Source: Caulobacter sp. (lineage in GTDB: Bacteria; Pseudomonadota; Alphaproteobacteria; Caulobacterales; Caulobacteraceae). Taken from it: a stretch of 32,518 nt of DNA. Under the pieces are notes generated by a model, which was not told the DNA's origin, searched no databases, and saw only the letters and a list, made by a program, of their open reading frames with translations. A program made the translations under genes and the position numbers. Below, in pieces: positions 1 to 32,518 of the stretch (the first letter of the stretch is position 1; each line of letters starts with the position of its first letter). The DNA lies in contig JARWZW010000023.1 in NCBI GenBank assembly GCA_029866155.1, positions 1-32,518 of the forward strand, written 5' to 3'.

Positions 1-122
1 CGCCGAAGCCGGCCGCTGCGCCTGCAGCCGAAGCACCGGCGGCGGACGCGGCTGCTCCGGCGGCTGATGGCGCCGCTGCTGCCCCGGCAGCCGCCCCCGC
101 CGCCGCGCCGGTCGCTCCCTAG
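1..122 (+). CDS. C-terminal end of an Ala/Pro-rich protein (partial)
   Basis: The frame whose codons begin at position 3 is open from the window edge and ends at a TAG at 120-122. It encodes about 39 residues of almost pure alanine and proline with a few Asp, Glu and Lys. Such tails occur as disordered extensions on many alphaproteobacterial proteins, including some ribosomal proteins, so the tail does not identify the gene. Most of the gene lies outside the window. The frame is chosen because it is open, ends just before a hairpin at 147-173 and has low-complexity composition typical of a C-terminal tail. The function is unknown. Confidence 0.55.
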   Translation, partial: PKPAAAPAAEAPAADAAAPAADGAAAAPAAAPAAAPVAP

Positions 123-146
123 ACCCTCATAGCCGGAACGCCGGTT

Positions 147-173
147 GGGACCCGAACCTCGATTTCGGGTCCC
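147..173. terminator. Perfect 10-bp hairpin, probable terminator
   Basis: GGGACCCGAA (147-156) and TTCGGGTCCC (164-173) are perfectly complementary around a 7-base loop, 25 bases after the stop of the upstream partial gene. No T-run follows, so it is not a classical intrinsic terminator. It could still stabilise a 3' end or separate the two transcripts. A second, weaker stem (CGCCAG 180-185 with CTGGCG 195-200) follows before the next gene. Confidence 0.5.
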
Positions 174-249
174 ATGAAACGCCAGGGCCAGGCTCTGGCG
201 GTTGCCAGCCTTTAGTCACTGTTGTCTGTTCGCTGAACGGGGGACAGGC

Positions 250-975
250 ATGACAGGGCGCTTCGCTGATCTTCGACGGATGGCCGCGGGCCTTCGCCGG
301 TGGCGCACGGTCTGGACCGTACTGGCCAATCTGGTGCCGGTTGTCTGTGTCCTGCTGTTTGGCTGGAAGGCGGCGGTGCTGCTGATCCTCTATTGGTCAG
401 AGAACCTGATCATCGGGGCAGCCTATGCCGTGCGGATCTTCAGTAGCGGCATGGCCTGGGGTCGGGGCGGCCAGATGCTGTCGCTGTTCCTGGTTCCGTT
501 CTTCGTCGTGCATTACGGGATGTTCTGCTTCGTGCACGGCATCTTCGTGATGCTGATCACCACGATCGGCGGCGGGACGATGCTTATGCCCGCCATGTCG
601 ATTCCGGAACTCTACGCCCGGGTCGAAACCCTGACCCGGACAGAGGCCGGGTTTGCCCTGAGCCTGCTGACCATCGCCGCCTTGCATGCAGGCGACCTGG
701 TCGGCTGGCTGATGCGCGGCGGGCCGGCGCGGACCAACCCGATGAACCTGATGTTCGAACCCTATGGCCGGATCGTGGTGCTGCATCTCGGGATCATGGG
801 CGGAACCGTGGTGATCATCATTCTGGGTCAGCCCATCTGGGCTCTGCTGGTCCTGGCGATCATGAAGACCCTGGTCGAACTGGGCCGGTTCGGACGGATC
901 GCCGCCTCCCCGGAAACCCTGCAACAGACCGAATCGGCGCTGAAGGAATTGAACGAGAAGCTGGGCGGCCGCTGA
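250..975 (+). CDS. Multi-pass membrane protein, DUF6498-like
   Basis: A 241-residue protein with a short basic N-terminus and about six hydrophobic stretches (near residues 19-37, 39-60, 76-105, 130-150, 175-195 and 196-212), ending in a charged helix. The YWSENLIIG motif after the first helices and the later HYGMFCFVHGIF stretch resemble the DUF6498 family of uncharacterised bacterial inner-membrane proteins. The ATG at 250 is preferred over an upstream in-frame TTG at 202, because a purine-rich GGGGGA stands just before it and the extra 16 residues do not look like a membrane-protein start. It stands alone, and converges on the NlpC/P60 gene. No substrate or role can be inferred. Confidence 0.75.
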   Translation: MTGRFADLRRMAAGLRRWRTVWTVLANLVPVVCVLLFGWKAAVLLILYWSENLIIGAAYAVRIFSSGMAWGRGGQMLSLFLVPFFVVHYGMFCFVHGIFVMLITTIGGGTMLMPAMSIPELYARVETLTRTEAGFALSLLTIAALHAGDLVGWLMRGGPARTNPMNLMFEPYGRIVVLHLGIMGGTVVIIILGQPIWALLVLAIMKTLVELGRFGRIAASPETLQQTESALKELNEKLGGR

Positions 976-997
976 TCCTCGGCGACCGCAGGCGCGT

Positions 998-1834
998 TCA
1001 CAGTCGTCGCCAGGCCGTGGGCTGACCATTCCCCGCCTCGGCGATCCTGCGGATCGCAGCGGACAGGGGCTCGATCGCCACGGCCATATGGTGGGCATTG
1101 GCGTGGATCATGGTCTGGCGGCTGAGCAACATGGCCACATGGCCCTTCCAGAAGACCAGGTCGCCGCGTTCCGCTTCAGCCGGGTCGATTTCTGCGCCGA
1201 GGGCCGCCTGCATGTCGGTGTCCCGGGGACAGGCCCGGCCGCAGGCCAGCAGCGCGTTCTGCACCAGGGCCGAGCAATCGAGGCCCAGGCTCTCCCGCCC
1301 ACCCCAGAGATAGGGCGCGCCCAGGAACCGCAGGGCTACGGCGGCTCGATCCAATTCGAAACCCAGCCCCACGGGCGCCAGGTGTTCGGCCATCATCCAG
1401 CCAGCCCGGGCGGTGCGGACAAACCGGCCTTCCTGCTCCAAGACGGTCACAAGGGCATTCAACGAATAGAGGCCGACCGGGGCTGACTTGATGTCCGGCC
1501 GGCTGAAACCGTAGGTCCGGATGGCCCGGACCCGATGGGTCGCGACCAGCACCGGGGCGGAAAGCGCCTCGGCCATCACCCAGCCGACATAGCCGTCCCG
1601 GGTCGCCTGGCCAAACACATAGCCGTCCTGTTCCAGCAGCGCCTGGAACTGCTCGCCGAACAGCAGCTGGCTTTCCTGTTCCGCGTCATCGCGGGGATGA
1701 CGCCGAAGCGGCGCGACCGAGGCGCTGACCTGCATGGACCGGGTCTCGGCAAAGCGATCCGCGGGGACCACTCCCTGCAGCCGGGCATCAGCCAGGCCGT
1801 CATGGAACAGGGTGAGGCGACGGTCAAAGCTCAT
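998..1834 (-). CDS. NlpC/P60 family cysteine peptidase with SH3-like N-terminal region
   Basis: A 278-residue protein. The C-terminal third has the NlpC/P60 pattern: YLWGGRESLGLDCSALVQ gives the nucleophile Cys187, GHVAMLL gives His232, and HANAHH (244-249) offers the third polar residue. Enzymes of this family cut peptide bonds in cell-wall muropeptides, typically between D-Glu and a diamino acid. Residues about 35-150 look like two bacterial SH3 modules (GYVFGQATRDGYVGWV, then a repeat of WMMAE near 146-150), which usually position the enzyme on peptidoglycan. No clear signal peptide is visible, so it may act on cytoplasmic (recycling) muropeptides. Its ATG overlaps the stop of the upstream M17 aminopeptidase gene by 4 bases (ATGA), so the two are translationally coupled and may jointly degrade peptides. 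Confidence 0.88.
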   Translation of the reverse strand: MSFDRRLTLFHDGLADARLQGVVPADRFAETRSMQVSASVAPLRRHPRDDAEQESQLLFGEQFQALLEQDGYVFGQATRDGYVGWVMAEALSAPVLVATHRVRAIRTYGFSRPDIKSAPVGLYSLNALVTVLEQEGRFVRTARAGWMMAEHLAPVGLGFELDRAAVALRFLGAPYLWGGRESLGLDCSALVQNALLACGRACPRDTDMQAALGAEIDPAEAERGDLVFWKGHVAMLLSRQTMIHANAHHMAVAIEPLSAAIRRIAEAGNGQPTAWRRL

Positions 1835-3252
1835 CCGAAGCGGACCTTCAACAGATGGAACAGGGCGCGGATCGCCTGGGCCTCGGCCCCCACGGGCCGG
1901 CCCGGCTGATTGCGGGTGTTCCAGGCATAGATGTCAAAATGCACCCAGGACCCGCAGCGGGGCGCGAACCGGCGCAGAAACAGGGCGGCCGTCACGGAGC
2001 CGGCCTGGGCCCAGCCATCGGGGTCGTTCTTGAGGTCGGCCACGTCTCCGTCCAGGGCGTCGTCATAGCCGGACCAGAGGGGTAGTCGCCAAAGGGGATC
2101 GCTGACGGCGGCGGACGCCGCGGCGAGGTCCGCCGCCAGGACCTCGTCATCGGTGAAATAGGGGATGACCTGCGGGCCAAGGGCCACCCGGGCCGCGCCG
2201 GTCAGGGTGGCCAGGTCGATGGTCAGGTCCGGCGCCAGTTCCTCGGCCCGCGCAAGAGCGTCGGCCAGGATCAGCCGGCCTTCGGCGTCAGTGTTGCCCA
2301 CCTCCACCGTCAAACCCCTGCGGGTGTCCAGCACATCGCCCGGCCGCATGGCGTCGCCGGAAATGGCGTTCTCGACCGCCGGGACGAGGATGGCCAGGCG
2401 GATGGGAAGGCCAGCTTCCATCACCATCCGGCCCAGAGCCAGGGCATGGGCGGCGCCGCCCATGTCCTTCTTCATCAGCCGCATGCCCGAACTGGGCTTG
2501 ATGTCGAGGCCGCCGGTGTCGAAGGTGACCCCCTTGCCGACCAGCGCGACCAGGGGCGAATCCGGACCGGCGCCCGGACCGGTCCAGGCCATTTCGATCA
2601 TCCGGGGATCCCGTCCCGGACCTGCGGCCCGCCCTACGGCATGGACAGAGGGATAGCCCTGGGCCAGCAGGTCTGGCCCTGAAATGACCGACAGGGCGGC
2701 GTCATTCTGCTTGGCAAGTTCGCGAGCGATCGCCTCGATCTGCTGGGGCCCCATGTCGGAGGCCGGGGTATTGACCATGTCCCGGGCCAGGGCGCAGGCC
2801 CCGGCGAGGCTCCGGACTCCGGCCAGGTCTACCCCCGCAGGCGCGACCAGCCGGGCAGATGGCCCCTCGGCCTTGCGATACCGGTCGAAGCGATAACCGC
2901 CCAGGGCGAAGGCCAGTACGGCCTGGGCCGGATCCAAGGCCTCGGGCAGGGCCGCGAATTCATAGAGGCCTGCCGGCAACCGGACCGCCATGGCCCTCAG
3001 GGCCATCGGGTCGCCACCCTTGCCAAGGCCAAAGATCGCCTCGACCAGCGCCCCATCGACGCCATGAACCAGCAGCAGTTGGCCGGCCGCCCCCTTGAAC
3101 CCCGAAATCTCGGCCTGTCGTGCCAGGGCAGTCGGCCGGGCCGCGACCAGATCCGGCCATTCCGCAGCCGCGACCAGCCGCAGCGGGGTGACGGGTCCAT
3201 CGGCGGCTGAAACTACGGCATGGGTCAAGGAAGGGCTCTCGGGGTCGGGCAT
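1831..3252 (-). CDS. M17 family leucyl aminopeptidase
   Basis: A 473-residue cytosolic metallo-exopeptidase that removes N-terminal amino acids from peptides. The M17 catalytic core is complete: GKGVTFDTGGLDIKPSSGM carries Lys240, Asp245 and Lys252; KKDMGG carries Asp263; and NTDAEGRLILADAL carries Asp322, Glu324 and the catalytic Arg326. These are the ligands of the two metal ions. The N-terminal 150 residues form the less conserved regulatory domain. The ATG at 3252 is chosen because the in-frame extension up to 3372 is Arg/Pro-rich and lacks a ribosome site, while AGGT precedes this ATG. It is the first gene of a two-gene unit with the NlpC/P60 peptidase and is divergent from tadD across a 92-bp spacer. 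Confidence 0.92.
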   Translation of the reverse strand: MPDPESPSLTHAVVSAADGPVTPLRLVAAAEWPDLVAARPTALARQAEISGFKGAAGQLLLVHGVDGALVEAIFGLGKGGDPMALRAMAVRLPAGLYEFAALPEALDPAQAVLAFALGGYRFDRYRKAEGPSARLVAPAGVDLAGVRSLAGACALARDMVNTPASDMGPQQIEAIARELAKQNDAALSVISGPDLLAQGYPSVHAVGRAAGPGRDPRMIEMAWTGPGAGPDSPLVALVGKGVTFDTGGLDIKPSSGMRLMKKDMGGAAHALALGRMVMEAGLPIRLAILVPAVENAISGDAMRPGDVLDTRRGLTVEVGNTDAEGRLILADALARAEELAPDLTIDLATLTGAARVALGPQVIPYFTDDEVLAADLAAASAAVSDPLWRLPLWSGYDDALDGDVADLKNDPDGWAQAGSVTAALFLRRFAPRCGSWVHFDIYAWNTRNQPGRPVGAEAQAIRALFHLLKVRFG

Positions 3253-3344
3253 CGTCGGGACCTGCAGAATATTATGCTTAACGATTCCTTGATCCGGCCG
3301 GGGGATGGTTGCGATCCGCATCCCGTCCGGTCGAGGTCTCCTCC

Positions 3345-4283
3345 ATGTGTCGCAAGCGCGCGCCCGCCGCAACCCTCCTGAGCCTGACCCTGCTGAGCGG
3401 CGTGACGCTTGGCGCGACGCCCCTGTTCTGGGGACTGGGCGCGGCGTCCGCCCAGGCGGCCGGTTGGCCGTTTGGCGACAGAACCGACAAGGTCGCCGTC
3501 ACGGACGCCGGCAAGGTCGGCCCCAAGGGCGCGGCCCCTGCCCCATCCCAGCCTCCTGCCCCGCTCAAGGCCAGCGCCGCCGAGCGGATCGAGGCCCGGC
3601 GCCTGGATCCCCTGGCCGCCGCCGCCTTCTGGGGTCGCGAGGTCGAGATCGACCCCCGGGACGCCGAGGCAGGGATCGGCCTGTCGCAATCCCTGCGCGC
3701 CCTGCGCCGCTTCCAGGACGCCGCCGCCGCCGCCCAGACAGTGCTGGTGGTCGATCCAGGCAATATGAACGCCCTGCTGGAATCGGCCCGGGCCTGGATC
3801 GGCATGGGTCAGGGTTTCTACGCCATCGAACCGGCCCGCAAGGCTGCCGCACTGTCGCCCCGCGACTGGCGCCCCGTCGCCCTTCTGGCCGTCGCCTATG
3901 AACAGGCGCAGCGGGACGAAGAAGCCCTGGCGGCCCACCAGCAGGCGGCCTCCCTGGCCCCCGGCGAGCCTGCGGTCCTGAGCAACTACGCCATGTACCA
4001 GGCCGCCCGAGGCGATCTGCCCGCAGCCGAGCGGCTTCTGCGCCGGGCCGCCGCCGCACCGCAACTGCTGCCCACCGTCCGCCAGAACCTGGCCTTGGTG
4101 GTCGGCCTGCAGGGACGCCTCGATGAAGCCGAACGCCTGGCCCGCCAGGACCTGCCGCCCGAGATGGTGGCCAGCAACATGGCCTGGCTGAAAGCGGCGC
4201 TTGCCAAGCCTGCAGCAGGTGGGGCGGCGGGAACGCCAGGGAGCGGCCGAAACTGGCAGTCGGTGACCCAGCCGGGGGGGTAG
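3345..4283 (+). CDS. tadD: TPR protein, TadD-like pilus assembly factor
   Basis: A 312-residue exported protein. A hydrophobic N-terminal segment (residues about 8-38) ends in an ASAQA signal-peptidase-like site. An Ala/Pro linker follows, then tetratricopeptide repeats from about residue 95 to 250, with motifs such as EIDPRDAEAGIGLSQSL and LAPGEPAVLSNYAMYQAARGD. The end of the repeat block (RQDLPPEMVASNMAWLK) fits the TadD family, which assists secretin assembly in Tad systems. TadD proteins are usually lipoproteins, but no lipobox cysteine is evident here. The ATG at 3345 follows GAGGT with a 7-base spacer; the in-frame TTG at 3309 is not favoured. It converges on tadC, so it is transcribed separately from the main cpa operon. 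The symbol rests on repeat type and context. Confidence 0.78.
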   Translation: MCRKRAPAATLLSLTLLSGVTLGATPLFWGLGAASAQAAGWPFGDRTDKVAVTDAGKVGPKGAAPAPSQPPAPLKASAAERIEARRLDPLAAAAFWGREVEIDPRDAEAGIGLSQSLRALRRFQDAAAAAQTVLVVDPGNMNALLESARAWIGMGQGFYAIEPARKAAALSPRDWRPVALLAVAYEQAQRDEEALAAHQQAASLAPGEPAVLSNYAMYQAARGDLPAAERLLRRAAAAPQLLPTVRQNLALVVGLQGRLDEAERLARQDLPPEMVASNMAWLKAALAKPAAGGAAGTPGSGRNWQSVTQPGG

Positions 4284-4285
4284 TC

Positions 4286-4314
4286 TGTCCTTCTCCTCAA
4301 GTGAGAAAAGGACA
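4286..4314. terminator. Imperfect hairpin between convergent tadD and tadC
   Basis: TGTCCTT (4286-4292) pairs with AAGGACA (4308-4314), and inner CTC pairs with GAG, leaving a two-base bulge. It lies in the 49-bp gap between two convergent stops, where a bidirectional terminator would be expected. The pairing is imperfect and there is no long T-run. It may instead be a decayed REP-like repeat. Confidence 0.35.
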
Positions 4315-4332
4315 CGGTCACCAGCCCGGCCC

Positions 4333-5322
4333 CTACTGCCGGGACATGATGTCCTGCACCTTGATGATGGCCGGGCCCAGGATGACCACGAACAGGACGG
4401 GCAGGAAGAACAGGATCATCGGGACGGTGAGCTGAGCCGGCAGGGCGGCGGCCTTTTTCTCGGCGGCGGAAAGGCGCAGCTCCCGGTTCTCCTTGGCCAT
4501 GACCCGCAGGGCCGAGCCCAGCGGCGTACCGTAGCGTTCGGCCTGGATCATGGCGGTGACCACCGACTTGACCCCAGGATGGTTGGTCCGCTTGGCCAGG
4601 CCCTCATAGGCCTGGCGGCGCTCTGGCAGGTAGGACAGTTCAGCCGTCAGCAGGGTCAGTTCCTCGGCCAGTTCGATCGAACTGCTGCCGACCTCCTGGC
4701 TTACCTTCATGATCGCCGCCTCTATCGACATGCCGCTTTCGACACAGATCAACAGGAGGTCGAGGGTGTCTGGAAATGCGCTGACGATGCTCTCGCGCCG
4801 CTTGGTGGCGATGTTCGAGATATAGACGTTGGGGGCGTAGTAGCCGATCAGCAAGGCGGCCATGCAGGCCGTCATCTTCTGCATCATCGGCATGCCGAAG
4901 TCGTTCACGACAAAAAGGTAGAAAGCCACCACCAAGGCGAAGGCGAAGGGCATGATGAATCGGAAGAAATAGAAGGTCGTCACGGGCCGGGGGCCGCGGA
5001 ATCCGGCCTGGGCCAGCTTGTCCACCACCTTGGGATCCTCGAGAAGGCGGGACAGCTGAAGCCGTTCCACCACCTTCTTGTACAGACCCTCATCGGTATG
5101 GCGCAGCGTTGAGGTTGCGTTGGCGGCTGGTCGGCTGGACAGGGCCGCGCGATTGCGTTTTCGCAGTTCTTCCCGACGGTTCGAGACCGACTTCAGTCGG
5201 CTTTCCAGGGTGCTACCCCGGATCAAGGGCCGCACCAGGGTGATAATGGTTGCGAAGGTGACCACAGCGACAAAGGCCGAGAGGATGTTGTCCGGATCGG
5301 TCAGGGTGCTGACAAGGCTCAT
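4333..5322 (-). CDS. tadC: Tad pilus inner-membrane platform protein TadC
   Basis: A 329-residue type II secretion system F-domain protein. Hydrophobic helices lie near residues 12-32, 120-140, 145-165 and 298-322, with the cytosolic F domain between the last two (PDTLDLLLICVESGMSIEAAIMKV, and YGTPLGSALRVMAKENRELR). TadC pairs with TadB as the membrane platform on which the CpaF ATPase drives Flp pilin extrusion. It is the last gene of the minus-strand run, 19 bp after tadB. A weak AGGT precedes the ATG. It corresponds to the gene called cpaH in some Caulobacter annotations. Confidence 0.93.
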   Translation of the reverse strand: MSLVSTLTDPDNILSAFVAVVTFATIITLVRPLIRGSTLESRLKSVSNRREELRKRNRAALSSRPAANATSTLRHTDEGLYKKVVERLQLSRLLEDPKVVDKLAQAGFRGPRPVTTFYFFRFIMPFAFALVVAFYLFVVNDFGMPMMQKMTACMAALLIGYYAPNVYISNIATKRRESIVSAFPDTLDLLLICVESGMSIEAAIMKVSQEVGSSSIELAEELTLLTAELSYLPERRQAYEGLAKRTNHPGVKSVVTAMIQAERYGTPLGSALRVMAKENRELRLSAAEKKAAALPAQLTVPMILFFLPVLFVVILGPAIIKVQDIMSRQ

Positions 5323-5341
5323 GGCGTGACCTGTGCTCCCG

Positions 5342-6325
5342 TCAGAACTTGAAGTTGATCATCTTGCGCATCACGAAGATGCCCATGCCCATCCAGAAGG
5401 CCGCCCCCATCAGCATCAGGTGACCGCGGCTGTCGCTGAACATGGGGGCCATATAGGCGGGCGTCGTGACGGTGATCAGCACCACCACCCCGGGAGGCAG
5501 GCTGCCGATGATGAAGGAGCTGGCGATGGCTTCCGAGGACAGGGCCTTGATCTTTTCTCGCATCAGCTTGCGGGAGCGGAGCACCTGGGAAAGATTGTTG
5601 AGGGCCTCGGCCAGGTTGCCGCCGGTCTTCTGCTGAATAGCCAGCACGATGGCGAAGAAACGCAGCTCATTGGTCGGCATGCGCTCGTACATGCGCTCCA
5701 GGGCATTATCGATCGAAACCCCGACCCCGATGTTTTCCACCAGGCTGCGGAACTCGCCGGCCAGGGGCTCGGGGCTCTCCCGGCCGATGATCTTCAGGCA
5801 GTCATGGACCGGCAGGCCTGACTTGATGCCCCGGACGATGATGTCGATGGCGTCCGAAAAATGCTCGGTGAACTTCTTGATCCGGCGCGCCGCCAGAAAG
5901 CCGACCACCCAGCGCGGCAGGCCCAGGCCAGCGGCGAAGCCCAGTCCCAGGGCAAGCAGCGGATTCTGGCGAAGCAGCATCATGGCGCCAAAAACCAGGA
6001 GACCGATGACGCCGCTGACGATCCAGAAGTTGCGGATATTGCCCTTCAACCCGGCCTGTTTCAGCTTGGCTGTGAGGTTCAGGGTCGCCCTCTTCTGTTG
6101 GCGTTCCTGATCCTTGATGGTTTTCAGAATCTGCTTGCGCCGGGTGTCCTGGCTGTTGGCCGTCCGGGCCATGGACGTCTTGCGGGCGGTCCGCCCGCCC
6201 GGGGAGACGATCGCCTGGGCCCGCTTGACGACCTTGGCCGAACCCGCGTCACCGCCACCGGCGAGGACAAAGCCCAGTCCGGCGACAGTGATGAAGACCA
6301 GGACGGCGACGAGCAGGGTAATCAT
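5342..6325 (-). CDS. tadB: Tad pilus inner-membrane platform protein TadB
   Basis: A 327-residue F-domain protein and partner of TadC. Helices lie near residues 1-24 (the start itself is a membrane segment), 100-145 (two close helices) and 270-320. The cytosolic F domain is marked by FSDAIDIIVRGIKSGLPVHDCL and by QQKTGGNLAEALNNLSQVLRSR, the typical TadB signature. It starts three bases after the cpaF stop, so the two are cotranscribed and probably coupled. It corresponds to cpaG in some Caulobacter naming. No anomalies were seen. Confidence 0.93.
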   Translation of the reverse strand: MITLLVAVLVFITVAGLGFVLAGGGDAGSAKVVKRAQAIVSPGGRTARKTSMARTANSQDTRRKQILKTIKDQERQQKRATLNLTAKLKQAGLKGNIRNFWIVSGVIGLLVFGAMMLLRQNPLLALGLGFAAGLGLPRWVVGFLAARRIKKFTEHFSDAIDIIVRGIKSGLPVHDCLKIIGRESPEPLAGEFRSLVENIGVGVSIDNALERMYERMPTNELRFFAIVLAIQQKTGGNLAEALNNLSQVLRSRKLMREKIKALSSEAIASSFIIGSLPPGVVVLITVTTPAYMAPMFSDSRGHLMLMGAAFWMGMGIFVMRKMINFKF

Positions 6326-6328
6326 GAC

Positions 6329-7825
6329 CTATTCCGCCGCATCCAGGGCTTCGGCCAGTTCCCGCTCAAGGCCGTAATAACGTGCGCGATCCCAGAAGCG
6401 GGGACGGGCGATGCCGGTCGAGCGGTGCTTGCCGACAATCTTTCCGGCCTCGTCCTCGCCGGTTATTTCATAGACAAACAGGTCCTGGGTGACGATCACA
6501 TCGCCTTCCAGCCCGACCACCTCGGTCACGTGGGTGATGCGGCGGCTGCCATCCCGCAGGCGGGCGGCCTGGATGATCACATCCACCGAGCCAACGATCA
6601 TTTCGCGGATGGTGCGAGACGGCAGACCATAGCCGCCCATGGTGATCATGGATTCGACCCGGCTGATGGCCTCCCGGGGGCTGTTGGCGTGAAGGGTGCC
6701 CATGGAGCCGTCATGGCCGGTGTTCATGGCCTGCAGGAGGTCAAAGGCTTCGGGGCCGCGCACTTCGCCGACGATGATCCGCTCGGGACGCATCCGCAGA
6801 CAGTTCTTGACCAGATCGCGCATGGTGATCTGACCGGACCCCTCCAGATTGGGCGGTCGGGTTTCGAGGCGGACGACATGGGGCTGCTGCAGCTGCAGTT
6901 CGGCCGCGTCCTCGCAGGTAATGACCCGTTCGGTCGGGTCGATGAAGGCGGTCATGGTGTTGAGCAGGGTTGTCTTGCCCGAGCCCGTACCGCCGGAAAT
7001 GATGACGTTGCAGCGGCAGGCGCCGATGACGCCCAGCACCCTAGCGCCCTCGGGACTGATGGACCGGAAGTCCACCAGGTCCTTCATGGTCAGCTTGTCC
7101 TTTTTGAACTTCCGGATGGTCAGGGTCGGACCGTCAAGAGCCAGGGGCGGGGCAATGACATTGACCCGGCTGCCGTCTGGCAGACGGGCGTCACAGATCG
7201 GGCTGGATTCGTCGACCCGCCGGCCAACCTGGCTGACGATACGCTGACAGATATTCATCAGCTGGGCGTTGTCCCGGAAGCGGACATTGGTCAGCTGCGT
7301 CTTGCCGCCGACCTCGATGAAGACCCGGCTAGCCCCGTTGACCATGACGTCGCTGATGTCATCGCGGGCGAGCAGGGGCTCGAGGGGGCCATAGCCAAGG
7401 ACATCGTTGATGATGTCCTGGACCAGGACCTCGGTCTCGGAGACCGACATCGAGACATTCTTGATCGCCACAAGTTCGGCGACGATGTCCTTGATCTCGG
7501 CGGCGGCCGCCTTGACGTCCAGCTGGGCCAGCTGTGACAGGTCAATGGTGTTGAGCAGGGCGTTGAAAATCGCCGTCTTGGTGGCGTGATAATAGTCGCT
7601 CTGTTCCCGGACAACCTCTGTCGCCGGCGCCTGGGCCGAGGACAGCTTGTCCATCACCTTGTTGCTCTGCAAGGCGGCGGCTGATTGGGGCTTTCCGGCC
7701 GGGGGCTTGCTTGGTGTCGGCGCCGCCGGCGCAGCCTGCGGGCGGGTCGAAATGGCAGCACCCGCCGCGGGTGGCGGTGGCGGCCTGGCCGCAGCGTCTG
7801 CCTCTGTCGAACGCTTTCCGAACAC
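6329..7825 (-). CDS. cpaF: Tad pilus assembly ATPase CpaF (TadA)
   Basis: A 498-residue VirB11/PulE-like secretion ATPase that powers pilus assembly at the cytoplasmic face. Residues 1-70 are a Pro/Ala-rich disordered tail. The N-terminal domain follows, then the RecA-like core with Walker A GGTGSGKT at 278-285, the Asp box around CEDAAELQL (304-312), Walker [10 protein letters not shown] at 349-357 and the His box MGTLHANS. The start is GTG (7823-7825), directly abutting the TAG of cpaE. An AGGAAG inside the end of cpaE serves as ribosome site, implying strong coupling between CpaE and CpaF. In Tad systems this ATPase is thought to power both extension and retraction. Confidence 0.95.
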
Positions 7826-9319
7826 CTATTTCTTCCTGAACAGGCCAGAGAGCAGCGATGTCTTTTGCACGACGGGCGGTTCGCGCCGGGTGAGCAGCTG
7901 GGCCAGCTGTTCAATGCCTTCGGAAGACTTGGTCTTGGGCGCGACCTCGGGAACCATCTGGCCGTTGTTGGCGGCCTGGCCAAAGGTCTTGGCGTCGAAC
8001 GGAATCACGATGGACGGCGCCAGACCCAGGGCGTCGCCAAAATCCTTGACCGGAATTTCCGGACGGCCGGGCAGGCCCACCTGGTTAAGGACCAGTCTGG
8101 GCGGACTGTCGTTGGGCCGGGCCAGACGGACAAGGTCGATCATGTTCTTGGTATTGCGCAGAGACGCCAGATCCGGAGTCGCGACGATGACCAGATCGTC
8201 CGAGGAAATCAGCATGCGCCGGGTCCAGCTGTTCCAGCCATGGGGCAGGTCGAGGACGACGAACGGGGCCGCGCTGCGGATCTTCTGGGTGACCTCTTCA
8301 TAGGCCTCCGCGGAAATCTCGTAGTCGCTGTCCAGAGTGGCGGGGGCGGCGAAGAGGCTGAGCCGATCGGTGCAACGGGCCATCATCCGGTCCATCAGGA
8401 CGGGGTCCAGGCGATCAGGCTGGCCCAGGGCGTCTGCAACGCCCTGAAGGGGGTCGTGATTGAAGTTCAGGCCAGCGGTGCCGAAGGCCAGGTCATAGTC
8501 AACGATGACTGTGCCCGCCTGAATCCGCTCGGAGATGGTCCAGGCCACATTGTGAGCCAGGGTGGAGGCCCCTGCGCCGCCCCGGGCCCCGACAAAGGCG
8601 ATCTGGCGACCAATGAACGGCGAGGCCGGGTCAGCATAGAGACCACCAATGGCGCGAATGATCTGCAGCGGCTGCAGGGGCGGCACCAGGTATTCACTGA
8701 CGCCGCGACGCATCAGTTCGCGATAGAGGGCGATGTCGTTGGCGCTGCCGACCACCATGACCTTGGTGCCCGGATCACAGACCTCGGCCAGTCGGTCCAG
8801 CTGGGTGATCATCAGCGGCGCCGGATCCAGGCTCTCCACAATGATCAGGCTGGGGGTCGGCTGGTTCTGGTAGGCCTCGACGGCAGCCGCCAGTCCACCC
8901 GGACGGACGGTGGTGGAAGCCCTGGACAGGCGTCGGTCAGCGGCGGAAGTCTCGATGAGCCCGGCGGTTTCGGCCCGGGCGCAGAAGGCATGGATGGTGA
9001 TGCGGGGAATAGGGGTCTCGCCGATTGTGGCCTCGGCGCCGGCGATCATTTCATGAACAGGATTGGGAACCGGCCTGGCGGCGGGGGCAGCCTTCTGGAC
9101 GCCAAAATCCTCCCCCCCCATGGCGGGCGGAAAATCAGCGAACGGGTCGGGCGCATAGGCGTCCGTCGCAAAGGGATCGGAATCCGCCGCGCGGCTGGAG
9201 GCCGCAGCGCCCAGATCAGCCCAGGGGTCGACGCCTGGAGCCAAACCGGTCGCGGCAAACTCGTCGTCGACTTCGAAGCCGGTGGCGAAGGGGTCAGGGG
9301 CTGTGGATCGGGACGGCAT
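7826..9319 (-). CDS. cpaE: Pilus assembly protein CpaE (atypical MinD/ParA-like)
   Basis: A 497-residue protein. The first 100 residues are acidic and rich in short DPFA-type repeats (DPFATG, DPFATD, DPFADF), probably disordered. Residues about 105-225 form a receiver-like domain without an obvious phosphorylation centre. The rest is a MinD/ParA-type P-loop fold. The nucleotide loop reads GARGGAGASTLAHNVAW (about 244-260): both signature lysines of the deviant Walker A motif are replaced, by Arg and Ala. TadZ/CpaE proteins are known as atypical ATPases that localise the pilus machine, in Caulobacter to a pole. It lies four bases downstream of the cpaD start in the operon, and runs directly into cpaF. 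Confidence 0.92.
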   Translation of the reverse strand: MPSRSTAPDPFATGFEVDDEFAATGLAPGVDPWADLGAAASSRAADSDPFATDAYAPDPFADFPPAMGGEDFGVQKAAPAARPVPNPVHEMIAGAEATIGETPIPRITIHAFCARAETAGLIETSAADRRLSRASTTVRPGGLAAAVEAYQNQPTPSLIIVESLDPAPLMITQLDRLAEVCDPGTKVMVVGSANDIALYRELMRRGVSEYLVPPLQPLQIIRAIGGLYADPASPFIGRQIAFVGARGGAGASTLAHNVAWTISERIQAGTVIVDYDLAFGTAGLNFNHDPLQGVADALGQPDRLDPVLMDRMMARCTDRLSLFAAPATLDSDYEISAEAYEEVTQKIRSAAPFVVLDLPHGWNSWTRRMLISSDDLVIVATPDLASLRNTKNMIDLVRLARPNDSPPRLVLNQVGLPGRPEIPVKDFGDALGLAPSIVIPFDAKTFGQAANNGQMVPEVAPKTKSSEGIEQLAQLLTRREPPVVQKTSLLSGLFRKK

Positions 9320-9323
9320 GATG

Positions 9324-10031
9324 TCAGTTCACCACCTGAGAAACCGCGCCTGTCGCCTTTTCATCCCGCTCGGATCCGGTGGCTTTGCCCTGCCGGTATT
9401 TTTCGAACATCACGCCGCGCTGCTGAGCGTCGGCGGCCGTCATGTCGCGGGGATTGAGGAGGTCTTCCGGGGAGGCGATCTGGGCCGCCATGTTGGCTGC
9501 AATGGCGCAGCCGAAGTTGTCATAGACCCGGTTGTCGCTGCTGTGGCTGAGGTTGCGCCAGTTCCCGCAGGTCGGGGTTTCGACCACATAGCGGCTGAAA
9601 CTGATGACCACCGGCGCCCTGGGCTGATCGCTGCCGTCATAGGCCTGCATGCGGATGGCGGACGGCGGAACCCCCAACGACAGCAGTCGGTCGCGGGCGT
9701 CCCAAGCGACCCGGTTGGCGCCCCTGGCCTCCGGACCCGTCTCGGGCGCCCGGACCTGGATCTCGCGTCCTTCGGCCTTCAGCCACTGGCCGACGAATTC
9801 CTCAAGCGCCGCCGCCTGGGGCGCCGACAGGCCGGTGTCATGGGGCGCGAGGCGGATATCGACCGGGGCCGGCAACACCCTGACCTGGTCCTGCCAGGCG
9901 TCGAGGGCGGTGGGCGCCAGGCTTTCGGCCTGGGGGCCGGTTCCGGTCGCGCAGCCGGCCAGAAGCACGACCGCCGCCAGGGCGGAAAGGCCAGGAAGAG
10001 ACAGGACTGGAGCGCTGGGACGATGGGTCAT
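9324..10031 (-). CDS. cpaD: Pilus assembly lipoprotein CpaD
   Basis: A 235-residue outer-membrane lipoprotein of the CpaD family. The N-terminal hydrophobic segment ends in a lipobox (LLAGC, Cys near residue 26). The rest is periplasmic and contains the conserved stretch TPTCGNWRNLSHSSDNRVYDNFGCA, which has two cysteines that may form a disulphide, followed by NMAAQIASPEDLLNPRDMTAADAQQRG. CpaD is thought to act with the CpaC secretin in the outer membrane. It lies between cpaC and cpaE with gaps of four bases on both sides, as expected inside a tight operon. Confidence 0.93.
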   Translation of the reverse strand: MTHRPSAPVLSLPGLSALAAVVLLAGCATGTGPQAESLAPTALDAWQDQVRVLPAPVDIRLAPHDTGLSAPQAAALEEFVGQWLKAEGREIQVRAPETGPEARGANRVAWDARDRLLSLGVPPSAIRMQAYDGSDQPRAPVVISFSRYVVETPTCGNWRNLSHSSDNRVYDNFGCAIAANMAAQIASPEDLLNPRDMTAADAQQRGVMFEKYRQGKATGSERDEKATGAVSQVVN

Positions 10032-10035
10032 CTGG

Positions 10036-11631
10036 CTACTCGATCACATATCCAATGGGGCCCTGGTAGGGACGGTCGGCGTTGGCCCCCGGAGGGGCCT
10101 TGACGGCCTTGTTCAGCTTGCCGAGCAGCAGGGTTTCCGGGTCGCTGGCCAGCTGAAGTCCATCCGCCGGAGACTGGAATTGGCGGGGCGCGCGGGGGTC
10201 GACAATGTAGGGCGTCACCAGGATCACCAGTTCGGACTGGCCGCTGATGAAGTCCCGCGACCGGAACAGGCTGCCCAGCACCGGCATGTTCATCATGCCC
10301 GGAATGGAATCGAGGTTCTGGGCAGTCCGTTCACGAAGCAGGCCGGCGATCATCATGGTGCCGCCGGACGGCATCTCAACCACGTTCTCCGCCCGCCGCA
10401 CCGACAGGCCGGGAATGGTCAGGGTCGATAAGCCGGACTGCAGGGAGAACGCTCCGGCGCTGCTGAGTTCGGAGACCTCGACGGAAATCTTCAGGGAGAT
10501 GCGGCCGCCGCCCATGACGATCGGGGTAAAGCCCAGACCCACGCCATATTTCTTGAACTCGACCGTCACCCGGCCGGAATTGTCCTGGCCCACCGGGACC
10601 GGGAACTCACCGCCGGCCAGGAAATTGGCGGGCTCGCCATTGGAGGTGGTCAGGTTGGGTTCGGCCAGGGTGCGGACCAGGCCCACACGTTCAAAGGCCT
10701 TGATGGTGGCGCTACCCTTGTTCAGCTCATTTGAGCCGGCCACATTCTGGGTGGTGGCCGTCTCCCAGTTTGCAGCGTCCTTGGGACCATTGACGATCAC
10801 CGGGCAGAGCGCCCCGGCAGACCAGCCGGCGCCGGTGCAGGGCTGCTCCATGATGGTCGCCTTGGTGGTGTCCAGGTTATAGCCGCCGGACAGGCCACCC
10901 AGCAGGGCCCCGCTGATTCCGAAGGTCGCCGATTTGGCGAAGGTCAGCTGGTCCTGTCCCAGTTGGCCAAGGACGGCGTTGAGGTCGAAGCCCAGCTGCT
11001 TGACCACATCCCGGTTCACCTCGACCACCCGGACCTTCAGCATGACCTGGTCCTTGCCGGCCACCTGCAGCAGGTTCATCACCATCTCGGGCTTGGCGAC
11101 CGATCGGGCGGCGATCTGGCCAGCCTTGTCGGCGTCGCCGGGAGTCAGGACCAGTCCGGTCAGGATGATGGAGTCGCCGATCGGCTCGATCCGGACCTTG
11201 GACCCGGGCAGAACCCGGTTGATGGTGTCGGCGAGGGCGGAAATGTCCTGATCGACCCTCACATTGAGAGACAGGATCCGCCGGCCGGCGGCGTCGAAGA
11301 ACACCGCATCGGTCTGGCCGGCCGCCAGGCCGAGCAGATAGATTCGCCGGCTGGTCCGCATCACGGCGTCGGCCACCAAAGGATTGGTCACCAGAACATC
11401 GCGAACGTCGACAGGCAGTTCGATGATTGCTGACTTGCCGCGCGGCAAAGACAGGGACTGGGCTGCGGCGCCGGAAGACAGGTCGACTCGAACCGTATCG
11501 GGTGTGGCGGAGGCCATCCCCTGGCTGCGGACGTCAGGTCCCCCGGACAGGGTCTGGGCCAGAGCGGGTGCGCCGGCCAGGTGCAGTCCGGCTGCCGAAA
11601 GCAGGGCGGGAAGGAGCCGAAGCGGCTTCAT
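10036..11631 (-). CDS. cpaC: Pilus secretin CpaC (RcpA)
   Basis: A 531-residue outer-membrane secretin that forms the exit pore for the Flp pilus. It has a cleavable signal peptide ending in APALAQ, a pilus-formation N-terminal domain (about residues 45-130, with the VLVTNPLVADAVM motif), a BON-like segment (about 130-190), and the C-terminal secretin domain with LAGGEFPVPVGQDN and the signature region around KYGVGLGFTPIVMGGGRISL. The length is normal for the family. Its ATG overlaps the cpaB stop by four bases, so translation is coupled. The N-terminal domain has a stand-alone relative at 14375-14755. Confidence 0.95.
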   Translation of the reverse strand: MKPLRLLPALLSAAGLHLAGAPALAQTLSGGPDVRSQGMASATPDTVRVDLSSGAAAQSLSLPRGKSAIIELPVDVRDVLVTNPLVADAVMRTSRRIYLLGLAAGQTDAVFFDAAGRRILSLNVRVDQDISALADTINRVLPGSKVRIEPIGDSIILTGLVLTPGDADKAGQIAARSVAKPEMVMNLLQVAGKDQVMLKVRVVEVNRDVVKQLGFDLNAVLGQLGQDQLTFAKSATFGISGALLGGLSGGYNLDTTKATIMEQPCTGAGWSAGALCPVIVNGPKDAANWETATTQNVAGSNELNKGSATIKAFERVGLVRTLAEPNLTTSNGEPANFLAGGEFPVPVGQDNSGRVTVEFKKYGVGLGFTPIVMGGGRISLKISVEVSELSSAGAFSLQSGLSTLTIPGLSVRRAENVVEMPSGGTMMIAGLLRERTAQNLDSIPGMMNMPVLGSLFRSRDFISGQSELVILVTPYIVDPRAPRQFQSPADGLQLASDPETLLLGKLNKAVKAPPGANADRPYQGPIGYVIE

Positions 11632-12515
11632 GGGGACACCTTTACTTCGGTCATCACGCCGGCCCGGTGCACCCGCACCATGGAGCTTGTGTTTGAACTA
11701 TTGGCGCCGCCGCCCCGGGATGGCCCGCCAGCGGTGTCCGACACCCCTCGCAGCACCAGCATCAGAACGCCGCTCTGCTTGGCCTGGGCTAGGGCGCTGA
11801 CCATCACCTCGGAAGCGGATGCGGGGATCTCGAGGGTAGCGACGGTGCCGACCATGGACTTGGCGTCCTTTTCCGGCTCCGGCTTCTGATCAATGGCGAG
11901 GACCCGGACATTGCGCATGACGGTGTGGGTCTCGAAACCCACGACATTCTCATCGGGACTGTCGCGGCTATAGATGACGTCAACCCGGTCGCCGGGAAGT
12001 ATGAAGCCGGCGACCGCCGTATCGACCGTGACCGGGGCGGAGATGGCGCGCATCCCGGCGCCCAGAACCACCGCCATGAAACCGCCCTCGCCGCCGCGCA
12101 CGACCTTGCGCAGGACAATCGGCTCGCCCTTCACGAAGGGTTCCTTGACGATCGCGCCGACCACCTGCTCCATGCCCGCGCCGGAGAACAGGTTTCCGGC
12201 GGTCTTGGCTGCGGTCTGGGCGGCGCCCGCCGCGCCGTCCTTGGCCACCTCGGGCGCAGCGCCGTCGGAGATGAAGGCGGCATTGAGGGATTCGGCCGGC
12301 CAGCCCTGCCAGCTGACGTCAGCAGCGGTGATGCGCAGGCCGACGGCCAGGTCCTGTTTGGCCACCAGCACCTGAACCATGGGCTTGGCCGGAGCGGTCT
12401 CCGTCACAGCGGCCGGGGCCGCTGACCTGGAGCCGAAGGCTCCACGGACCACGAAGGCCAGACCGATGGCGGCCACGGCTGCGATCACGAGAATGAAGAG
12501 TCGGACGGGGCTCAT
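11628..12515 (-). CDS. cpaB: Pilus assembly protein CpaB (RcpC)
   Basis: A 295-residue periplasmic protein tethered by one N-terminal helix (residues about 4-24), followed by the SAF-type domain (VLVAKQDLAVGLRITAADVSWQGWP, about 48-75) and the RcpC/CpaB domain. CpaB is thought to gate or stabilise the CpaC secretin. The ATG at 12515 (MSPVRLFILV) is chosen over a TTG nine bases upstream because CpaB family members typically begin this way. The Shine-Dalgarno sequence is weak, and a GC hairpin (12533-12549) sits just upstream. The gene follows cpaA after a 137-bp gap, the largest gap in the cpa run. Confidence 0.92.
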   Translation of the reverse strand: MSPVRLFILVIAAVAAIGLAFVVRGAFGSRSAAPAAVTETAPAKPMVQVLVAKQDLAVGLRITAADVSWQGWPAESLNAAFISDGAAPEVAKDGAAGAAQTAAKTAGNLFSGAGMEQVVGAIVKEPFVKGEPIVLRKVVRGGEGGFMAVVLGAGMRAISAPVTVDTAVAGFILPGDRVDVIYSRDSPDENVVGFETHTVMRNVRVLAIDQKPEPEKDAKSMVGTVATLEIPASASEVMVSALAQAKQSGVLMLVLRGVSDTAGGPSRGGGANSSNTSSMVRVHRAGVMTEVKVSP

Positions 12516-12532
12516 GCGGCTCAAACGGCTGG

Positions 12533-12549
12533 CCCGTCCTGGGGACGGG
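12533..12549. repeat. GC hairpin upstream of cpaB
   Basis: CCCGTCC (12533-12539) and GGACGGG (12543-12549) pair perfectly around a three-base loop, 18-34 bases before the cpaB ATG on the minus strand. It lies in the only sizeable gap within the cpa run, so it could modulate cpaB translation or mark an RNA processing or termination point after cpaA. No T-run follows in either direction. Confidence 0.35.
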
Positions 12550-12652
12550 GAGGGAACCGGTCAGACTCCGCTTTGGCGGGTCCGGGCCGATGATTCGCGT
12601 CGCAGCTTTCCGGCGACTTCCTGACCATGCGCGGGCCATGGTTAACGCGTGA

Positions 12653-13174
12653 CTAAGGAAGTGCGGCGAAGGCCATGGCCAATGGGCTCTCCGGAAAAGC
12701 CGCCAGAGCGCCGATGGCGATCGCCACGCCATAGGGCGCATCGCCGCCCGGGGTCGCCAGGCGACCGACCCATTCTGGCCCCCGTACGGCGACCGGCCGG
12801 ATCCAGACCGACCTCAGGCCCAGAAGCGAAACCGCCAGGGCGCCGCCGGCCAGGCCGGTGACCAGAACGAACGGCATGGAGGCCGGCCAGCCCAGCCAGA
12901 GGGCCGCAGCCGCAAACATCTTGGCGTCGCCGCCGCCAATCCAGCCCATGGCGAACATGCCCATGGACAGAAACAGCGCGCCGACCCCTACCCCGACCAT
13001 GAGCAGGACGGTTTGCCAGGGAAGACCCAGAGCCAGGGCCGCCAGCAGGAAACCGCCGATCAGACCGAGGGAAATCCAGTTGGGGATCGTGAAACTGGTG
13101 ATGTCCTTCAGGCCGCCCACAATGACCAGGGCGGGAAAGACCATCAGCAGAAGAGCTTGGAGGAGCTGGATCAT
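12653..13174 (-). CDS. cpaA: Prepilin peptidase CpaA (TadV, A24 family)
   Basis: A 173-residue inner-membrane aspartyl peptidase that cleaves the leader of Flp prepilins and TadE/F-like pseudopilins after Gly. About six hydrophobic helices are visible. The two catalytic aspartates are present: Asp24 in LKDITSFTIPNW and Asp83 in the GGGDAKMF motif. There is no N-terminal methyltransferase domain, as usual for CpaA/TadV. It follows pilA after 111 bp that include a strong hairpin (13228-13251), so its expression may depend on partial read-through from the pilin promoter. Confidence 0.94.
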   Translation of the reverse strand: MIQLLQALLLMVFPALVIVGGLKDITSFTIPNWISLGLIGGFLLAALALGLPWQTVLLMVGVGVGALFLSMGMFAMGWIGGGDAKMFAAAALWLGWPASMPFVLVTGLAGGALAVSLLGLRSVWIRPVAVRGPEWVGRLATPGGDAPYGVAIAIGALAAFPESPLAMAFAALP

Positions 13175-13227
13175 GGTTGGTTACACTGCCGGATGACGGT
13201 GAAGCAAAGGTTGATCTCAAGCGGAAA

Positions 13228-13251
13228 GGGCCGCGGATTTCTCCGCGGCCC
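13228..13251 (-). terminator. Strong hairpin between pilA and cpaA
   Basis: GGGCCGCGGA (13228-13237) and TCCGCGGCCC (13242-13251) form a perfect 10-bp stem with a 4-base loop. Read on the minus strand it lies 35 bases after the pilA stop and is followed by TTTCCGC, a short T-run. A leaky terminator here would give high pilin mRNA and lower expression of the cpa genes, as is common for abundant structural subunits. Confidence 0.65.
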
Positions 13252-13285
13252 CCCCGTTTTCTTCGCAGCAGTAAGGCGCGATCGC

Positions 13286-13450
13286 TTACGGCAGCTTGTC
13301 GTTGATATCGCCGAAAGCGGTGTTGAGCTTGGTGCCGAGGGTGGTGACGGCGGTGATGATCACAACGGCGATCAGAGCGACGATCAGGCCATACTCGATG
13401 GCGGTGGCGCCGGATTCATCCTTCACGAAGCGCGAAACAAACTTGGTCAT
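13286..13450 (-). CDS. pilA: Flp/Fap type IVb major pilin PilA
   Basis: A 54-residue prepilin. The leader MTKFVSRFVKDESG ends at Gly14, and the mature part starts ATAIEYGLIVALIAV, with the Glu5-Tyr6 pair of Flp pilins, then a hydrophobic helix and a short polar tail. CpaA is expected to cleave after Gly14 to leave a 40-residue subunit. The ATG at 13450 has AGGAG upstream with an 8-base spacer; a longer in-frame extension to 13549 has no support. A CtrA-like box stands 90 bp upstream. The coding sequence is 98% identical (162 of 165 bases) to the upstream pilin at 13944-14108, differing at positions 13322, 13420 and 13426. It is the first gene of the pilA-cpa order seen in Caulobacter. Confidence 0.96.
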   Translation of the reverse strand: MTKFVSRFVKDESGATAIEYGLIVALIAVVIITAVTTLGTKLNTAFGDINDKLP

Positions 13451-13539
13451 GGCTTTTTCTCCTGTTGCAAGCCTCGTTAGCGGGTTCAAGCCGCTTGGCC
13501 TGCTCGCCCCGAAAACAAGGCCATCTTGGGGGATCCTGC

Positions 13540-13554
13540 TTAAACTCAAGTAAA
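13540..13554 (-). promoter_or_regulatory. CtrA-like box upstream of pilA
   Basis: On the minus strand the sequence is TTTACTTGAGTTTAA, that is TTTA-N7-TTAA, one base from the CtrA consensus TTAA-N7-TTAA. It begins 90 bp from the pilA ATG. The same arrangement (TTTACTTGA then TTAAG) stands at the same distance before the second pilin. A shared GGGGCGAGC block follows at 13502-13510. CtrA control of pilA is established in Caulobacter crescentus; here it is inferred from the motif and context. Confidence 0.6.
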
Positions 13555-13873
13555 CATCGAGCGCCCATTCCGGGTTTTATTATAGTTGATCTTTCTTTAC
13601 TATTATTTTTTCTTAACTATGTATCATTTATCGTTATTTTTCCATATGTTATGGTAATTTCAAATCTTTCTCGCCTTGCTGCAATTTTTCCTGCCCGGTC
13701 AGGTTCAGGCTGAACGGCCCCAGCGCCCGAGTCCCGTCCGGCGTCGGGTCCGTCCATCCGGCAGCGGTTTGCCGCCCCGGCGCCGAGCTTCAGACCTTGC
13801 TGGACAGGGCCGGTGGCCAGCTCCAGGGCCGCGGCAGGCCCGATGCTCATTGCAGCGGTTGATCCAGCGCATG
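13555..13873. other. Gene-free spacer between the two pilin genes, with an A+T-rich island
   Basis: No convincing gene is seen. Positions 13573-13670 are roughly 80% A+T by eye, a sharp contrast with the surrounding GC-rich DNA. They contain several TTAA and TTTA half-sites (for example TTAA at 13613-13616) but no second clean CtrA box. The part at 13690-13870 is GC-rich and carries a 77-codon minus-strand open frame without a ribosome site. The A+T-rich part lies just upstream of the pilA CtrA box, so it may act as an upstream promoter element, or as a binding region for a nucleoid protein. This is inference. Confidence 0.5.
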
Positions 13874-13904
13874 AAAAAAGGCCCCGGCTTGCGCCAGGGC
13901 CCTT
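13874..13904 (-). terminator. Intrinsic terminator after the second pilin gene
   Basis: Read on the minus strand, AAGGGCCCTGGC (13904-13893) pairs with GCCGGGGCCTT (13888-13878) with one bulged base, closed by a GCAA tetraloop. Six T residues follow (13879-13874). It lies about 40 bases beyond the stop of the 13944-14108 pilin. This is a textbook rho-independent terminator and suggests that the second pilin is a monocistronic transcript. Confidence 0.82.
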
Positions 13905-13943
13905 CAGTTTCTCTTGTAGAGAAGGGCTTTTCAGCCCGCCGTC

Positions 13944-14108
13944 TTACGGCAGCTTGTCGTTGATATCGCCGAAAGCGGTATTGAGCTTGGTGCCGAGGGT
14001 GGTGACGGCGGTGATGATCACAACGGCGATCAGAGCGACGATCAGGCCATACTCGATGGCGGTGGCGCCGGATTCATTCTTCAGGAAGCGCGAAACAAAC
14101 TTGGTCAT
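13944..14108 (-). CDS. Second Flp/Fap pilin, near-identical copy of PilA
   Basis: A 54-residue prepilin that is easily overlooked because of its size. It starts MTKFVSRFLKNESG and continues ATAIEYGLIVALIAV. It differs from PilA only by V9L and D11N, both in the leader that CpaA removes, so the two mature subunits should be identical. The third base change (13980) is silent. An AAGGAG stands 8 bases before the ATG at 14108, a CtrA-like box 90 bp upstream and an intrinsic terminator downstream. The high DNA identity stops abruptly at both ends of the coding sequence, suggesting recent duplication or ongoing gene conversion. It is probably expressed under the same control as pilA, and effectively doubles the pilin dose. 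Confidence 0.93.
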   Translation of the reverse strand: MTKFVSRFLKNESGATAIEYGLIVALIAVVIITAVTTLGTKLNTAFGDINDKLP

Positions 14109-14197
14109 GGGTATCTCTCCTTGCTAGCGGCCAACTTCGGGGTCTTCAGGTCGTTGCCCGCTCGCCCCAGATGCAACAACAGAATGACAAGCCGCCC

Positions 14198-14212
14198 TTA
14201 ATTTCAAGTAAA
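14198..14212 (-). promoter_or_regulatory. CtrA-like box upstream of the second pilin
   Basis: The minus-strand sequence TTTACTTGAAATTAA is TTTA-N7-TTAA, 90 bp before the pilin ATG. Its offset from the pilA box is 658 bp, exactly the offset of the two coding sequences. The GGGGCGAGC block (14160-14168) is also conserved at this offset. Further T/A-rich half-sites (TTTATTTTGG, TTTTACTTAA) and GATTC (GANTC, the CcrM methylation target) at 14267-14271 and 14347-14351 lie in the same divergent intergenic region, which also serves the plus-strand tadE-like set. Confidence 0.6.
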
Positions 14213-14374
14213 GCGCGAAATGAAGATCGCGTTTATTTTGGTTTACAAAGCGTTTTACTTAATTTTGATTCACCATTCGAACGGGAGCCCCAGCCCAGGC
14301 ACGACCTTCAGGCTTTATTGACCAATCCCCCCGATCCTTAAGGCTTGATTCATCCGAGAAATCCGGAGCCGTCC

Positions 14375-14755
14375 ATGCGCCGCCCTGCCCTGGCCATTCT
14401 CGCCGTCCTTCTGCTTGCGGCGCCAGCCCATGCACAGTCCCTCACGGTCCCCGTGGATCGGGCCGTTCGGATCGGACTGTCCGCCTCCGCCAAGGATGTG
14501 GCGGTTGGCAATCCGGCCATTGCGGATGTCACTGTCATGGACGAGCGCAACATCCTGATCCTGGGCAAGGCCTATGGAACGACAAATGTCGTGGTTCTGG
14601 ATCGCTCAGGACGGCTGATCCTGGACCGTGTGGTCAATGTGACCGCCCCCGATACAGGCCGGATCTCGGTCTATAAGGGCGCCACGCCGTCCCACTACGC
14701 CTGCTCACCTCGCTGCGAACTGACGACCTCAACCGGAGCGACACCTCCGCCCTGA
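14375..14755 (+). CDS. Stand-alone pilus-formation N-terminal domain protein (CpaC N-domain-like)
   Basis: A 126-residue periplasmic protein. The signal peptide ends in APAHAQ, followed by one domain (about residues 22-100) with the motif VAVGNPAIADVTVMDERNILILGKAYGTTNVVVLD. This matches the N-terminal domain found before the secretin domain of CpaC (compare VLVTNPLVADAVM in cpaC of this window). The C-terminus (CSPRCELTTSTG) has two close cysteines and no secretin domain. The ATG at 14375 has GGAG 6 bases upstream; an in-frame TTG at 14345 is less likely. It is the first gene of the plus-strand set divergent from the second pilin, and probably helps the CpaC pore or its assembly. The exact role is not established here. 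Confidence 0.82.
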   Translation: MRRPALAILAVLLLAAPAHAQSLTVPVDRAVRIGLSASAKDVAVGNPAIADVTVMDERNILILGKAYGTTNVVVLDRSGRLILDRVVNVTAPDTGRISVYKGATPSHYACSPRCELTTSTGATPPP

Positions 14756-14809
14756 AGACCCCGATGGGCCTAAACCGGACCTTAAGCTCAATCTGTCAGG
14801 GTCCTCGAT

Positions 14810-15361
14810 GTGCAGACCTCCAGCCTTCCCCGCCGCGCCCAGCGCCTGATCCGACGGTTCATCGCCGCTCGACGGGGATCTGCTGCAGTCGAATTCGCCT
14901 TCGTCGCCCTGCCCTTCCTAACCCTGCTGTTCGCCGTCCTGGAACTGGGCATGGTCTTCCTGGTGTCCACGACCCTGCAGAATGCGGCAGACGCCGCCGG
15001 CCGCAAGATCCGGACGGGCGAACTCCAGGCAGCCAGCGGCACGGCGGCGACCTTCAAGGATGCCATCTGCGGAGAAATGACCTGGCTGGGTTCGGACTGC
15101 AGCGGCAACCTGCTGATCGACGTCCGTACCTTCACCACCTTCAACAGCGTGTTGTTCGAAGACCCCGTGACCGATGGCGAGGTCGATCCCAGCAAGACAA
15201 AGTTCCAGCCAGGCAATGCCGAGGATATTGTCGTGGTCCGGGTTTATTATACCTGGACGCTGTTCACGCCGCTGCTCAATACAGGCCTGAAGACACTGCA
15301 CGGCGGCAAGCGGCTGATCTCCACCACCGTCACCTTCCGCAACGAGCCCTGGTCAACCTGA
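14810..15361 (+). CDS. TadE-like pseudopilin protein
   Basis: A 183-residue protein with the TadE-like pattern: a basic N-terminus with a Gly before SAAVEFAFVALPFLTLLFAVLELG, giving a prepilin-like cleavage site (RRG then SAAVEFA), one hydrophobic helix (about residues 24-50) and a periplasmic domain with two cysteines (ICGEMTWLGSDC). TadE and TadF are processed by the prepilin peptidase and act as minor pilins or assembly factors. The start is GTG at 14810 with AGGG upstream. It follows the N-domain protein after 54 bp, and its stop overlaps the next gene's ATG by one base. The subfamily (TadE, TadF or TadG) is not certain. Confidence 0.85.
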   Translation: MQTSSLPRRAQRLIRRFIAARRGSAAVEFAFVALPFLTLLFAVLELGMVFLVSTTLQNAADAAGRKIRTGELQAASGTAATFKDAICGEMTWLGSDCSGNLLIDVRTFTTFNSVLFEDPVTDGEVDPSKTKFQPGNAEDIVVVRVYYTWTLFTPLLNTGLKTLHGGKRLISTTVTFRNEPWST

Positions 15362-15891
15362 TGGGACTGTTTAAACGCTTTCGGCAGGACAGGCGCGGCG
15401 TCTCCGCCGTCGAGTTCGCCCTGATCGCTCCGGCGATCATCGCCTTCTATTTCGGTCTTGCAGAACTGACCCAGGCCATGATGGCCGAACGCCGGGTGGC
15501 GCATGCGGCTTCTGCGATCGGCGACCTGGTGGCCCAGTCCTCCCAGATCAATACCGCCAGCCTGACGGACATCTATTCCATCGGCGACACCATCATCAGC
15601 CCCTTTCCGACCGACAGCCTGAAGATGCGGATTACCTCCGTCGTGGCCGACGCCAGTCTCAAGCCGGCCGTGGCCTGGAGCACGGGAGACGGCATGACGC
15701 CCCTGGCGGTCGGCGCCAAGGTGTCCCTGCCCAATGGCCTGCTGACGGTCGCCGGCCAGAGCGTGATCATGTCCGAGGTGCAGTACAGCTACGACTCACC
15801 GGTGGACTATTTTGTCCCGTACGCGGTGAACTTCGACAAGATCTTCTTCCTGCGCCCCAGGAAATCGGACACCGTCACCAAGACCGATTAA
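15361..15891 (+). CDS. TadE/TadG-like pseudopilin protein
   Basis: A 176-residue protein starting MGLFKRFRQDRRG, then VSAVEFALIAPAIIAFYFGLAEL, again a prepilin-like segment with Gly before the hydrophobic helix and a Glu five residues in. The rest is a periplasmic domain ending in PYAVNFDKIFFLRPR. The ATG overlaps the stop of the upstream TadE-like gene in TGATG, so translation is coupled. It is much shorter than TadG proteins, which carry a von Willebrand domain. The 3' end overlaps the convergent pabC-like gene by 17 bases. Confidence 0.85.
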   Translation: MGLFKRFRQDRRGVSAVEFALIAPAIIAFYFGLAELTQAMMAERRVAHAASAIGDLVAQSSQINTASLTDIYSIGDTIISPFPTDSLKMRITSVVADASLKPAVAWSTGDGMTPLAVGAKVSLPNGLLTVAGQSVIMSEVQYSYDSPVDYFVPYAVNFDKIFFLRPRKSDTVTKTD

Positions 15892-16657
15892 GCGCCCGAA
15901 CAACCTGTTCGACCCGCTCCGTCAGAGGCGACCGGGACAAGGGTCGCCCATCCAGGCTGGCGACCGGCCGGACCCCGATCAGACTGTTGGTCAGAAAGAC
16001 GCCGTCCGCCTGACCCAGGGCCTCCGGTCCCATGCACACCTCGGCGGCGCCAGGTCCCTCGCCGCCCGCCCAGGCCAGGATGCCTGCACGGACCGTTCCA
16101 GGCAGGACGCCACAGTCCAGGGCCGGGGTGAACAGCCGCCCGCCCGCCACCCAGAACAGGTTTGCGACACCGGCGCAGGCCAGGTTGCCGGCATTATCGA
16201 GCATGAGGGCCTCATCCGGCGCCGCCTGCCGACGCGCCAGGACGTTGTCCAGATAGGACAGGGTCTTGAGCCGGCTGGCAGGGGATCCCTCGTTCCGGCG
16301 AACCTTCGCCAGCCTCAGATGGACCGGACCGACCGGCTCTGGAGAGGTTGCGGCAGTGGCCCGAAGGCGCGGCTGGAGGACCGGCGGTCGATCAAGCCCC
16401 CGGCCGCCGGACCCGGCTGTCAGTGTCAGGCGCACGGCAGCCCGTTCCCCGGCCAGGCCAGCTTCTTCCAGGGCTGCAAGGCAAAGCGAACGAGCCCGTT
16501 CGGGGTCTGGCGGGGGGAGGCCCAGGGTCTCGCATCCCGCCATCATCCGCGCCAGATGGGCCGGCAGGTTCACCAGCCGCCCTCGCTCGGCCAACAGGGT
16601 CTCGAACAGGCCGTCGCCCAGCAGCAGACCCCGGTCATCCCACGGAACGCCGCTCAT
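15875..16657 (-). CDS. pabC: Aminodeoxychorismate lyase-like class IV aminotransferase
   Basis: A 260-residue pyridoxal-phosphate enzyme of the class IV (BCAT/PabC) fold. DDRGLLLGDGLFETLLAERG near the N-terminus is typical, and the PLP lysine is Lys131 in SRLKTLSYLDNVLARRQA. Later LDNAGNLACAGVANLFWV, with DGVFLTNSLIGVRPV near the end, matches the substrate and cofactor loops. Located directly after pabB and coupled to it by a 4-base overlap (ATGA), it most likely converts 4-amino-4-deoxychorismate to p-aminobenzoate and pyruvate for folate synthesis. A D-amino acid or branched-chain aminotransferase is possible by sequence alone. The ATG at 16657 is chosen; the upstream frame overlaps pabB. 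Confidence 0.82.
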   Translation of the reverse strand: MSGVPWDDRGLLLGDGLFETLLAERGRLVNLPAHLARMMAGCETLGLPPPDPERARSLCLAALEEAGLAGERAAVRLTLTAGSGGRGLDRPPVLQPRLRATAATSPEPVGPVHLRLAKVRRNEGSPASRLKTLSYLDNVLARRQAAPDEALMLDNAGNLACAGVANLFWVAGGRLFTPALDCGVLPGTVRAGILAWAGGEGPGAAEVCMGPEALGQADGVFLTNSLIGVRPVASLDGRPLSRSPLTERVEQVVRALNRSW

Positions 16658-18009
16658 GGACGACCGTCGGAAAGCGCGTTCAGCAGGGCGCCGATCTTGG
16701 CCTCGGTTTCGAGGCGCTCTTCCCGGGGATCGCTTTCCGCGACCAGACCGGCCCCGGCCCTGGCCTCCCAGCGCCATCCCTCCCCCTGCCGGGCAAAGGC
16801 CGCAGTCCGGATCAGTACGCTGGAATCGAGACTGCCATCGAATCCGGCCCAGAAAAGGGACCCGCAATAGGGGCCCCTGGGCGGTTCCAGTTGCTGGATC
16901 ACTTTCATGGCCTGGACCTTGGGCGCGCCAGTCACCGATCCGGGGGGGAAGGCTGCTCTCAGCAGATCAATTGCCGTCAGGCCCGGCGACAGACGCGCTG
17001 TGACCGTCGAGACCAGGTGATGAACATTGACGAAGGACTCCACTGCAAAGAGTTCAGGTGTCCGAACGGCGCCTGGCGGACTGACCCGGGCCAGATCGTT
17101 ACGCATCAGATCAACGATCATCAGATTCTCGGCCTGGTCCTTGCCGCTCGCCCGGAGTTCCGCGACCAGGGCCAGATCCTCAGCCGGAGTTGCGCCGCGC
17201 CGGCGGGTGCCCTTGATCGGCCGGGTCTCGATCCGGGAATCCCGGGCGGCGTCGAGGGTGACGAACCGCTCTGGCGAGTTGGATACCAGGGCCAGGTCGC
17301 CGAGGTTCAGCCATCCGGCGAAGGGCGCAGGACTGTCGCCGGCGAGCCGCCCCAACAGGTCGATCGGCCGGGCGCCCTCCGCCAGTCGGCCCCGCCACAC
17401 CCTGGCGATATTGGCCTGAAAAATCTCTCCCGAATGGATCCGGCACACCACTTCCGCAACGTCCCGTTCATAGGCGTCGCCGGGCGTCGCCAGGATCGAC
17501 CCCGTGGAGAGGCGATCGGGGAAGAGCGGACTAGCGGAGAACTCCAGATCCCCGGCCGCCTCAAGCGCCCGTCCCCTGGCCTGATCCCGGGTTTCGCCGC
17601 GACCAATCGCCAGGACCTGCCTCTGCTGATGGTCGAAGGCCAGGAGCGAGGGGTAGGATCCGACGGCCAGATCAGGCCAGCCGTCCGCGTGGCGTCCGGC
17701 GTTCAGGGGCTCGATCCGGTCACCCATCTCATAGGCAGCCAGTCCGGCCAGGCCGCCCTGGAACGGCGGCCCCTCGGGGTCCAGTGGCAGGCGCGGTCCC
17801 AGAAAATCCGCAAGACGCCCGAACAGGTCCGAGCGATCTTCACCGGCTATTCGCAGGAACCGCTCCGGTCTGGCCAGGACATAGGACCAACGCGCCCGAT
17901 GGCCGCCGCCACCCGAAAGGAAGGCGCAGACCCCAGCCCTGTCCCCAAGGCCCTGCAGGACCTCAATCGGGGCCTTCCAGGGCCGGGGCTCCAGGGCGAT
18001 CAGGTTCAT
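16654..18009 (-). CDS. pabB: Aminodeoxychorismate synthase component I (PabB)
   Basis: A 451-residue chorismate-utilising enzyme that makes 4-amino-4-deoxychorismate, the first step of p-aminobenzoate synthesis. The core motifs are present: ETRPIKGTRRRG with Lys266 (the PabB-type lysine), DQAENLMIVDLMRNDLARVS, PGSVTGAPKVQAM, YCGSLFWAGFDGSLDSSVLIRT and GAGLVAESDPREERLETEAK. The Lys in the PIKGT motif favours PabB over anthranilate synthase TrpE, which has Ala there. A glutamine amidotransferase subunit (PabA) is not fused and is not in the window, so it must come from elsewhere (often TrpG). It lies 41 bp downstream of the MFS gene, and may be cotranscribed with it. Confidence 0.9.
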   Translation of the reverse strand: MNLIALEPRPWKAPIEVLQGLGDRAGVCAFLSGGGGHRARWSYVLARPERFLRIAGEDRSDLFGRLADFLGPRLPLDPEGPPFQGGLAGLAAYEMGDRIEPLNAGRHADGWPDLAVGSYPSLLAFDHQQRQVLAIGRGETRDQARGRALEAAGDLEFSASPLFPDRLSTGSILATPGDAYERDVAEVVCRIHSGEIFQANIARVWRGRLAEGARPIDLLGRLAGDSPAPFAGWLNLGDLALVSNSPERFVTLDAARDSRIETRPIKGTRRRGATPAEDLALVAELRASGKDQAENLMIVDLMRNDLARVSPPGAVRTPELFAVESFVNVHHLVSTVTARLSPGLTAIDLLRAAFPPGSVTGAPKVQAMKVIQQLEPPRGPYCGSLFWAGFDGSLDSSVLIRTAAFARQGEGWRWEARAGAGLVAESDPREERLETEAKIGALLNALSDGRP

Positions 18010-18050
18010 GTCCGCCAGATAGCGCTCAGGACCCCCGGCGCAAAGAGCGG

Positions 18051-19544
18051 TCAGTCGGTCCGGAACTCATCCTTGCCGCCGCCCCGCACAAACATCAGGC
18101 CCGCGAGGCCAACGATCAGCAGCCCGGCGATGGGGATGAAGCCTGCCTGCTGGGACTTGAACACCCCGGTGAAGATGCCGACCAAAAGGGAACCGATCCA
18201 GACCGTGACGGTGCCCGACAGGGCATAGAGGCCAAACAGGGCCGGAAGCTGGCTCGGTGGGGCCAGCCGGGTCAACAGGGTGCGGCTGGTGGCGTAGTGG
18301 GCTGTGACGAAGATCGCCACGGCAAAGCCGATCAGCAGATAGATCAATTCAGGCAGGGTGCGGAACATCGGACCGTTCCACAGCGGAGCATGGGCGGCCG
18401 GGTCATAGGACCAGAAGTACAGGATCCGGTCCCGGGACATGCCCAGTTGTGCGATGATGCAGAGGATGGCGCCGAGAATCTCCATCTGCAGCGCGCGCTT
18501 CGGGCCAAGGGCATTGTCGAACACCGCCGCCAGCAGGCCGCCGGCCACGGCGAAGATGCTGAGCAGGATGCCGAAGGCCAGCATTTCCAGCACGCCCCAC
18601 TTCATGACTCCCGAGGCATAGATGCCGCCAAAGACCAGGAAGGCCGTCATGCCGTCTGTAAACAGCATGCGAGACCCCAGGAAAGTGGCCAGATCCCGCT
18701 CCTTCAGGAGGCCCTTTAGAGTTTCCCAAAGACTGGCGGCGCCGTCGCGAACGCCGTCGATCATCTTCGCGCCGGTCGCCTTTGCGTCAGGGGTGAACAG
18801 GAAGAAGGGGATGGAGCCCAGGGCCAGCAGGACCGCCGCAATCGGCGCCACGATACGGGAGGTTTCAAAAGTCGCCTGGTCGAGGCCAAACAGAGGCTTG
18901 TCGGGAATGAAGCTCCAGTCCACCGAACCCGGCAGGGCAAAGGCCACCAGACAGAAGGTCAGGGAGATCACGGAAAAGAAGTTGCCCATGGACAGGGCCA
19001 GACCGGACGCATGCGGGGCGTGGCGCGGACCGGCCGCCGCCATCAGCAGGCTGTTGTGGATCACTTCGCAATAGGCGAACAGGATGCCCACAAGGGCGAA
19101 TATCCAGAGGGTTCCCATGACCGGCAGGCCGGCGCCGCCCGGCTCGGCGAACCAGAGGGCGCCGATCAGGGGGACCATCATGACGACCAGCAGCAGCATC
19201 AGCGGCTTCCGCGCGCCGAACCGGTCGATGGAAGCGCCCAGGAATGGCGCGGTCAAGGCGATGAACAGGCTGTTGAGGGTGGTGACATTGGCGATCATCG
19301 CCTGACCCTTGACCGGGTCGCCCACGACCTGGGTCGTGAAATAGGCCGAAAAGATGTAGATGGTGATCAGGATCACATAGGGATCGCGGCCGCCCTGGAA
19401 GATTGACCAGGCCCAGGCCCCGAGGGGCAGGTTGTGAAAGCCGGCCCGGGCATGGCCGGCCGCGTCGGCGGCTGCTTCGGCCACGGGCGCTAGGCTGCCT
19501 GGCAAACCATCGCCGAACGCGCCGGGCGCGGGCTCTCTGGCCAT
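18051..19544 (-). CDS. MFS transporter, UMF1 (Atg22-like) type
   Basis: A 497-residue inner-membrane protein with about 12 hydrophobic helices. After a short Pro/Ala-rich N-terminus, WAWSIFQGGRDPYVILITIYIFSAYFT and ANVTTLNSLFIALTAPFLGASIDRFGARKPLM (the loop between helices 2 and 3) are characteristic of the UMF1/Atg22-like branch of the major facilitator superfamily. Fungal members export amino acids from the vacuole, and the substrate of bacterial members is mostly unknown. A GGAG lies 8 bases upstream of the ATG. No nearby gene suggests a substrate, although the pabBC genes follow closely. Confidence 0.85.
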   Translation of the reverse strand: MAREPAPGAFGDGLPGSLAPVAEAAADAAGHARAGFHNLPLGAWAWSIFQGGRDPYVILITIYIFSAYFTTQVVGDPVKGQAMIANVTTLNSLFIALTAPFLGASIDRFGARKPLMLLLVVMMVPLIGALWFAEPGGAGLPVMGTLWIFALVGILFAYCEVIHNSLLMAAAGPRHAPHASGLALSMGNFFSVISLTFCLVAFALPGSVDWSFIPDKPLFGLDQATFETSRIVAPIAAVLLALGSIPFFLFTPDAKATGAKMIDGVRDGAASLWETLKGLLKERDLATFLGSRMLFTDGMTAFLVFGGIYASGVMKWGVLEMLAFGILLSIFAVAGGLLAAVFDNALGPKRALQMEILGAILCIIAQLGMSRDRILYFWSYDPAAHAPLWNGPMFRTLPELIYLLIGFAVAIFVTAHYATSRTLLTRLAPPSQLPALFGLYALSGTVTVWIGSLLVGIFTGVFKSQQAGFIPIAGLLIVGLAGLMFVRGGGKDEFRTD

Positions 19545-19652
19545 GTTGACGTCTCCGTATCCCCAGGGATTGTGACCGTCTTTGCAGTTGCGGCCTTTAC
19601 CGTAGCGTGGGCCGAATTTTCCTGTGTGGAAAGGCCGAAACGACAGCCGAGC

Positions 19653-20426
19653 CTAGACCAGGATGCGGCTTTCGATCGCGGCCCGGCGCGCGCTGTCAAC
19701 GCCGAGGGCCTCGACCAGGTAGGCGTCGATGGAGCCGTGCCGATCGACCATGGCGGCGATGGCGGTTTCCAGATACTCGGCCTCCACCCCCATGGTGGTT
19801 CGCATGGCCGCATCATCGGGACGCCGTCCGGTCAGTTCCTCCACATGCGCGGCGAACAGCGGCATTCTGCGGGCGAACCGCTCCTCGTCATTGGTCAGGA
19901 GATAGTCGGCCATGATGTCGTCGGGATGCACCCCGGCGATATGGTGGGTCAGGGCGCAGAGGATGCCCGTCCGGTCCTTGCCAGCCGCGCAATGGACCAG
20001 GGTTGCGCCTTGCGTTTCGCCCAGCCGCTGGAACCAGCGAGTGTAGAGATCGACGTGGCGGTGTTCGAACGGCGCAGCGTGGTAGTAGTCGACCATGTAG
20101 CGACGCATGCTGTCGGCCGTGATTTCGGCCTCCTTCATGAAGGTCTGCCAGGGATCATCGCCCTCTTCGGGATGATCATTGGCGATGACCTCGGCTTCGA
20201 ATCCCTTCCAGCGGCGGGACGGCGCCCTTTCCCGTTCCCCGGGCCGGCGCAGATCGACGATCAGGGACAGACCCAGGGCCGCCAGGGCATCGAGTTCTTC
20301 GTCGCTGGCCTCCGCCTGGTGAGCGGAGCGAAACAGCACACCCTTTTTCATGTGGCGATGGCCTGCGGCATAGTCGCCGAAGTCACGCAGGTTCTCGATG
20401 GTGGCGAAGGAAAGTTTGCGGGTCAT
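19653..20426 (-). CDS. Tyrosine phosphatase-like protein (Y_phosphatase3 type)
   Basis: A 257-residue cytosolic protein with the Cys-based phosphatase loop HCAAGKDRTG (nucleophile Cys146, Arg152) and the upstream LIVDLRRPGER (56-65), which is typical of the Tyr/lipid phosphatase family PF13350. The N-terminal NLRDFGDY (12-19) is also typical of this family. Bacterial members dephosphorylate phosphotyrosine or phosphoinositides; the substrate here is not predictable. The start is supported by AGGATA upstream. It stands alone between the MFS gene and a DUF1330 gene, all on the minus strand. Confidence 0.87.
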   Translation of the reverse strand: MTRKLSFATIENLRDFGDYAAGHRHMKKGVLFRSAHQAEASDEELDALAALGLSLIVDLRRPGERERAPSRRWKGFEAEVIANDHPEEGDDPWQTFMKEAEITADSMRRYMVDYYHAAPFEHRHVDLYTRWFQRLGETQGATLVHCAAGKDRTGILCALTHHIAGVHPDDIMADYLLTNDEERFARRMPLFAAHVEELTGRRPDDAAMRTTMGVEAEYLETAIAAMVDRHGSIDAYLVEALGVDSARRAAIESRILV

Positions 20427-20473
20427 GAGGGTATCCTACCGCCGCAGCGTGACGAAAACGAGACGCGGACGGA

Positions 20474-20764
20474 TCAACCCAGGCCCTGGGCCAGGATAAC
20501 CCGGTATTCGGCGCCCTTCAGGCGATAGGGCAGGGCCGCCTGATAGGCAGGGCTGTTGTACCAGGCCTTGGCCTCTTCCATGGTCGGGAAGGAGACGATC
20601 ACCACACCCTCGGCTTCGGCCCCTTCCAGGGTTTCCAACGGGCCGTAGAAGACATGGGGCGTCATTGTGTGTCCGGCGCCGGCCGTGGCCGCCATCTTGC
20701 CGTAGGTCGCGAAAGACTCGGCGTCGGTGATGGCGTCACGAATGAAGATTACATAGGCGGTCAT
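20474..20764 (-). CDS. DUF1330 family protein
   Basis: A 96-residue protein of the dimeric alpha-beta barrel type. MTAYVIFIRDAITDAESFATYG starts the domain, and EGVVIVSFPTMEEAKAWYNSPAYQAALPYRLKGAEYRVILAQG ends it, which is the typical DUF1330 pattern of a DYRxxR-like loop and a Tyr-rich helix. Function is unknown. The ATG at 20764 is preferred over an in-frame start at 20821, because the extra residues do not fit the family start. It is divergent from the ferredoxin-NADP reductase gene across 211 bp. Confidence 0.85.
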   Translation of the reverse strand: MTAYVIFIRDAITDAESFATYGKMAATAGAGHTMTPHVFYGPLETLEGAEAEGVVIVSFPTMEEAKAWYNSPAYQAALPYRLKGAEYRVILAQGLG

Positions 20765-20899
20765 GGTCTGGTCTCCCCAATGTCTGGAGCCAAGGCTAGG
20801 CGCCTGCCGGGGGAAAGCCAAGGCTGACCCGACGTCGCCGCAGGTCGATTTTGCCGGACCGGCGCCAGAAGGCCTGTGGCGGCTGCCATTTTCCCTGCG

Positions 20900-20928
20900 T
20901 TGACATCTCTGCCCCGCGCATCACATGG
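20900..20928 (+). promoter_or_regulatory. Possible promoter for fpr
   Basis: A perfect TTGACA (20900-20905) lies 70 bp before the fpr ATG. About 17 bases later ACATGG (20923-20928) is a poor match to the -10 element, as alphaproteobacterial -10 elements are often degenerate. A GAGGAT ribosome site precedes the ATG at 20976. Confidence 0.4.
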
Positions 20929-20975
20929 AGGCCGGGAACGTCAGCGCCTGAGCGCGCAGTATTCGAGGATCCGCC

Positions 20976-21803
20976 ATGACGGAGACAACCATAACCACAG
21001 CCTGGCAACCCTCGGCTTCCCAGTCGCTGGAGACCGTCGTCTGGGTGAAACACTGGACCGACCGCCTGTTCAGCTTCGCTATCACCCGGCCCGCCAGTTT
21101 CCGATTCCGGTCGGGCGAGTTCGTGATGATCGGCCTGCCGCCCCGCACCGAAGAGGGTGAGACCAAGCCGATCCTGCGCGCCTATTCCATCGCCTCCCCC
21201 AGCTATGCCGAGGACCTGGAGTTCCTGTCGATCAAGGTTCAGGACGGTCCCCTGACCTCCCGCCTGCAGCATATCCAGCCCGGCGACCCGGTGCTGATGG
21301 CCCGCAAGCCCACCGGCACCCTGGTTCTGGACGCGGTGCGGCCCGGCAAGCGGCTTTTCCTGTTCGGCACCGGTACGGGCCTGGCGCCCTTCCTGTCGGT
21401 GGCGCGCGACCCGGACGCCTATGCGCAGTTCGAGCAGGTCATTGTCGGGCATGGCGTGCGGGACGTGGCGGAACTGGCCTATCGCGACCTGTTCACCCGC
21501 GAGATCTTCGAGGATCCCCTGGTCGGCGAAGAGGCGCAGCGCCAGCTGACCTATTATCCCACCGTGACCCGCGAGCCGTTCCTGAGGCAGGGGCGGTTTA
21601 CCGACCTGATCCGCAGCGGCCAGATCTTCCGCGAGCTTGGCCATCCCGGAACGGTGTTCAACCGGGACGAGGACCGCATCATGCTTTGCGGCTCAATGGA
21701 GTTCATCAAGGACATGGCGGCCCTTCTTGAAAGCCAGGGCCTGGTGGAAGGCTCCAACGCCGAGCCGGGCGACTTTGTCCTCGAGCGCGCCTTTGTCGGA
21801 TAG
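20976..21803 (+). CDS. fpr: Ferredoxin--NADP(+) reductase
   Basis: A 275-residue FAD enzyme that exchanges electrons between NADPH and ferredoxin or flavodoxin. The FAD site is RAYSIASPSY (68-77), the NADP site is FGTGTGLAPFLSV (130-142), and the protein ends FVLERAFVG, matching the bacterial subclass I reductases in which the C-terminus stacks on FAD. LMLCGSMEFIKDM-type sequence (IMLCGSMEFI) is present near residue 240. The length is usual. moeA starts inside its last codons, so the two genes form a coupled pair. Confidence 0.93.
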   Translation: MTETTITTAWQPSASQSLETVVWVKHWTDRLFSFAITRPASFRFRSGEFVMIGLPPRTEEGETKPILRAYSIASPSYAEDLEFLSIKVQDGPLTSRLQHIQPGDPVLMARKPTGTLVLDAVRPGKRLFLFGTGTGLAPFLSVARDPDAYAQFEQVIVGHGVRDVAELAYRDLFTREIFEDPLVGEEAQRQLTYYPTVTREPFLRQGRFTDLIRSGQIFRELGHPGTVFNRDEDRIMLCGSMEFIKDMAALLESQGLVEGSNAEPGDFVLERAFVG

Positions 21804-22995
21804 GCCGCTCAAGGGCCTGTCCGTCGAGGAGGCCCGGTCGCGAATCCTGGCCGGGGCGGTGCGGCTGCCGGTCAATGACCTGCCCCTGGACCAGGCCGAT
21901 GGCGCCACCCTGGCCGAAGACATCCTGGCGATCCGGGACCAGCCGCCGTTTGACGCCTCGGCCATGGATGGCTGGGCGATCCGGCGGGCGGATGCCGTCG
22001 AAGGGCGCGTCCTGACCATAGCGGGCGAAAGCGCCGCCGGCAGCGGCTATGGGCGGGGCCTGGGCGCGGGCGAGGCTGTGCGCATCTTTACGGGCGCTGC
22101 GGTTCCGCGGGGCGCCGACCTGGTGGTAATCCAGGAAGAGGCCGAGAGGCTGGAGGGCCAGGTCCGGCTGACAGTCCAGCCGCCTGACAAGTCCCATGTC
22201 CGGTCGGCAGGCGGCGATTTTCGCCAGGGCCAGCGGCTTCTGACCGCAGGGCTGCGGCTCGATCCCTGGCGACTGTCACTCGCGGCTTCGGCCGGCCGTG
22301 CGCAGGTAAGTGTGTCACAGCGGCCTCGAGTCGCGATCCTGGCGACGGGCGAAGAGCTGGCGGCGCCGGGGAGTGAGCCCGGTCCCTTCCAGATTTTCGA
22401 GTCCGGGTCCCTGGGCCTGGCCGCCATGATCCGCCGCTGGGGCGGCGAGCCCCTGCGGCTTAACCCCGCCGGCGACCATCTGGACGCCATAGCCTCTGCC
22501 GTGAAGGCCGCCGAGGCGGACCTGGTGGTGACGGTCGGCGGCGCCTCGGTCGGCGATCATGACCTGGTCAAGCCGGCCCTGTTGGGCCTTGGGCTGGTGC
22601 TGTCGGTGGAGACGGTCAACGTCCGGCCGGGCAAGCCGACCTGGTTTGGAATCCTCGGCAATGGTCAACGGGTGCTGGGCCTGCCCGGCAATCCAGCCTC
22701 GGCCTTTGTCTGTGCGGAACTGTTTCTGAGGCCCTTGCTGGCCGCCATGCAGGGCGGGGAGGCCGGTCCGTTGCTGGAACCAGCCATCCTCTCCCATAGC
22801 CTGGAGGCCAACGGCCCAAGGGAACACTGGATGAGGGCGATCCTGGGAGCGGATGGCGTCCGGGTCCTGCCGGATCAGGACAGTTCCCTGATCACGGTCT
22901 TTGCCGCAGCCAATGCCCTGGTTCGCCGCTTGCCCGGTGCGACGGCCCTTGAGACAGGGGCCCAGGTCGAGGTGTTGCGGCTGGCCCGCGGCTGA
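21793..22995 (+). CDS. moeA: Molybdopterin molybdotransferase MoeA
   Basis: A protein of about 400 residues that inserts molybdate into adenylylated molybdopterin. The motifs PPFDASAMDGWAIR (51-64), FTGAAVPRGADLVVIQEE (about 99-116), ILATGEELAAPG, VTVGGASVGDHDLV and LPGNPASAF give the standard MoeA domain order. The start is uncertain: no ATG or GTG lies close to the domain. The TTG at 21793 (giving LSDRPLKGLSVEEA) is chosen; it overlaps the end of fpr by 11 bases. Other in-frame starts are further upstream within fpr. The molybdenum-cofactor link to fpr is unusual and may only be transcriptional. Confidence 0.88.
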   Translation: MSDRPLKGLSVEEARSRILAGAVRLPVNDLPLDQADGATLAEDILAIRDQPPFDASAMDGWAIRRADAVEGRVLTIAGESAAGSGYGRGLGAGEAVRIFTGAAVPRGADLVVIQEEAERLEGQVRLTVQPPDKSHVRSAGGDFRQGQRLLTAGLRLDPWRLSLAASAGRAQVSVSQRPRVAILATGEELAAPGSEPGPFQIFESGSLGLAAMIRRWGGEPLRLNPAGDHLDAIASAVKAAEADLVVTVGGASVGDHDLVKPALLGLGLVLSVETVNVRPGKPTWFGILGNGQRVLGLPGNPASAFVCAELFLRPLLAAMQGGEAGPLLEPAILSHSLEANGPREHWMRAILGADGVRVLPDQDSSLITVFAAANALVRRLPGATALETGAQVEVLRLARG

Positions 22996-23026
22996 AACCC
23001 GGTCTGGAACTCGGGATTTCGGCGCT

Positions 23027-23587
23027 TCAGTGGACGGAGTGGTTGCTGGCCGGCTGCGGGCCGGACCAGGCCTCCCGGACCAGGCCGGCGAACCCCATCC
23101 AGCCTGTGGTCGGAACCAGGACCGAGGTTGCCCCCGAATGGACCTTTCCGGCATGCCAGGCATAAACGGCGCCGGCGCCCAGAGAGGCCACGGCCGCCGC
23201 CAAGCGGCCGCCGACCCGGCGGGGGCCGAGGGCCATCCAGGCCGCCGAAAAGCCCTGGACCAGACCCCAGAGGGTCAGGGCGCGGGTCCGGGAAGGCCCC
23301 GGCTGGGCGTTCCAGACGCGCAGGCCGGACAGGGTCAGGGCCATGAACATGGACGGCCAGATCACCGCGAAGGCGGCATGACGGGGTCCGGCCGGCGGGG
23401 CCTGGAGCTCTGCATAAGCGGTCATCAGGTCCGGATCATCGACGATGGGCCGCGCCCGGCGACCGATCAGTTCCGCCGCCGCAACCGCCCCGCCGGCCAG
23501 CAGCAGGCCGAGCAGGACATGGCCTGTGGTGCTGGTGGCCCGCCTGGGGACCTCGACAATACCTTCCGGTCCCATCTCATAGCGCAT
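23027..23587 (-). CDS. TspO/MBR-like tryptophan-rich membrane protein
   Basis: A 186-residue membrane protein with about five hydrophobic helices. The pattern FAVIWPSMFMALTLSGLRVW, then LTLWGLVQGFSAAWMALGPRR, then GWMGFAGLVREAWS follows the TspO family's order (P-x-W in helix 2, Q-x-x-N/S-x-x-W in helix 3, and a helix 5 ending near W). TspO binds porphyrins and can regulate tetrapyrrole-related or stress responses. The ATG at 23587 has GGGAG 7 bases upstream. The match is partial, so I treat it as TspO-like. It converges on moeA and diverges from the serine hydrolase. Confidence 0.7.
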   Translation of the reverse strand: MRYEMGPEGIVEVPRRATSTTGHVLLGLLLAGGAVAAAELIGRRARPIVDDPDLMTAYAELQAPPAGPRHAAFAVIWPSMFMALTLSGLRVWNAQPGPSRTRALTLWGLVQGFSAAWMALGPRRVGGRLAAAVASLGAGAVYAWHAGKVHSGATSVLVPTTGWMGFAGLVREAWSGPQPASNHSVH

Positions 23588-23728
23588 ATCTGTCTCCCGG
23601 TCCGCCGCCGTTTCGTCGGACCCCATGTCGGCAGGCAAACGCGGCAATGACATGGCGGTTCCAGTCCCGAGCGTCCGCGCCGCCAGCTTGCAGGTGACAA
23701 GGGGCGAGGGTTTGGCCAATCTGGCGCC

Positions 23729-24775
23729 ATGACCCTGATGCCCCTGCCCGCCCAGCCCCGTGACACGCCGTGGCCAACACAGGCCTGGCCGACGGGCCCC
23801 GCCCTTCCGGCGGCCATCGTCGAGCGACTGGACGACGCCTTCAGAGCGCAGTCCGAGGCGCAGATCGGCCCGACCGACGCCCTGGTGATCATCCAGGGTG
23901 GCCGACTGGTCTATGAACGTTACGGACCCGGCAAGGATGCGACCAGCACCTTCTCCTCCTGGTCCAAGGCCAAGAGCATCACCCAGGCCCTGGTCGGGCT
24001 GGCCGTGGCGGACGGGCTGCTCGATATCCATGGGCCAGCGCAGGTTCCCGCCTGGCAGGCGCAGGGCGATCCTCGTGGAGCCATCACCCTTGATCAGTTG
24101 CTGCGGATGTCCAGCGGCCTGAAATTCATTGAGGACTACGTCCCCGGCAGTGTTTCCGACGTCATCGAGATGCTGTTCGGCGCCGGTCAGGGCGACGTGG
24201 CCGGCTATGCCGCCGACCAGCCCTTGATCCATGAGCCGGGATCGGTCTGGGCCTATGCCAGCGGCACGACCAACATCATCAGCTCCATCCTGCAGCGCAC
24301 CCTTGGCCTGCAGGGCGAGGCCTTCGAGGCCCATATGCAGGCGCGGCTGTTTGGCCCCTTGGGCATGACCAGCCCGCAGCCGAAGTTCGATGCGGCGGGA
24401 ACCTTTATCGGGTCGTCCTTCTGCTATGCCACTGCACAGGATTTCGCCCGGTTCGGCCTGCTCTATCTGAGGGGCGGGCAGTGGGAGGACCGGGCGCTGC
24501 TGCCGGCAGACTGGGTCGACTATGCCCGCACCCCCACCCCCGTTCCGGCCACGGAACTGGACGGCTATGGCGCCCAATGGTGGCTGGGCCTGGGGGGCGA
24601 GGGATCTTTCTCGGCCAATGGCTATGAGGGGCAATACACCCTGCTGGTCCCCGACCTTGATCTCATCCTGGTGCGGCACGGCCGATCTCCGCTGGAGGTC
24701 AAGGAGGCGCTGCGGCAATGGGTGCAGGATACGGTGACCCTGATGCGGGAGGGTGGTCCGGGGCTTGCGTCCTGA
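23729..24775 (+). CDS. Serine hydrolase, class C beta-lactamase fold
   Basis: A 348-residue protein of the beta-lactamase/transpeptidase-like family. The catalytic SxxK is SKAK (Ser79, Lys82) in FSSWSKAKSITQALVG, the second motif is YAS (176-178) in WAYASGTTNI, and the third is likely within NGYEGQYTLLVP in place of the usual HTG/KTG. No signal peptide is visible, so it is probably cytosolic, as are many esterase-like members of this family. Substrates may be esters or D-amino-acid peptides. It is divergent from the TspO-like gene across 141 bp. An alternative start at 23738 would shorten it by three residues. Confidence 0.85.
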   Translation: MTLMPLPAQPRDTPWPTQAWPTGPALPAAIVERLDDAFRAQSEAQIGPTDALVIIQGGRLVYERYGPGKDATSTFSSWSKAKSITQALVGLAVADGLLDIHGPAQVPAWQAQGDPRGAITLDQLLRMSSGLKFIEDYVPGSVSDVIEMLFGAGQGDVAGYAADQPLIHEPGSVWAYASGTTNIISSILQRTLGLQGEAFEAHMQARLFGPLGMTSPQPKFDAAGTFIGSSFCYATAQDFARFGLLYLRGGQWEDRALLPADWVDYARTPTPVPATELDGYGAQWWLGLGGEGSFSANGYEGQYTLLVPDLDLILVRHGRSPLEVKEALRQWVQDTVTLMREGGPGLAS

Positions 24776-24782
24776 CGCCATC

Positions 24783-24805
24783 TATTGGCATGATGCATGT
24801 CAATA
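24783..24805. promoter_or_regulatory. Operator-like palindrome upstream of the GST-like gene
   Basis: Arms TATTGGCATG (24783-24792) and CATGTCAATA (24796-24805) are inverted copies with one mismatch (9 of 10) around a 3-base centre ATG. It lies 7 bp after the serine hydrolase stop and 28 bp before the GST-like ATG, in a 58-bp gap. It has no T-run, so it is not a terminator. Size and symmetry suit a TetR-, MarR- or similar dimeric repressor, but no regulator gene is adjacent. Confidence 0.5.
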
Positions 24806-24833
24806 AAAAGCCGACGCGTTGGGGAATGACGCC

Positions 24834-25853
24834 ATGACCGCACAACAGCCTGTCGCCCTGCTGGGCGCGCCGGGTTCGCCCTATACCCGCAAGATGGTTG
24901 CGGTCCTGCGCTATCGCCGGATTCCCTATCGCCTGTTCTATCGCGGCCGGGAGCCGGCGGACTATCCCAGGGCCAAGGTGCCCTTGCTGCCGACCTTCTT
25001 CCTGCCGGACGCCGGCGGAACCCTGCAGGCGGTGACGGATTCCACGCCCTTGATCCAGCGGTTCGACGCCCAGTATCCGGACCGTCGCATCCGCCCAGAA
25101 AACCCGGTGATCGCCTTCCTCGACGCCCTGATCGAGGACTATGGCGACGAATGGCTGACCAAGGCGATGTTCCACTATCGCTGGGCCCATGCCCGGGACG
25201 CGGAGTTCGCCGGCCGGCTGCTGCCCACCTGGGGCCCCGTCCCCCTGGACGAAGACACCCTGCCGGCCATGGCCAAGATGATCAGCGACCGGCAGATCGG
25301 CCGGCTGCGCTATGTCGGCTCCAATCCAGAGACCGGGCCGGTGATCGAGGCCAGCTATGTTCGGCTGCTGGACGCCCTGGAACAGCATCTGGCCCGGCAC
25401 CCCTTCCTGCTGGGCGGTGCGCCGGGGGCCGGGGACTTTGCCCTCTATGGACAGCTGACCCAGCTGGCGGGGGTTGATCCCACACCCCTGGCCATCGCCC
25501 AGGATCGCGGCCCGCGGATCATGGGCTGGATCGGCATGCTGGAGGATCTTTCAGGGCTCGAGCCCGGGCCGATGTTCGATCCGGCCAATCTGCCGCCGAC
25601 CCTGATGGCCCTGCTGGCGGAAATGGGCCGGGTCTATCCGCCGCTGCTGCTGGCCAATGCGCAGGCGATCGCGGCCGGGGCGCAGTCCCTCGACACCGTC
25701 ATCGATGGCCAGGCCTGGAGCCAGCAAGCCTTTCCGTATCAGGCCAAATGCCTCAAATGGCTTCGGGAGGAACGGGCTGCACTCAGCGATGCAGGCCGCT
25801 CCCAGGCTGACAGCATCCTTGCCGGCACTGGCTGGGCATCGCTGTTCGGCTGA
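24834..25853 (+). CDS. Glutathione S-transferase-like protein
   Basis: A 339-residue protein with a thioredoxin-fold N-terminus (LLGAPGSPYTRKMVAVLRYRRIPYRLFYRG, residues about 9-38), then a Pro-rich turn and DSTPLIQRFDAQYPDRRI, the usual Ser/Thr-Pro region of GST N-domains. The helical C-domain follows, with HLARHPFLLGGAPGAGDFALYGQL (about 181-204), the typical Asp-containing capping motif. At 339 residues it is longer than the roughly 200-240 of classical GSTs, with an extra C-terminal segment. Reaction and substrate are not known. The ATG at 24834 is chosen over the TTG at 24819. The palindrome immediately upstream suggests specific regulation. Confidence 0.82.
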   Translation: MTAQQPVALLGAPGSPYTRKMVAVLRYRRIPYRLFYRGREPADYPRAKVPLLPTFFLPDAGGTLQAVTDSTPLIQRFDAQYPDRRIRPENPVIAFLDALIEDYGDEWLTKAMFHYRWAHARDAEFAGRLLPTWGPVPLDEDTLPAMAKMISDRQIGRLRYVGSNPETGPVIEASYVRLLDALEQHLARHPFLLGGAPGAGDFALYGQLTQLAGVDPTPLAIAQDRGPRIMGWIGMLEDLSGLEPGPMFDPANLPPTLMALLAEMGRVYPPLLLANAQAIAAGAQSLDTVIDGQAWSQQAFPYQAKCLKWLREERAALSDAGRSQADSILAGTGWASLFG

Positions 25854-25867
25854 CGTGACCGAACGCT

Positions 25868-26971
25868 TCAGAGGTCCAGGCGGTAGACGTCCACCCCGAT
25901 GGCGAAGGCCCGGGTGACCCGGCCGGCCTGGACCACCCGGATCTTGTTGACCGCCCGGCCGAAGGCCACCGGCGCCCAGGTCCGGCCGCCGTCGCGGGTC
26001 TCATAGCCGCCGGCCCGGCAGCCGACCCAGCCCCACTGGTCGTTGACAAAGCCGATGCCGAACTCCTGCACGCCAGCCTCGACGACCAGATCCAGTTCCT
26101 GCCAGCTGGCCCCGCCGTCGACGGTCTTGATCACCAGGCGACGGGTGTTTTCCGGGCTGTCGAGATAGCTCTGGACGGTGGCGTAGCCGACCCGGGCCGA
26201 GGGCCAGCTCATCTTCCAGCAGTTCTCGAACGGCCGGTTTGACCGGTAGACCGGCGCCCAGTTCAGTCCGCCATCGGTGGTCCGCAGGATCATGGCGTTG
26301 GCCTGTTCCAGGTCGGCGCTGGAGGCAGCGCAGAGGAACCCGGTCGAGGGACTGAGGAACCTCACGTCCAGGATCATGCCGATCTGGCTGGACAGGTCCT
26401 GGACGCTCCAGGTCTGGCCGCTGTCCCGGGAGGACAGGATGGCCGGCGGACCGCCGACCCGGCCGGCAGCATGGATGATATGGCCGGTGCGGACCTCGCC
26501 CTGGAAGATCTGCTTCACCGGCAGGATGTCGATCCCGCAGATGCCGCCCACGGCCTCGATCCCCGGCGCCGTGATCGCCGTCCAGGTTCGTCCGCCATCC
26601 TCGGTGCGATAGAGGGGCTTCTGATCAGAGACATTGGGATAGTAGCCGACCCCGACATTGCCCAGGAACCCGACCTTGTCGTCGATGAAGCCCAGGGCGC
26701 GGATGAAGGTCCCGGGCTGTTCCCAGACGGCCGACCAGGTCTCGCCGCCATCGACGGTCTGGTAGAGCTTGCCGGCGCCATTGCCGTACCAGCCGATGTC
26801 GGGACTGGCGAAGGCGATGTCGTCCTGCTTGCCCGGATAGGCCACAGTGCTGAGCTTTCGCCACGGAGTGGCGGTCTGAGCCCTGGCCGTCGCCGGCAGG
26901 GCCGCGGCGGCCCCCGTCGCCAGAACGCCCAGACCCAGGCCCCGCCGTGAAGGCCTCTGTGTCAGCGTCAT
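25868..26971 (-). CDS. Exported BNR/YCF48-like repeat protein
   Basis: A 367-residue protein. The N-terminus RPSRRGLGLGVLATGAAAALPATARAQ is a Tat-type signal (SRRGLGL) ending in ARAQ. The mature part consists of repeats of the asparagine-box or BNR type: TVDGGETWSAV, TEDGGRTWTAI, SRDSGQTWSVQ, TTDGGLNWAPV, TVDGGASWQEL and TRDGGRTWAPV. This is a beta-propeller like the YCF48/HCF136 photosystem II assembly factor and sialidase-like proteins. Catalytic residues of sialidases were not identified. It is a likely periplasmic binding or scaffolding protein, with no known partner. The ATG at 26971 starts the Tat signal; the longer frame to 27019 is not needed. Confidence 0.82.
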   Translation of the reverse strand: MTLTQRPSRRGLGLGVLATGAAAALPATARAQTATPWRKLSTVAYPGKQDDIAFASPDIGWYGNGAGKLYQTVDGGETWSAVWEQPGTFIRALGFIDDKVGFLGNVGVGYYPNVSDQKPLYRTEDGGRTWTAITAPGIEAVGGICGIDILPVKQIFQGEVRTGHIIHAAGRVGGPPAILSSRDSGQTWSVQDLSSQIGMILDVRFLSPSTGFLCAASSADLEQANAMILRTTDGGLNWAPVYRSNRPFENCWKMSWPSARVGYATVQSYLDSPENTRRLVIKTVDGGASWQELDLVVEAGVQEFGIGFVNDQWGWVGCRAGGYETRDGGRTWAPVAFGRAVNKIRVVQAGRVTRAFAIGVDVYRLDL

Positions 26972-27149
26972 GCCTGTTCTCGCTCCGGAGGGCCTGGCCA
27001 CCCCTGTGACCGGACCCATCCCGAGTCGAAACCTACCGAGCCCTGCCCCTTCGACAAGCGCTGGAGACCTGAAAATCTGGACCGTGAAGGCGAATTAATC
27101 CGGCCAGCGGCGACGACCGGGCCGGGTCCCGGCCGTCCGCAATCCAGCG

Positions 27150-28301
27150 TCAGAACCCGTGAGCGGCGAGCCAGCCCGATACGGCCTCGACAGCCTTGGG
27201 CAACAGGTCCGGCCGCTCGATGTAGTAGTGGTCGGCGCCCTCGATATCGACATAGGTCTTGTCGGGGCTGGCAAGCGCTTCGAACAGCCGTGCGGCGTGG
27301 CTGGGGGTGCAGGCGAGGTCTGCGGTGTTGTTGATCACCAGGGCGGGGCAGCGGATCCGGCCGGCATTGATCACCCCGTTGGCCGGGCTCTCGTCATAGC
27401 TCCATTGCGAGAGCCAGGACCGCAGGGTGGTGAAGCGGCCGAGGCCCACCGGCCCGTCATTGGCGATCTGCGGCTCTCCCAGATAGCAGGTATGGGGCCG
27501 GCGGTCGGACGGGTCCTGGGTCGGGTCGGTCCAGCGAACGTCGCTCATGGTGCCCATGACCACAAAGGGACGTTCCATAGCGGGCTGGCCCGAAGCCTTC
27601 AGCTCGGCCAGGGTCTGTTTCACCCGGGCGGTGATGCGGCGGTTGCGGGCGATCTGGCCGGCGCGGAAACGGGCGACAAAGGCCTCGCTATAGGGCGGCT
27701 GATGAGGACAGGCCGGATCATAGAGATTCAGCTCGGGGTCCCGGTCGAAGGGCCGGTCCTCGTCGGTTATGGAAGGGTCCATCCATTCGGTCATGGTCAC
27801 CGACCGGCTGATATGGGCCGCCAGAAGCATGACCCCGTCTGCCGGCTGCAGGTTTGCGGCGGTCAGATCGACATCGTCGCCCGCCGACGTGGCGGTGATG
27901 GTCGGGTGCTCGGCCTGGTCCTGATAGAAGAGCGACAGGGACCCGCCGCCGGACCAGCCGCCCATGACCACCTTTTCATAACCGAACCGCTGCTTGAGGT
28001 CCGCGATACAGGCGCCCAGGTCGAGAACGCATTTTTCCAGGATGAGGGCCGTGTCGTTACCGCGATAGCGGGTGTTGCAATAGATGATGTGGTGGCCGGC
28101 CCTGGCGAGCGCCGTGACCAGGGGCAGGAAGGAACCACCGCCGATCGGGTGGGTGAACAGCAGGGCGGTCTTCGACTCGCCTGCCTCGGGGCGGATGCGC
28201 ATGCATTCCACAAAGACCCGCCCCGTCGGGCCGCCATAGACCTCCTTCAGCCGGCTTTCTTCCTTGTAGACGTAGCCATAGGGCTCCCTGACGACGTTCA
28301 T
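27150..28301 (-). CDS. Alpha/beta hydrolase family protein
   Basis: A 383-residue hydrolase. The oxyanion region is around HPIGGGSF (51-58), the nucleophile elbow is GGWSGGGS with Ser117, the acid is likely Asp in NNTADLACTPSHAAR, and the catalytic His is near EGADHYY (about 364-370). The length and the large insertion between nucleophile and acid suggest a cap domain. A strong GGGGAGAAGG ribosome site precedes the ATG. It is divergent from the VOC-family gene across 119 bp, so the two may share control and a substrate. The reaction (ester or amide hydrolysis) is not determinable. Confidence 0.87.
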   Translation of the reverse strand: MNVVREPYGYVYKEESRLKEVYGGPTGRVFVECMRIRPEAGESKTALLFTHPIGGGSFLPLVTALARAGHHIIYCNTRYRGNDTALILEKCVLDLGACIADLKQRFGYEKVVMGGWSGGGSLSLFYQDQAEHPTITATSAGDDVDLTAANLQPADGVMLLAAHISRSVTMTEWMDPSITDEDRPFDRDPELNLYDPACPHQPPYSEAFVARFRAGQIARNRRITARVKQTLAELKASGQPAMERPFVVMGTMSDVRWTDPTQDPSDRRPHTCYLGEPQIANDGPVGLGRFTTLRSWLSQWSYDESPANGVINAGRIRCPALVINNTADLACTPSHAARLFEALASPDKTYVDIEGADHYYIERPDLLPKAVEAVSGWLAAHGF

Positions 28302-28420
28302 GGCCTTCTCCCCGATCTTTTCCGTTTTTGAAGCTCACGGCTGGCGCGAAGTCTAGACGCGGTTGCGCATCACGGGCGGTCAATGTTTTGATGGGTCCAA
28401 GAAAAAATCAGGGGGACCCC

Positions 28421-29104
28421 ATGGCCCAGCAACCGAGCGGCATTCATCACCTCGCCTTCATGGCCGGGGACATCAAGAAGCACATCGACTTCTTTTCCCA
28501 GGTCATGGGGTGCCCGCTGGTCGCGCTGTTTGACATGCATGGCGTGCCAGGCGGGCTTCATGCCTTCCTGCGGATGAACGACCACAGCTATTTCTCGATC
28601 GTCCAACTCCCAAAAGTCGACGACATTCCGATCGAGCTGGGCAAGACCCATGCTGGCAACGGCGCCCTGCCCTCGGCCCCCGGCACCCTGCAGCATCTGG
28701 CCTTCCGGGCGGATTCCCATGCCGATCTGCTGGCCATGCGCGACCGGATCCGCAGCCACGGGGTCAATGTCATCGGCCCCATCGACCATGGCATGTGCCA
28801 TTCGATCTATTTCGCCGGGCCCGACCAGATGACCCTGGAGGTCGCGGCGTCGCAGACGGCGATCGATCCGAAACGCTGGATAGACCCGGCGGTGCTGGAA
28901 AAGGCCGGCATCAACGCCGAAGAGGCCGCCCGCTTCCGGGCCCCTGCCGCCTTTGACGGCGCATCCCCCGTTCCACAGCCCGCGTTTGATCCGGACAAGC
29001 CGCACATGGCCTATCCGCGGGAAATGTATCTTCAGATGCTCAAGGCGCCGGACGAGGCCATTGCAGCAGGGGCGTCGTACAATCAGCCGCCTGTTCCGGC
29101 CTGA
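28421..29104 (+). CDS. VOC family protein (glyoxalase/extradiol dioxygenase fold)
   Basis: A 227-residue protein with the vicinal oxygen chelate fold. It begins GIHHLAFMAGDIKKHIDFF (His9/His10), has LQHLAFRADSHADLLAM midway, and MTLEVAAS at about residue 145, giving the His, His and Glu that typically bind one metal ion. A C-terminal tail of about 70 residues contains a proline-rich part (PVPQPAFDPDKPHMAYP). Members include glyoxalase I, extradiol dioxygenases and fosfomycin-resistance proteins. The ATG at 28421 has CAGGGGGA upstream; the longer frame from 28328 runs through the intergenic region. It is divergent from the alpha/beta hydrolase. Confidence 0.85.
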   Translation: MAQQPSGIHHLAFMAGDIKKHIDFFSQVMGCPLVALFDMHGVPGGLHAFLRMNDHSYFSIVQLPKVDDIPIELGKTHAGNGALPSAPGTLQHLAFRADSHADLLAMRDRIRSHGVNVIGPIDHGMCHSIYFAGPDQMTLEVAASQTAIDPKRWIDPAVLEKAGINAEEAARFRAPAAFDGASPVPQPAFDPDKPHMAYPREMYLQMLKAPDEAIAAGASYNQPPVPA

Positions 29105-29119
29105 TCCGGGGCGACAGGC

Positions 29120-29140
29120 GGTCGTCATATCTTGACGACC
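29120..29140. terminator. Hairpin after the VOC gene
   Basis: GGTCGTCA (29120-29127) and TGACGACC (29133-29140) pair perfectly around a 5-base loop, 16 bases after the VOC stop. No T-run follows, so it may be a weak or bidirectional terminator, or the start of the REP-like element that overlaps it. Confidence 0.45.
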
Positions 29141-29208
29141 CCCTCCGTCGGCCGGCTATCGCCAGCCGCCACCTCCTCCGCAACGGGCCTGCGGCCCTGG
29201 GGGAGGAT
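29137..29208. repeat. REP-like intergenic palindrome between VOC and rpoH genes
   Basis: The segment begins CCCCCTCCGTCGGCCGGC and continues with ACCTCCTCCG and then TGGGGGAGGAT. CCTCC (29172-29176) can pair with GGAGG (29202-29206), with an inner GGGCC-TGC-GGCCC stem. This arrangement recalls the CCCTCCGTCGGC...ACCTCCCCC...GGGGGAGGA elements common between convergent genes in alphaproteobacteria. It also sits at the 3' ends of both converging genes, so it may act as their terminator. Copy number in the genome cannot be seen from one window. Confidence 0.5.
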
Positions 29209-29210
29209 AC

Positions 29211-30098
29211 TCAGGCGTTGACCAGGTTCCGTTCCCGGGCGGCGGTCTGCATGGCCTTCTGCAGTTTCTCGAAGGCGCGGACCTCGATCTGACGGACCCG
29301 TTCACGGCTGACGCCGTACTGAGCGGCCAGTTCTTCCAGGGTCGATGGGTCATCCTTCAGCCGGCGCTCGGTCATGATATGGCGCTCGCGGTCGGTCAGT
29401 TCGGCCATGGCCTCTTCCAGCAGGCCCATCCGCAGGGACTTTTCCTCGTCCTCGGCCAGACGGGTTTCCTGGCTGACCTGGGTGTCATCGGCCAGCCAGT
29501 CCTGCCATTCGGCGTCGCCATCAACCCGCATGGGAGCATTGAGCGAGGCGTCCGGACCGGAAAGACGGCGGTTCATCGAAATGACCTCGTCCTCCAGCAC
29601 GCCCAGCTTGGTGGCGATCTGGGTCACCTGTTCGGGACGCATGTCGCCGTCCTCGAAGGCGCTGATCTGGCTCTTGGCCTTGCGCAGGTTGAAGAACAGC
29701 TTCTTCTGGGCCGCCGTGGTGCCCATCTTTACCAGGGACCAGCTGCGCAGGATGTATTCCTGGATCGAGGCGCGAATCCACCACATGGCGTAGGTCGCCA
29801 GGCGGAAACCCTTGTCCGGCTCGAACTTCTTGACCGCCTGCATCAGCCCGACATTGCCTTCGCTGATCACCTCGCCGATGGGCAGTCCGTAGCCGCGGTA
29901 GCCCATGGCGATCTTGGCCACGAGCCTCAGGTGACTGGTGACCATGCGATGGGCGGCCTCGGGGTCTTCATGCTCTTTCCAGCGCTTGGCCAGCATGAAC
30001 TCCTCGTCGCGGGCAAGCATCGGGAACTTGCGGATCTCGCTGAGATACCGGGACAGACCGCCATCGGGCGACATCACGGAAACAGAAGTGGCGGCCAT
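29211..30098 (-). CDS. rpoH: RNA polymerase sigma-32 factor RpoH
   Basis: A 295-residue sigma-70 family factor for the heat-shock regulon. Region 2 contains RLVAKIAMGYRGYGLPIGEVISEGNVGLMQAV and the melting helix RLATYAMWWIRASIQEYILRSWSL. The RpoH box QKKLFFNLRKAK (131-142) is diagnostic. Region 4 has TLEELAAQYGVSRERVRQIEVRAFEKL. Sequence and length are Caulobacter-like. It is transcribed away from csp across about 300 bp that include a perfect hairpin at 30231-30249, probably in the rpoH leader. A clean sigma-32 promoter was not recognised by eye. Confidence 0.96.
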   Translation of the reverse strand: MAATSVSVMSPDGGLSRYLSEIRKFPMLARDEEFMLAKRWKEHEDPEAAHRMVTSHLRLVAKIAMGYRGYGLPIGEVISEGNVGLMQAVKKFEPDKGFRLATYAMWWIRASIQEYILRSWSLVKMGTTAAQKKLFFNLRKAKSQISAFEDGDMRPEQVTQIATKLGVLEDEVISMNRRLSGPDASLNAPMRVDGDAEWQDWLADDTQVSQETRLAEDEEKSLRMGLLEEAMAELTDRERHIMTERRLKDDPSTLEELAAQYGVSRERVRQIEVRAFEKLQKAMQTAARERNLVNA

Positions 30099-30230
30099 CT
30101 TGATCTATCCCCTCACAAACGACAGGCGATTTTCAGCGTCCACCCGCACCCGGCATGAACCGCCCCACCCCGTCATGGTTCCACATAGGAACCCAATCTG
30201 GCCGCTTGAAGGCCATGACGCATTTGTAAT

Positions 30231-30249
30231 CCTGAGCGTGGCGCTCAGG
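30231..30249 (-). promoter_or_regulatory. Perfect hairpin in the rpoH upstream region
   Basis: CCTGAGCG (30231-30238) and CGCTCAGG (30242-30249) pair perfectly around a 3-base loop, about 130-150 bases before the rpoH ATG. On the minus strand a possible promoter lies just upstream (CTGACA, 17 bases, CGATAC), so the hairpin would be near the 5' end of the transcript. It has no following T-run. It may stabilise the mRNA, or regulate it; this is inference. Confidence 0.4.
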
Positions 30250-30326
30250 TATCGAAAACCCCTGAGTCGGTTGTCAGAAAAAATGCAACGCCAGGGGGGC
30301 CCTGACGGCCGCCGGTCCGCCAACGC

Positions 30327-30359
30327 AAAACGGGCCGGCTCCCAAAGGGAACCGGCCCG
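30327..30359 (-). terminator. Intrinsic terminator of the cold-shock gene
   Basis: CGGGCCGGCTCCC (30331-30343) and GGGAACCGGCCCG (30347-30359) form a 13-bp stem with one G-T wobble on the transcript and a 3-base loop. On the minus strand it is followed by four T residues (30330-30327). It lies 40 bases after the csp stop and separates csp from rpoH. Confidence 0.88.
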
Positions 30360-30398
30360 CTCTTGATCACAATCCGCCCGAAGGCGGATCGGTTTGGC

Positions 30399-30605
30399 TT
30401 ACGCCTGGAGGCTGCCAGCGGACATCTTGCCGCTGCGGCTGTCGCGTTCCAGTTCGTAGTTGATCTTCTGGCCTTCGTTCAACGAACGCAGACCGGCCTT
30501 CTCCACCGCGGAGATGTGGACGAACACGTCAGCGCCGCCTTCATCAGGTTGGATGAAGCCGAAGCCCTTGGTGCCATTGAACCACTTGACGGTGCCGGTA
30601 GCCAT
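30399..30605 (-). CDS. Cold-shock domain protein, CspA family
   Basis: A 68-residue protein with one cold-shock domain. RNP1 is KGFGFI (13-18) and RNP2 is VFVHI (27-31), and the start [14 protein letters not shown] is typical. These proteins bind single-stranded RNA and DNA, act as RNA chaperones, and are often induced by cold or in stationary phase. Its own terminator follows, and a 283-bp region upstream separates it from a divergent small gene, leaving room for a long leader. An AAGGAC stands about 10 bases before the ATG. Confidence 0.94.
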
Positions 30606-30835
30606 TTGAGTTTAGTCCTTTAGTGCATAGAATTTGCCCGCACGAAAACCTCGGGCGGACAATCAAAGTTCGATGGGGATCGGGGTGCAGGTCCGGGCGC
30701 TTCAGATTTTGAAGCAAAGGATATACGGCCGAACCGAAACGAATTCGATGAGGCATCATCCTCTTCTTTTGCCTCCTTGGCAAGCTGAAACCAAAAAAAC
30801 TTGGTCAGCCATTCAAAACCAACCGGAAATACCGC

Positions 30836-30841
30836 TATAAT
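30836..30841 (+). promoter_or_regulatory. Possible -10 element of the 30889 gene
   Basis: A perfect TATAAT lies 47 bp before the ATG at 30889. TTCAAA (30812-30817), 18 bases upstream, is a weak -35. A GGAG ribosome site stands 6 bases before the ATG. The rest of the 30606-30888 gap is expected to hold the csp leader on the other strand. Confidence 0.4.
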
Positions 30842-30888
30842 CGGGTGAAATCTGTCGCGCCGCGGCGGAGCAGGACTCCGGAGCGCCC

Positions 30889-31128
30889 ATGTCCCTTCTC
30901 GAAAAAATCCCAACCATGAGCGATGAGCAGGTGGTCAACCTTCTGGCCAACGCCAGGCGGCTGGGCGAGTCAGGCGACCCCCGTCAGCAGGCTGCGGCTG
31001 GCGAGATCCTGCCGGCCCTGGAAGCCGAGGCCCTGGCCCGCAAGTCGGCCAAGCTGGCGGCGGCGGCGACCAAGCGCGCTGCTGCACCGCCCCGGAAGAA
31101 GAAGGTCGTGGCCGTCGCCGCGGCCTGA
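30889..31128 (+). CDS. Small Ala/Lys-tailed protein, unknown function
   Basis: A 79-residue protein I do not recognise. The first half (MSLLEKIPTMSDEQVVNLLANARRLG, then QAAAGEILPALEAEALARK) predicts two amphipathic helices. The second half is a basic Ala/Lys tail (AAAATKRAAAPPRKKKVVAVAAA) like histone H1-type tails. Coding is supported by a GGAG ribosome site 6 bases before the ATG, a strong GC bias at third positions and a possible TATAAT upstream. It converges on carA with a 14-bp gap and is divergent from csp. Nucleic-acid binding is possible given the tail, but is inference only. Confidence 0.8.
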   Translation: MSLLEKIPTMSDEQVVNLLANARRLGESGDPRQQAAAGEILPALEAEALARKSAKLAAAATKRAAAPPRKKKVVAVAAA

Positions 31129-31142
31129 GTTGATCTATCGGG

Positions 31143-32309
31143 CTACCGCGCCGCGTCCATCAATCCCGCGAACCGCTCGAACAGATAGAGGCTGTCGGTC
31201 GGACCGGGCGAGGCCTCAGGATGATGCTGCACGCTGAACACAGGCCTGCCCTTCAGGGCCAGGCCGGCGTTGCTGCCATCAAACAGTGAGACATGGGTTT
31301 CCACCACGGGCTCTGGCAGACTGTCACGGTCGACCGTGAAGCCGTGATTCATGGACACGATCTCCACCTTGCCGGTGGTCAGGTCCTTGACGGGATGGTT
31401 GGCGCCGTGATGCCCCTGCTCCATCTTCACGGTGCGGGCGCCCAGGGCCAGGGCCAGCATCTGGTGACCCAGGCAAATGCCGAATACCGGCTTGCCGCTA
31501 TCGACCAGCTTGCGGATCTCGGGAACTGAATAGACCCCCGTCGCCGCCGGGTCGCCCGGACCGTTGGACAGCAGCACCCCGTCCGGATTGCGCGCGAGGA
31601 TGTCCTCGGCGCAGGTATCGGCCGGCACCACCGTAGCGCGGGCGCCGATGGAGGCCAAGCTGCGCAGGATGTTGCGCTTGACCCCGTAGTCGATCACCAC
31701 GACTTCGTACTTCGGCGTTTGGCCCAGCTTTGAATAGCCTTCGGGCCAGGACCACAGTCCCTCGTCCCAGGTGAAGGTCTGGCGGGTCGTGGCGTCCTTG
31801 GCCAGGTCCAGGCCGACCAGCCCGCTCCAGGCGCGGGCCCGGGCGACCAGGGCCGGAATATCGAACTGTCCGTCCGGGCTGTGGGCGATCACCGCATGCG
31901 GCATGCCCTTCTCGCGGATGGCCTTGGTCAGGGCCCGGGTATCGACCCCGGCCAGGCCGATCACGCCTCGACGGCCCATCCAGTCATTGAGGGTGGCGTC
32001 CGAACGCCAGTTGGCCGGCAGGGTCGGGACATCGCGGAAGATGGCGCCCCGGGCCGCCGTTTCGGCGCCGCCGCTGATCTGTTCCAGGTCTTCCAGGTTC
32101 GTCCCGACATTGCCCATATGGGGAAAGGTGAAGGCGACGATCTGGGCCATGTAGCTGGGGTCGGTCAGGATCTCCTGATAGCCGGTCATGGCGGTGTTGA
32201 AACAGACCTCGCCAACCGCCTCGCCCGCAGCCCCGACTCCGATCCCCTGAAGAACAGTGCCATCTGCGAGCACGAGCAGACCGGTAACGCCGGGCAACAG
32301 ATCGGTCAT
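31143..32309 (-). CDS. carA: Carbamoyl-phosphate synthase small subunit CarA
   Basis: A 388-residue glutaminase subunit that feeds ammonia to CarB for carbamoyl phosphate, used in arginine and pyrimidine synthesis. The N-terminal CPSase_sm_chain domain has [17 protein letters not shown]. The C-terminal class I amidotransferase domain has [21 protein letters not shown], the nucleophile Cys279 in FGICLGHQ, and His363 with Glu365 in [10 protein letters not shown]. The ATG at 32309 is preferred; a TTG nine codons upstream (32336) is less likely, although the ribosome site (GGAG, 10 bases) is weak. carB is not in the window. Confidence 0.95.
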
Positions 32310-32347
32310 GAGCGTGAATCTCCGGCGGGTGGGCAAACGGGCGCGTT

Positions 32348-32374
32348 GGTAGGGACTGTCGGGGCGCGGGTCAA
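32348..32374 (-). promoter_or_regulatory. Possible carA promoter
   Basis: On the minus strand TTGACC (32374-32369) is followed after 15 bases by CCTACC (32353-32348), resembling the Caulobacter housekeeping pattern (TTGAC, spacer, then a CTA-containing element). It would place the transcript start about 30 bases before the carA ATG. No obvious arginine or pyrimidine leader was seen. Confidence 0.35.
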
Positions 32375-32461
32375 ACGCTTATCACGGACGGGCGGGTCAG
32401 GCGGCGCGAACATGCCGCGGGTGCAGCCAAAGTGCGTGCTTCGACACGCCTGCTGCTCAGG

Positions 32462-32515
32462 CTGCTCAGCATGACGATTTTATTGAAGTTGCACAGTTTT
32501 CGTCATGCTGAGTAG
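32462..32515. repeat. REP-like inverted repeat at the window edge
   Basis: CTGCTCAGCATGACGA (32462-32477) and TCGTCATGCTGAGTAG (32500-32515) are inverted copies matching at 15 of 16 positions, around a 22-base A+T-rich loop. The preceding GTGCTTCGACACGCCTGC is typical of the interspersed CTCAGCATGACG-type repeats found in many alphaproteobacteria. The element may continue past the window end. It lies upstream of carA. Confidence 0.6.
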
Positions 32516-32518
32516 CCC

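Follow-up and report, generated by a model that had tools for sequence, protein, structure and literature searches.

Why does a tad/cpa locus carry two pilin genes in tandem that would supply one and the same mature subunit, and what has kept the two alike? The question is raised by a stretch of Caulobacter sp. DNA of 32,518 nucleotides (the window; its genome is designated G000), in which the minus strand of the locus carries two Flp pilin genes and then the prepilin peptidase gene cpaA (12653-13174, PF01478 57.9 bits), cpaB (11628-12524, PF16976 82.1 bits), the secretin gene cpaC (10036-11631, PF00263 125.7 bits), and cpaD (9324-10031, PF09476 169.3 bits). Divergent from the pilin genes, the plus strand carries a gene with a secretin N-terminal-type domain (14375-14755, PF13629 77.8 bits, in an open frame at 14345-14755), which by its position we take to be cpaI-like, and a TadE-like pseudopilin gene (14810-15361, PF07811 49.6 bits). 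The name cpaI is given to such a gene in a table of a paper on S. meliloti (PMC10934763). A weak PF04964 match, below the cut-off at 21.8 bits, lies at 15379-15438 of the plus strand in the N-terminal part of the protein that follows the TadE-like gene, and this protein looks like a second pseudopilin. Moreover, the window's own genome codes for a third Flp_Fap protein, unlike the pair (locus L105, G000 C24:33800-40000, 49.3 bits), and the 6.2 kb around it hold no relative of pilN or cpaA; a second, weaker PF04964 match is also present in many genomes of the genus.

The gene adjoining cpaA, here copy 2, occupies 13286-13450 and the distal gene, copy 1, occupies 13944-14108, both on the minus strand. 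As the earlier note had described them, they are two Flp/Tad pilin genes lying 658 bp apart with 162/165 bases equal, and they differ only in codons 9 (13426/14084) and 11 (13420/14078), which belong to the cleaved leader, and by a silent change in codon 43 (13322/13980); each codes for a prepilin of 54 aa, the leader of copy 1 carrying V9L and D11N, and the mature products of 40 residues are predicted to be identical. Both score above the PF04964 (Flp_Fap) cut-off of 32.2 bits (79.4 for copy 2, 78.8 for copy 1) and carry, after a short leader, the prepilin cleavage motif G/XXXXEY described in PMC10934763, in the form ESG/ATAIEY. The C. crescentus pilin loses 14 residues by cleavage after residue 14 (PMC11067988, in excerpt), and residues 15-47 of copy 2 resemble solved Tad pilins (8u2b_A, E 9.4e-12; 8u1k_A, E 3.2e-11), 8u2b being a C. 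crescentus structure. The pair is thus predicted to consist of pilA-type Tad pilin genes. The first 33 residues of the mature pilin are those of 8u2b in the single-copy genomes G027 and G044, and a C. crescentus-like mature pilin is also found in G072, which has two copies. The near-identity had been said to end at the ATG and at the stop codon; more exactly, and bar the three differences, in-register identity begins at -2 and ends one base past the stop codon, and the longest exact run between the copies is 97 nt. The accompanying claim of differing flanks stands only in part, as the flanks are not simply different: a CtrA-like box, the GGGGCGAGC.GGC motif, and an AGGAGA ribosome-binding site are shared, in register at the 658-bp offset.

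The history of the pair can be read from group A, which comprises seven genomes (G000, its nearest relative G068, G031, G033, G037, G049, and G052) that form one clade on the cpaA, cpaB, pilN, and tadE proteins (SH-aLRT 100, quick tree) and that all carry the pilin pair (7/7), with a spacing of 649 to 751 bp. The public record labels the apparent contig of G068, CAMAVA010000095.1, as Brevundimonas vancanneytii; it groups within the window's genus, and the label may be wrong. The 110 bp upstream of the 14 copies fall into a copy-1 clade and a copy-2 clade (support 100/99), and grouping of a genome's own two copies is rejected for this DNA in 7/7 genomes (p-AU 1.8e-7 to 3.6e-4). Conversely, for the coding sequences, a tree constrained to keep the copy-1 genes in one group is rejected (p-AU 0.0009), and the grouping by position is rejected also for the mature part alone (p-AU 0.004) and for third codon positions (p-AU 0.003). 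The earlier note had set its reading against a separate clustering of the orthologues of each copy: such clustering is present only for the regulatory DNA and absent for the coding sequence. The comparison of paralogues with orthologues across related genomes that it had proposed places the window's coding pair together (96/93), as it does the pair of G037 (97/92) and, with moderate support, that of G031 (91/87). The pairs of G068, G033, G049, and G052 are not grouped by genome, although such a grouping is not rejected either (p 0.346, 0.07, 0.097, and 0.142, respectively), and copy 2 of G049 joins copy 2 of G052 by position (90/93). The duplication therefore predates the split of the seven genomes; the regulatory DNA tracks position, and the coding DNA as a whole, silent sites included, does not. 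Since the upstream DNA splits by position and the coding DNA does not, the duplication is old and its coding part alone was homogenised later, for which gene conversion is the best explanation.

The same division is visible in counts of informative sites over four sequences, here given as concerted:orthologous:crossed for all 21 pairs of group A genomes, which share genomes, so that the counts are descriptions and not independent trials: 56:406:8 upstream, 35:11:6 in the leader, 139:20:3 in the mature part, and 7:211:13 downstream, with 63:15:2 at the silent sites of the mature part. Within a pair, the mature part differs at 1/33 silent sites in the window and at 2/34 in G037, at 4 to 6 in G031, G033, G049, and G068, and at 10/34 in G052, where the difference is as large as between genomes; the same-position copies of the window and G068 differ at 10/33 and 9/33 silent sites of the mature part. 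The uneven grouping of pairs and the spread of silent differences suggest that homogenisation has been episodic, recent in the window's genome and in G037 and older or absent elsewhere. Amino-acid changes follow lineages as well: G000 and G068 have D37 of the mature pilin in 4/4 copies, against 0/10 copies elsewhere in the group, and S22 and G26 are present in both copies of G037 and in 0/12 other copies. In the window, all three differences look derived in copy 1 (13944-14108). At two of the three sites, its base is absent from the other 13 copies of the seven genomes, and at the codon 11 site, its A is found elsewhere only in copy 1 of G049.

Gene conversion, as put forward in the earlier note, is thus supported by flanks that follow position and coding DNA that does not, the pattern being strong in only 2/7 genomes. 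On this evidence, the coding sequences of the two pilA-type genes probably overwrite each other by recurrent gene conversion, and both genes would supply one identical subunit. The agent would be homologous gene conversion acting in episodes, and its tracts seem to stay within the coding sequence, as the copies are still alike only there.

Each gene, in turn, would keep control elements of its own. The start codon, an AGGAG ribosome-binding site, a CtrA-like box, and a GC hairpin after the stop are present at both copies. The boxes, which are near matches to the TTAA-N7-TTAA consensus and are predicted to be CtrA sites, have the form TTTA-N7-TTAA and lie on the minus strand at 13540-13554 upstream of copy 2 and at 14198-14212 upstream of copy 1; pattern matching finds each in 7/7 group A genomes. 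The tighter pattern TTTAC-N6-TTAA, shaped after the boxes had been seen, matches twice in the 32.5-kb window, once per pilin gene, and shuffles give 0.00 matches. The terminator-like GC hairpins, also on the minus strand and folded in 7/7 group A genomes, lie at 13225-13252 after copy 2, with a weak T run, and at 13874-13903 after copy 1, with a T run. A consensus scan returns one sigma-70-like site, with 0.7 expected, and five terminator-like sites, with 2.8 expected; none of these five is either pilin hairpin.

Between box and ATG, each copy has a further element in its 5' UTR. On the minus strand, a 5' UTR element with a conserved hairpin extends to the ATG of copy 2 at 13448-13527 (68 bits, E 1.4e-13 with model R1), and a diverged counterpart precedes copy 1 at 14106-14185 (43.4 bits, E 1.8e-7), both UTRs being training members of R1 and scored in their own genome, where the next match has an E-value of 2.3. 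In alignment A2, from which 67/68 sequences were used (G004_2 left out), the six-pair hairpin between box and ATG is paired in 98.0% of 393 cells over the 67 sequences. Its covariation is modest, with 2 pairs changed on both sides, a count reached by 91/500 shuffles, whereas the covariation score is reached by 0/500 shuffles; the structure was derived from the same alignment, which favours it in this comparison. Upstream of copy 2, an 81-nt run is identical between the window and G068, where 103/110 bases are equal and the copy-2 coding sequences differ at 11/165 bases; upstream of copy 1, conservation is lower, with 91/110 bases equal. The element also precedes the pilins of loci L034-L104 and L108-L147 and is conserved through the genus. 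In other genera, the UTR model gives 23 matches with E < 0.001 in 20/40 loci, each ending on the pilin start codon. The element may be a regulatory RNA element. No Rfam family reaches its gathering score in window positions 12600-14800 or in positions 2600-3300 of L096, and the freshwater-2 hit over the copy 2 UTR was dropped, as it scored 20.6 bits against a gathering score of 49.9 and did not recur in L096. As the 5' UTR of copy 2 is of the genus-wide pilA type, copy 2 is likely the original pilA.

With two sets of control DNA, transcription of both copies would fall under CtrA, and the pair would be kept because the supply of one subunit that fits a homopolymer is raised or spread in time. 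Excerpts of the literature add reasons why a uniform subunit makes sense: in the Tad filament, every pilin is in contact with six adjacent subunits (PMC11067988), and a review (PMC13234629) reports an interaction of the PilA helix with PleC during surface sensing, so that lattice and sensor might both select for identity. In its widest form, the proposal would make the tandem pair of the Caulobacteraceae conversion-locked, with one invariant mature pilin fitting both the lattice and the PleC contact, two independently evolving CtrA promoters and 5' UTRs and, in some genomes, two leaders, an arrangement that would let the cell control timing and supply separately while still making a single kind of subunit; taken whole, this is a tentative and rather doubtful reading. 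Of its ingredients, the double dose of one subunit and the different processing rates from the two leaders, both raised in the earlier note, are plausible.

Whether selection maintains such pairs can be weighed against their distribution in the genus. PF04964 has a match in 75/75 genus genomes and one above the cut-off in 73/75. The survey of cpa-linked pilin loci covers 70 loci in 69 genomes, two of the loci being from G053, and counts copies of at least 50 bits to the pilin model; G014, G058, G060, G062, and G067 are outside it (best E-values 6.8e-8 to 7.3e-5), L068, L075, and L105 were left out for want of a pilN or cpaA neighbour, and L054 of G022, which ends at a contig edge, is counted as one copy. 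One copy is present in 30 loci, two in 36, and three in 4, and the best mature identity among the copies is at least 80% in 20/40 multi-copy loci and 48 to 74% in the other 20. The box is found on at least one copy in 70/70 loci; among the 40 multi-copy loci, it stands before every copy in 9 (those of the seven group A genomes, G004, and G050) and before one copy only in 31. In a clade of nine genomes (L034, L035, L036, L039, L042, L061, L066, L098, and L101), the second pilin has diverged strongly throughout; it starts 202 to 222 bp behind the start of the first and is devoid of its own CtrA-like box, which is the opposite fate of a duplicate. The divergence of leaders, considered as a general rule, is a weak trend only: of 34 genomes, 23 have copies whose leaders are less similar than their mature parts, 2 show no difference between the two parts, and 9 have the more similar leaders, and among orthologue pairs the leader is the less similar part in 80/156.

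This fluidity of copy number, together with the divergence in half of the multi-copy loci and the loose conservation upstream of copy 1, speaks for a neutral by-product, in which conversion follows from tandem closeness, chance maintains the two copies, and neither dose nor uniformity is selected for. The control DNA of group A tells against it, given that the CtrA-like box is kept at both copies in all seven genomes, that each copy retains its ribosome-binding site and, behind the stop codon, a hairpin specific to its position, and that the window and G068 have the 81-nt run before copy 2 in common without a change even though the silent divergence of cpaB is 0.90. The neutral account is a possibility to be reckoned with, if on the unlikely side.

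Strong purifying selection on protein and codons could also keep the copies alike with no conversion at all. Between genomes, the silent divergence of the pilins is 0.13 to 0.55, in most cases less than cpaA and cpaB show for the same genome pairs. Codon constraint thus explains a part of the likeness, and some pairs, such as that of G052, are as distant as orthologues. Purifying selection alone, however, predicts orthologues as alike as paralogues, and the window's pair has a single silent difference, against the ten and nine that separate its copies from their orthologues in G068; third codon positions reject the grouping by position, and lineage-specific amino-acid changes have entered both copies. 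Codon constraint is real, yet insufficient for the window's pair, and this explanation is unlikely. A recent tandem duplication within the lineage of the window's genome would account for coding sequences that are nearly identical, but the same two positions and the same two kinds of flank recur in 7/7 genomes of the clade, and on these position-specific flanks it was rejected as highly improbable. Lastly, an assembly artefact, a concern of the earlier note that might be prompted by a source genome in 73 contigs, is very unlikely to the point of being negligible, as the longest exact repeat is only 97 nt, the flanks are unique, different from each other and each common by position to seven genomes, and the same arrangement occurs in G049, listed as a single contig.

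Recurrent gene conversion, the preferred reading, can be followed into other sets of genomes. The three genomes of group B (G039, G061, and G072) share another type of leader (MTRLLKAFAQDESG) in the second copy, and over the 3 genome pairs the leader goes by position (0:47:0) and the mature part by genome (44:3:2). The two pairs that involve G039 provide the mature signal (17:1:0 and 26:0:1), and G061-G072 gives 1:2:1; the pair of G061 is only 74% alike. Taking the second copy of G061 as the unconverted type, the switch from position-like to copy-1-like sequence directly follows codon 10 in G039 and comes after base 48 in G072, and such different breakpoints suggest that the two events were separate. 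Groups C (5 genomes, 10 pairs; mature part 33:14:9, upstream 0:279:6) and D (3 genomes, 3 pairs; mature part 27:1:2, upstream 1:51:0), compared by first and last copy only, lean toward a concerted mature part with position-like upstream DNA. Silent-site counts skip genome pairs with unequal mature lengths, which takes G039 out of group B and G042 out of group D; G004, G050, and G065 are homogenised and enter no four-sequence comparison.

Beyond the genus, 19 of 40 family-level regions hold at least two copies, with a filtered mature identity of at least 80% in 14/19, frequencies that are biased by the choice of regions partly for tandem hits. Six of the nine multi-copy loci of genus g3, compared in 15 pairs, give 23:163:47 upstream, 115:0:0 in the leader, 148:7:1 in the mature part, and 115:7:14 downstream, so that the homogenised stretch extends beyond the stop codon; comparable upstream DNA does not exist in every pair. 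In G120 of this genus, the coding sequences of the two copies are identical and their upstream DNA is unlike (60-bp identity 0.22). In genus g7, three tandem copies in L128 (G099) and two in L129 (G165) are alike in their upstream DNA as well, with a 60-bp identity of 1.00 between copies 1 and 3 of L128 and within the pair of L129, and these are probably recent duplications that include the promoter. L109 (G097) has three tandem pilin copies at oriented coordinates 2827, 3226, and 3610 that share the N-terminal half and have three C-terminal readings, as if frameshifted; they are possibly decaying copies or sequencing errors.

Pilin genes that undergo gene conversion are familiar from the antigenic variation of Neisseria pilE/pilS. 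That system shares with the window the conversion between pilin genes but diversifies the pilin from silent cassettes, whereas the window's pair homogenises two apparently complete genes; a silent-cassette variation system was rejected for the window, as the locus has no donor copy lacking a promoter or a start. Nearer at hand, an excerpt of PMC11264516 describes in C. crescentus the same gene, pilA, before cpaA under a CtrA-dependent promoter, with a -35 CtrA site that departs by one base from TTAA-N7-TTAA and with three further CtrA sites upstream. The window's TTTA-N7-TTAA boxes are likewise one base off the consensus, like that -35 site; unlike C. crescentus pilA, the window has two pilin genes, each with such a box. 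The same excerpt remarks that Brevundimonas subvibrioides, of a sister genus, has a duplicated pilA with a CtrA site visible at one copy only, whereas the window has a box at both; the 31/40 multi-copy loci with the box on one copy fit this remark. Concerted evolution is known for tuf and for tandem flagellin genes (PMC6053082, in excerpt), in which paralogues are closer than orthologues, at silent sites too, as in the window's pair, and flagellin, like pilin, forms a filament; the word pilin is absent from the main text of that paper. In the open-licence literature, searched by title and the start of the abstract, no earlier report was found of concerted evolution or gene conversion of Tad (Flp) pilins. 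The process is already known from tuf and flagellin, and the duplicated pilA of the family is already in print, in one sentence of the PMC11264516 excerpt; it is homogenised Tad pilins for which no earlier report was found in that search.

The pilin pairs amount to a natural experiment on the fate of a duplicated filament subunit, which within one genus stays alike (20/40) or diverges (20/40), while in the groups compared the upstream DNA tracks gene position. Pilus structures are known for the laboratory model C. crescentus, whose PilA is reported to act in surface sensing, so that the effects of dose, timing, and leader that the two genes may have are directly testable.
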